A stretch of 64,000 nt of DNA from NCBI GenBank assembly GCA_023974075.1, contig CM043791.1, forward strand, positions 7,991,767 to 8,055,766. The letters run 5' to 3'. Position numbers and translations under genes: made by a program. Source of the stretch: Chaenocephalus aceratus (Eukaryota > Chordata > Actinopteri > Perciformes > Channichthyidae). This document shows, piece after piece, positions 1 to 64,000 of the stretch. The notes below the pieces were generated by a model. It did not search any database. It worked only from the letters and a program-made list of their open reading frames with translations, and had not been told where the DNA came from. The first letter of the stretch is position 1. Each line of letters opens with the position of its first letter.

Positions 1-66
1 TCCCTGCACTCTAAATATATAAGTAGGCCTATATATTGTGAGGAAAACCGACTTATCAACGGATCA

Positions 67-326
67 CCAGGGGCCTCATTTATAAAGGGATATACGCTCA
101 AAAAAAAATGGCGTACGCCAGTTTCTACGCAATGTTTGCGATTTATAAAATACTAACTTGACGGGAAAATGTGCGGTCCTCCACGCAAACTCTAACCCAT
201 GCGTACGCACGAAGCACAACAACGGGAGAGACGAGAAACTGCGACACCGTTGGCAGAAGGAAGAATGGAGAGAAATATGTGGAAATAATACCATAAATAA
301 AATGTTACCTCTCATGTATCATATAT
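67..326. repeat. Left long inverted repeat
   Basis: Reverse-complementary to 7671-7932 with only scattered substitutions and 2-3 nt indels. It contains internal GCGTACGC-type palindromic motifs and a TTTATAAA near the outer end. Confidence 0.88.
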
Positions 327-811
327 GAAGAATTCGCAAGCCAATCTTGAAATGATTTAACAAACGCCTGTTTGCGACTCCTCAGTGCACACAAAAACAT
401 AACTTGGAGAAATAAATAAATACGGATATGTTATTTAAAACCACCTCGAATATGTTGTGTTAATGTTATGAAATGTTTTCTCATAAATGATGCGGTAAGC
501 AGGAGGACAGAATTACGTCTAAACTGACGCCGTTTTACATTTCTATCGGTTGTAGATACGAGCATGGTTTTACATACTACCATGTTTATTCATGTTTTAT
601 GCCGTTTGCTAAGACTTGATAAGTCGCTCATAAACACAGGAAGTATGGAAACTAAGAACACCATATATTTGGTAGATTTGGCAGCTGATATAACTCAACA
701 CATTAGTTGTATTTCCTTTAACAGGTGGATAGAGTTGCTGCAGTGGAGACGCTGCGCACAGCTGATAACTGGAACACAAACCCACAAATAAAAAAATAAA
801 CATTAATTGAC
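327..811. other. No gene seen
   Basis: AT-rich sequence between the left inverted repeat and the Tc1-like fragment. No coding signal stands out; the short open frames here lack recognisable motifs. Confidence 0.6.
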
Positions 812-1078
812 TCCACTCCGCGGGGAACCCCGATACTGGCACGCCTGTGCAATAATCATGCTGTCTAATCAGCATCTTGATATGCCACACCTGTGAGGTG
901 GGATGGATTATCTCGGCAAAGGAGAAGTGCTCACTATCACAGATTTTTTCAGATTTGTGAACAATATTTGAGAGAAATGGTTATTTTGTGTATGTAGAAA
1001 ATGTTTTAGATCTTTGAGTTCATCTCATGAAAAATGGGCGCAAAAACAAAAGTGTTGCATTTATATTTTTGTTCAGTG
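812..1078. mobile_element. Tc1/mariner-type transposon, 3'-terminal fragment
   Basis: The segment ends in TTATATTTTTGTTCAGTG followed by TA. This is the terminal inverted repeat of a widespread fish Tc1-like family, preceded by the family's usual subterminal sequence (AAAACAAAAGTGTTGCATTT). No transposase reading frame and no left TIR were found, so it is a truncated end. Family assignment is from memory of the terminal sequence. Confidence 0.7.
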
Positions 1079-1894
1079 TAATTAATGCAGTCTTTCTGGA
1101 CTTTTAAAAAAAAAAAAATACTGCAAATGAAGAATATTTTAAATGTTCTGCACAGATAGACAGATAGTGCCTTAACTTACAGCAGTTGAAAAGATTTTTG
1201 AAAGGATAAATTCTTCATGGGCTTCAATGGCTCTGTAGTAAAGGGTGTTTTATGGTTGCTTGTATTATCCTCAGATAGTGGTTGTTTAAATAACTACTGA
1301 CATTTTATAAATATTGCAAAAAAGGGCTCCAAAAAGGCATATATATATATATATATATATTTATATAACCTGACCGGCTTAGCCAGTGTGTATTTTTTCA
1401 AGCACCACAAGATTCAGAGTTTATCAAGTACAATTCTGGGTCATTGATTGTGTCATTTCTACAAACACATACAGTAAAAAATGCCTGTTTTTGAAGCCTT
1501 AAAATGGTGCAGGAAAAGGACTTTACATTGGGTTATACTTAAAGACAGGACTATTCAGTTAAGAGAGGAGAGAAAATGAAAGACAATTGTTATAATGGGT
1601 GATTGTAACATTAATGACAGACATAATATGAGGTCCTTGGCACTCTAGAGGGGTCATGTTGTGATCATGGGGCATCAGCCTTACAGCATCAGGACAATAT
1701 CATATGGAGTCAGACACTGGAAGTGTGCTGGAGGCGTTGACTGAGACTGATGGAAGGATGAGGCTGATGAGACCGAAGAATCTGCGAGGAACAAACTAGC
1801 GGCTGAGGAATAGTTATATAGTAAAAGCCAGCAGCATCATCAAGAGGCCAACAAGAGTGACAGTGTGTCAGTGTGCAGTCTACCATCCTCTTAA
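1079..1894. other. No gene seen; short (AT)n
   Basis: Non-coding sequence with a short AT dinucleotide run near 1339-1361. Nothing else is recognised. Confidence 0.6.
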
Positions 1895-2490
1895 AATACT
1901 CTGTCCAACAATATCAGTCTCATGAAGAAAGGTTTTTTAACGCTTATTCAAAATAGCAGAGAAACATGCATTCTTGTTCTCAGGAGGGGACATTGACAGA
2001 GGAGTACTGGAAAAGTACACAGTAAGTACTTCATAGTACTTGTGGGGGTAGTTTCAGTAGTACCGAGTCCAACAGGATCAACCTCATGAAGAACTAATGG
2101 CAACAAAAAGAATTCCCTCATCAAACTTAGCAGAAGTGCTTGATGTTGTTCTCAGCAGGGGACGTGTGGGGACTGTGGACTTAAAATACACAGTAAAAGT
2201 ACTTCAATGTATTGTAAGTAGTAGGCTAACAGTATCAATTTCATTAAGAACTAATGGTAAAATTATATTTGTATCACTCATCAAAGATAGCAGAAAAACA
2301 TGCATTATGTAGCCTACTATGGACTTTGACAGAGGATTACTCACAAAGTACACAGTAAAAGTACTTCATTTTATTTCTGGTAGAAGTCAAACTAGAACCG
2401 AGTCCAACAGTGTCAGTTTCCTTAAGAACTTGTGGTAACAAATATTTGTATCACTCGTCAAATATAGCAGGAAAAACAAACTCGAGAGGC
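1895..2490. repeat. Degenerate tandem repeat, ~160-176 bp unit
   Basis: About 3.5 diverged copies. Landmark TCCAACA..TCA..T..AAG recurs near 1900, 2067, 2228 and 2404. Landmark TACACAGTAAAAGTACTTCA recurs near 2012 (shorter), 2188 and 2348. Landmark ATAGCAGA.AAACATGCATT also recurs. The short open frames here are by-products of the repeat. Confidence 0.8.
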
Positions 2491-3032
2491 GGCGGAGTGA
2501 CCGCAGTGCAGAAACCGCTGTATAGTTTAAATCTCCTAACAATGTTGTCCATTTTAGACAGAGGCTTATTATATTTACAGCCCTTAATAACATTCATTTT
2601 CTGGCCTCAATATGTGTCTTGGCCGTTTTCGTTGTGATCGCTAAATTCCCCTTGTTTATAATAATCACCGGTCCTTCAGCAGGATACTGTCGTGATTCAA
2701 AGTGTGATTTTACCAAACGAGTGCTTTTGTTTGAAATCACTTCCGTGAGTTTCGCCCCGCCGCTCGCTCCAAGGACCATTTGACCATTTGTGACCATGGA
2801 TGTATAATAAGAACTGGATACAGCGTGGGAGGCGGGGCCTCATTCATTCCTATGAGAGTTGCTCATTGGCGCATGATGACAAAATGGCCCAACTTTTGAG
2901 AGAGCGAAACGTCACAGATTACCCAGCATGCCTGAGAAGCACCCGTATGTGCACTCATAGAGCATGCGCAACTTTAACCACGCCGCCCAAAAGGCTCGTT
3001 CACATTAAGCACGTGAATTTGCGTACACCTAA
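2491..3032. other. No gene seen
   Basis: Sequence between the tandem repeat and the Harbinger left end. No recognisable coding or repeat family. Confidence 0.5.
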
Positions 3033-3183
3033 CGGACCGTCCACACAGCGGCGTGCGTTGACGCTTGGCGGTGGGCGTGTCTGAAGCATGGGGAGTCAAC
3101 GTGACCAACAACCAATCACATGAATCTCCCGCCCCCGACATAGCAAAAAAGGAAAAGCCCGGTTCTTCTCCACTATTGCCAAA

Positions 3184-4731
3184 ATGGATGCCAGTTTTGT
3201 AGCAAGGGTAGCACGGGCAAGTGTAGTAGCAAGGGTGGCTTTAGTGTATGCAATGTCTCGCAGGAGGCCATGTAGTGTGCGTTGCTGTTGGGTACATCCG
3301 ATACTCAGAAAACGTCTGCAACGGGGGGAATACCACATTCTGGTCCAAGAGCTCCGCCTGGATGATGTACTGTTTCAGCAGTACTTCAGGATGAGCAAAG
3401 ACGTGTTCGACGAGTTGCTCGGAAAAGTGGGTCCACTGATTTCAAAGGCAGACACCCATATGCGTTTGTCAATCGGACCCGCCGAGCGACTCGCCATCTG
3501 CCTACGGTACGTTTTGTGTATTTCTACTTCTGTAATCTGACTCTGTATATAAAGAGAGAGAATGCATGCCATGGATGAATGAAGTCTGTGATTTAGTTCA
3601 GATGGATGACATTAATTAAGATAGCTAGGTAAATACAGTATTGCTCCCCTGTGTACATGGCATGTGTGTGTGCGTGCGTGTGTGTGTGTGTGTGTGTATG
3701 TGTGTCTGTGGGGGTCTGTGTGTGTGTGTCTGTGGGCTGTGTGTGTGGGGACATATACTTTTTTTTAATCATGTATATTATTTTTTTCTCAGGTACCTGG
3801 CAACCGGTGACTCATACAGGACCATAGCATTCAGCTATCGGGTCGGGCATGCAACAGTGGCTGTCATCGTCAAGGAGGTTGCGGGTGCCATCTGGACCGC
3901 CCTGGTCGAGGAGACCATGCCGGTACCACAGACCGAGGACTGGAGAGCCATCGCTGCTGGGTTCCAGGAGCGCTGGAACTTTCCGAATTGCGTTGGTGCC
4001 ATTGATGGGAAGCACGTGGTGATCCAGGCTCCGGGAAATTCTGGGTCCCTGTACTTCAACTACAAGTCCACCCACTCCTTGGTACTGCTGGCTGTCGTGG
4101 ATGCTGAGTACCTCTTCAGGGTAGTGGATGCCCAGTACCTCTTCAGGGTAGTGGATGTCGGAGGCTTTGGAAGGAGCAGCGACGGTGGGAGCCTGCGGAA
4201 TTCTGCTTTTGGAGAGAGCCTCCGAGATGGCAGTCTGCAGCTACCACCTGACACCGTCATCCCAGGAGCAGAGCGGCTGGGCCTTCTTCCCCATGTGTTT
4301 GCTGGAGATGAGGCTTTTCCGCTGCTGGACAACCTGCTGCGTCCGTTCCCTGGACGTCAGCTCACACGCGAAAAGAGGATGTTCAACTACCGCCTCAGCC
4401 GGGCCAGGTTGGTGGTTGAATGTGCGTTGGCACCCTCTCATCCCAGTGGAGAATGCTCAGGCGTGTCATCACCACCAGCCCGGAGGTAGCAGAGTTGTGT
4501 GTGAAGGCCACCTGTGTGTTGCACAACTTCCTCCGCAGGAAGACGATAGGAAGGACATCACGCACACCTATCGCAGAGTCCACGGATGAAGCTCCAGCTA
4601 CTCCAACCCTGCGTGATGCACCGAGGATGGGCTCCAACAATGCCACACGCAGATCCATCCAACTGCGGGACACCTTCTGCAGCTATTTCAATGAGGAGGG
4701 TGCAGTGCCATGGCAGCAGAACGTGGTGTAG
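3184..4731 (+). pseudogene. Harbinger (HARBI1-like) DDE transposase, decayed
   Basis: Two exons fit. Exon 1 is 3184-3506 (start ATG, N-terminal helical region with YFRMSKDVFDELL). A GT-AG intron at 3507-3792 contains (GT)n, and exon 2 runs from 3793. Exon 2 has the DDE_Tnp_4 landmarks: first Asp in GAIDGKHV, second Asp in VGGFGRSSDGG, and the C-terminal Glu in LSRARLVVE. Two lesions are visible. An in-frame 27-bp tandem duplication (about 4097-4150) repeats VDAEYLFRV just before the second Asp. A frameshift near 4425 moves the conserved tail (SSQWRMLRRVI..VKATCVLHNFLRRK) into another frame, which stays open to 4731. The family cuts and joins element ends in the nucleus, normally with the MADF/Myb partner encoded downstream on the other strand. 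This copy is presumably inactive. Confidence 0.88.
3661..3752. repeat. Imperfect (GT)n in transposase intron
   Basis: GT-rich run with interruptions inside the inferred Harbinger intron. Confidence 0.85.
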
Positions 4732-5189
4732 GGTCACCATGGCTCTTTTAAGAGCCTCCAAACCAAAAGCTCTTTTAAGAGCTACCCATATTTTCTTTAA
4801 AAAGCAAATATTCCATATGAGCCATTTTAAAAACAAACATTCCTAATAAACATGTTTCTTAAATTGATATTATGCATTGCTAACAACCTTTTTCCTTCAG
4901 CCCTGTTTTTACTGATAAACCACTCGTGATTTCAACAGGTTTTCACATGAACAATTATACAGAAGACAGCACATTATACATCGACATACATGAAGCTTCT
5001 GCATCTTCCGTATGTTGTAACTGACAAACGACATGAACAAGTGAAGACACAGTATGGCCATAACATACTTTAAATAACTTTTATTTATAATAATGTATTA
5101 TGTAATATTGTGAGTGAAGTGTGTGCAGTGATGAGTGTAAAACATGTAGTGTGGATCAGTATGGCTGTAAATAACAAAAAAGTGATGAA
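4732..5189. other. Harbinger intergenic spacer
   Basis: AT-rich non-coding sequence between the converging 3' ends of the two Harbinger genes; an AATAAA lies near 4845. Confidence 0.6.
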
Positions 5190-6339
5190 TCAGTCTTCCT
5201 CCTGCTCTGCTTCAAAAAATGCCTTATGAATGGCAAATTTCAGCCTTATCTTCTTTACCATGGACATCCTTCGCAATGAAGGCAAGAGGCCCCGGAGAAA
5301 CAACTCGTCCTCGTCCTCCTCCACCACTGGAGGAGGTTGAGATAGTGGCATGGAGATAACAGGAGCGATGGCTGACAGCAACCCTTTCTCAAAGGCGGAC
5401 ATCTCCCTTCCCCTTCTCCTTTTTCCCCGGCCCTCAACATTATCCTCCTCCTCTCCTGCCTGCCCTGCCTCCTCTCCTGTCTGCCCTGCCTCAGCTGGCT
5501 GGCTGAGTCTCACCAAGGCTTTCATCTAGCTGGCTTTGGCTCTCATCCTCTGGCACCTGGCTGGGGTCAGGAGTAGTACAGGGGGGTGGAGGCAGGGTTT
5601 GCCGGGGGATATTGCTGGACGTCTCACGGTCAATGAGAAATGGGGTTAAAAAACCCATCACTGCCGTGAAACGCCAGGGTTTATATCCCCCTGACGACCC
5701 TGCCTTCTCCCTAGCTTTCTCCTTCCGGAACCTGTCCCTCAGAGACTTCCACCTTGTCCTGCACAATTCCTCTAATGAAATAAAATAATAAAGTTAATTT
5801 GTTGAACTACTTGAAGAATTGACTAAATTATTCCTACATTAATGAAAAGCAAATCCCTTTATCACTGTCATTTGCATAAAAGGTTTTACATTCACACTTT
5901 ATATGATGAACATTTATGACATTAATGGCTATGGTGCTATTTTATGCTACATTCCATGCTGGCTAAATATACTGTCTATGCCTGCAAGCTGTCCATTCAA
6001 TGTTAAAATTAAGTACACTGGATATATCAAATCAAGTTTTATTTATATAGCACATTTATAAACATTTATAAACGATTTTTGGTCGAGCCAAAGTGCTGTA
6101 CATATAATAAAACTAGCCTACAGTAGAGACACGTTACAGCTAATACAACAGCACAGTTTGTTCAGAATATCATATATAATATAAACTCCCCAAACTGGCG
6201 AAAACCTACCAGTTCCACCCACTGTCTCTGCCACCTCCCTCCATGCCGGGCTCCTCCGGGTTGTATCCCGGTAAATGAACAGAGACTGATCATATAACAC
6301 CGGGTGATTCACTACCGCTATAATTAATTTCTCCTCCAT
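5190..6339 (-). pseudogene. MADF-domain protein of Harbinger, frameshifted
   Basis: Exon 1 (6339-6210) starts MEEKLIIAVVNHPVLYD and supplies the first half of a MADF domain. A GT-AG intron (6209-5772) follows. Exon 2 starts at 5771 and continues the domain (ELCRTRWKSLRDRFRKEK, then YKPWRFTAVMGFLTPF). After about 90 residues the frame stops at 5491, but the adjacent frame continues from about 5525 to 5190 with an acidic, Pro-rich tail and RGKRRRGRE basic stretch. The break sits in CAGCCAGCCAG, so a 4-bp slippage duplication would explain it. In Harbinger elements such proteins bind TIRs and help transposase enter the nucleus; that role is inferred from the family. Gene and transposase converge. 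Confidence 0.82.
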
Positions 6340-6441
6340 TTTTTGGAATATGAGGAAAAGACCTGCGGTGTGTCTCTCCGTCTCTCCCAGCATACACGCG
6401 GTTTGATTGGCTAGCACTGTACTGGCAGATTTGCATATAAA

Positions 6442-6493
6442 CGGGATTTCATTGGCTGACGCCTCGATGGAGGCGTCAGCCAATGAAATCCCG
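6442..6493. repeat. Perfect palindrome, 24+4+24
   Basis: The arm CGGGATTTCATTGGCTGACG(CCTC) is repeated as an exact reverse complement after 4 nt. It lies inside the Harbinger element, upstream of the MADF gene, and is separate from the element's TIRs. Confidence 0.95.
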
Positions 6494-6604
6494 CTCCATG
6501 TCGCTTCCCAAAATGCAGTTCGGCTAAAAGTGACGTCACCCCATTCAAAGTGAATGGGCAGAAGCGTTGGAAGCTTCAACGTACGCCGCTGTGTGGACGG
6601 GCCG

Positions 6605-7670
6605 TGACAGCACCGCGCGTTCATGACAGCATGGTACTGGATTTATATGAACGAGGCGGCAGTTAGCAGCTAGCGGCTAGCTAGTAAATTATGCTAAGTT
6701 ACACATCAATCGTTATGTACTTTTATATTACGCTGACATCAGGATCTAGTGATATCCAAGCAACAGAGCTTCATTTAGCATGATACTTGTGTGGGTTGTA
6801 CATGAAACCACTTGGTAATATATAAAAATGTATTATGTTGAAGCCTGTTATGATCAATTGTGAGTTAAAACTTTTATCTAAAAAGTAAAGCTGATGATGG
6901 ATTACTGTGGTGGAGTTAAAATAACAATAGCCTATTTCTTTTTGAAATGTAATGGAGTAAAAGGATAGTAACTGTGATTATTCATGTTAAGTAGCCCACA
7001 AGTAACTAAAACAATTGCAAGTGCAATAAGAAGCTACAGGAACGTTAATCTACGTCGGTAATATTAACTTTATTTAATACAATATTTACGGTACAAGATT
7101 GACATCATACAGCCCATGTAGTATAATATTTTACAAATGATGAATTACAGCAAACATGTGCAATATATCCATTATTACAGCTCCGTGGGCTGGCAGTAAG
7201 GCGATACGGTCCGTTGTTATTGTGCATCCATGGGAAAAGAGAAACTCATGTAGTGCTGAACACGTAACATGAACGTGCCGGGCAGCGCAGTCCCGTGGGT
7301 TAGATGCGCGTTCATAATGCCGAGGGAAATAACTCTCAGAATAACGTTATTAGCACATTTTTACAACTTGAGGAACGAATGTTTTTAATAAGGGCTATAC
7401 AAACGTTCATACTGGGTAGTTTATTTAGTTTAAAAAAAATTATCCAACGAGTTACAGACCACTCTTTCCCCATGTAAGTCAATGGGAAAAAGTGTTTCCG
7501 GGCCCAGCAACCTAAAGGAAGTGTAGTACCGCCGTTTGACCAGCACGAATATTCTCATCAGACTCCGGCGCACTTCCTGGGGGCTTGTTGGCAAAAAGCA
7601 AAAAGGCCTCTTAGACGCTCTTCCGTTTACGTGTTTAATAAAGAAAAACAATTGGACGGCAGATACACAG
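6605..7670. other. No gene seen
   Basis: Non-coding DNA between the Harbinger right end and the right long inverted repeat. No motif was recognised. Confidence 0.55.
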
Positions 7671-7932
7671 ATTATATATGATAAATGAGGGGTAACATTT
7701 TATTTATGCTATTATTTCCACATATTTCTCTCCGTTCTTTCTTCTGCCAACGGTGTCGCAGTTTCTCGTCTCTCCCATTGTTGTGCTTAGTGCGTACGCA
7801 TGGGTTAGAGTTTGCGTGGAGGACCGCACATTTTCCCGTCAAGTTAGTATTTTATAAATCGCAAACATTGCGTAGAGAAACTGGCGTACGCCATTTTTTG
7901 AGCGTATATCCCTTTATAAATGAGGTCCCTGG
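7671..7932. repeat. Right long inverted repeat
   Basis: Reverse complement of 67-326; see that entry. Confidence 0.88.
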
Positions 7933-8276
7933 AGAGAGCTTTCGCACCTGTGGCGACTAGCTAGGGTTGCCAACGTCCCGTATTAGCCGGGACGTCCCGT
8001 ATTTGAGCCAAAAGGGGCGTGTCCCGTACGGGACATTGTTTGTCCCGGACTCCCGTGTAAAGGGAAAAATAAAAAATATGTTTCTGTTTGCGCGCAATGC
8101 AGTGTGTCTGGCTGCGTGCCTGTGTGTTGTGTGCTGTATGCGAAGGGCGCTAGGACCGCTCAGTTGACAGGGCAGGCACAATGCTCGCACGTGTGTATGT
8201 GAGATTTTCTCTGGTGGGCCGCGGGCGCGGCATCATTGTTTGTGTGGCATGTCAGCCTGTTCAGTCGTGTGGGGAA

Positions 8277-8405
8277 ATGAGCGCTGCCGGTGGAGGAGGT
8301 GATAATGAAAGAGGAGAAGAGAGAGAGGATGTGGTTCTGGGCCCTTCTAAAAAGAAAAGACTTGTGTCTTACAACAAACAGTGGAAGAAAAACACAGTTG
8401 GGTAA
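8277..8405 (+). pseudogene. hAT transposase N-terminal remnant
   Basis: A 42-codon frame begins MSAAGGGGDNERGEEREDV and contains PSKKKRLVSYNKQWKK. This resembles the low-complexity start and the run into the BED/TTF-type zinc finger of fish hAT transposases. It stops before any zinc ligands. Too short for firm family placement. Confidence 0.45.
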
Positions 8406-8434
8406 AGCCCGTGAGTGGAGATCTGTCTCGGGTC

Positions 8435-8437
<3 letters not shown>

Positions 8438-8486
<49 letters not shown>

Positions 8487-8503
8487 GTGTGTGTGTGTGT
8501 GTG
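8438..8503. repeat. (GT)n microsatellite
   Basis: About 33 GT units with one GC interruption. Confidence 0.95.
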
Positions 8504-8636
8504 GACTAGCATTACTATAGGCCTACTTGTGGGGACCTAAATCTGTTTACACAGTCACGTGTGGGGACTTATGGGACAAAATGGAGGTCCCTATGAGGGG
8601 AATCATTAATTTTAGGGTGAAGACTTGTTTAGGATT

Positions 8637-8662
8637 AGGGTAAGGTTAAGGGTTAGGGTTAG
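8637..8662. repeat. Interstitial telomere-like motif
   Basis: Degenerate TTAGGG-like units (AGGGTTAGGGTTAGG) sit between two GT/TG microsatellites. They are too short and degenerate to be a telomere. Confidence 0.6.
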
Positions 8663-8749
8663 GCATGTGTTGGTTATGGTTAAGGTTAGGATAAGTCTCC
8701 TGGAAATGCATGTAAGTCAATGTAATGTCCCCTGAAGTGATGTATACGT

Positions 8750-8769
8750 ACATGTGTGTGTGTGTGTGT

Positions 8770-8812
<43 letters not shown>
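8750..8812. repeat. (TG)n microsatellite
   Basis: TG tract followed by GTGAGTGAGTGAG. Confidence 0.95.
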
Positions 8813-8815
<3 letters not shown>

Positions 8816-9383
8816 TGAGTGAGTGAGTCAGCTGATTGAAGGGAAAATGCTGGGGAAATGGTTGGTTGAAGGATAACATTAAGTCTAATAATGATGTACC
8901 GTGCATGTTCACATCATGTATACTTTGCATTACTTAATACCATTTTTCAAATATTTATTTTTTAACATTTTGGATAAAATAGCCAATTGTACATCGAGGT
9001 GCCCAGATGTCCCTAGTGCCCACCTATCCGATTTGAACATGCTGATATACAATGTGATGTAGCCTAATGCAGGTGTAAGATCATTGTGTTTGTATTGTGT
9101 TAAAGGTATGCATAGTTTTCTATGCATTTTGAGGGTTTTGGGGGGTTTGACCCCTCGAACCCTAGGGGGCTGGCTCCCCCAAAATAATTAAATAACATAA
9201 CCCTAACCCTAAAACCGAAATAAAGTAACAAAAAAAAGTAACTAAATCCGCCAGAAACCCGAAAATCTTCGCGCTCGCGTTTCTCCATTTCTGGAAGTTG
9301 GCAACCCTACCACTAACGGTCATAATTTCTCTGCTTTGTTTCAAGCCCGCATCAGAAAGAATGGTGGTACTTTTCCAGTTGGT

Positions 9384-9512
9384 CTACCTGCTCTTCACGT
9401 AGCTCTGCATGACGTCGTTTAGGTGCTTTTTTTCTGGGGATAGGCACTGCTCAATCCACTCCTCCATAGTAAGGCCACCCCGGAGGTCGAAGTTAACCTT
9501 ATATGTTTCCAT
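9384..9512 (-). CDS. Short hypothetical ORF (42 codons)
   Basis: Reads METYKVNFDLRGGLTMEEW... and ends at a TAG. It lies just outside the hAT right end, has a balanced composition and no low complexity. I recognise no family. It could be a leftover of an older element or chance. Confidence 0.15.
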   Translation of the reverse strand: METYKVNFDLRGGLTMEEWIEQCLSPEKKHLNDVMQSYVKSR

Positions 9513-9855
9513 TTTAAGCTTTGTAAGTTAGTTAGTTTCGTAATGTAACAGTTGTAACGGTTGTAGCTTTTCTCAGACGCGGAGGGATACATGACTTGTG
9601 AAAAGTAACTACAATTCTACCCGTGATATACGCTCATTATCACGGCTAAGAATCAGATTGCTTGATTTGACCGTTTTATAATACTTTAAATATTTTTGCA
9701 CTGAAGTACCATCACAATTCTAATGCTGTATACTTTTAAATTACAACTTCACAAAGTGTCATCTATTTATTTTTCTGACGATAAATATTTCTATTCATTA
9801 TTAAATAAATGTCTGTGGTGTTTTGTTAAACTGTTTGGTGTTTTGCACAATGATA

Positions 9856-10670
9856 CAGGGCCGAATTCACCATATACATTGGGGGGGACACATCCCCCAA
9901 TATATAGCCTAACTGATACAAAGAAATTATTTTGGCTATTTGTATACTTGAAAACCTTTATTTTCTGTTATTGTGAACTTCACCAAAATGATATATTCTT
10001 TTCATATGTAAATTGGTTCCGCCTTTGTTTGTTTATGCATATCTTTATTTTGTACCCGGGGGGTGTATTTCGCTGTTGCACATCCAAGTCCAGCTTCAGT
10101 TAGCGTTGATGCTCCATGCAGGTCAGTCATGTTTTAATTTGCCCTCCATCACTTCTGGTATCTTTTTCTAGTTAGCCCTAAATTAATCTATATTATTTTA
10201 TTTTGTAATGGTAATGTTAATGAACCCTCCGGTTTAGCTTCTTTGTGTAAATAACTTGTAGTTCTGATGTTCAAACCGAACTTTTCAGGAATAGTAGCTA
10301 GGGGAGTGATTTGGAAAATATGCATAAAGAAAAAGTAAATCTGTTTACAGTTCTGTTTCACATGGGTGTTGTTGAGAGATGTATCCATAGATTTAGTCCC
10401 TAATGTTGCTCTCAAAGTGCACCAGATTGATGCAACATTAAAAAAAATGTTGTCCCACCCACATTGAGGATGCTTCCTACGCCCTTGCCTGATAAACAGT
10501 TTCGTGAATATTGTTGTTTTTTGGGGGTTTCATGGGGTTTAACAGGTTTTAAAGTATCCCATGTGTTAGTGAATTTTTATATATTTTCCTTTAGAATGGC
10601 AGGAAATTAGTATTCAAATTTTGATTGAATTTTTGGTCCCCCCCAATGTTGACTCCATGGTTACGGCCTA
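9856..10670. mobile_element. Probable hAT-like element, no duplication found
   Basis: It starts CAGGGCCGAATTCACCATAT plus a CCCCCCAA-type hairpin and ends GTTGACTCCATGGTTACGGC. These ends are imperfect inverted repeats of a type seen in fish hAT relatives. No matching 8-bp flank was found. At 10320-10450 it contains a variant of the module also found at 12112, 25450 and 63290. Confidence 0.4.
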
Positions 10671-10721
10671 GCCGTACCTACTGTCTAAATGTCAGGATAG
10701 ATCAATAGGAGCTACTGCTGC

Positions 10722-10791
10722 AGGTCTCCCTTGAAAAAGAGATCATTGATCTCAATGGGATTTTACCTGGATAAATAAAGGTTTTGAATTT
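10722..10791 (+). repeat. LINE 3'-end-like fragment
   Basis: GGTCTCCCTTGAAAAAGAGA followed by ATCTCAATGGGATTTTACCT and GATAAATAAAGG resembles the 3' end of a fish CR1/L2-group LINE. Only the terminal ~70 bp is present. Confidence 0.5.
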
Positions 10792-10881
10792 AAGGTGAAA
10801 AGGTTAAGGAGTAACACGTGGTGTTAATGCATATTTCACATCAATGTGTGTGTGTGTCCCCGTGTGTGTCCGTGTCACCAG

Positions 10882-12685
10882 AGGCCTGTACCACGAAGCC
10901 GGATTTTCGTTTAGCGAGCTAACTTCAGGGAAAACTCTGGGTTTCCGGTCCTACGACGTTCGTTCACTTCTTAGCGGGCTAGATCTCCATGGTAACTTAT
11001 GCTGAACGGCTAGCCTGGGGCCTATACTACGAATCAGGATTTTCGTTTAGCAAGCTAACTTCAGGGATTTCCGGTCCTACGAAGCTGGTTCACTTTTTAG
11101 TGGGCTAGATAACTTATGCTGAGTGGCTAGCCTGCTCCGGAGAAAGATAGGTTCCAGGATAAGAGATCAACTCAGTGAAAGCACCGCCTGCTGACCAATC
11201 AGAGCTCAGTGTGCGGAGCAAATACAGTTTAAACTGCCGTTGCAGGAAAGACGGCCAGCCAAAATCACCCACTGTGTGAACGTGAAAATGAATAGAATAT
11301 CACCTCCCATCTTCAGAGCAATCTGACTATTATAACTATTATACTATTATTATACTATTATGTTAAGAAAGCTTAATTAAATATCTGCCACAACATAAGT
11401 AACCGGATCAAAGTAACATTACGTAGCCTACAGTCCGCGGCACTGTGAGTGCAGACGTCGATGTGTCTCATTATCATTCATATCACATCATAATGTATCA
11501 TATATTTCCTTATCTGAGTCAGCTGAGCCGTATCTGGCCATGCAACACTCACAGTGTCACATACTGTATGCAGAAGTATTATTTTAAGCAACACATTAAG
11601 TTGATGAAACACTTGAGTCAAATGCAATTAATGACAGATCCACTCGTGTTTTAGACGGGGCAGTGATATCATAAACCTGTTAATGTACGCATTCAAACAC
11701 CTTTTTTTTACCAGCTGTATTCACCTTGCAGGTGCAACTATGTTGCTTTTACCCTGGATAAAGTGTTTAAGTCATGGATGTTTAAAGTTTAACATCTTAA
11801 TATTTGTCTAATATTATTATCATGCATGCAAATTAGTCGATTTTCTGCGCCTCCCGCTTTTTTAACGCTGATTTGGGTGACTTGTGTAATTCGTGGAGAA
11901 CCGAAGAAATTTAGTTTTTGGGGGGGGGGTCCGACTGACGGACAACTTCTCATTTCAAATTTATTTTAAGAAATCTAGACCGCAAAATAATTGAACACGC
12001 GAGTGCCTGTTTTTTTTCCTGGCCAAGGACGGGTTCCTTGAACACAACACGAGCGTAACGTGTCATACGTGTAGTGCTGAATGAGAGCACCGGAACCCCG
12101 GGGAAGATAAAGACAAATCTGCTTACAGTTCTGTTTCATATCATGTTGAAAGATGTATCCATAGATCTCTTCATGTTGCTCTCAAAGTGCACCAGATTGA
12201 TGGTTTTAATTTCAATATTTAAAAAAAGATCTTCCCGGGGGAGCATGCTCCTGGACCCCCCTAGAGGATGTGAGGTCCCCCCCCACTTAAATGATGTCCA
12301 CATGGATAGGATACTAAATACATTTGCACACATCTTGTGTCCATATCTTTCTGTTTTGGTCATGCCACAACCGTGCACGTGCATGCATGCGCGAGTTATG
12401 GTGAGTGTCTGTATTTTGGGTTTTATTTGTCTAATATTATAGTTGACTTTTCATTCAGGAAGTATGACGCGCTGCACTGTCATTATGCTTGTCCATGTTT
12501 GTGATTGGTCGAATGCTCCAAATTCCACCCCTTTTATGTGAACACGCACCTAACTAGATAGGGCAAAACTGGCTTGAGTTAACGAGTTGATAACACAGTT
12601 TAGCGAAAGCGAGTTTGTTTTGGATTAGGTAAGCCGGGCAACTCCAACATATCCAGGTTAGGTTGAACCGGCTTCGTACAGGCCT
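10882..12685. mobile_element. TIR element flanked by CAG duplication
   Basis: Left end AGGCCTGTACCACGAAGCCG and right end (reverse complement) AGGCCTGTACGAAGCCGGTT form TIRs, with CAG directly on both outer sides (10879-10881 and 12686-12688). The left ~130 bp is repeated as a diverged direct copy at 11019-11134. No transposase frame is seen. Superfamily unresolved; a 3-bp CWG-type duplication is the best clue. Confidence 0.65.
12112..12310 (+). repeat. Shared hAT-associated module
   Basis: The sequence CTCAAAGTGCACCAGATTGA followed by CTTCCCGGGGGAGCATGCTC and GACCCCCCTAGAGGATG is repeated at 25450-25690, in reverse at 63300-63480, and partially at 10320-10450. It looks like the 3' part of a ZMYM/TTF-type hAT family, here embedded in a different TIR element. 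Confidence 0.7.
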
Positions 12686-12688
12686 CAG

Positions 12689-13549
12689 ATCAGGTCCACT
12701 GGGGATCAATATAAGAAAGCACAAAGGATGGTCAGTACAGTAATGTGTATGCTTTGGTGTGTTGTAATGAATTGCAGCTACCTGAAGTTACAACAAATAA
12801 TAATATGTGAAAATAAGGAAGTTATTGTGAGAAATATATATTATTTCCTCCCTTTCCTTTAGCATGGGATTTAAAATGCTTAACACTGTGCCTGAAAATG
12901 AATTTTTACCAGGTGTTTGTAAGCATTGGTGCAGTTTGGTAGAAGTATAAAGCAAGAGTTTAAAAAAACAGGTACTTCAAAATTGTACTTAAATACATTC
13001 CTTAAGTAAATGTACTGTAATATTTCACCACTGCTTATGAATCAATAATTTAAAATATAGCACCTCATACTAAAACAAATGGAAAATTGAAGTCGTAATA
13101 ACATATATTTCTCAAAACATTTTCAATGCAACAGTGGGTCAAATCACATGACCTATAACACGTGGGATGCTGCTACTTTATTTTTAATGAAATGGAAGAC
13201 TTTGCTCTGAACAAAAGATGAGCACTTCCTCAAAATGTTAACCTTTTGTTTTCAATCTAAATGTATAAAAGAATAACTCCATTATCCATAAATCATAATT
13301 TTCAGGTGGAGGCCTTAAAGCGATAGGTGCTAAAACGGAGCGTTTCATGTCAATGGTACATTTAGGTTTATTAAAGACAGACCGTATGAGATAAATAATG
13401 TATTTAAAGAACATTAAATCGTGCATACATGTTTTAATACAATCCCCAAACACAAGAATGAACCTTCAGGTGAGCATGACAAGTCTCCTTTAAAACTGAA
13501 TGTTGTGTTTATCCTTTTTTTTGTCATGATGTGTGTCTCTTTCTTTCCA
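12689..13549. other. No gene seen
   Basis: AT-rich, low in recognised repeats. Open frames are short and without motifs. Confidence 0.5.
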
Positions 13550-13993
13550 CATGGGGGCAGCATCCGACCCCCCAGCCACAGCAGCATCCTTCCCTTCAGG
13601 TGAGCGCAGTTACCTGACGGTGCGCTGTATGACAGCGCATTAAATCCAAACAGCGCCACACTACAGTAGCGCATTCACACATTCGAGAAAAAGCGGTGAT
13701 GCGTCTGCTGCTGTTGTCACCACAGGACAGTAGAGGGACAGCTGGCACTGTTTCTGGAGGCATAAATGCACTCGTGAGTGAGGAGACGAGAGGGAAGAGG
13801 GGGAGACATGTTGAGTCAGTGTGAGGCAGGAGCACAGAGGTAACTGTTGGTTCCGCTGGATTTTGTCGCTGCACAGGAACAGGAGCGAGTTTTCTCCACG
13901 AAGTGCCGTGTCCAAACATTTACCCGGAGCTGCTCCGGGGAGCTCCGACGCGCCGCTGACTGCTGCCTGCCCGACCAGCCTCCGGACACAAAG
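13550..13993 (+). promoter_or_regulatory. GC-rich exon-like block ending in a splice donor
   Basis: Base composition shifts from AT-rich to GC/CpG-rich around 13,600. The block ends CTCCGGACACAAAG followed by GTAAGC, a strong 5' splice site at 13993/13994. No long coding frame crosses it. It could be an untranslated first exon of a + strand gene whose next exon lies beyond or within later sequence. This is inference from composition plus one splice site only. Confidence 0.3.
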
Positions 13994-15275
13994 GTAAGCA
14001 TTGCTGTCCCAAACGTTACACCTCTCTGCGTTTTATTCCACACGGAGAAATGACGAACAGCCAAGCATTTCTGCGCACTTTTTAAGGCTTACTTAAGATT
14101 GGGGAGGTCGATGCTCCACCTCCGCGCACATGTTGGCCGCGGTGCTCTCCATGTTGTTGGACGTTGTGGAGCTGCTTATGGACATTACTGAAAGAACAGG
14201 TGTGGATACTCAGTTAAATGACGTGGTTGTGGCGATATAATTGGTCGTGGAGGATCAAGCTCAACATAGGCCAGGCCTACATAAATCACTCTGGGTGCCA
14301 TGTCTAAAATACCCCATCACGGTTTATTCATTATTCACTCAAGAAGGTATCGTTATGTTTCTTATCTCAGGGAGTAAGCAGTTTTACATCAGAACGATGT
14401 CACATGTTAGGGCAACAAAAGGTAAATAGTATGTCTTGCATCGCAGGACATCTCCATCATCATCAGCTGTTGTTGTTGAGCTTTTACAAGTTTGCACATC
14501 AGCTGTAGGGACTCAGTGATGGGAAGCACCATTGTTTCTTTTTGGGGCAGATTCACAGCTTTAGTAAAAATAAAGTTGCAGGGCAAATCCATCCAGCTGT
14601 TTAGTGAGATGCGTCTTTTTCTGGAAAAGCCTGGCCATCTGCTGCTGCCTGCCCAACATCTGCAGCGGGGTGTCTGACTGGCAGACGGTCTTTATCTCTT
14701 TCTAACTTTCTGCTTTCTCTGGGAGTGTTGGAGAGTCCTGAGTCTGTGCTCTGATGGGATTCTCTCTCTGCAGCCTCACTTGGTTCTCAGTGCATCCTGC
14801 TGGCTGTCAGCTGCTGAAGCAGAGGATGATCGATGGAAAGAGAATGTACCGGAGAACACCTTATGTTAGAATTTCACAAAGCTGTGTTCACCTTTTTACT
14901 AAACCTGTTTTGATGGATGCACGATATGGCCATGATCTTCTATCCCAATAGAAGTCATTGCATATCATGTTAGTCATTGTGTTAATACCTAATTGTGACA
15001 TTTAGTGCAGAATAAACATGGACTTAAAGCTTGGACGTATTATAGAGAAAAACTAAATCAATAACATTTTAGACCCATACTCTATACTGACTAATACAAG
15101 CATGTGCACAAATCAGATTTGCACACTAGTTGATTTCATGTTAGTTAAGTTAATTAGTATTTACTTATTTTGAATTTAGAAGACAATTGTGTATCATGAT
15201 ACCTCGATATGTAACATCATCACAATTCAATTCCATTAAAAGACCATCAAGTATAATAAATCATCCTCAGCCCTC
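13994..15275. other. No gene seen
   Basis: Mostly unique-looking DNA. A TCTCTCTCTGCAG acceptor-like site lies near 14772 but no coding follow-up is convincing. Confidence 0.45.
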
Positions 15276-15276
15276 C

Positions 15277-15374
<98 letters not shown>
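15276..15374. repeat. (ATCA)n microsatellite
   Basis: About 24 perfect ATCA units. Confidence 0.97.
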
Positions 15375-15475
15375 GTTTATTTATATAGCCCAATATCACA
15401 AATGTTACATTTGTCTCAGTGGTCTTCACAGTTTGTACATAGTGTTACAGACCCCACTTTGAGAATCGATTGACC
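15375..15475 (-). repeat. LINE-like 3' tail (antisense)
   Basis: ATGTTTATTTATATAGCCCA and following sequence resemble the 3' end of a fish LINE in reverse. The adjacent tetranucleotide repeat would be its tail repeat. Only the tail is present. Confidence 0.5.
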
Positions 15476-16379
15476 ATTTAATTAACAAACATAAATAATA
15501 TTGGATGTTGGATTAATGTATGGCAGAAAATAAGATCTTTGGTGAAGCACATTGTGATACTTACACGTTTCATATTGCACGATCTCTAAGCGTTATGAAC
15601 TACATCCCGATCACGCATCGCCACTGCTAAACGGAAGGTGGCTAATGTTTTTGGCATGATGACATTAAGTAATCTTAGCAATCTTTTGCTTCTTAAAGGA
15701 CACGTAAAAGCTTCAGATATTCACCAGTGGAGAATTTACTGACGTCTTTTACGTCTTAGACAAAATATGAAACTCTTGTGAGCGTCTTTAAAGCATCCTT
15801 ATTTCAGTCCACATTTGAAATGTTTTTTTGCAGCAATATATGGTTTGAGTTTGGCTTCTCCTTATCCCTCCTTCCTGCATATATTTGTATACGTTTTTTG
15901 GGGGCATCCTGTGCCTTTATGTAGAGACAGAGTTGTAAAGGGGGGACAGAGGGGATAACATGCAGCAAGTAGTCCCAGTCCGGATTTGACGATGCAGTAT
16001 TAGCAAGGCAGAGATGGCAGAGATGGCAGTTTGAATAGAGCGCCAGATTACGGAGAATGTGTTTGGTTGGTCGTATGAGGGGGAAAGGCATGTCACATGT
16101 TGTGTCATTGCACAAGTTGACAGCCTGAACCTTCCTCGCAGGCTTCACTTTTTTTCACGCATCTTACCAAAAACACATTAAAAAAACATGGACTTCAAGA
16201 TGAGGGAAGTGCTAACATGCTAACTCATTCCTAGCGTTAGGACTCTTTCCTGCACTAATGTTTTATGGCGCTTTAAAAAAAAAGGCACTGTAGCTTCTTA
16301 TTTACATTAAAGGTAAAACAAATTCAGGAAGAATCAAAGTATTTGTATCGCTCTCTCACATTCCCTCCTCCTTCTTCCG
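15476..16379. other. No gene seen
   Basis: Low-repeat, non-coding by eye. Confidence 0.5.
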
Positions 16380-16640
16380 CTCCTTGCTCGTCTCTCTCCG
16401 CCGCCGCCGCGCTCCAGCTGACCCGCAATGATCGCTCCTAACTTGGTGTGAGTTCATTTGCATAATGAGGATTACAGCTGACACGCAGCGTCTGGGCCTG
16501 TCAGGCTGCATCCAGCAGAGGAGAGGTGCTGTGTGGCAGATCCCATTGTGCCAGCCAAATGCCAGCCTCCATCAGAGCTCACCAGAGTGCCGCCTCTTAG
16601 CCACCATCAGCCTGAAACAGTGAGGGACAAATGGACTGAG
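16380..16640. promoter_or_regulatory. Candidate conserved non-coding block
   Basis: GC-balanced, repeat-free sequence with an octamer-like ATTTGCATAATGAG and a CAGCTG E-box next to it, following a short CCG run. It stands out from surrounding AT-rich DNA. Conservation cannot be tested here. Confidence 0.25.
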
Positions 16641-17250
16641 TGCACAATTATTCGATTTCCTCCCTCAAACGTTCCATGCCGAGCAAATTGATGCGCTTTA
16701 TCCAATAATAGTTTAATTAGCATCAGGTTTGTCTGGAGGAGAAATTACATTTATTCTTGTTAGTGTTTTCCTTTCTATTCCAAATGAGCTTACTTTACGG
16801 CTGAGGACATTCCACAGTTCAAACCAGGGTAAAAGTCCTGAAGCTAGTTTGTCTCCAAGACAAATGTATATTTTAAGGAGCTGTTTACAAGCGTCCCCCA
16901 TCTGCTCTCCCTGCTTTCTTGGCTTCTTCTGTAATCGTCTGAGCCTTTCTCCCTTACACCACCATAAGTGTCCATCTCTTGGTGGTGAATGCAGTGCGGA
17001 TCCTTGATCCTTAAGCTCAGCGCGTGTCCTCCTGTTCAACTCGCTGTTTGGGGCTTGATAAGAGAACCATCTGATAACAGTTGATATTAGCCTGAAGAGT
17101 AATTGATCAACCATGGAAGTGGGTGAACAGTTTTGTGCTTCTAACACAAACATTGGATCTCTTCTTGAGCTTTAAAACATGTGTACATTAGGAATTACTT
17201 CTGAACATTAGGATACAAAAACCCTTAGTGGCACACAAGTGTAACCAGGG
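16641..17250. other. No gene seen
   Basis: Non-coding by eye. A 146-codon minus-strand open frame (16713-17153) has no recognisable motifs. Confidence 0.45.
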
Positions 17251-17620
17251 TTTAAATAGGAAATAGAATGTTCATTTTCAGGTTCATATTTGTATTAAGT
17301 GTCTCTGCTGGGACATGTCTCCTTTAATGTTCAAAAAGCTCTTTATTTTTCTCATACTGCCCGTGCTGCAGCACCTCTTTTCACCCTCTGTCTGAAACCA
17401 GAGCCCAGTCTGCTCTGATTGGTTAGCTGGCCGGCTCTGTTCTGATTGGTCAACCGCTTAGAGATTTCCCGCCCCCCCTAGCTTATCGCTCAATGTATTG
17501 GAGCGCTAGCCAATAGAAGCGCAAGTGTTACATGATGTCATTATTTTACTGAAGTAAACAAAGGAATCCAATCGTGGTGTTTCAGGCGGGAGTGTGTGCG
17601 AGAGAAACTCTCTCTGCAGG
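17251..17620 (-). mobile_element. TTAA-type MITE family, fragment
   Basis: It carries the family's core: GGGACATGTCTCC, GTTCAAAAAGCTCTTTATTT, CAGAGCCCAGTCTGCTCTGA and paired CTGATTGGT motifs. Orientation is opposite to the complete copy at 39643-40065. The matching other terminus may be at 21061-21118, which would make the nested hATs and intervening DNA later insertions. Confidence 0.7.
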
Positions 17621-17639
17621 GAACACAGGGATTGTCATG

Positions 17640-17811
17640 GGAGCCTGCCTGCAGACCTCCACTCTCAGGACAGTTCCGGTGCAGACCTCCACTCTCAGGA
17701 CACCTCCACTGTCAGTACAGGAAGTGACGATTCTGACGCGTTTTTTTCCCGCCCACCGAAGGACTCGTTTGATGGAAGTTTTCAAATCACAATGGAGACT
17801 CATCACGGAGG
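17640..17811 (+). other. Coding-like stretch with 26-bp tandem repeat, interrupted by hAT
   Basis: CAGACCTCCACTCTCAGGAC is repeated at about 26-bp spacing. It runs into a frame reading STGSDDSDAFFSRPPKDSF then GSFQITMETHHGG. If the hAT and one target duplication are taken out, the frame stays open for about 30 further codons (GDESDHRALWVGLG...). I do not recognise it; it may be an exon carried by the surrounding element or chance. Confidence 0.2.
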
Positions 17812-18119
17812 TAGGGTGACCAGATGTCCCGCTTTGCGCGGGACTGCACAGCATTTTCCCGACTTTTGGTGCGTCCCGCAAATTGAGACGATGTCCCGCA
17901 TATTTCATTTTGATTGGCTAAAACGCTTTTCTTTAAAATCAGATTCATCCAATGGCTGTTGAGAAAGCAGGGAAGGCTATCATCAGGGGGCTGTGTTTGC
18001 TGTCAATCAAACTGTAACACACGGCGAGTGCTGGTAAAGTGTTAACCAATGAGAGTAACTCACTCACACACCCCCCCCCCCCCCCCACCCCGCCAAACAA
18101 CAACAACGAACGCAGGCGA

Positions 18120-18670
18120 CGCAGCAGGTTATGGAAAATGAAGGAAACTGAAACTACAGCTAAGAAGAAAAGAAGATGCAAAGACTGGGAAGACACTTAC
18201 CCGTGGGTGAAGCCAGTGCAGGGCGACTCTCAGAGAGTTTTGCAGTAATTTTTAAATTTCACATGGCGGTGAATACGACGTCAAAAGACACAGAGAATGG
18301 GATTCTCACAAGAAACGTGTCGCTCAAAAAGAGACATCCCACTCTATGGAGACATTCCTACTCAAACCAAAAAATGATGGTCACTCAGACAAGGTGACAG
18401 CAGCAGAAATAACCAGTGTTTACCATACGGTGCAACACTCCCATTCATACCGGTCAAATGACTGGTAACAAGCTAGCGCCGACCATTTTTCCAGACTCTG
18501 AGATAGTAAAGAAAATGTCATGTGGTCGTACAAAAGCAGCGTCCATAATAACAGATGTGCTTGCCCCTGCCTCTGTGGAGAGTTGTTTGACAGAGTCAAA
18601 GACACCAGTGGTTCTAGGGGGCCCACCTTCTGTTGCTGTGATGGACAAAACTGAAAGCTATTTTATTTGA
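18120..18670 (+). pseudogene. hAT transposase N-terminal remnant
   Basis: Fragments in several frames fit the start of a hAT transposase. There is a Lys-rich start (EEKKMQRLG / KKKRRCKDWEDTYPWVKPV), an HGG region resembling the BED-like zinc-finger run, and TIFPDSEIVKKMSCGRTKA followed by ITDVLAPASVES. Multiple stops and shifts separate these pieces. The catalytic domain is absent. Confidence 0.65.
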
Positions 18671-19541
18671 TGTATTATTATGTTTCTGTTCCCTCCTGGC
18701 CAGTGTTGGTTTTATTTGATCTATTAATTTATGTTGTGCCTACTTGTACAGGTAATACTGACTAGTTGAATTAAGAAGATGCATTTCTAAACACTTGAAG
18801 TGAATAATGCCTGCTGCTAGGGCTGTGCGATTATGACAAAAATCATAATCACGATTATTTGGGTCAATAATTGATATCACGATTATTTTGACGATTATTC
18901 ATTGACCATTTATTGAACTTTAAAACAAATAATATTTTACCAATAAACAAGATCAACAAATATGTTGGAGCGCACTTCCAAAACCATACTAAACATATTA
19001 TTAATATGATAAATAAAAATAAATTAGACCAAAATAAATTAAATCAAATATGATGCAGTGCACTGTCACAACCTGCTGAACTCCTTAACATATAGCCAAC
19101 ATGTTGGTAAAACATATTCAACATATTCCACTCAGTTAAACGTTGAAGGCTGGCCAACCGTCATGGTCCAGAAGTAACAGGAAATAAATGTTGAACTACA
19201 ATTTAAGACCGAGTAAAAATGTTTAGGCCACCATGGCAAATGCTGGTAGGGCTGCTCATGTCATCTCTTAAAGATGTTTTGCAAGAAACACCAGCCTGTT
19301 TACATGGTCTGGTTTCAGAGATGAGCGCAGGCAGGTTACAAGCCACCTGTACTGAAGACCCTCAGCCACGCCCCGACACATGGGGTGACGCCGGCCAATC
19401 ACAAAGCTTTGATGCGTTCAAGTGCATTATTCTGGCACAGGAAGATTATGTTACAGGACATTAACGATAAAACAGAATATTGTTGTTCTATTTTTAGACA
19501 CATCTCGCGATCGACTGGTTGGGCACCCCTGGGCTAGACTA

Positions 19542-19608
19542 CTACTTTGCTACCACAACAGACCTATGGTCTAGCCTAGACCATAGGTCTGTTGTGGTAG
19601 CAAAGTAG
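19542..19608. repeat. Perfect palindrome, 33+1+33
   Basis: The arm starting CTACTTTGCTACCACAACAG is followed, after a single C, by its exact reverse complement. It lies within the transposase fragment of the nested hAT. Confidence 0.97.
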
Positions 19609-19893
19609 TCAGCTGAAGCCACATCTCTCTCAACTTCCACATTTGTCATATAGTGCAGGCTGCGCAGACCTGCTGAAATAATACCGAGGCGGCATCGCGT
19701 AACGCTTGTCCAACATGTTGACAAGTTGCTTGAAGCCCTGGTTGCTAACAGTGCTAACTGGGCACATATCTTTAGCGATGTGAAATGTAATTGCAAAGTA
19801 CTTGCAAATAGTGGAAATAGTTCTACCCTTCTTTTTAACGAGTTGCTGCTCTTGTTCTGACATCTTCGCTCGCGCTGAACACTCACAACACAT
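19542..19893 (-). pseudogene. ZBED/Charlie-like hAT transposase fragment
   Basis: On the minus strand from 19863 the frame reads MSEQEQQLVKKKGRTIS then ICKYFAITFHIAKDMCPVS, GFKQLVNMLDKRYAMPPR and YYFSRSAQPALYDKC. After a frame change comes VERDVASADYFATTTDLWS, whose TTDLW is the hallmark containing the first catalytic Asp of hAT transposases. The reading frame then runs into a 67-bp palindrome that reverses the coding strand, so the gene is broken exactly there. Confidence 0.75.
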
Positions 19894-20248
19894 GTCACTC
19901 CCACGTGGCCGAGTGGGCTTTTAGGGAGGGGCGAAAGCGCACCCAGCAAAATAATCGTATTTTGTCAATTATGCTGTTTTCATAATCGTCGCAAGCCATA
20001 ATCGTAATCGCGATTAAAATACGATTAATTGCACAGCCCTACCTGCTGCCTTAGTTTACTTTTCTTTATTAAAAAACTGCATTTTGACTTCACTTTCTGC
20101 TCAGTTGTTATATTTGTTACGTTTTTATTCTTCCGGGGGTTGGGGTGTGCTGTTAAGAGGGTGTCCCACATTGTCCCACATTGTCCCACACAACCATACT
20201 CCTTGTCCCACATTTGGTTTGTTGGGATCTGGTCACCCTACACGGAGG

Positions 20249-20850
20249 TGATGAGTCCGACCACCGTGCACTTTGGGTCGGCCTTGGTCAAGCCCCTTTG
20301 ACCCCCCCAGCCTGGTTCTCGTAAAAGTTTTTCGCTCAAATGACACCATGGAGGAATGTAACGGGAGTCGACAGGGGACTCTGCCCTCCTCACGAGTGCC
20401 TATTTTCGGACACTTTTTTTCACTTTTCCCCGGTTGTATTATTTTGTAGGTTATTTCACCCGGTTTCTACCGGGGACATTGCCCGGTCTCGGGTGTCCCC
20501 CCCACGGCCTGTGTCCAGCCCCCCCCCCCCACACTCGTCCATATATTAACGGATTTTGACAATTGTTGTTGCATTTTTCTCCTCTCCTCTCACTGATCGA
20601 ATGGCAAACGCGACCCACTGTCGGAGGGCCTCCGCGCCGGCCGATATGAAGCGTGACCAAGACGCACAGTCCAGGGGTCCCACGGGTCCCGCAGCGGGGT
20701 GGAGGTTCCCAGCTGGAACCTCTCCACCTCCGCCGCGGTGCACCCGGCAAACACGGTTGTTTCTCGAACCTTTCTCTAGCGGGTGTAACTAAAATACAAG
20801 ATGTCGTATTTATAATATAAATACATATATCTATATAGATATATATATAT
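20249..20850. other. GC-rich block, unassigned
   Basis: CpG-rich with poly-C runs (around 20519). A 64-codon frame begins MANATHCRRASAPADMKRDQ at 20601, but I recognise no domain. Possibly part of the DNA into which the hAT inserted. Confidence 0.3.
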
Positions 20851-21058
20851 AGATAATAAGTGTCAGTGCTATTTTATGTTGTATTAGCGTGCATTTCCTG
20901 TTCGGAAAGTGGTGCTGTACTGAGAGTAAACAATACAAGGTGTCCCTATTTTTATATATATCTATATATACTTTATGTATATAATAAGTGTCAGTACGAT
21001 TTTATTTTGTATTTGCGTGCATTTCCTGTTTGGAAAGTGGCACTGTACTGATAGTGGT
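20851..21058. repeat. Tandem duplication, ~128-bp unit
   Basis: ATAAGTGTCAGT.C.ATTTTAT, GCGTGCATTTCCTGTT and GGAAAGTGG..CTGTACTGA recur at 128-bp spacing. Units are separated by TATA-rich DNA; the second copy is partial. Confidence 0.85.
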
Positions 21059-21060
21059 GA

Positions 21061-21118
21061 TTTTATATTCTATAGAACACACTATAAAGGAAAGAGAAAG
21101 CCCCAAAAATAATACGGC
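21061..21118. repeat. TTAA-type MITE terminus
   Basis: TATAGAACACACTATAAAGG then AAAGAGAAAGCCCC and CGGCCTCTTTA match one end of the MITE family at 39643-40065. Possibly the partner of 17251-17620. Confidence 0.55.
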
Positions 21119-22848
21119 CTCTTTACTTAGATTACGAGTGGTGATAAAATAATGAATGGTTGGATATAATGACAACGTCATAAAAACTAATAGATTTCCA
21201 ACTATATCTCTTGAAGTGGGTGTGTATGATGGAAATCAAGGTCATTATTTCTCTCTTTTCTTTGTATTAATGATAATACATTTTAATCAATCTACCTTTT
21301 ATAAATTAACTATTGCATTTGGGTGCCATTTATTTTAATGAAAACCAAGCCATGTTAACTTGTCATTCATTTTCTCCCTGAGGCTCTTTGTCCAAGGCTA
21401 ATCTCCTGGAGTACTTGCTCACATGTGCTGCATGCACAAGAAACTATTTCTGTCACTGTGATCAACAATATTTGAATAACACATTTTGTTCAGTGTTTTA
21501 TTCCGTCATTGCTTCTAAATGATGGAATGTGGAGGGGCTGCAGGTGACATCGGCTTCTGTAGTAATAGGCTAAACACAAGCCTTACCTTTTCTGATGCAG
21601 GCCACATTTTCGCCATTGTCATTTCTCAAAAACTGAAATTAATAGAAAAGTTGGTTCTGATTTTTAACCGGAGCCTTTACAGATTAGTTCCAAACCTATG
21701 TTCGGATCTACTAAAGGAAGGCACGATACAAGAGGAATAAATCCCAGTTTGTGTTATCTTTACCTTTATCTTGACTGTAAGGGTGATGGGAGGGACAATT
21801 GAGTGAGATTTAACTATGTTTGTTTGAATGGAGAAGGGACTTTCAGAGGAGCACTTTTGTAATTTACACATTCTGTGTCTCCATAAATCCGTCCCATTGC
21901 ATGCTGGGAAACTTCCCCTTCCTCTGCTTCCGGGATGTACTGTCTGTGATTTCTCCATATGTAATGGTTGCTATACACAACCAATTATACACCAGGCTAC
22001 TAGGATTTTCAAAGAGATGTGACTGATCGCATGGTCTGCACAAGCTGCTGGATAGGTGAGATTGATCATTGTTCAGTACTTAGTAGTGTTTTATGAACAC
22101 TGATGTTTGTACGTAGAGTACAGACAATTTACTTGTTCATTGCATGCTTTGACGAATGAGGCGTCTGAACTCTGAGGAAGCTTTGGTGCATGAGTGTACA
22201 TTACAGCATGTCTTAAGATGTGATTAAGGTGCTCTGTGTGGGACTGACTTGGCTGACACACACACAAACACACACAAACACACCCACACACTCAGCGCTA
22301 CAGACACTAACCCAGGCGGTGTGGAACTGAGCCAATATTCCCATCAAAGGATTAAGGGATGCTAACAGGGTACAGTTTGGACATACAGCCTGCCAACACA
22401 GGGGCCATTCAGGCATGGGTGAGATGTGGATCGAGGGAAGGGATGGGATTTGGAGGAAGAATAAATGTGTGGTACGTGTAGAGAAAATAACAATTGTGCA
22501 TCTCAAGCAGAAAGAAAATGTAGTCGGCTTTAAAATAAGTTTGACGGGCTGATAAATATTCACTTTCTTTCTTGAGAATAGATTAGATACCTCTTATGTG
22601 CACTAAAAGGCCTTTGAAGCTAACCCCAGTCATTACTTATTTTAAGAGGAAATATAGCTCATTAGCGTCAAAGCTAAGCAAATATGTACAATACTCTCAT
22701 GGGGTGTGCCTACATTTGTTCTCACTCAATGTAAAAGAGAGCACTGTTCCCCAAAATGGCTGCCTATTCTTAACAGTCTTATTTTGGTTGGATATTAGAC
22801 TGAGATGAAGGGAGGAGAAAAGGAAAGAGATTCGATTATGTTATTTAT
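21119..22848. other. No gene seen
   Basis: AT-rich sequence with a short imperfect CA tract near 22255-22290. Open frames carry no recognisable motifs. Confidence 0.5.
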
Positions 22849-23400
22849 TTAAAGGTCCCATGGCATGGTCCTTTCTACTGATCATAATACCATTGTTGAG
22901 GGATATTACAATAGAAAAATACTGTGCAATTTTCCAAACTCAGATTGGTTTCTCATACATTATCTCTGTATAGTATGAGTTTTCACTCCCTGTGCTAAAC
23001 GGCTCGATGGAGTTCCTGCCCCCACCAGGCCCGGTTCTACGGGGGTGCATAAGGGTGCATTGCACCCTCAGTTGAGTCGTTATGCACCCTCATTTGAAAA
23101 ATGAAAAGTGAAAAAAAAAGAAAAGTGAAAAATATTACATATTATTACATATAATAATAATATAATAATAATAATAATAATATAATAGTAGTAATAAGAA
23201 GAAGAATATTAAGAAGAAGAATTTAGTTGAAATAAAATAAATTGTTCTTACAAAGCTATCAGTGTCAGTGATGGACATCAGAAAATGGTTAAAACAACCA
23301 GCCCTTATCGCCAGCAGTAACACTGCATCTACTGCAGGTAATAACAGTTCAGATCATGGGGACATTACGTTACCCGCGGCCACTGTCGTGGACAATAACG

Positions 23401-23465
23401 CCCGACTCGCCGGCTTTGCCCGCCTCGCCGGCTTTGCCCGCCTCGCCGGCTTTGCCCGCCTCGCC
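23401..23465. repeat. 18-bp minisatellite
   Basis: About 3.5 copies of CGCCTCGCCGGCTTTGCC. It encodes ALPASP in the likely authentic frame and RLAGFA in another. Confidence 0.9.
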
Positions 23466-23666
23466 CACAGAGGCAGAGCAGCCGCAGCCGTCTTTGTTGC
23501 CCCAAACACCGCCACCCCTCGGCCCGCAAGTGCCAGAGGACCTCGGCAAAACAGAGCCTGCCCAGGTATATTTAAAAAAGTGCCCAACTCGCCTGTAGGC
23601 TACTCATTTTGCAGCTCATAGTTTCAAAACAGAGATTGGCTGGAATATTCATGTAAAAAAGATGCC

Positions 23667-25333
23667 TTCTTTTTTTTTTATACTTTTTTTATTGAGTCAG
23701 GCACAATGAGTTTACATTTATACAGTCAATATTTTTATTTATTTTTCCCCTTTCCCTCCCTCCCGGTCCTAGCTAGTAAAATAAATAACTAACTAAATAA
23801 ATAAGATAGATACCTGTATAGGTTAAAAGTAAAGTAATATAGAAGATAATATTAAAAGAAAATGTATAGATAAGGGAATAAAGAATAGTAACAGTAATAC
23901 TTGTACCCATATACTCATATGTATACCCACATGTTCACATGCACATACATACACGTACCTACCTACATACATACATGTATACAAAGACAGAACAAATAAA
24001 TAAAAATAAATAAAATAAAAAAAAAATTAATATAAAAAGAGACACAAGGAGAAAAAACAAAAAAAACATACATTCGTAGTTCCCCCTCTTTCTCCTTAAT
24101 GTAGTGTCTTAAGTTCAGCTATGTAGGCTATCATAAGAGCCCCAGACAGATTCAAATAGTTTTGAGGAGCCCCTCAGGTTATATTTAATCTTCTCCAAGT
24201 TCAGGTACAACATTAGATCTTTAAGCCATTGAGATGCTTTAGGTGGTATAGAAGATTTCCATTCTAGGAGTATTCTTCTTCGTGCTAAAAGAGATGCAAA
24301 GGCTATACTGTCCTTAGTTTTCCTCTTCAACATTCGGTGGCCAGGTATTACTCCAAAAATGGCAGTTTCTGCACATGGTGTCAATACCACGTCCAAGGCC
24401 TCAGTAAGGTGTTTGAAAATGCTTGTCCAGTATCCTTGTAGGCGAGGACAAGACCAAAACATATGAGTCATGTTTGCTGGTGACATGTGGCATCTGTTAC
24501 AGGTGTCCGTAACATTTGGATATATTTTGGAGAGTTTAGAGTTGGTGTAATAGATACGGTGGACAACTTTTAGTTGTATAAGATTGAGCCTGGCACAGGA
24601 CGTACTATTGTTCACTCTCGCTAATGCGCCATCCCAGACCTCATCATCTATGGCTTGGATTAGTTCCTCTTCCCAATGTTGTTTGATTTTACCAAGCGAT
24701 GTTTCTGTGAGACGGGAGACGGAATTGTAAATTCTTGAAATCAGACCTTTTTCGATTGTTAGAGTGTCCAGAATTGAGTCAATTATTGAGTCCGGAGGGA
24801 TATTGGGGAATGAAGGGTTGTTTAGTTTAACCCAGTTTCGGACCTGGAAGTAGCGAAATAGATGAGTGCTTGGAAGGCAACATTTGTCAGAGAGTTGGCT
24901 AAAGCTGCCGAAAACATTGTTAATGTAAAGGTCCCTTACTCTTATAAGACCTACTCTCTGCCACATAGAGAAGGCCCCATCAGTGTAAGGGGGGAGAAAG
25001 AGATGGTTGTTGCTAATGGGACTATGTATAGAGGAACCACAGAGTCCATGAGCCTTTCTGAATTGGGACCAGATTCTTAGGGTGGAAACAACAATCGGGT
25101 TATTCGAATATTGACTTGGCCGGCTGGGTAATTTAGATGTAAGCAAAGCCAAGAGTGAGGTATTAGGACAGGATTTGGCTTCAAGCTCACACCAACTCAA
25201 TGTTGGTTCCTTAGTCCATAGAATTATTTTGTGGATATTGGCTACCCAATAGTAGTCTTATGTTTGGAAGCGCTAATCCTCCTGTAGATCTATGCCTTTG
25301 TAAAAGCTCTTTCCTAATTCTAGGTCTAGGTCT
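23667..25333 (-). mobile_element. L1/Tx1-type LINE, 5'-truncated, antisense
   Basis: AAAAAGATGCC is repeated directly on both sides (23656-23666, 25334-25344), an 11-bp target duplication. The A-rich 3' tail is at the left (reads as poly-T on +), so the element lies on the minus strand. It holds the ORF2 C-terminal part and a 3' UTR whose near copy occurs at 48778-49096. Confidence 0.93.
24115..25200 (-). pseudogene. L1-type ORF2, C-terminal 361 codons
   Basis: A long open frame without internal stops covers the region downstream of the reverse transcriptase. It has W-rich segments (SNNPIVVSTLRIWSQFRKAH, GLISRIYNSVSR), LIQLKVVHRIYYT, and the cysteine-rich knuckle CNRCHMSPANMTHMFWSC (C-x2-C-x8-H-x4-C). 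That knuckle is typical of the L1/Tx1 ORF2 C-terminus. Upstream, RRSTGGLALPNIRL-type sequence is readable in another frame up to 25333, then the element ends. It is 5'-truncated and cannot retrotranspose alone. The intact frame suggests a young insertion. Confidence 0.85.
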
Positions 25334-25449
25334 AAAAAGATGCCATCTTCTGCTATGCATGTAGATATTTCGGTTCAAGTAAGTCAGATGCCTTCACCAC
25401 AACTGGCTACAACAACTGGCGCCATGCTCTTATAGGCTACGTGATAAGG

Positions 25450-25690
25450 GACTGGGAAGGCATGAATCAAGCAAAGAGCACATAGATCCATAGATCTCTT
25501 CATTTTGCTCTCAAAGTGCACCAGATTGATGCTTTTAACTTCAATATTTAAAATAAAATCTTCCCGGGGGAGCGTGCCCCCGGACCTCCCTAGAGGAGGT
25601 GAGGACCCTCCTAGAGGAGATGAGGACCCCCTAGACGGTGTTAGGTCCACTCCCCACTTATAAAAATAGCACTTTACCACTGCACCCTCT
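25450..25690 (+). repeat. Shared hAT-associated module
   Basis: Same module as 12112-12310 and 63300-63480 (CTCAAAGTGCACCAGATTGA ... CTTCCCGGGGGAGC). Here it lies inside the 3' part of the TTF-type hAT, its likely source family. Confidence 0.75.
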
Positions 25691-25759
25691 CTAATCTCAG
25701 ATGCACCCTGAGTAATTTTGTTCTGGAACCGGGCCTGGCTCCCACCCTCCTGTGCGTCC

Positions 25760-25810
25760 AGTGTGCTCCGATTGGTCAGCTCTGCCACTCTGTTCTGATT
25801 AGTCAACCAC
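25760..25810. promoter_or_regulatory. Paired inverted CCAAT boxes upstream of P2X7-like gene
   Basis: CCGATTGGTCAGC and CTGATTAGTCAACC are two inverted CCAAT-type boxes about 30 bp apart, some 150-190 bp upstream of the P2X7-like start. The same paired arrangement recurs in the TTAA MITEs at 17430, 39870, 42560 and 61150. A promoter role is inferred. Confidence 0.4.
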
Positions 25811-25948
25811 CAGAGAGGCTCTGCCCCTGTTGACATCTGCCGTAAAGTGGTTTAGCGGGTACTTAGCAACATAGCAATACTAGATTTGAGAATCGATAGA
25901 TAGATAGAGAGTTATATAGATAAATAGATAGCTTACATATAGCATACA

Positions 25949-26763
25949 ATGGCGTATGGAGCATACAATTTCGAACCTCCGTTCGATCCTAGAATAGACC
26001 AAATCGCGAGTCTTGCCTCGCCGTTCACTAGAGCAGACCAAACAGTGTCATTGTGGTACGTTTTTATCTAGTATATGTCTTACATTTCAGATGTCATCAG
26101 ATGTACCTACAACTGTTGTTATTTAGGTGCCGTTGTGGAAACTGCGCTTTGATGCCAAGTGACGGAGAAAACGTGTGCTGCAATAGCATAAGAAAGGTAG
26201 CCTAGCTTAGTTTCATTATGTCGGCAGCTAGCTGAAAACACCAACAGTAGCACACATATACCAAGATATACAGCATACATATTTTTCAAGTCAATAGACT
26301 ATATATGTACTTTTATTACTTCTTTAGTAATTGAATGTTTATTTTGTAAACCTTTCCCATAGTTGGTTTAATTGCTAAACGTGTTTTGTAACACATCTTA
26401 CCTTCATAGGTTAAATGCATGGTTGACCACCCAGGACTAGAGCCTAACTGCTTGAACCCATACACCCTGCAGAATCTCCACAATATTTATAAATACAGTT
26501 TCGGACCTTTGACAAATACAACGGAAGAAGAGTAAGTTATTGTTACTGTACCTGTAATAAACTACTACTGTTTGATGACAAATCAAATCATGGTTTGCTA
26601 TATATGAATGATATGTTATATGTATATTTATACACTGTACATCATCCATTCCTCTCCTGATAGGCGTTTTCGATATCTTGCGTATCGCAGCTTTGTAAGC
26701 TGGTGCTGGGGATATTTAGGGCGAGGCATCAGAGTGGTGATTCCGTCGTGTGTTGTGCAATGA
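25949..26763 (+). CDS. P2X7 cytoplasmic 'ballast'-domain-like protein, four exons, intact
   Basis: Exons are 25949-26055, 26127-26196, 26410-26531 and 26664-26763, all with GT-AG borders and matching phases. They give 399 nt, 132 residues, no internal stop. Motifs in order: an N-terminal leader MAYGAYNFEPPFDPRID; WCRCGNCALMP at residues ~36-46 and VCC near 53, cysteines arranged as in the zinc-binding P2X7 C-terminal domain; CMVDHPGLEPNCLNP (~62-76); RFRYLAYRSFVSWCWG (~101-116); and terminal IRVVIPSCVVQ. In P2X7 receptors this domain hangs under the channel and binds zinc and guanine nucleotides. Here there is no channel: no transmembrane segments or P2X ectodomain. It sits inside a TTAA-flanked element, its stop 8 nt from the opposing THAP exon. 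It looks like a standalone cargo or accessory gene. Domain identity is by motif reading; function unknown. Confidence 0.8.
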
Positions 26764-26771
26764 ATACTTAC

Positions 26772-27025
26772 AGGTTGTGTACCCGAATCTTCCGCTGGCC
26801 CAAACAAAGTAGGAACAGCATCGTCCTCCAATATCAGCTTTGCAAGTCCGAAGCTAAACATTGTTAGTTTTTAAAGCTTTGTTCCACAACAGTACCGGCT
26901 GGTAAATCAGCTGGAACAGTGTTAAAAAGGAATGTCAACCACTGACTTCGTCGTGGTTCTGCCTTCGGTACTGCAAACATTGTGGATTTCTCCACACAAG
27001 ACAGGCAACAGACCCTCCGCGACAT
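26772..27025 (-). pseudogene. THAP-domain exon, damaged
   Basis: Starts MSRRVCCLSCVEKSTMFAVP, giving the first Cys pair of the C2CH zinc finger, then RRSQWLTFLFNTVPADLPAG with the conserved Trp and Pro. A stop and frameshift follow (around 26868). The next frame gives MFSFGLAKLILEDDAVPTLF, the C-terminal AVPTLF signature of THAP domains. The exon ends at a good donor (CAACCT then GTAAGT, 26772/26771). The segment expected to hold the second Cys and the His is missing. Kolobok transposases commonly begin with a THAP DNA-binding domain, so this is read as the first coding exon of a lost transposase. No catalytic exons remain. Confidence 0.75.
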
Positions 27026-27315
27026 GACTGGATAGAGCTTTGAAAAGAAGCAGGTTTTACGACACTTAATATGGTCGGCTGGCAGAGGAAGTGACGTCAC
27101 GCGGTGCAGCTACGTCACGCGGGGCAGAAGTAAACAATGGAAACTGAGAAATCTCCAACGAGGCTTTTGGGGGAGGTTTTTCTGTGTTAGAGTTTTACTC
27201 CCTACAGGGTGTACTTTGAGGGGTTTTGACTTTGCAGACTGTTTACATGCATGGACACCTTCATAACACACAAGGAGACGGGTAATAACGGAAAAGCATG
27301 CAATGGGCCCTTTAA

Positions 27316-27483
27316 GTTTCTTCCTTCCACTTGTAAACATGTGGACGTAACCCAGTGAGTGAGCATGTTTCTTCTCGAGGCTGATTCACATGCCAGCAGG
27401 TTGCCGCATTTTATTTAAACCAGCCTGTCTTATGTGGAGTAAGGATTCTCTTAATTGCTCATCATAACTCAGGCTTAACTCAG

Positions 27484-27524
<41 letters not shown>

Positions 27525-27987
27525 AGCAGCTGTCTTATATTTTCATTATAGTTTATTATGAACATGATTCCCTTCATTGGCTCAATAAACTGGTACAACT
27601 GAGGCAGGGGCGATGGGACAGACACTGGGGGAAATTGGAGTTCTGGGAAACGTGGTGACATTTTTGATGTCCCGTTTATATATTGTGATAAAACAATGCT
27701 TTGTTTCCAGCAGCAGCAGTGTAATTGATTTGAATTACAAGCATGGACAGATTTAGGATGACGGCTCATTTCCAGCTCAATGCAGCCATTTATGTAATTG
27801 GTCAGGAAGGCATAAAGATAACTTGATATTGTTATGGTCACTAGCATAAATATTGTACAATGTCTCTGCATTTTTTGATATAGTTGTGCGAAATAATTTT
27901 TCTTGGCTTAGGTTTTCTGGGTTTAAGGTTTTCTGCAGCTGACAACGAGGGAGAAGAGACCTTTTTCACATCTGACATGTTGGCATA
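27316..27987. other. No gene seen; (TG)n at 27486-27523
   Basis: Contains a TG microsatellite of about 19 units. The 161-codon minus frame across it is a repeat artefact plus chance. Confidence 0.6.
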
Positions 27988-28326
27988 CAGTCCCCTCCAA
28001 AACTATTGGAACAGCGAGGCCAATTGCTTTATTTTTGCTGGACACTGAAAACATAGGTTTGACATCAAAAGATGAATATGAGACCAAAGGTCAGTATTTC
28101 AGCTTTTAATTTACATTTAGAACTCAGACGTCTACAGAAACATTTTGTCTGCCAATTTAAAGAGAGATGCAACCAAACTGATCGGGAGAACCTTCATCGT
28201 GCAGCAAGACAACGACCCAAAACACACTGCCATAACAACCAAGGAGTTCATCAGGGGAAAGAAGTGGAAGGTTTTAGACTGGCCAAGTCAATCTCCAGAC
28301 TACAACCCTATTGAGCGTGCATTTTA

Positions 28327-28949
28327 AGGCCCTGACACACCAAGCAGTCACCAGAGGACTAGCCGACGCTGAAGTCGGCTGTTGCCTGGCCGTGTTCTCC
28401 TGCGTTTTGGCCATGTGTCGCACGGGAACACACCGCACCGACTTCAGTGCGTGAGTGGCAATAACTCTCCTTACCAGCAGGCGGCGGTAGTGTGTATTCG
28501 TCATTCAAAAGAGGCAAACCGGACAAGACAGAGAAGAAGAAGAGTATCTTTTCTCCGTAATATCATACAGAGCTGGCCTCTCCTGGATCAAGGTGATGAG
28601 CAGGTCTTCGTTTGCATCATTCCAGATCGCCATGATGAGATGAAAATGAATAGCAGTCTGTGTGTGCCTTCTTAAATCGTTTGTTTACGTCCCTCACTTC
28701 CGCTTCGCTTCTCATGCACTGATTCGCTAGCTGAACAGCCAATCAGAGTGATTATTTGGTCCGACTGCCAGACCCGATGCATGGCCGATTCAACATGTTG
28801 AATCGGCCATGCATCGGGTCTGGCAGTCCAAATAAGGCGTGTCTCACGGTCGACGGTGCGGGACACACCAACCTGACTACGGCGCCGCGAATGCCCGACA
28901 GCCTCTGACGGCCTCTGACTCCCAAAATCGGGTTGGTGTGTCAGGGCCT
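28327..28949. mobile_element. Harbinger-type MITE with TTA duplication
   Basis: The left end is AGGCCCTGACACACCAA, with its reverse complement at the right end, and TTA on both sides (28324-28326, 28950-28952). It is 623 bp with no coding capacity. A 62-bp palindrome lies in its right half. Confidence 0.88.
28765..28826. repeat. Perfect palindrome, 31+0+31
   Basis: The arm CTGCCAGACCCGATGCATGG... runs to CAACA, then TGTTG begins its exact reverse complement with no spacer. Weaker complementarity extends a further ~10 bp on each side. Confidence 0.97.
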
Positions 28950-29361
28950 TTACCTGCTAAAGAGGAGACTGAAGGGAGAAACCCCCGGGAACAAACAACA
29001 ACTGAAAGAGGTGAACGCCTGGAAAAGCATCACAAAAGAAGAATGCACAAGTTTGGTGATGTCAATGGGTTGCAGGCTTGATGCAAGCAAAGGATTTGCA
29101 ACTAAATACTAAGTATTATTCACTTTTCACACTATTTTAAGTCCAACACTTTTGCTCATTTGAAAAATGGGTGGGTTTAAACAAAAGGTGCTATCTTCTC
29201 AGTTTTGTAACAGATCTAGATGTAAATATCTGGAATTAAAAACTGAAATACTGAACTTTTGTCTCATATTCATCTTTTGATGTAAAACCTAATTGTTTTC
29301 AGTCTGCAGCAAAAATAAAGCAATTGGCCTCGCTGTTCCAATAGTTTTGGAGGGGACTGTA

Positions 29362-29992
29362 TATCACAATAGCAGGTGCTTAATAAACATAATGCTGGCT
29401 GAGTTGATGGTTTCAGGGTATTGGGCTGGTTCACTGTCTGGCTCACTTGAATGCCTAAATTGAATGTTGGTTAGTGTTATTAGTGACACCTGTGGCTTCT
29501 CTGCTAAGCAGCGCTGTACTGGCCACCTGGCAACCAGGACAAACCTTGTGGGCCAATGGGCCGTCAAAGACAAAGTGCATCCAGCCTTGTGTGTCTCTTT
29601 TCATTTTGAGTGCACCTGAGAGCATGCACATGACATTGTATTCAGTATTGCGTCTGTATTACAGTGGATCATTTGTGTTCAGCAGTTCAACCCCTGCAAC
29701 ATTACTAGTTCCACTATTCCACATTGGTCGATTCGTTCTGATAACATTTGGCAGATCAATTATTTTGTATTTAATTTGATCAGTAAGGAAGAATAAGTGA
29801 GAATGATTTCTGCAGTTGTAGTAAAATGTTCGCCCTGTAGTGTTATTTACGTTAAAATACGACTATACTTTAGCATTGTTTTTTTAGTAGATTATATTTG
29901 CAATAATTAAATATATTATTGCATTAAAACCCCTAAAACAACATATTTTATGTGTTATTACATTCATATAATAATGCTCTTTATGCTATGGG
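29362..29992. other. No gene seen
   Basis: AT-rich non-coding DNA. Confidence 0.55.
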
Positions 29993-30000
29993 GTAGTTTT

Positions 30001-30586
30001 TAGGGATGCACGATATTGGTTTTTTGAAACCGATACCGATAACTTCCTGCTTCTCAAGACCGATACCGATACCGATAACCGATAAAAAAAAAAAATTACA
30101 CCACTAATTATTTTAACGCGATTAACGCATGTGTATTTTTTTACCTTAGCCGCCCCGTAGCTTCAGAGCGCATCGAGTTTAAAATACCATCTACAAGCTG
30201 ATGCTGACAGCCCCGCTCCTGCCGCCCGCTTGCAGCAGACCACACTTCCACGCTCACCGGCAGGCACCGACTGGCCATCTGGAGGACCGGGAGGGTGTGT
30301 GTATGTGTGGTTCGAGCGAGCGAGAGAGAGACCTTACGTGCATTGTTGTTGTTAGCATCTGGTGCTAGCTAGCTGCGCTAACGGATATAAGGAGCTGTTT
30401 AAATGAAAACAGAGGAGCGACATTTCGCCACAACTGCACCGAGCACTTGACTTTATGCAGGAAGCCAGACAGTGGGACATTGTACGAAAAGTCAGCACAC
30501 TCAGCAACATGATTGCAGCGGGATGACGTCATAATTCCTAATATCGGACCGATAATTATCGGGCCGATAATTATCGTGCATCCCTA
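30001..30586. mobile_element. hAT MITE, exact 8-bp target duplication
   Basis: The left end is TAGGGATGCACGATATTGGT and the right end (reverse complement) is TAGGGATGCACGATAATTAT. GTAGTTTT directly flanks both sides (29993-30000, 30587-30594). The interior keeps a short transposase scrap, FMQEARQWDIVRKVSTLSNM (about 30449-30520), resembling the region before the second catalytic Asp of ZBED-like hATs. A 60-bp stretch at 30336-30400 is repeated at the window's right edge. Confidence 0.95.
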
Positions 30587-30680
30587 GTAGTTTTGTTTTC
30601 ATGTTTTATAGGTACATAATTCAGTTTGGATTGGTTTGGATTGATCTATATTTAAAAACTTTTAAAGTTTACCAGCTTAA

Positions 30681-31051
30681 AGGTAGGGTAGGTAAGTTTG
30701 AGAAACCGGCTCGAGATACACTTTTTGTTATATTCCATGGAATGCTCTTAACATCCCATAGCAATGAATATCTTAAGTGCTTTGACAAAAAATCCATAAA
30801 AAAATGTCATCTGTGGAAGCCGTAGTACTGTAAAAAGCACGACCAATCATTTTAGCCGGCCCGGCTAAAGTAACTGGATGGCCTACCTGCCTGTCAGCCT
30901 TCCATCTGTGCACAAACTGATCTCGTGCCCTCATTGGTCATGTGTGCGTTCGTGTGTGTTGGAGGAGGGGCTCTGTAAGGAAGTGGCAGATCTTTTCTGG
31001 CTGTGTATTTTCAAATTCTAGCGCACTCGAGCTGGTTCGGCTACCCCACCT
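30681..31051. mobile_element. TTAA-flanked MITE
   Basis: AGGTAGGGTAGGTAAG at the left pairs with AGGTGGGGTAGCCGAAC (reverse complement of the right end), each next to TTAA (30677-30680, 31052-31055). No coding capacity. Piggybac- or Kolobok-mobilised by the target site. Confidence 0.85.
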
Positions 31052-31389
31052 TTAATTCAAACTTTGCAAAACAGGCACTTAATGTGGGTTAAATCACCAA
31101 GGTAGGTTTTGGGTGTGATAGCTATCAGAAATGTAAATAATATATATATATACCTAATTTGATCTTAGTCAAAATTGATCATAAAACATCAGCAACAGTA
31201 AAACCTGTTAGGGCTTCAGGGTTTATTATTAAAGGCCCATTAATGCTGGGATGCTTAATTAAATAATTACTGTGATGGTTTAAGTATTATTTCAGTCAGA
31301 GAGAATCAGTGGCGGTTCTAGAACATTTTACATGGGGTGGCAAAGGGGGGGCAAGAGGTCATGCCAGGGTGGCATGGGAGGGCGGACAG

Positions 31390-32586
31390 TAGGGGTGTTG
31401 AAAATAATCGTTTCTACGATGCATTGCGATGCAGACGTGGACGATTCGGTCTCGATGCAGTGACGGAAGATAATCGGTTATAGCGTAGTAACGTTGCTTC
31501 CTGATTTTCCGGCCGCGGCTTTACTATAACGTTTTTTCTGTCACTTTAATATCAAATCGGTCGGTGACGCAGAGATCAGGGAACAGACGTGACAGCGGCA
31601 CAGCAACACGGAGCAGTCTGCTTTATCCACCAACACAAGAACACCAGTCCAGAACCAACATCAGAAGGACCCGCTCTGAATCACTCCGTGTCGCTGCGGC
31701 TCAGAGACACAGGGTCCCTGTGTCTCTGAGCCGCAGCGACACGGAGTGTGACAGGGTCAGGGATGTATGTTTTTCAAAAATAATCGCGTTACAATCATGT
31801 CAGGTTTTTGGTGGATTTAATTAAGTCTTGGATTGCAAAGTATGAATGTCCTCTAGCAATTTTCAGACGATATATACGTGTGTAAAGTTTGTGAAGGCAG
31901 GAGGAAAAAGCTTCCGCGATCACCGTCTCCTCTCCGTTCCTCCAAGCCCCGCCCCCTCCTGAAAATAATGAGTGACAGGCTGATAGTGACCCGATAGAAA
32001 CTTTATTATTCACTTAATCACTGAGATATAATGAAGCTAATTTAATCTCATACATTCATGGGATTTATGTAACAGTAAGACAGAGAATGTAAGTGTGCAC
32101 CCACATGCACTATTTTTGTTTGTATATGCTCTGTAAATACTCCTGTTGTCTGCTGTGTTCAGACTCAAGTCCTGTGTGCGATGCCACATTCAGGACATTC
32201 AGTGTCCTTTCTTTAACAGAAGACCGTTGCTAGAAGCTGCAGCTCGACTGCAGAAGCATTAGCTTTTTGTTTTTGAGGATGGAACAACTTCACAACCAGA
32301 TATAGGGAAGCTAGACCTATACAATTCATTTATTTTGGTTTATAAATTAATGTCAAGACATTTATGTTATTGATTTCTGAAGCACTTTCTAAATAATAAA
32401 AAGAGAGTTCATATGTATTTACTGCATGTATGCATTGATGAAAAATAAGCCATGTGCAGTAATATAGAAAATTGAGGATGCAAGGCATTGGTATGAATCG
32501 TGATGCACTGGGATATCGAACCGAATCGAATCGTTGACAGGATAATCGTAATCGAATCGTGAGACCAGTGAAGATGCACAGCCCTA
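31390..32586. mobile_element. Nested hAT element, exact 8-bp target duplication
   Basis: Left end TAGGGGTGTTGAAAATAATC and right end (reverse complement) TAGGGCTGTGCATCTTCACT; GCGGACAG is duplicated (31382-31389, 32587-32594). Subterminal AATCG-rich repeats are typical. It contains a 67-bp palindrome but no readable transposase. Confidence 0.93.
31682..31748. repeat. Perfect palindrome, 33+1+33
   Basis: The arm CACTCCGTGTCGCTGCGGCT... to ACAGGG is followed, after one T, by its exact reverse complement. Same 33+1+33 geometry as 19542-19608 but unrelated sequence. Confidence 0.97.
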
Positions 32587-34731
32587 GCGGACAGTACGTG
32601 GTATTTTATACTGTATATAACCTATTTATTGTTAATTCATGCCCTAACACAAGTGTTCTTAATGCACAAGAGAAACAAGGTGTTCAGACAAACAATCGGG
32701 TGCCCTTTGAGTCCCCCAAGCTTACTTCAACAATTTTAAATGAAAGGAAACTACAAAATGTATTTTAAAGCAATGAATTAATGAAACAGGTGTTTTGCAT
32801 TACAATGTAAACTAAATGCTATATAGATTTTGTTGTTAAAAGATGGTTGCTTAGTAGTACACAGACATAGCATGCACCTCACTAAGCATGTACAATTAAT
32901 ATTAATATTTAAACAAATCAAAATGCCATTATCCAAAATGTTGCTGCTATTATATCTGCTTGTCAACTTTAACTGATCAAAAAGAAATTCTGAAAAAATA
33001 CTTGAATTATCTATGAAATTGCAATATTGACACGTCCCTCAGTTTGTTTCAACCCCGTCAAGCCATACCATTTACCCTCCTATTAAGTTAAAATAATGGA
33101 TCAGTCCATGTGTGATCTGCATCTGCATTGAGGGAATTACATCACAAAAGTCTTCTGAAGAAAAGATGGCAAAGAAAGGCAAGTGTCAGTTTCTTTTCTT
33201 ATTTCAGTTTTTGTATTTTCAGATTAAGATTGACATGCTCAACATTTCAACTCTGTTATATGAATTAATAATAGTAAATAATTGTTTATTACAAAATAAA
33301 CAATAGTTTTGCAAAATATTACAATTGTGTAATGTCCTTGACTATGTGGTGCCATAGCTAAACAAGGTCTCATGGCTACTTTTTGTCAAAAAGTTCAACC
33401 CTGTTAAATTTTTTCAAGGAAATTCCTAGTAATTATTTATATTTTGTGCCCGAGGTGGTGGGAAATGTAAGTAGTCCACCACCAGATGTTGACCAAACAT
33501 TTTGGTTTCATTTTTCAAAGATGTAAAGACCCAAAAGGCAACCGATTCAGAGAATACTCAGAATTCTGCTTACTGTAAGTACAGTAAAAGTACTTAGTTA
33601 TAATTAAGTACACAAATGACATCACCCATCTCTTCAGAGAGCTAAAGGTGACCTGTGCAGCAACACGTTTCAATCAATATTTGTCAATACTAAGAGCTGC
33701 TAGATTGTGCTGCTGTGATGGATATGTAAGGAGAATAAGAACATACCATATGGTCCAGCTGGAGTCTCATCTGCCTCCTGATCACTGCCTCTTTCTGACA
33801 CTTCATCTGTATTCCAATCCTCACAGCCTACATGTCTTCTTCTTCACTAATGTCTTCATCTCCTCCTCTTCCTCCTGCTCTGACCCTCCTGGTCTCTTCA
33901 GTGAACTCTCTTTTCCTTTTCCTCTTTCTGTTCGTCCTGATCACTTCTCAGATATGTCTTTTTGTTGTTGTTGAATCACTCCTATACTCTGGCCTGCAAG
34001 AGTCTACTTGTGAAAAGCACTGGTACAAATGCTTGTATAACTTTACACGTTAGGGCCATGTAGCCTAGCTAATAAGTAGCATATCATAAATATAACATAA
34101 GAAAGTAGTTATCAAACGCACACAGGCTGTGTTTAGATCCAGTTTGACAGTAAAGGATGTATCCTGGTTTCATTGATCTGGCCTCATTGCTGTGATGTGT
34201 AGTTTACGTGGATTTAATAGTACTGCATAGTTTAGCAAAGTGATCGATCTCCCAGCTCTGTCTGCGTAGTATTTTGTAACGTAACGCCCCAAACAGCGCC
34301 CGTCTGTTAAACGCTATCGATTGAAACGGCTGCGTTTTATTAATATTTAGTTTCAAGCACTCGTCCTTAGTAAAAACAAAACTAGTGGAAGGGGAAATGC
34401 TCCCAGGGGAAGCTGATCCACCCTAGGTGTTGGGACAGCTCGTTCCCTCTCTGCAGCTGTGTGAGTCGCGGTCTGTGTGAACGCTGCTCCGCAGTTTAAT
34501 GCAGGGCCGTAGCTGCCTTTTTAACGGGCCTAAAATTATATTTAAAATGATTCACTTTTGACTAATGTAATGCTTGTTTCGTTGCTTGAGAAGCTTGTGG
34601 AAATAGTGTAGGTTTGTTTTAGTACAGTTTTAGGGAAACAAAAGTTAGGGGGCAGCTGGGGGGGCAAGGCTCTACAGTGGGGGGGGGCAGCTGCCCCCCC
34701 TTTCCCCCGTAGATCCGCCCCTGGAGAGAAT

Positions 34732-36301
34732 CCAGCTCAGTAGAGATGTAGCTGTTTGATTATTTGCTATGATGGCTTCCACTCTTAGATTTGCCTGAGG
34801 CACAGAGTCAGACTGCAGGGAAACAAGTGGCCGTGAGATTGCTTTGTGTGACTGCTGTTTGCCCTTTGGAGGAGTGGGTATTATCTGGAGTCTGCCACAG
34901 GCTGGAGCTTCATCAGCTCATGGAAGCAGATTGCTGTTTGATCGCTTCATGTGATTGCTGCTACCAGAAACATTGGCTTTGATACGAGCAGTGGTGGAAT
35001 GAGACATCAATTCAGGCCGGGAGTTTGACTCAGACCAATCGACCCAACGCAAACCACCAGACTAATCTTATAGGCTAACCTTACAGTATTTGTTGATGTA
35101 ATCAGTTCCATTGTAGCATTTGGCAACTGCGTTTATCTGGGAGGAAAGTCATCCGGATTCTATTATACAGACATTTGGGAAGGCCCAACAAGTAGTCATT
35201 TTACATCTTACAATAGTACATATAGGCTACACACAGCTTTTCAAATATTCAAAACCTTCCATGACTGAAAGTATATTATTACCATTTCCTTGGTAAGTGG
35301 AAAAGTGGAAGTCGAAATCAACGCGTTGACACTTTGCCTGATGCATGGATTCTGAGAGGCCCGTTAACCCATAAACTCCTTCCGATTAGCTAGTTTACCG
35401 CTGGTCATTGGTGATATCTTTTTTCAAATAGTTAAGCAATCTGCCTACTCGAAATAATCCAGTGTCCTCTAAAACTTCAAAATCGACCCAAAATTAATCA
35501 AAATCAGTCCACCGGGAATACAGAGAGACCACTTTCTGGTTAAAATGGCCATTTTCGGATCCTGAGAAGCGCAGAAATGGATTCAGCATCCTCAATAACC
35601 CCCTAAAAAAACACACTACCATTTTCCAAATCGACCAAGCCAATGTTTGAACTACTGCACTTATGCTATTTGTGCAAATTGCCCAAAATATGCAAGTTGG
35701 CATCCGTCATGTTCCATGTGCCGGGGATGCATATTATACATGTCTAACATACAACTTTGGGGTACTCAACATTTCAAGGTTCACAACAGGACTATTAGCT
35801 GGCAACTAGACTATGAAGCTGACAATAGGCCAAAAAAAGGTTGTCTGCAAAAAAAAGGCTAGACCAAGAAACGTCTCAGTACTCTCAATGGCCAGTCCGC
35901 CACCCGATATACTGTAAGGACCTACTGGAAAGTGATTAAAGTTACCAGGAAGGCTGAACTCCTCCATCAAGGAGAAAGCTGCAAATCATTATTTTCATTA
36001 TTAAACTCATCGTTTAGTGAATGAAATTGCACTTCTTCAGTCAGATAGTTTAAAAGACTCATTTTGACCTTCTCATCTTTCACAGAAAACGCTGACTTTC
36101 GGTGTAATACATTTGAATGTGGATGACATAATTCATTGCAGATTAATTGATTCTCTGCAAAGAATTGTGAGGAGAATAATTCCTTGGCATTCAGCCCCAG
36201 CGACATTCTGTATAAAACAAGCAAAGTTCTGGTTTCATCACCTTCGTTAGCACTTGGCCCTACTTTACCTTTTTCCTTTCCTTTAGTTCTCTAAGTCAAT
36301 A
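34732..36301. other. No gene; unclassified repeat at ~35750-35820
   Basis: CATACAACTTTGGGGTACTC and TAGCTGGCAACTAGACT near 35748-35815 have a diverged counterpart at about 49338-49402, so part of this is an old dispersed repeat. A hAT-like CAGTGGTGGAA end may lie at 34990. No gene seen. Confidence 0.45.
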
Positions 36302-36544
36302 GGTGCTTTCACACCGGAGTGCTTTTCCCAGGAATAGTTCCGATAGTTCCTGGGATTTTGCCGTTACACCAAAAAGTTCTGGAACTAGAACTTTTTTTGC
36401 GAACCTTTTCACCCCTTTTAGTCCCTGCTCGAGAGCAGAGGGGAGACAAAGTTTCCAATTTCTGATTGGCTGGGCGAATTGCAAACCACGCCCCGTAAAA
36501 CTCTGAAAAGTTTTTGTGAAGCCGCCATTTATTTGCTCGCATTA
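36302..36544. repeat. MITE fragment cut by LINE
   Basis: GGTGCTTTCACACCGGAGTG followed by TTCCTGGGA-type sequence resembles one end of a fish DNA-transposon MITE. It stops where the LINE at 36545 begins. Confidence 0.4.
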
Positions 36545-37433
36545 GGCAAGGCAAGGCAAGTTTATTTATATAGCACTTTTCAACACAAGGCAATTCAAAG
36601 TGCTTTACAAAAAATGAAAGACATTAAGCATTAAAAAAGAAAAGCTAATAAAATAAACATAAAAAAAAAATACATGGATAAAAGTTACAGTGCAGTCTAA
36701 GATATGAATAGTTCAATTAAAAGCAGCGACAAAAAGAAAAGTCTTCTTGCTGGATTTAAAAGTAGTCAGAGTTGCAGCAGACCTGCAGGTTTCTGGGAGT
36801 TTGTTCCAGATATTTGGAGCATAACAACTGAACGCTGCTTTACCATGTTTAGTTCTGACTCTGGGGACAGAAAGCTGACCAGTCCCTGAAGACCTGAGAG
36901 ATCTGGATGGTTCAATTTAGCAGGAGGTCAAATGTATTCTGGGCCTAAACCATTCAGTGCTTTATAAACCAGCAGCAGTATTTAGAAATCTATTCTTTGA
37001 CACACAGGAAGCCAGTGTAAAGACTTCAGAACAGGAGTGATGTGATCCACTTTCTTAGTGTTAGTGAGGACTCGAACAGCGGCGTTCTGGATCAGCTGCA
37101 GCTTCTAATAGATTTTTAGTGAGACCTGTGAAGACACCATTGCAGTAGTCGAGTCTACTGAAGATAAAAGCATGGACAAGTTTTTCCAAATCCTGCTGTG
37201 ACATTAGTCTTTTAATCCTAGATATATTCTTTAGGTGATAGTAGGCTGATTTAGTAACTGTTTTGATGTGACTGTTGAAACTCAGGTCAGAGTCCATGAC
37301 TACACCTAGATTTCTGGCTTTATCCGTTGGTTTGAACATTGCACACTGAAGCTCAGCGCTCACTTTTATACGTTCTGCCTTGGCTCCAAAAACCATTACC
37401 TCAGTTTTATCTTTGTTTTTGGTCAAAAAGGTT
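36545..37433 (-). mobile_element. CR1/L2-group LINE 3' part (antisense)
   Basis: The 3' end (left on +) reads GGCAAGGCAAGTTTATTTATA, then TCAAAGTGCTTTACA, a common fish LINE 3' terminus in reverse. The reverse-transcriptase C-terminal coding part lies at 37061-37426. It is 5'-truncated. Confidence 0.8.
37061..37426 (-). pseudogene. LINE reverse transcriptase C-terminal fragment
   Basis: Contains KDKTEVMVFGAKAE, then ARNLGVVMDSDLSFNSHIK, SAYYHLKNISRIKRLMSQQD and LVHAFIFSRLDYCNGVFTGL. These are the thumb and downstream landmarks shared by CR1/L2-type elements. Frame disrupted after AAADPERR. Confidence 0.85.
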
Positions 37434-39642
37434 GCAGACCCCTGTGTTAGGATATAGATATGAACTTCTCCTGCCTAAAGTTCCACAAGTAGCTCGTAAT
37501 TTTTTCAGCCATCCTTTGTGAAATCGCACTTTTTATGGACATATATTTGTTTTACTTTAACCAAACAACAATTAATACACATTTAAAATCTATATATTTT
37601 ATATTCATTAATAGTTACTTATCCATTCTCCATCACACACTACATATAATCTCACTAAGACAACACACCCCAATAGAAGTGTCCATGAAGATGCTTTCTA
37701 CTCTGCCTGTCAATTTACTGTAAAAAGAGTTTTGATGGTTCTGTCCATATAATTCAATTTTAGAATATTTATTTTTAACTTCATTAAATTGGTTTTGCAA
37801 AGCTGTTTTTGTAAGCGTTACTTTTGAAAGAAATTCAAACGCACTTAAGACAAGTAAGTATACCTAAGAAAAGTCTTGTAGGCTCTCCCATTTTTTTCTT
37901 ATGTACATTTAATCCACTTTGGAAAGTTTAACCAACTCTAAATATGCAGAAATATACCCATTTTCAACAAATACTTGGAGACTCTTGCCTTATTTCTTTA
38001 AGATCTAGCTAAGTAACAGTGCGACTGGACATTTTCTGGCGAATTGTTTTCCAACCGCTGTTGCTCGTAGGCAGATCGAATCCAACAAGGTCTGGTGCTT
38101 ATCAGCAGGACCCCCAGGAACCTGTTGATATGGAGAGCCAGGGAGAAATGGAGGCAGTGTCGGGTCATGGTAGTGTCTGATGGGGCTTCAGTCGTGTTTA
38201 GGCCTTGATTTACGGCTCCTTTTATGAATGCAACTGTGTTTGCAATGGTTTGATGGTCTCAGCAGGTGTGTGTTTTCTTGGAACTCATGTCTCAGTCTTC
38301 ACCATACCGTGTGCGACATTACTGCTTACTTCAGACATTCACTAATAAGTACACTTTGGATCTATTTGCCCTATCAGAAGGGGCTTCTCACCCTCTCTGT
38401 CGGTCGCTTATTCACCACTTTGGTCCAGACTGAAATAACTGCTGGATTGATTGCCTTGAACATTGCTGTAGACATTCATGTTCCTCGCAGGATTAATATT
38501 CTCTATTTACATTCCCGGAGGATAATCCTGAATGACTCTGGTGATCCCCTGGCATTTCTTTTAGGAACAGGTCCATGTCAGCAACAGCAAGAATAGTGAA
38601 ATCAGCAACATCCCAGCAGCTTGGTGCTTAAGTGCTAAATATCAACTGTTAGCATGCTAACATGCTAAAATGATGACTATGGCAAAAATACACTTGTTGT
38701 TCATAGTTGACTATAAATGTTTTTGATAATAATTTAAGCTTGGAAACCAATGCGGCAAGGCTGGACAATTGCAGGCTTAATACTAGATGGGAATGTGCCG
38801 GAAAGAGAGCAGGTAACAATGGAAAGAATATTGGGGCTAAATGGGGTGAAAAGGATTTCAAAAGCAAAGTGGGTAAGACATTTAGAGAGGAAGAGGATTT
38901 CATTGAGGGAACTGTTTTCTAGGGTTGACAGACCGATTGGTTACACATGAATGAAACAGGGCACTAGCTAATGAAATTGGCAGATTAAAATGATGGGTCA
39001 ACAGTTATCACCTCTCCTCCTTCCGGTTTATTGATAAAGTGACTGAGGAACTTTGCTGTGGTGACCTCAATATCAGAGTAGGGCCGATCATTAAGTCAAT
39101 TGGTCTGACATAAATGCTTTAGACTGAGGCTATTGGAGGACATCAGGTGGGAACATGTGTATTCCTGCTTGCTTTACCCTAGATTGAACGTTGAGGTTTT
39201 CATTAGACTCTTGGAGGAAGTTAATGAGTCGTTAAGCTAATCTTTTCTTTCCCAATTATATCTGCCTCCATGCACTTTCTTTCAACGGTCTTACCTGAGC
39301 ATTTCATCAGGTAGAGGGTTTGTGTAGCAATGTCTTTAAGAGGTGCAGTCTTATCTAGAATGCTGCTACATAATGGCCGCCAATAGGTATCCAAACAAAG
39401 AGCGTACAAGCACATTCAAATCACTAAAATTCTATTATATCTTGGTGCAATAACCGTCTCAAGTTAAGGATGTTCTTTCAGGATTTGATTTAGGTCTGTA
39501 AGTCAAAACAAATTGCTGAGATATAGTGCTTGGACTTTTTCAAATGTCATTATAGAGAGCGGACTTCTTCACCCTTTACCGATGGGATGAAATGTCACAA
39601 GCCTCACTCCCTTGGGATTACTGTACATGACCTCACTTTTAA
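37434..39642. other. No gene seen
   Basis: AT-rich, low-repeat DNA. The open frames at 38228-38596 and 38649-38950 lack recognisable motifs. Confidence 0.5.
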
Positions 39643-40065
39643 AGAGGCCCTATTATGCTTTTAGAGGTTTCCCCTTTCCTATTGGTGTTCTATAGGTTTG
39701 TGTGCATGTAAAAGGGCTCAAAATCCCCCCATGCTGGAAAGGCCTTCCATTGTACTCTGTGTTTACTTCATAACATTATGACATCACTAGGGAACACTTG
39801 CTCTTCTATTGGCTAACTCTACCAACACATTTACATGATAGACTAAAGTGTGGGACATCTCTAGTGGTTGACCAATCACAACAGAGCTGGCCAGGTAACC
39901 AATCAGAGCAGACTGGGCTCTGGTTTCAGACAGAGGGTGAAAAGAGGTGCTGCAGCACAGTTTGAGAAAAAGAAAGAGCTTTTTGAACATTAAAGCATGG
40001 AGACATGTCACTGTATAGACACTTAATACAAATATGAACCTGCGAATGAGCAGAATATGTCCTCT
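39643..40065 (+). mobile_element. Complete TTAA MITE
   Basis: AGAGGCCCTATTATGC at the left and AGAGGACATATTCTGC at the right (reverse complement) abut TTAA (39639-39642, 40066-40069). It contains CCAATCAGAGCAGACTGGGC, TTTCAGACAGAGGGTGAAAA, GGTGCTGCAGCACAG and AAAGAGCTTTTTGAACATTA. Reference copy for fragments at 17251, 42420, 58908, 60116, 61095 and 62126. Confidence 0.88.
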
Positions 40066-40324
40066 TTAAAAACATCACACCTATTTACAAAAACAGAGAG
40101 TTTTATTTATACACATTTGTTTTTGCTGCACAATATTTTGCAGCCATTGGTGTGAAACGATCAGATCTACTCCCCTGGCAGTGGGACCAGACAGGAAGGA
40201 CATGCAGTAGCTGATGATTGGGCTTCGATGATGTCAGCTCAGGGGGAAATGGGCCAATGTTGAAATGTCCTTGGGTAAAATACTTAATCCCAATTTGGTT
40301 TCATAGGCATTTTAAGGGAATTAA
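40066..40324. other. Spacer
   Basis: No feature recognised. Confidence 0.4.
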
Positions 40325-41790
40325 TTCAAATTGAAAAGCTTTTATTGTCATTGTACAGAATACAACAAGATTTATCGTCACTGCTCCAGCGAGTGCTTTA
40401 AAAACAGACATATTAAAACACAGATTAAAAGGTCTGACAGTTTCGACCAGCAAGTAGTGCACACAGCTTCGGATCGTCATGTAGAGTAGATGACCAGGAT
40501 TAATAAATAAATAAATGAATAAAATAGAATTATGATAAAATATATATGTATATTATATACATAGGGACAGACCATGATTATTGCACAGTGGGGATATGGG
40601 GAGTTATTTTTGTGTGTTTAATGTCCCAATGGCCCATGGGAAGAAACTGTTTATGAATCTGGAGGAGCGGGCTTTCAGGGAACGGTAGCGCCGGCCCGAG
40701 GGCAACAGGTCAAACAGGTGACGGGCTGGGTGGGATGAGTCCTTCAGGGTGGGACTGGTCCTCCTGAGGCAGCGAGAGCTGGTGACGTCTTCCAGGGAGG
40801 GCAGAGGGCAGCCAATAATCCTCTGGGCCGTGTTAATGACCCTCTGCAGAGCCTTCCTGTCGGCAGCCGAGCACCCTGCATACCAAGCAGAGATGCAGTA
40901 TGTGAGGACGCTCTCAACTGTAGAGCGATAGAAGGTCACCAGCAGCTTCTGATTCAGATGGTTCTTTCTGAGCAGTCTCAGGAAGTACAGTCGCTGCTGG
41001 GCCTTCTTGATCACTGCCGTGGTGTTTGTGGACCAGGTGAGCTCCTGGGAATTGAAATGAAGGCACCCTCTCTACACAGTCCCCGTTAATGTAGAGGGGG
41101 GCGTGGTCTATGCTGGTTCTCCTGAAATCGATAATAATTTCTTAGTTTTTATTGAGTTTAGCAGTAGGTTGTTGACCGCGCACCACTCCGTCAGTTTCTG
41201 GACCTCCTCTCTATAGGCCGTCTCATCACTCCTGAGACGAGCCCGATGACGGTGGTGTCGTCTGCATATTATGGTGTTTGAAGGGTAGGTGGGAGAGCAG
41301 TCGTGCGTGTATAAGGCATACAGGAGTGGACTCAGCACACAGCCCTGGGGAGCTCCAGTGCTGAGTGTTTAGGGTGGAAGAGAGATGGGAGCCCAGTTTC
41401 ACACATTGTGGTCTGTTTGTGAGGAATCCTTTATCCAGGCACAGGTGGAGGGGGGGGGCAGGTGGAGGTCAATACGTTTATTGATGAGGATGTCAGGGAT
41501 GATGGTGTTGAAGGCTGAGCTGTAATCTATGAAGCGAAGCCTAGCATAGTTTCCTGGATGTTCCAGGTGGCTTAGTGTGGTGTGGAGGGTTATGGCAATG
41601 GCATCCTCCGTGGAGCGGTTTGGCCTGAAGACAAACTGATGAGGATCGAAGGCTGAGGGGAGGCAGGCCTTGATGTGATGTGAGACCAGCCGCTCAAAGC
41701 ATTTCATAACCACCGATGTTAGGGCAATGAAGTTATTTAGGCTGCTGTTGCTTTGGGGGCGGGGATTATGATTGCTGATTTTAAGCATGA
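40325..41790 (-). mobile_element. CR1/Rex1-like LINE, 3' half (antisense), decayed
   Basis: Reading on minus from 41788: SNSSLNNFIALTSVVMKCFE, FVFRPNRSTEDAIAITLHTT and RLRFIDYSSAFNTIIPDIL (palm motif A). After a gap come MLSPLLYALYTHDCSPTYPS (motif B region) and YREEVQKLTEWCAVNNLLLN. Then IKKAQQRLYFLRLLRKNHLN, TFYRSTVESVLTYCISAWYA and FDLLPSGRRYRSLKARSSRF lie at 41014-40604. The YADD box is disrupted. The 3' end gives AATGACAATAAAAGC at about 40335. Frameshifts divide it into three open pieces. Confidence 0.87.
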
Positions 41791-42419
41791 TGGGAGATTA
41801 AATTGTAACTAAGTCACTAAATGACAAGTAACACAATATCTGTCCATTGAGGGCAATAATTGTAGTTTGTGAATACAAAAAAAGCGAAGATAATAAACTA
41901 CAGCTCTCTGTTTGATGCAGGGTTTGTTCAGGACTATTTCTTGCCTCTCTAGCACTTGTGAGTCAACCACCTGAGACTCCAGGAATCTCTGCTCCCAGCC
42001 AAGAAATAGCGCCACACATACCTCTGTAAAACAGTTGTGCTGGTTGGCAGATGATCCCTTTTGGAAGAGCTGCTGGCTCCAGCTGTATATTTAGTGTACA
42101 GACATGAAAGTGGTATTGATCCTTTCAATAAGCATCCCGCTCCATACAGAAGATGAAGAGGACCCTCTAAAACAAGTGGGACCTTTGAAGTCTCTCTCCT
42201 TCAGAAGATGTTAGACGGCAATGGTCTCACAGCCACTTTCACTAATAGTCCATTCAATATGTGGGTCTATAATCTTGGTTTGGGAAAATGATTCATGTGT
42301 TAAGCTTTCATCATAGCTTTAAATAGGCTCTTACTGAGATATATGAATAATAATGGGATAACTATTGGAGATGTCGCTAACCAATCATATGGAGAGCAGT
42401 TAGATATATTATGCTCATG
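41791..42419. other. No gene seen
   Basis: Non-coding sequence between LINE and MITE. Confidence 0.5.
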
Positions 42420-42726
42420 ATCAGGTTGAATTTGTTTTTTATGCCGTCACTGGGACATGTCTCCATGCTTTAGTGTTCAAAAAGCTCTTTACTGTTCTCA
42501 TACTGCCTGTGCTGCAGCACCTCTTTTCACCCTCTGTCTGAAACCAGAGCCCAGTCTGCTCTGATTGGTTAGCTGGCCGGCTCTGTTGTGATTGGTCAAC
42601 CACTTAGAGATGTCCAACCCCTTAGCCACGTCCAATGTGTTGGAGTTCTAGCCAATAGAAGAGTTAGTGTCCTTCTGGAGGGAACTTTGGGATTTTAGCC
42701 TTTACAAACCATTTAGCACAAACAAC

Positions 42727-43793
42727 TAGGGGTGTAACGGTTCACAGAAGTCACGGTTCGGTTCATACCTCGGGTTGGGGGTCACGGTTCGGTACGGGTT
42801 CGGTCCAACAAGGAAAAGCAAAACAAGTCCAAATGCATTTTTTTTTTGCTGTTATTTATTTTTAACAGTAGTTCAAGTTTTGGTATGAAAATAAGGAACT
42901 CTAACATTTGGAATCGTTAACTGTATTACACAGTTAAAAACAAACCACAAACAGTAACACGCACACTCAGATGGCCATATTATCTATAATGGCTGATGTC
43001 AAACAAAAGGTTAAATAAGCTGAACAACTAAAAAGAATGTCTTGAAAATATTAAAATAAATAATAAGAACGTGTTTCAATCACAATCAATAAAAGGCAAT
43101 ACAGAACTGTATAACATCTCCTGATGTCACAATATAAAATAATACAATGATAAATATATAACAAAATAAAATCTGTACCTTTAGGAGCAATGTCTAACAT
43201 GTGTAATTAACTTGTGAGTGTGTGAGGCCATTATGCCTAAATAAAGGTACTCAAGCTTTACTCTATTTTCAAGTTTTTCTTCAAAAAGATGAGTTTGTCG
43301 ACGTTGTCAGCAGTGAGGGCAGATCTGTTGGCGGTAACTATGTCACCTGCCGTCGAGGAAACCCTCTCGCTGGGGACTGAGACTGACTCGGACCGCACCG
43401 CTGTCGAACAACGCCGACACACCGTCCTCGTCCGATCCACAACTCGCACCCCATCGTTGTTGTAGTCCACAGGGAACCCGAAATGTTCCCACACAGCTGA
43501 TTTAAAAGAAGCAGGTGGGTCTTCTAGCTCCTGTGTGTTGTGTGAACTCGCCATATTAGCTACTAACTGTTCTTCTTCATGTATTGTGTTCGTTGTGTTT
43601 TGTTCTTGTTCTTCATTTGTTATTTACGGGCGACTGGCTTTTAGGCGCAATACCGCCCCCTGGATTATATATAGTGTAATACTGCCCTGAGTGACAGACT
43701 TTTTTCCCACTCATAAAAAAAGGCGTGTTCGCCGTGTGAATGCATGTGACGTCCGAACCGTGACGGTACGGGACGAATACCGTTACACCCCTA
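42727..43793. mobile_element. hAT element, exact 8-bp target duplication, small intact ORF
   Basis: The left end is TAGGGGTGTAACGGTTCACA and the right end (reverse complement) is TAGGGGTGTAACGGTATTCG. CAAACAAC is duplicated (42719-42726, 43794-43801). At 1067 bp it is an internal-deletion derivative carrying the mini-ORF at 43258-43554. Confidence 0.96.
43258..43554 (-). CDS. 98-residue BED-finger/hAT-C fusion ORF
   Basis: Residues ~16-53 (SFKSAVWEHFGFPVDY..., VVDRTRTVCRRCSTAV) match the first half of a BED zinc finger: aromatic WEHFG and the Cys pair, with the His pair missing. Residues ~61-95 (PSERVSSTAGDIVTANRSAL, TADNVDKLIFLKKNL) match the C-terminal dimerisation region of ZBED-like hAT transposases. 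The whole catalytic core is deleted and the two ends are fused in frame from ATG to TAG. Known hAT-C regions mediate dimerisation. Whether this peptide is made, or interferes with transposase by competing for dimers, is speculation. The half finger argues against DNA binding. Confidence 0.6.
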   Translation of the reverse strand: MASSHNTQELEDPPASFKSAVWEHFGFPVDYNNDGVRVVDRTRTVCRRCSTAVRSESVSVPSERVSSTAGDIVTANRSALTADNVDKLIFLKKNLKIE

Positions 43794-43856
43794 CAAACAA
43801 CCTATATAATACATTACAGGAAAGGGAAAACACCCCAACAAAATGTATTCTGTCCT

Positions 43857-44870
43857 TTCCCCGTTCAGAGACCCAGGTCGTCGCACGCATCTCTGCTTGT
43901 CTAGCTGACATCTCTCAGTGGATGTCTGCTCACCACCTCAAGCTGAACTGAACTGCTTTTCCTTCCGGGAAAAGATTGTCCCACTCTTGACCTAACAATC
44001 AACATCGGCACCTCTGTTGTTTCCCCGACTCAGACTGCAAGGAATCTGGGTGTGATCCTAGATAACAACCTGTCCTTCACTGCAAACATCGCTGCTACAA
44101 CCCGCTGCTGCAGATACACGCTTTACGACATCAGGAGGATACGTCCCCAGCTGACCCAGAAAGCGACGCAGGTTCTGGTCCAGGCTCTCGTCAGCTCACG
44201 CCTAGACTACTGCAACTCCCTCCTGGCTGGTCTACCTGCATGTGCCATCCGACCTCTGCAGCTCATCCAGAATGCAGCGGCTCGTCTGGTCTTCAACCTT
44301 CCTAAATTCTCCCACACCACGCCGCTCCTCCGCTCCCTTCACTGACTTCCGGTAACTGCTAGAATCCACTTCAAGACACTGGTACTTGCGTACCATGCTG
44401 CGAATGGATCTGGCCCTTCCTACATCCAGGACATGGTTAAACCGTACACCCCAGCACGTGCACTCCGCTCTGCATCAGCCAAACGGCTCGCTGCACCATC
44501 GCTGCGAGGGGGACCCAAGTTCCCATCAGCAAAAACACGTGGGTTTGCTATCCTGGCTCCAAAATGGTGGAAGGAGCTCCCCATTGACATCAGGACAGCA
44601 GAAAGCTTACACATCTTCCGGCACAGACTGAAAACTCATCTCTTTCGACTCCACTTCGAGCGATAGAATTACTAACAAAGCACTTATATACTAATAAAGG
44701 ACTGGCTTATCTAAAGCCAGTTGAGAAGCACTTGAAATGTTTTGGCTCTATGAAACCTGATGTACTTATATGATTCTGTTTTCTTCAAGTTTGTATCTTC
44801 TTGGTTGAATGCACTTATTGTAAGTCGCTTTGGATAAAAGCGTCAGCTAAATGTAATGTAATGAAAAGAC
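43857..44870 (+). mobile_element. L2-type LINE 3' fragment
   Basis: Coding remains run from about 43861 to 44666: ARISACLADISQWMSAHHLK, NLGVILDNNLSFTANIAAT, ALVSSRLDYCNSLLAGLPA, IQNAAARLVFNLPKFSHTTP and, after a TGA, FKTLVLAYHAANGSGPSYI then ILAPKWWKELPIDIRTAESL and RHRLKTHLFRLHFE. A characteristic L2 tail follows (GTAAGTCGCTTTGGATAAAA, GCGTCAGCTAAATG, then TGTAATG repeats) to about 44870. A stop, a frameshift near 43950 and 5' truncation make it dead. Confidence 0.93.
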
Positions 44871-44899
44871 CTGAGAAAAATAGCAAATGAAAAACATCG

Positions 44900-46640
44900 G
44901 CAACCAAACAACCCAGCCTTACGCATTAAAAAATGGTAAGATATTAACTTGTTTCATCGATTTCAAGAAAGCTTTGGACTCTATTTGGCACGAAGGGCTC
45001 TATTATAAACTGAATTCTTCACCCAGAGAAGAGGCGTTCATCAGGGTTGCAATTTAAGTCAGACTTTATTTAATGTATATATAAATGAACTTGCTGTTCA
45101 GTTGGATCACTGTGCTGCTCCTGGCCTCTCCCTCCTAGAGAGAGAGGTGAAGTGTCTGCTTTATGCTGATGACCTTGTTCTGCTGTCTCCTACTGAACAA
45201 GGACTACAACAACAGCTGGACACAGTAGACCAGTACTGTAAGGACTGGGCCCTGGCAGTCAATATGAAGAAAACTAATGTCATGGTTTTCCAAAAACGCC
45301 CAGATGTCAGGAGAACAAATACCAGTTTACCATAAATAATCATCATTGAACATAGTATGAGTTATACCTGCCTCGGTTTAACCATAACAGCATCGGGAAG
45401 TTTCAACATGACAGTGAATGCACTCAAAGAAAAAGCCAGAAGAGCTCTAAATGCAATTAAGAGAACATTTTATAATGTCCAAATTCCAATCTGGCTTAAA
45501 ATCTTTGATAGTGTGATCCAGCCCATTGCGCTGTACGGTAGTGAAGTGTGGGGTCCACTCAGTCACCAGAGCTATGCCCGCTGGGACAAACATCCAGCAG
45601 AGTCTTTACATGCAGAATTCTGCAGATACATTTTACGTGTTCAGAGAAAAACACCAACACATGCATGCAGAGCAGAATCAGGCAGATACCCACTGATCAT
45701 CAACTCAAAAGAGAGCACTAACATTCTTTAACCACCTTAGGTCCAGCCCCGAGACCCCCTCCACTCCAAAGCCCTCCAGAGCCAAGAGCTGACCCAGAGA
45801 AGAGTCCCCTATGGCAGCTGGTGCTGAGGCTAGCTGCCCCCTCTCAGAGCCACTCTGACCAGTCTCTCAGCAGCACTACTCTCCAAACACCAATCGCAGT
45901 CAAACGCATTATAACACAATGTAAAGACAACTATTTACAACATTGGGAAGACGAGACGAGAAGCCAGAGCAGATTAGAATGTTACCTGGCTCTGAACAGA
46001 GAGTACGAGCTTGCAGAATATCTCTCTACTGTCAGAGATAGAAAGCAGAGACAGATCCAACTAACAGGCTCAGTGACCACAGACTGGCAATCGAAACAGG
46101 AAGACTCAAAAGATCCTGGCAACCAAAAGAGAACAGAATATGTGGTCACTGTACGACTGCACTTCCTCCTGACGTGCCAAACATTCAACGAAATAAGGGA
46201 CATTTACTGGAACAAGTTGAACTCTGTAATCCCAGGTTTCAAGGAGGTTAATGACCACACACACACACACACACACGCACGCACGCACGCACACTACCTC
46301 CACCTCCATCTCTGCCTGCCACCAGGTCAAGATACACACGGCATATCACCATCAACCCAGCCAGCAAGGAGGTCTCGTGGAGGTCTCGTAGAGCGCCGTG
46401 ACCCCCCACCTACACTGCAGCCCATGCACCATCCCCCACCTACACAGCAGCCCATGCACCATCACCCCCACCTACACTGCAGCCCATGCACCATCACCCC
46501 CACCTACACAGCAGCCAGACCCACTGTCTTGGAAGACAGACAAAGACCTTGACACTGTCTTGATATTTATAATGAATTTTCCAGTTTCTTATATTTATAA
46601 AATAGTTGGTTGAAAAAAACATATTTATAATAAATTGTTT
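44900..46640 (+). mobile_element. I/Jockey-like LINE, 3' part with internal deletion
   Basis: CFIDFKKALDSIWHEGLYYK (palm motif A) at 44950 is followed, after an internal deletion, by RGVHQGCNLSQTLFNVYINE (motif B). Then come VKCLLYADDLVLLSPTEQGL (YADD catalytic box, ~45150) and CKDWALAVNMKKTNVMVFQK. Further on are IPIWLKIFDSVIQPIALYGS, ESLHAEFCRYILRVQRKTPT, and RLECYLALNREYELAEYLS with VRLHFLLTCQTFNEIRDIYW. Several stops and shifts split these. The clade is uncertain; the region downstream of YADD resembles I/Jockey-type fish elements. AATAAA-rich 3' sequence follows to about 46640. Confidence 0.85.
46396..46515. repeat. ~30-bp minisatellite
   Basis: Four copies of CAGCCCATGCACCATC followed by CCCACCTACAC(T/A)G, near the 3' part of the LINE. 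Confidence 0.9.
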
Positions 46641-48777
<2,137 letters not shown>

Positions 48778-49096
48778 CTCTTTTTATATTAATTTTTTAA
48801 TTTATTTATTTTTATTTATTGTTCTGTCTTTGTATACATGTATGTATGTAGGTAGGTAGTACGTGTATGTATGTGCATGTATACATGTGGGTATACATAT
48901 GAGTATATGGGTACAAGTATTACTGTTACTATTCTTTATTCCCTTATCTATACATTTTCTTTTAATATTATCTTCTATATTACTTTACCTTGACCTATAC
49001 AGGTATCTATCTTATTTATTTAGTTAGTTATTTATTTTACTAGCTAGGACCGGGAGGGAGGGAAAGGGGAAAAATAAATACAAATATTGACTTATT
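48778..49096 (+). mobile_element. L1-type LINE solo 3' UTR
   Basis: Nearly identical to the reverse complement of about 23700-24030: GTATACATGTATGTATGTAG, GGGTATACATATGAGTATAT, ATTACTGTTACTATTCTTTA and ACTAGCTAGGACCGGGAGGG. Only the 3' UTR is present, a severely 5'-truncated insertion of the same family as the L1 at 23667-25333. Confidence 0.93.
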
Positions 49097-50486
49097 CATA
49101 GTGCAGCTTTTCTGACTACAAACCTGCAGACATAAGATGTGGGACAGTATATAATGACATGTGGAGAAGTTATGAATAAAGCCATGAAATCCTTCTGAAA
49201 ATACATTACAAAAGAATTGTTTAGAAGAATAAACTGATAATTACTGCCACACGATACCGCCTTTCTCAAATTCAGTGTTTAACTCATTAACACACATTTA
49301 CATGAACCCATGTCTATGGGCTGGGGCCAGTACACTCATACAACTTTGGTGTACTCGACATTTCCAGGAACACAATTGGACTCCATTAGCTGCCATCTAG
49401 ACTTCAATGTTAACAAATCGAAACAAATAAATATCCATCAAAATAAGTAAGAGACCATGATTTGGCTTAAAAGAAGTATGTTTGTAACATCATAATACTA
49501 ATGTAAAATAATTATTGTTGACTTTACGTCTGACGTGACATGAACAGCGATCTCAAGTGGCTTTTTGTTCGATTGACAGATACACCCCGACCTGTCTCCC
49601 CCTCATAACCGTGTTGACACTGCAGTTTGGTGATTTTGGAACGCAATTTTCAGAAGACACAGCAGCTGTTGTGTAATTGTCCCCCTGTTCCCAGATACCA
49701 GCAATTTGGTGCGTATGTTGTTATCATACCCAATACAAACAATGGCAAAAACAACATCCAAGCTCCATTTGTCAAAATATGTTTGAAGGTTTATAGCTGC
49801 ATGGGGATATGAGAGAGAGAAGAGACAGCCGAGAGAGAAATCTGAATCAGATAACAGAGGGAGGCAATTACTACATCATGTGGGGGCTCCAAACAAGGCC
49901 CTAACAGAGCCAGACGGTGTGGTTTACCAGCCGTTTACACATTCTGTACACATCCTGTTTGTGTCATGCATACATCAGCAGCCGGTGGGGCAAAAGTAGG
50001 GACATGTGTTTTGATTAGGGGTTTAACATTGAAATGTAAAGGTCACCTATTATGCAAAATCCACTTTTTCATGTCTTTTATACATAAACAGACAGAGAAT
50101 CAGCACTTTTGAAACAGGGCTGAAACAGAGGGGATTATGGGATGCTCCAATGATCTGTTTGGTATTTCGAGCCCAACACTTCAGAGACATGTTTTGTGTA
50201 TAACTGAGAACTGTAATATATTGATGAAAGACAGTTTAATAGGGGACCTATACATTTGAGTAAAAAAAACACCTTAAATACCTTTAAAAGTATTTTAACA
50301 AGCTGTAGTGAGTCAGAGTCTGAGCTGGTGACCGTGGGGTTTATGGATATAATGACAGCTGTCAGTCACTCAGCTGTAGATAATGACTGTTTAGTCTGTG
50401 AGTCGGCAGAAAGAGGAAAATAAAACTCTTGTTCTGGGTCGTTTTTTATAGTCTCTGCTGACTGCACATTTACGCTTGGTCAAATA
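49097..50486. other. No gene; possible MITE at ~50035-50260
   Basis: AAGGTCACCTATTATGCAAA (50040) and TAATAGGGGACCTATA (50235) look like inverted ends of a further MITE. A diverged copy of the 35750 repeat is at 49338-49402. Confidence 0.45.
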
Positions 50487-50722
50487 AACCCTCCAGAAAA
50501 ACGCGGGCTAAAATCCTTGATTATGCGATCAAACATGCGGGTTTTATGTGATTTTGTGCGGTGAAATTGCGGGAAGTTGCGAAATATGCGGAAAACATAG
50601 ATATTGGGCTGTCTTATTATTTATTCTCTTCACACACAACCTGCCACTAACGTTAAACCCCTTTACTATTCAATTAAACACATTCAATGTTTATTTACTG
50701 TAAAAGCAATTGGGCTATTTTA

Positions 50723-50799
<77 letters not shown>

Positions 50800-51222
50800 C
50801 ACACACACACACACACCAAACACACACCACACACACACACACACACACACTCCTTATCTCTACTGTCTGTGCAGAATAGTTTTCCCCCAATTTCGTTGCA
50901 AGACATCGGGGTACTGCTTTGCCGGTCTTTAGCAGAAATGTTCGTCGGTAAATGAGATGGATTTGATTTTTTCATCTTGGTGTTTTCTCTCGTGTGAGTG
51001 TCCAAACGTTGACTCTACGGTGTTGTTTACCTCTGTGATGCGCAAGCTGATGACGTCGCATCATCATCATCACTTCACGTCAAGACGATTTAACTTTTTT
51101 TCTTCTAACTTTGTGTGGAAAAATGCGGGGGGGATTATGCGGCCCTTTTAAAAATCTGCGCCATTTTGCTGATTATGCGGTAAATCCTGCGATCGCAGAA
51201 TCGTGTTTTTCTGGAGGGTCTA
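50487..51222. mobile_element. hAT MITE with 8-bp target duplication
   Basis: Left end ACCCTCCAGAAAAACGCG and right end (reverse complement) TAGACCCTCCAGAAAAACAC. GTCAAATA flanks both sides (50479-50486, 51223-51230), the left TIR having lost 1-2 nt. GCGG/ATGCGG motifs recur subterminally. A long (CA)n sits inside. Confidence 0.85.
50727..50850. repeat. (CA)n microsatellite, interrupted
   Basis: CA tract with AACAC, CCAAAC and CACCAC interruptions near its 3' end, followed by the same 23-bp flank as 47884. Confidence 0.98.
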
Positions 51223-51230
51223 GTCAAATA

Positions 51231-52004
51231 TGCTTTATTAAATAAGAAATACTACTTTCTGACATTTTAAGACAAAGACAAAACAAGTGTGTGTCATTTG
51301 ATGCTGTCAGACAGGACACTCACAGGTAGTGTCACAGCCGAAATTTTGAACCACTCAAATCTATTCAACAAAAAATCGTGCTTTTCAGCATACAATATAC
51401 TTAAAGTGAAGTACAGTGCATATATCCCAGAATTAAAGTATGCTTTTAAAAAAGGTGTAATGAGACGATGGTCATCAAGTTTCTTGACTCAAAGCAGAAC
51501 TGAACATAAAAAGGCACACATGTATTGTACTCAATGAAAAGGCAGACTTGGAGCCAATCCACATGAAAAATGTGACATGCTGAAAAAACCCAACCCCAGA
51601 AGGGGGGTCTGGGGTCTGGAGATTTTTAGAAATACTAACATATAAGGGTCATTCCAGAATTGGAGGACATTTCATGTCCCCCATATAAAAAATATAATAA
51701 TCCATGCCCAAAATGCTAAAACATGCACATGTTGTGTTAAACATACTTGTCTTGAGACAAAATGTATATAGAGTTGTAGAAAAAGTGGTTTCAAAATATT
51801 ATTTAAATGATCAAATAGCTCTCGAACATCCCCTAAAATGGCATTTTTCTCTTGTCCCCGCTTCTTGGACCAACTTGCATGTCAAATATAACATTTAAAA
51901 TAGGGATTTTATTTACTTTTGTTGGTATTATTCTATTGATATATGTCTCTTGTAATGGTAAAATCAACGCCTACTGCATGCACAGCGTTAGGGCCTTCAA
52001 AATA
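51231..52004. other. No gene seen
   Basis: AGGGTCATTCCAGAATTGGA near 51646 may be a MITE end. No coding evidence. Confidence 0.4.
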
Positions 52005-52078
52005 AAAAGTTTGACTTTTTTCAAAACATCTGCGACCCACTCGAAACGGGTCCGCGACCCACCAGTTGAGAACCACTG
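52005..52078 (-). repeat. hAT terminus, solo
   Basis: On minus, CAGTGGTTCTCAACTGGTGG then GTCGCGGACCC is a common vertebrate hAT TIR. The partner end was not found. Confidence 0.6.
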
Positions 52079-53533
52079 CTCTAAAAGATCTCTGCTACTT
52101 GTTTCTGAGTTGTTTAAGTTTTGTTTCTTGGCAACCCTTCTCAGAGGAAGGAAAGCAGCCTTCAGAGGCAGCTCCCAAATCTGCTTGATCTGTATCTGTT
52201 TATGTTTACAACAGGGCCTGTTCCCCTACTGTTCCTCCCTCACCCCTCACCTCTTCACCCCATTTTTTTTATAAGCTATCATACCCACTTCATGATTTCC
52301 CTTGGTCTCTTAGTTTCCTCTATTTGTTTCCCCCCCCCCTTTGCTTTTGATTTGTTCATTTCTGCATGATGTCCCTGCCTCTCTTCAGTGGCGGAACAGA
52401 GCAGTGCACCGCTGTGTCTCAGAAAACCTCCCATGCAATAAGAGCTATAGGCTTCACTCTCTGCAGGAGGTGCATCACTCAATATTCCCGCAGGTGTGTG
52501 TGTTGAAATGAAAAGAATAAAATAAGCCTGGCCGTCAGTGCCAAGTAATTTCAGTTTTAAACAAGTCAATGGAGAAGTAGAGGGTAACAGAATGTCAAAT
52601 GTTATGAATTATTCTGATGTCAATCATATGCTTGAATTCAATGAATATGTGTATCTTGCTCTACTCAGAGATTGCAGTATTGCATGTGAATTGTAAAGTG
52701 CACAGCTGCAGGAGGAAGACACTCTAGGGATTCATAGAAAAAAGCCATCCCCCTGTTCCAATTAAACCAGTAAAGCATTGGTAATATGTCCAGCTCAGTG
52801 TGTGTCAGTGTGTGTGACCTCAACCCTGTTGTAGATTAAAACTCGAGGCCGGCTTGTGGAACAAACAGATGGACTCAGAGCATGACAGGCTGGTGCAACA
52901 GGCACTGGTCATTTTCACGGAGTGTTAAATCCAACATCACGTTGAACAAGAAACGCCACACACAATGCTGTCATTATTTTAAAAGAAAATATCTAATTGG
53001 AACACATTTTTACGGAACCCCTAAAGGGACTTTGAAAACTAAAAAAAGACAGAGAAAATAAATAAAGTCAGGAAAACTTTATTTATTTTTTTACTTTATT
53101 TTTTTTGAGAAAGTTACCGGTGCGCCAAGGAGGAAGTGGATCACATAGGAGACAACCATTTCATTGCAGACTGTTATGTTTACGTGGGGAAATGACAGTG
53201 CATACATTATTTGAGATATATTCGAACTCAGACTTAATTTTAAGGACCATTTCGGCCAGAGGTGATACAAAACGTGATCTGTCTCTTCAATGTGTCAACC
53301 ACAGACCTTATTTCGAGCTATTTTCCAAAATCCTATGGAGAAATTGCATTGCTTTTGTCGAAGGAACCGGAAGCGGTAAAAATGCTAACTTACTTCCGGG
53401 TTTTAGGACGCGTCATTGCGGTTCTCTATAGACGTCTATTTTACTCCATAATTACAAAATGAGCATCATGCTTTTTTCGACTACAGCGCGGTGCACGGTT
53501 TAAGCGTGCCATGCCGTGCCCGGCCCCGTTTTT
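52079..53533. other. No gene seen
   Basis: Mixed pyrimidine-rich and AT-rich DNA; nothing assigned. Confidence 0.45.
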
Positions 53534-54226
53534 TGGTTGCGTTTCCACTAGGCGTAGTTCCGGCAAGCGGGTACTTTTTCACAGTTTTTCTGGCTCTCCA
53601 AAATTGAGGTTCTTTTCGGGCCAACAACCGGGCTGAGTATGCTAAACCAGTGACAGAATCGCTGGCAACTACAACAAAATGAACATATTTTACCGTGATT
53701 TAATTGTAATGCACGTTTCAAAATGCCGAAGTAACAACATATTGATACTGGTTAGTAAAAACCATGAATTCATGCTTTGACAAGTCTGCAGACAGACGGC
53801 AGGCGAAAAACCTTTTAAAATGCGTGTTTTCTGAATGGAGATCGGCTAAGCTAACGCAGTATATGCTCTGACCGTCCACACTCACAACAACGGCCTACAG
53901 ACATAAATAAAGCAGCGACTGTATTCACCATGACACAGACAGTCTGTGGTTTGAACTTGTTTAACTTTTGTCTAGTTTCTGAACAGATATGAGGAGCTGT
54001 GAGCTGTGAGCTGTGAGCCGTGAGGGCTAACAGCTAATGGCTGATGTTGGTTTTGTGTTTCGCATTGAAGATGACGTCACGGCTCCGCCTACCACTGTGT
54101 TACTATAGATACTACCCCAGTTCCTAAACTGTAATGGAAATGCATCATAAAGTGAGCCTGGCCTAACAAGGCCTAACGAGGCCTAGCCATATGTGCCGAG
54201 CGAGGCCCTGCAGTGGAAAAGCACCA
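53534..54226. mobile_element. Harbinger-type MITE, copy 1
   Basis: Homologous over most of its length to 60234-60817 (GAACATATTTTACCGTGATT, AACCTTTTAAAATGCGTGTT, GAGATCGGCTAAGCTAACGC). The right end GTGGAAAAGCACCA is followed by TTA. The left end is degenerate (TGGTTGCGTTTCCAC). Confidence 0.8.
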
Positions 54227-54309
54227 TTAGAGTCTGTGTTTTAAGCATTAGACTGCAAATGTTAATCAAAATACTAGATTCTGAAGCCAGTTTCCGAAAA
54301 TATTTACAT

Positions 54310-54360
54310 CGGAGCTCTCTAGGGATATGTTAGAATCTAACATATCCCTATAGAGCTCCG
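54310..54360. repeat. Near-perfect palindrome, 25+1+25
   Basis: CGGAGCTCTCTAGGGATATG(TTAGA), one spacer base, then its reverse complement with one mismatch. Confidence 0.95.
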
Positions 54361-54487
54361 ACCATTTTTTTCAGTATGGAATATAAAATACTAACTTAAT
54401 CCTCAATCTTATGTGGCGAAACATTTTCCAGTGTGAATTTGACAACATGACTTATACATACATATTTTGCGCCCAGCAAAAGTTTGT

Positions 54488-54745
54488 GTTAACCCTAAAG
54501 ACGCATTGTCATCTAAGGCTGCATTAGTTAATGACTTAATAACAGACAATCAGATTGACTTATGTTTGCCTCACTGAAACCTGGTTGCGACATGAAGAAT
54601 ATGTGACACTAAATGAAGCCAGTCATATATTATACTCATGTTGCTAGAGTCACTGGTCGAGGAGGCGGAGTCGCAGCCATCTACGACTCAAGTCTTCTCA
54701 TAAATACAAAATCAAAAACAAAACTATAACTGTTTCGAAAGCCTG
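54488..54745 (+). pseudogene. LINE endonuclease (APE) fragment
   Basis: NPKDALSSKAALVNDLITDN then, after a shift, LTETWLRHEEYVTLNEAS, and TGRGGGVAAIYDSSLLIN. These are hallmark segments (TETWL, RGGGVA) of the endonuclease of CR1/L2-type LINEs. No reverse transcriptase adjoins it. Confidence 0.8.
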
Positions 54746-54772
54746 ATTCTTACCCCCTAATCCCACCAGGAG

Positions 54773-54843
54773 CGTCTGCGCTGCGCTGCGTCTGCGCTGC
54801 GCTGCGTCTGCGCTGCGCTGCGGCTGCGCTGCGCTGCGGCTGC
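54773..54843. repeat. CTGCG-rich tandem repeat
   Basis: Units of CTGCGCTGCG with TCTGCG/GCTGCG variants, about 15-16 bp period. Confidence 0.9.
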
Positions 54844-55539
54844 GGCGTTTTTAGCGATCGCGGCCACTCTAGTCAATGGGTGCTTGCTATCCACCAGACC
54901 CGCGGCGCTGCGCCATGACACCACTGGGGAGACAGATAGGAGACTATATAGGGGCGGAGTTAGGTGTAGGTCAGTGTAGGCTAATGGCAGCCATTACAGA
55001 AAGATTACCATTTACTGTCCCAGGAGGATATTTGTTTCACAGCTGGAACACAACAAAAACACAAGTAGACATACATAGATACACACATTCCAACGAGGAG
55101 CACCCTGTTAAAAATGTCCAGTTGCGACAACAATAATATCACTTTAAAAACGTGTATACTTGTTTTTTGGAAAATATTATGCTAAGAAATTAGCAAATGA
55201 GCCATTTAAATATTATTAAATAACTTGCAGACATTTCATTTTGCAAGGTGAATAGGGTAAAAAGATTATTACTAGATGTAGATAGAAATCCACTATTTAA
55301 CTTCCCCAGTTGATTTCTTATATTAAGACATACATTTGTACAATGATAAAACGGAAAAGTAATACCTATGTCCATATACAAAAGTTATATCTAATGATAC
55401 AAATGAAAAATCATCTAATGAAAACGTTTGATGAATGTAGGGGAACTCTACACTCATAGACAAAGGAAACAACTTTAGTAACAGATGATGCCCTCTGCAT
55501 TTGTCACACACATGTACACAGCACACACAGTGACATTTG
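54844..55539. other. No gene seen
   Basis: GC-rich start, then AT-rich. No recognised family. Confidence 0.4.
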
Positions 55540-55637
55540 ACCTCTGAACTGGGACCTCTCCAAGTACTAGTCCATACTCACTACGTCTGTTCAGGGACTT
55601 GAACCGGCCACCCTCCGGTTCCCAAGCCAAGTCCCTA
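55540..55637 (-). mobile_element. tRNA-derived SINE head (antisense)
   Basis: On minus: GGGACTTGGCTTGGGAACCG, then a box-B-like GGCCGGTTCAAGTCCC and TGGAGAGGTCCCAGTTCA. The head matches the SINE at 58410. Truncated after the tRNA-like part. Confidence 0.65.
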
Positions 55638-55730
55638 CATACAAAGGTCTTTCCTTTCTGCTTGTATTCAACTTTATGGAAGAAAGGGAAAAAAAGCCCA
55701 AACTCTCAAAATTGACCAGTTCATGAAAAA

Positions 55731-56168
55731 ATGATGTGTTTGCCTGTTAGTGCCTTGCCTTCATTTCGCTTAATTGTTCTAGCTGCTATTATACATCAGT
55801 TGTCACAGGGATGGAGAAAAAGAAGTGAAGTCCGCACAAAGAGGATTACAGAGAAGATTAAACGGTCTTCAATGTGGCCGTGGGGTAAAATCACTGGCGA
55901 CGTGTTGTCTTATCAGTTTGTGTTACACTACCAGCCCTCACCCTCAGTGATGTCATTGAAGCTGTCTCCTTGGATACGGGTAGTGGAGCATCTGATTGGA
56001 CAGTTAACCTCGGGGGCATCAGTGTGGACCGTCCTGCTGTTCCTCTTAGTGGGACTGATGGGAAATGTGCGCCAGAGTGACACGCTTTCATTTGGTCTGC
56101 CCGGCCGAAAGTATAATCCTCATGCAAACACATTTGGTCTTCGCTCTTACGTGCCTGGTAGACGATGA
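55731..56168 (+). CDS. 145-codon open frame, unassigned
   Basis: Begins MMCLPVSALPSFRLIVLAAI, with a second hydrophobic run (SVWTVLLFLLVGLMG, ~97-111) and a Gly/Arg-rich end RKYNPHANTFGLRSYVPGRR. I recognise no family, there is no clear promoter or splice context, and the length could occur by chance. Listed because it is the longest open frame outside a transposon in this part. Confidence 0.15.
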   Translation: MMCLPVSALPSFRLIVLAAIIHQLSQGWRKRSEVRTKRITEKIKRSSMWPWGKITGDVLSYQFVLHYQPSPSVMSLKLSPWIRVVEHLIGQLTSGASVWTVLLFLLVGLMGNVRQSDTLSFGLPGRKYNPHANTFGLRSYVPGRR

Positions 56169-56183
56169 GCGGCATCTCTTTAC

Positions 56184-56800
56184 TTTCTGTTTCACACTAG
56201 CACTTTCCTTGTTTTATTTATTTCTCCCTGCCTGTTTTTTTATTCAGTCACCTCTCTCAGTAGCAGTTCCTCTATATTCCAAAGTTCTATCTTCCATTAT
56301 CTTTTATTTCTTTGCATTTAGTGTTTGGACTTTCTTCCAGACTTCTTTCATTTGTTCTTTCTCGCAATTGAGTCCACTAACTTGTGAGAAAAAGGTTTAC
56401 TGATGTTATAAATCAAGTTAGAAGTAGGGTCTTCACATGTTCTCACAGACATCCATACAACCGGACATCCCTTCACTTGACCGACCTCTCCCTCTACTTT
56501 CTGTTTCTCATCTAGCACCCTCTTGTTTTTCTTTTCAGTCACATCTCATCAAACATCTCTCTCCTTTCCTCTTTTTTTTCTGTCTTCCCTTGAACATCAT
56601 CTTTCTCCTGTTCGTCTTTGCTAATAAAAGTAGTGATTAAGACCACATTGATTACTGGGGTTATCAAGTTCAGTGAGAAGTAGGGTCATTTTCTCATAGA
56701 CAATCTAACTTCCTTTGACTATGATGGCCTCGCCCTCTGTTTTCTGTTTTTCCCTCTAGCACCCTCCTTTTATCTTTTTTTTTTTCTGCCCTTTTATTTG
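56184..56800. repeat. Pyrimidine-rich degenerate tandem repeat
   Basis: CTTTCTGTTTC.CA.CTAGCAC recurs near 56188, 56500 and 56740. AAGTAGGGTC.T...TCTCA.AGACA recurs at 56422 and 56678. Unit about 240-310 bp. Confidence 0.75.
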
Positions 56801-57276
56801 TATTTGGTCACATCTTTCAACACATTCATTTAAATTGTGTGTGTTTCTTAGTGTATCTGTGCGCTTGCGTCTCTTAAATTACATTGTCTCACGCTGGTGG
56901 CCCTGATCTGTATTGAAATTCACCACGCACTGGTTCCACTGTTCAACCCCCATCTAGCAGTGGCTCAAGCTCTATGGAGAATGTGATGAATGAGCCGGAA
57001 AAAAACAATTCACATTTCAATATACAGCACGGCACCTCAAGTTCTCCAAGGTCAAGCCTTTTTCATTTGAAGTGCATTACTGCTCATATTGGCTATCAGC
57101 CTTTTCTCCTTGTAAAGGATATATCACTTATGGGATACACGATATTGGATTTTTGCCTGGATCCTATATTCTGATCATTCATAGCTCCTTTTGGCCGATT
57201 CCCCATGCCAATATACATATTTGGTAAATCGACCAAATTGCAAAGACTATCAAGTCTTTCCTGTAGTGGAATTAAC
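56801..57276. other. No gene seen
   Basis: Nothing assigned. Confidence 0.45.
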
Positions 57277-57487
57277 TAGGGCTGCACATTGTTAAAACTC
57301 TCCTAATGTTTGACTGATATTGCATTTGCGATATGATTAACGATATTGGAGGGATTCATAATTTTACAATGGTCAAGGTGGAGAAACTATCCTTTGCACA
57401 AAAACCTATATATCAAACTACAGGAAAGGGTACACCCCAAAAATCATAATAGGGCCCCTTTACATTTTGGTTGGTTGTGCAGCCCTA
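57277..57487. mobile_element. Short hAT-like MITE
   Basis: TAGGGCTGCACATTG and TAGGGCTGCACAACC (reverse complement) form TIRs. Flanks GAATTAAC and GATATAAA match at 5 of 8. It contains a scrap of the TTAA MITE family (CAAACTACAGGAAAGGG). Confidence 0.55.
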
Positions 57488-58089
57488 GATATAAACATAT
57501 GAATTCCTACTTATATCGTAAAGCCCCACCAGCAGATACAGATATAAATACATTGCTTTCAGATTATACTTTATTGGAGGCAGATACATATATTTCTTTG
57601 ATCAGTGGCACCAGAGGCGGATTTAGGATTGTAGGAGATCCGGGGCTTGAGCCCAAGTAGCCACCCCCTAGCGCCGCCTCTGAGTGGCACACATATCAGT
57701 CTCGGTATTACCAGCATTTCTATCCAATGCATTGTGTTATGGCCCAGACCTTTGTGGGTATTTGTGGATCTCATTCCATACCACTCGGTGACCACAATAT
57801 TGCTTCAGCAAGCGGTTATTGCCCCCTATCTGAGCCGGATCAGAATGGAGGTATCATTGTATTAGTGCACTATTGGAATAGATTGGAAGGGATTGTGTTT
57901 TCTTTAGAGCAATTGAGATAGCTGAAAGGGCAATCGTAAACAATGCAACCCTCAATCATTCTGCCTTGGTGGTGTTTTATAACGGTATGATCCAATACTT
58001 CAGAAGGTATTCACATCAGATATTTTTTAACTCGACCCGCCTGAAATAATCTCAAAGTTTACTCGAGGCTCCTAATGCCCTTTGCATGT
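57488..58089. other. No gene seen
   Basis: A possible hAT end (CAGAGGCGGATTTAGGATTG) occurs at 57611. Otherwise unassigned. Confidence 0.4.
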
Positions 58090-58345
58090 CTTGCATGTTT
58101 AGTTTCCAAGTGAAGACTCTAATTTCGGCTGCACAGACAGACCCACCTGTTGCAGTACTGTAGCCGATGTATGAGCTATTTTAATGCTTTGAAAATGTCT
58201 GTGATGTGAGAAGAGGATACAGCGGAGCAGAATGATATATCATCATCCTGTTGATGAGAATGATTGTCAAGCCTCTCATTGTACAGTGAAAGCCTTTTGC
58301 CTCAGGCCTGTGGGTAATTACCATAATTAAACTAATTTAGTGGCA
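58090..58345. promoter_or_regulatory. Candidate conserved non-coding block
   Basis: Repeat-free sequence with clustered homeodomain-like sites: GGGTAATTACCATAATTAAA and CTAATTTAG. Conservation cannot be tested here. Confidence 0.25.
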
Positions 58346-58409
58346 CATAGGATTATGTTGCTTAAAATACAGTGTTCATTATTGCCACGATGCAGGCATA
58401 TTTGCCTTT

Positions 58410-58648
58410 GGGGCGGTGGTGGCGAAGTCCATAGGACTTGGCTTGGCAACTGGAAGGTCACCTGTTCAAGTCCCGGCAAGACAAAGTGCTACCGAGGGTG
58501 TCCCTGAGCAAGGCACCGTTCCCCACACTGCTCCCCGGGCGCCGTTCAAAATGGCAGCCCACTGCTCCTAACACTAGGATGGGTCAAATGCAGAGAAACA
58601 ATTCCCCACGAGGGATTAATAAAAGTCTATCTTAATCTTAATCTTAAA
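58410..58648 (+). mobile_element. tRNA-derived SINE
   Basis: Box-A-like TGGTGGCGAAGTCC, then box-B-like CCTGTTCAAGTCCCGG about 45 bp on. The body has GAGCAAGGCACCG, CTGCTCCCCGGGCGCCG and CCCACTGCTCC, and the 3' tail (TTAATC)n. Typical of a fish SINE transcribed by RNA polymerase III. Confidence 0.85.
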
Positions 58649-58907
58649 TACCTGTACATAACCTTGAAATAAAGTGAACATACAGGTGACCAGCACAAAT
58701 GGATATGGCAGTCACCAACAACAGTTATGAAACATTTGTCTAGCAAGAATGTAACATAACATTGCAAACAGAGAACTCTCCCTTCCTCCCTAACACCCAA
58801 TTCAAATTGTTTTGCATTACCGTTCAACCAGAAAACTGATAAGAAATGAAGTGTATTGTATTCCATAATAAATCAAACAAATGCTGTAAAATAAATTATT
58901 TCCTTCC
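58649..58907. other. No gene seen
   Basis: Nothing assigned. Confidence 0.45.
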
Positions 58908-59088
58908 TTAAATATTATGCTTTAATGTTGAGTCCAATGGAAGTGTTTTAGGTAGGGGGAGAGAAACTCTCTCTGGAGGGAGCACAGGGATGTTAGCCTT
59001 TGCAGACCATTGACATGCACAGAAACCTATAGAACTACAGGAGAGGGAAAACCCCATAAAGCGTAATGGGCCTCCTTGAAACGACCTT
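58908..59088. repeat. TTAA-type MITE fragment
   Basis: GAGAAACTCTCTCTGGAGGG, TTAGCCTTTGCAGACCATT and ACTACAGGAGAGGGAAAACC match the MITE family. Confidence 0.7.
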
Positions 59089-60115
59089 CTAGTATCAACA
59101 CCGCTCAATTGGAGCAAACTGGTACCACAAAAGCAAGCGCCGGGTACAATCTAAAACTTTAGCAAATGGAAAACAAAAAACAGATATGCCAAACCCTGCA
59201 GTTTAATTGTGGTAATAATACTGCTGATTTAAATGGTTGTTCAATGTTGATGAAGAGGTCACATTATTCAGGGCCCTCAGGTGCTAGCTAAATCAGCGCA
59301 TGCTTTGTTGGTTCTGTTTCTGTGTGGTTTATTTGGTTGCCATAGTCACATAACGAGGTGTTGCAGCAATTTGGAACACACTCGTTCATCAACCAGACAT
59401 CAGCAGTCTTATTCATTCGTCTTTTGTTTGCATGTTTACATTGGGAACCCTATATGCTATCTGAAAAACACTTAAGTGGTGTGAGGACTCAGTAGCATCT
59501 TATATACACGGTATGTATGAGGCTTAAACATACCTTATCATGCACACAAGTTCTTACTTCATTACCGTTAAGTACATTGTTTACCTTCCCACAGGCGGGT
59601 TCCTTTGAGGATATAGATTATACTGAAATTCCCACTAACTGTAAGGACAGATTCCATTCAGCTCTCTGACCAATTTGTGCATTATTAGAATAAAACACAA
59701 TCCTAATGCTTGCTTGATATGAAAGACTGGTGTTTGAATCTGTAATGAAACGCATCATTATGACTATGTTCACTTGCCCTGATCTGTCGGAAATAATTAG
59801 TTCTTGCATTCATATCGGGCTCACCAGTGTGTGTTGCATGTAAACCTGCCCAAGGCTTCCCAACTAAACTCCTATTTCTGGCAGTTCCACTCATAATACA
59901 TAAACGTACAAAGCACTATAGAAGTGTGTGGCATATGAGAACTATGGAAATGGCCAATGATCCTGTTCAGGCTAGATATATACAATTAAATATTCTACAA
60001 CATTGGTTGAATCTTCCTTTCAGTGCAACTCAACATTTTGCATACAAAGGTGTCCAAATGGATTTAATGTCCTAAATCCTGAGAAAAAGCAACCCATAGG
60101 TGAACTTTGAGGAAT
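59089..60115. other. No gene seen
   Basis: AT-rich non-coding DNA. Confidence 0.5.
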
Positions 60116-60217
60116 AGAAACCCTCACACAATACACAAGAAATAGGGAACTTTGGGATTTTAGCCTTTGCAGACCATCTGGAAAACCCCCAAATTCATAA
60201 TAGGGCCCCTTTTAAAT
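60116..60217. repeat. TTAA-type MITE fragment
   Basis: GGGAACTTTGGGATTTTAGC and CATAATAGGGCCCC match the MITE family. Confidence 0.65.
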
Positions 60218-60233
60218 ACTAGAATGGCACTTA

Positions 60234-60817
60234 TGGCGCATTTCCACTACAGCGCAGAGCGGGTCTGGCCCCATAAAATCGAGGTTCTTAGAGGGCCAAC
60301 AACCAGGCTGAGTCGGGGCTGAGTATGCTAAACTAGAGAAAGAATCGCTGGCAAGGGGGCTACAACTCGAACAAGATGAACATATTTGACCGTGATTTAT
60401 TTGTAATACACGTTTCAAAATTATGCCGAAGTAACAACATACTGCTACCGGTTGGTAAAAACCATGAATGCAGACGGCAGGCGAAAAACCTTTTAAAATG
60501 CGTGTTTTTTTAATGGAGATCGGCTAAGCTAACGCAGTATATGCTCCGACCGTCCACACTCACTACAACGGCCTACAGACGTAAATAAAGCAGCGACTGT
60601 ATTCGCCATGACACAGGCAGTCTGTGGTTTGTACTTGTTTAACTTGTGTCTAGTTTCTGAACAGATATGAGGAGCTGTGATCTTGTGTGCTAACGGCTGC
60701 AGTTGTTTTTCTGTGGTTCGCATTGAAGATGACGTCTGTAAAGGACACAGCATAAAGTGAGCCTGGCCTAACAAGGCCGTACTAAGCCGAGCGAGGCCCT
60801 GCAATGGAAATGCGCCA
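60234..60817. mobile_element. Harbinger-type MITE, copy 2, TTA duplication
   Basis: Left end TGGCGCATTTCCACTACAGC and right end (reverse complement) TGGCGCATTTCCATTGCAGG, with TTA on both sides (60231-60233, 60818-60820). Homologous to 53534-54226. No coding capacity. Confidence 0.88.
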
Positions 60818-60820
60818 TTA

Positions 60821-61094
60821 GAGAACACATACCTCGGCCAACTGGACACTGCTTAGATTGTTCAATTTTCCCAATTTGGGTAGGTGTTACGCTGACTATG
60901 GTTTGTATTTAAGGTTTAAATTGTGAAGTGAAAACATGGTCACTCCAAAGAATCTGCGTTATATTTTATTCTTCATAGCATTTAAACATTAGCATTTCCC
61001 TATTGTTGCTTCATTTTTACAATTAATCATATAAATGCAAAACAAATGCCTCATTTTGCATTCTTGAACATCATGCTTCTGTCCAACACATTCC
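60821..61094. other. No gene seen
   Basis: Nothing assigned. Confidence 0.45.
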
Positions 61095-61352
61095 GTACGT
61101 GATATGTTAAGGGGCTGGACATTTCCGACATCTCCCAGCCGTTGACCAATAACAACGGAGTCGGCCAGCTGACCAATCAGAGCAGACTGGGCTCTGGTTT
61201 CAGACAGAGGGTGAAAAGAGGTGCTGCAGCACAGGCAGTATGAGACAAATAAAGAGCTTTTTGAACATTAAAGCATGGAGACATGTCCCAGCAGAGGCAC
61301 AAAACACAAAGATCAACCTGAACATTTGAATAATAATATTATGTCCCTTTAA
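61095..61352 (+). repeat. TTAA-type MITE fragment
   Basis: Contains CCAATCAGAGCAGACTGGGC to AAAGCATGGAGACATGTCCC, ending ATGTCCCTTTAA. Same orientation as 39643-40065; left end lost. Confidence 0.75.
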
Positions 61353-62125
61353 CTAAGTAAAAAATAATGGATGTATCCACCCTGTGATTTGAATCTACCC
61401 CATGCTACATGGAGAACTCTGTTTCATTAAAATGGGGCCAGTAGTTCCTCCATAACCTGCTGACAGACAGTCAATAAACTAATCCTCGTTTGCTGAGGTA
61501 ATTCATTGTTCTTGAAAACAGATACACAAATTGAGCTTTATCACATTCCAAAATACTCTCTTTCCAAAAAACAAATTAGGCCAACACCTGACCTCTCAAA
61601 ACCTCTTCCCTAGGCACCGGTTATGCAATTCACTTCAGCCAACCAAAACTAACGGTTGCCAGCTGGAAATGAGAATCTGCTTCTGTCTGCTTCAGTCAGA
61701 TCTCTGATGCAAGAGTGACCTGCAACAAACAACATTGGAGTATAGTAATGGTACATGTGGGAAACTGTATTACTTTGTGAAAGCACTTTTATAGTTGGTG
61801 GTATGTGATTAACCTGTCCTTTTCAGATATATGTTCCAGTGCAATAGAGTAGTGCAGTGATGAAGTACTTCTGTAGGCCGACCTGGAAGTTAGCATCACT
61901 AGGGATCCCCAGAGAAAAAGCTATGGGATTTCCCCATTGGATTTTGGAGTATTGCAGAAAATAAGCTTTGTGGCAAACACACATTTATGATACTTACAGT
62001 ACATGTTGTTTTCAGCAGGACAATAAAGCTAATTCCTGGTATGTGTTAACCTACTTGGCAATAAACCTGGTTCTGGTTTCTGATTATATAAACAAACTAC
62101 ATCACAGTCAGATGGCCGAGCATGA
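61353..62125. other. No gene seen
   Basis: Nothing assigned. Confidence 0.45.
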
Positions 62126-62314
62126 CCAATGCTAAGCTTGAGGCTGATTTGTGTTGCTGTGATGACGTTTAATAACGGCTGTTTGCAAGCCACAAGTAAG
62201 TAAACAAAGGAGTCCAAAGGAGGCGTTTTGGTGGGAAAAAAATATCCCCCTGGTTGGAATTTTATATAACGCACTACAAGAAAGGGAAAACCCTAACAAT
62301 AGGGCCTCTTGAGG
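62126..62314. repeat. TTAA-type MITE fragment
   Basis: AGTAAACAAAGGAGTCCAAA, GGCGTTTTGGTGGGAA and AAGAAAGGGAAAACCC match the MITE family. Confidence 0.6.
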
Positions 62315-63072
62315 GACGCCTTGAAGTGTGCAACGTGAAATCTGCTTCCTGAATTCCCCCAAATCCTAACCCTCCAAATCCGCCATGACACTGTTCCCGA
62401 GCCCCCTTCATGGTAATGACTTATCAGTCAGCCATCATGCTACATTGAGCAGAAATTGGAAAATGACAGTAAAGGAGCAGAGAAATTGAAAGCGTAGGAA
62501 ATCTCACGGGAGTAATGAACCGAGGGAGGAGGATGTGCAAGGGGGGATCCAGAACACAAAGTCAGACTTCAATTATGAATGACACGCAGCATCAAACTTT
62601 CAGACTGAATCTGTGATGCAGCTCCAGCAGGGATGGAGGAGGAGAGGGCAAAGTGAAAAGCTGTCTCAAACTATGTTTGTTTTGGGGTTGACTTGCCGTG
62701 TTGCTCAGCTCTTTAGAAAACAAGCCTTGACGATGATATAGCCGAGAGGAAATTAAAAGGCATTTAATTATGCACAGGGAAGCATCCACTGTGATCCCGC
62801 TGTGAAGAAGCTCTCCTGCTCCGAGCCGTGGGAAGAGAGACGTAAACAAACTTGACCTTTTAGTGGAGTAAGATGTCTAAAGAGGTTGGTGCACATCCTG
62901 CTCAGAGAGAGATGTGCTGGCATGATTGAGTCATGAAGAGTCAACTGATATTATGTCTTAACTCTGCACGTCTAACATCATATTTCAGGTGTTATTTTAT
63001 CCGATGCTTAACCCGCACAGATGTTATATTATATCCTCTGTATTAACATAAATAATGTAATTATCACATCAA
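62315..63072. promoter_or_regulatory. Repeat-free block, candidate conserved non-coding
   Basis: Balanced-composition DNA without recognised repeats; contains AAAAGGCATTTAATTATGCA (about 62755-62775). No coding evidence; a regulatory role is a guess. Confidence 0.2.
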
Positions 63073-64000
63073 CAGAGAGGTGCAGAGCCGGACTGGGACA
63101 ATAAGTCAGGCCGGGAATTATACACCCAGCCAGGCCACTACCAGTTTTCTTTTGTGCCATTTTTCTGGATTTATTTGTGAATATTTACAGCGTTGCTGCC
63201 CGTAGTGATAGCCCTATAGTTTAAATCTACTACCCAAAAATAAACATATGGACATGGGTTACTATTTAAAAAAAAGTGCAAATCTATTTTGGAACCTATC
63301 CATGTGAACATATTTTAAGTGGAGGTGGACCTCAAATCCTCTAGGGAGGTCTGGGGGCATGCTCGCCCGGTAAGATTTTTTTTTAAATGTTGGACTTAAA
63401 TGCATCAATCTGGTGCACTTTGAGGGGGAAATAAAGAGACTACACCCATATGAAACAGAACTGTATACATTTAGATAATCATAAAATCATAAGATCATGG
63501 CCATAACCAATAACATCCCATATCCAATATTTAAAAACACTGAAACTTGTTTATTTATTTGTTTTTGGTTCATTTATAGTTGTGAGTGTGTCTGGGCTCC
63601 TGAATCAGCCTCTCCTGTCTGCATCCCCCCCCCCTCCTGCTCCTCTTTGAGGCAGCAGCAAAGACTACTTTTAGTTCTCAACAAGTTTTTAAAGTTTATC
63701 TTACCTTTTTTCACCTAGTTACATTTCTTTTTGTATTATTCATGCATATTTTACTAATCACTCCCCCTTCAAATGGAAATATGTGTTTACATAAATGGTG
63801 ACCAAACCGTTTGAGACCCACAGAGATAACTTAGACTAAGTTAACTATCTAAAGACTCAGAGTCCTTTACCTCACCTGAGCTGTAGTTATCAGTCTCTCA
63901 GTCTGACAGGAGAGGACTCTGCTCCACCTTGTTGACAGCTCATTATATCCTTTAGCGCAGCTAGCTAGCACCAGATGCTAACAACAACAATACACGTAAC
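63073..64000. mobile_element. hAT element, left part, runs off window
   Basis: Begins CAGAGCCGGACTGGGACAAT. It contains the shared module in reverse (63300-63480). The last ~60 bp match the reverse complement of 30336-30400. The right end is outside the window. Confidence 0.55.

Follow-up and report, generated by a model that had tools for sequence, protein, structure and literature searches.

A TTAA-flanked, internally deleted element of Chaenocephalus aceratus carries a truncated P2X7 ballast-like gene, very probably the KolX gene of a Kolobok transposon

The window, i.e., the whole 64,000-nt stretch of Chaenocephalus aceratus DNA analyzed here, contains at 25949-26763 a four-exon gene (hereafter KolX), placed within a TTAA-flanked element. 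The left part of this element is split by a nested hAT-like insertion, and a relic of a transposase exon is found between the gene and the right end (Table 1). The four exons, joined at GT-AG borders and in compatible phases, give 399 nt, coding for 132 residues and a stop codon, as had been recognized in a first-pass annotation of the window.

Table 1. Features of the Kolobok-type element and of the insertion nested in it (window coordinates)
Feature	Position	Strand	Remarks
TTAA target site, left	22849-22852		Scan of TTAA-anchored ends
Kolobok element	22853-27311		Flanked by TTAA
Left terminal inverted repeat	22853-22867	+	AGGTCCCATGGCATG
Left part of Kolobok element	22853-23025	+	98.3-99.4% identity, 11/11 sisters
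8-bp duplication, left	23018-23025		GCCCCCAC; flanks hAT-like element; one mismatch between the two duplicates
hAT-like element, nested	23026-25737		2,712 nt; ends CAGGCCCGGTT.../...CCGGGCCTG
LINE-type frame inside hAT-like element	24115-25200	-	zf-RVT 22.6 bits, below curated cut-off of 27.5
8-bp duplication, right	25738-25745		GCTCCCAC; flanks hAT-like element
KolX exon 1	25949-26055	+	
KolX exon 2	26127-26196	+	Holds CRCGNC..VCC cysteines
KolX exon 3	26410-26531	+	33-nt in-frame deletion at 26410/26411 vs. sisters
Intron 3 deletion	26619/26620		79 nt, vs. sister C15
KolX exon 4, truncated	26664-26763	+	KolX sequence only at 26664-26758
Large internal deletion junction	26758/26759		About 4.2 kb, vs. 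sister C15
Transposase exon 1 relic	26772-26986	-	THAP domain, AVPTLF box; frameshifted, internal loss
Right terminal inverted repeat	27297-27311	-	AGGGCCCATTGCATG on - strand
TTAA target site, right	27312-27315		Scan of TTAA-anchored ends

In a profile search, the window product matched PF20478 (P2RX7_C) with an E-value of 9.9e-14 and a score of 52.1 bits (curated cut-off, 23.5) over profile positions 75-174, and by sequence it also matched P2X7 chains in the PDB at 1.2e-4, which bears out the earlier description of a gene for the P2X7 ballast domain without any channel. The KolX protein of the sister copy C15 (see below) reached 2.6e-17, over positions 75-192 of the 192-position profile. The alignment with the PDB chains shows that each of the seven zinc cysteines of human P2X7 has its counterpart: window residues C37, C39, C42, C53, C54, C62, and C129 align with human C477, C479, C482, C498, C499, C506, and C572, respectively. 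As these positions are retained, zinc binding by the window product is plausible; nucleotide binding, which the first-pass annotation had proposed alongside it, is a weak prediction for this copy because all of the domain past human position C572 has been lost.

The search for relatives, which admitted short proteins only, returned 55 of them, 52 with fish names and 41 named P2X purinoceptor 7 or 7-like; the best one, of 167 residues, is 64% identical to the window protein. This suggests that some short fish proteins called "P2X purinoceptor 7" or "7-like" may be transposon genes and not receptors; our literature search found no paper joining "P2X purinoceptor 7-like" with a transposon. When the window protein was aligned with 29 of the 55 relatives (30 rows), most cysteines and the FVSWCWG stretch turned out to be invariant or nearly so. 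An 11-residue stretch present in all 29 relatives is absent from the window protein, which has also lost a tail of 19-21 residues that is conserved in 27 of the 29 (P0014 ends early and P0025 differs).

The ends of the element were found by scanning TTAA-anchored ends around the gene. AGGTCCCATGGCATG and AGGGCCCATTGCATG are alike at 13 of 15 positions, and the termini AGG...CCT correspond to 5'-RR / YY-3'. Of the 6,868 combinations of one TTAA site to the left of the gene with one to its right, this pair had the second-best end match, the first being a 22.7-kb pair further out, and against the background of 34,924 TTAA pairs in the window three pairs, including that of the element (11), scored at least 11, with a best score of 12. 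The element ends were not among the longest 25 of the 61 inverted-repeat pairs listed for the window. Within the window, the end match alone is only suggestive of the boundaries, and the ends are established because both end types recur genome-wide: a search of 1.06 Gb in 3,032 contigs, with patterns made up of TTAA and one of the two end types, gave 91 exact matches, compared with none for the reversed-pattern control. The reading of the locus as a TTAA-flanked element with matching ends was thereby upheld. Homology among the copies stops at the TTAA, and the 100-nt flanks outside it match only within two duplicate pairs. The element without the hAT-like insertion is about 1.74 kb long.

For the comparison of copies, 15 convergent left/right pairs, the window included, were chosen by eye from the 91 matches, and 12 of them were analyzed (the pairs of C97 and C531 and the 42-kb pair of C22 were omitted); this pair-based analysis leaves out the other 61 matches. 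The 12 pairs represent 10 distinct insertions, since the flanks of C22 and C256, and likewise those of C280 and C747, are identical, these two sets probably being haplotype or assembly duplicates. Together with repeated patterns seen on C1102 and C23 (two places each), they suggest that haplotype or segmental duplicates in the assembly inflate the copy counts.

The window copy and the 11 sister pairs all have TTAA at either end, and KolX sequence was found between the ends of all 12 analyzed pairs. Three of them (C15, C20, and C296) keep the whole 170-aa KolX frame open and every GT-AG site in place. In four others (C1, C22, C256, and C5), all KolX exons align at full length and the frame is cut by an early stop, accompanied in three of the four by a broken splice site, and in the remaining five (C6, C90, C280, C747, and the window) a KolX exon is interrupted, shortened, or missing. 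KolX exon 4 has 69 matches in the genome with up to three mismatches and 36 with at most one (control, 0), counts that include some assembly duplicates. A second variant of this exon, which ends with GGGGCTTTTT instead of GGGGATATTT and makes up much of the matches with two or three mismatches, suggests that the genome contains a further KolX subfamily.

In the sisters, KolX runs inward from the left end, and a gene for a THAP transposase, located on the opposite strand and convergent to KolX, runs inward from the right end. Its THAP exon was identified in 11 of the 12 copies, a number that includes the window relic and the exon of C6, which contains a stop; C1 gave no THAP match. The exon of C15 matched the Pfam THAP model at 5.9e-10 and has an AVPTLF box, and a THAP domain with an AVPTIF box is described for Kolobok transposases in the available part of PMC6004289. 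A further exon, with a D...DxxH motif (VTDRH...DVWHFEKG), was found in seven of the 12 copies (in C5 in two pieces) and not matched in the other five; no Pfam DDE model matched it above the cut-off (Mutator-like, E 0.14). In C15, an open frame on the minus strand (1530-1246 of the element), which resembles the final portion of the convergent transposase gene, lies antisense to a portion of KolX exon 4 (1178-1358, plus strand), so that KolX and the transposase gene may have a tail-to-tail overlap.

One could suppose that a host ballast gene is merely a passenger of an unrelated TTAA transposon, i.e., piggyBac or a MITE. According to the available part of the paper by Kojima and Bao (2022; PMC9587614), the TTAA target is common to Kolobok and piggyBac, and a few piggyBac families have a KolX-like protein in which most of the cysteines are lacking. 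The same source, however, gives 5'-RR and YY-3' termini as the distinction of Kolobok from piggyBac. The AG...CT (RR/YY) ends of this element, the THAP exon found in 11 of the 12 copies, and the presence of KolX in all 12, as for a core gene, speak against a piggyBac passenger and make any origin of this kind extremely improbable.

Lesions of the window copy were called against C15, C1, C20, and C296 and against all copies. Two of them affect the coding sequence: in exon 3, close to its start, 33 nt are missing in frame, and exon 4 is without 86 of the 181 coding nt that it has in the sisters (95 being retained). The second one results from the large internal deletion, at whose junction KolX exon 4 runs directly into sequence on the intron side of transposase exon 1; the deletion took the end of exon 4 and nearly all of the transposase gene, and the final two codons (Q and stop) are completed with sequence beside that gene. 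The DxxH exon is also lost, and the THAP relic, with an X at the frameshift, matched Pfam with an E-value of 0.003, below the cut-off. Thus, although the frame, the domain match, and the TTAA ends of the first-pass annotation stood, its description of the gene as intact and free of lesions did not, because of these two coding lesions against the sisters; the same losses are seen against the relatives. With up to three mismatches allowed, the junction of the 33-nt deletion and that at 26758/26759 each have one match in the genome, i.e., no second copy, and there is therefore no sign that the truncated form has multiplied.

The hAT-like element is named so on the basis of its ends and of the length of the flanking duplication. 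Its insertion site is uninterrupted in all 11 sisters as judged by blastn positions, and in 10 of the 11 by string search (the site was not found in C5). The profile search with pieces of this element revealed no transposase, and a weak zinc-finger match (E 0.005) was below the cut-off.

Other features were observed elsewhere in the window. A Harbinger-like element at 3032-6605 has 35-nt terminal inverted repeats and a MADF match (6.3e-6), and a DDE_Tnp_4 frame (3641-4489, 3.2e-19) lies inside it. About 270 nt downstream of this frame, and still within the Harbinger-like element, there is a match to the histone 3'-UTR stem-loop (4763-4807; Rfam RF00032, 37.3 bits vs. a gathering score of 34), where the DNA contains two tandem stem-loop-like hairpins. 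The Harbinger-like transposase mRNA could have a 3' end of the histone type. At 28763-28828, two 33-nt arms form a perfect inverted repeat with zero spacer.

An open frame, good splice sites, and seven retained cysteine positions would also suit a 132-aa product that is itself functional, e.g., a dominant-negative KolX or an element-encoded repressor keeping the seven zinc cysteines. AlphaFold gave a poor, low-confidence model of the window protein (pLDDT 47.7, pTM 0.33, from the 30-row alignment), with which the fold search found no match in the PDB at E <= 0.001; as the model is too poor to be reliable, this empty search is weak evidence only. The model of the full-length relative P0001 reached a pLDDT of 78.5, and its nine best PDB matches were P2X7, six of them at E <= 0.001, with a match at 2.1e-4. 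A likeness to the ballast fold was recovered with the relative; the contrast with the window protein is suggestive only, the two alignments being of equal depth but not made of identical rows. Considering also that the truncated form has not multiplied, a functional role of the 132-aa product is very unlikely.

Codon-position counts were made for 10 copies (C256 and C747 dropped as duplicates) and comprised substitutions only, without indels. Differences from the majority base were found at 15 of 1,594 sites of codon position 1, 16 of 1,595 of position 2, and 17 of 1,585 of position 3, as well as at 46 of 4,495 sites in introns and 24 of 3,339 in the upstream part, i.e., introns and all three codon positions alike have diverged by about 1%. 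The coding substitutions, of which the window copy has one, were 10 synonymous, 35 nonsynonymous, and three stops (21, 73, and 6%, against 25, 70, and 5% expected without selection). They look neutral, and the copies appear to lie about 1% from a common form and to drift freely. The first-pass annotation had itself named a lack of purifying selection among copies as an argument against its proposal; none was detected, the neutral-looking codon-position pattern speaks against the frame having been kept by selection, and the open frame is no sign of it. The recent origin of the copy explains why the window frame is open. This pattern does not argue against KolX being under selection in active elements: most cysteines and the FVSWCWG stretch vary little or not at all among the 30 aligned proteins.

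The same counts concern another explanation, in which a domesticated nanor-like host gene lies by chance between transposon ends. Nanor-like single-domain genes do exist in fish (available part of PMC7016195), and the open frame would agree with such a gene. This idea is contradicted by the copy number (69 exon-4 matches with up to three mismatches, control 0), by the neutral-looking divergence, and by the window copy being shorter than its own sisters, with lesions unique in the genome, so that it retains hardly any probability.

The locus is therefore almost certainly to be read as the KolX accessory gene of a Kol0-type Kolobok, in a young, internally deleted, non-autonomous copy, on the grounds of the TTAA sites, the RR/YY termini, the THAP domain, the DxxH motif, and KolX, with no direct match to a named Kolobok transposase. 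The element in the window is apparently a dead, non-autonomous derivative of a young Kol0-type family and an ordinary representative of a known type. Full elements would move by cut-and-paste with their own THAP transposase, and KolX would, as a best guess, be a zinc-stabilised accessory protein of transposition. The large deletion is of the kind that incomplete gap repair after excision would leave. The window copy would yield no working KolX, and mobilization of its ends in trans is, in principle, still conceivable.

P-element transposase requires GTP. The P2X7 ballast domain has both GTP/GDP and zinc sites (as described in the available part of PMC9859053). KolX might assist a P-element-like THAP transposase in a manner that depends on guanine nucleotides or zinc, a role that we consider unlikely. 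If it were true, the P2X7 tail would be a recycled transposition cofactor, and the young family of this genome, with its several full-length KolX frames, would be a test system.

The available part of the paper by Kojima and Bao (2022; PMC9587614), in which Rump et al. (2020) are cited, describes the Kol0 layout as a transposase plus KolX, assigns the ballast fold to KolX, derives the P2X7 ballast from KolX, and proposes nanor and nanor-like fish genes to be domesticated KolX. The suggestion of the first-pass annotation that a gene carried by a TTAA transposon is a plausible source of the P2X7 tail therefore stands, although not as a new route, having been in print since 2022. The young multi-copy family gives direct sequence support for this published origin of the P2X7 ballast. 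Compared with the Kol0 elements and their KolX, as presented in the available part of PMC9587614, the family shares the TTAA sites, the RR/YY termini, the THAP exons (in the sisters), a separate ballast protein, and the conserved cysteines, whereas the window copy is without the transposase body and the KolX C-terminus. Nanor and nanor-like proteins (available part of PMC7016195) are similar in being short and made up of the ballast domain plus a short N-terminal region, but they are proposed to be domesticated, while here a transposon gene is present in many copies, among which no selection is detectable. Finally, the ballast domain of P2X7 itself (PF20478; PDB 6u9v and 9e3m) is matched in sequence and in all seven zinc-cysteine positions; the window protein differs from it in having no channel and in stopping just past the position of human C572, the absent C-terminal part of the domain including a portion of the guanine-nucleotide region (R574, R578, and K583, as given in the available part of PMC7016195).
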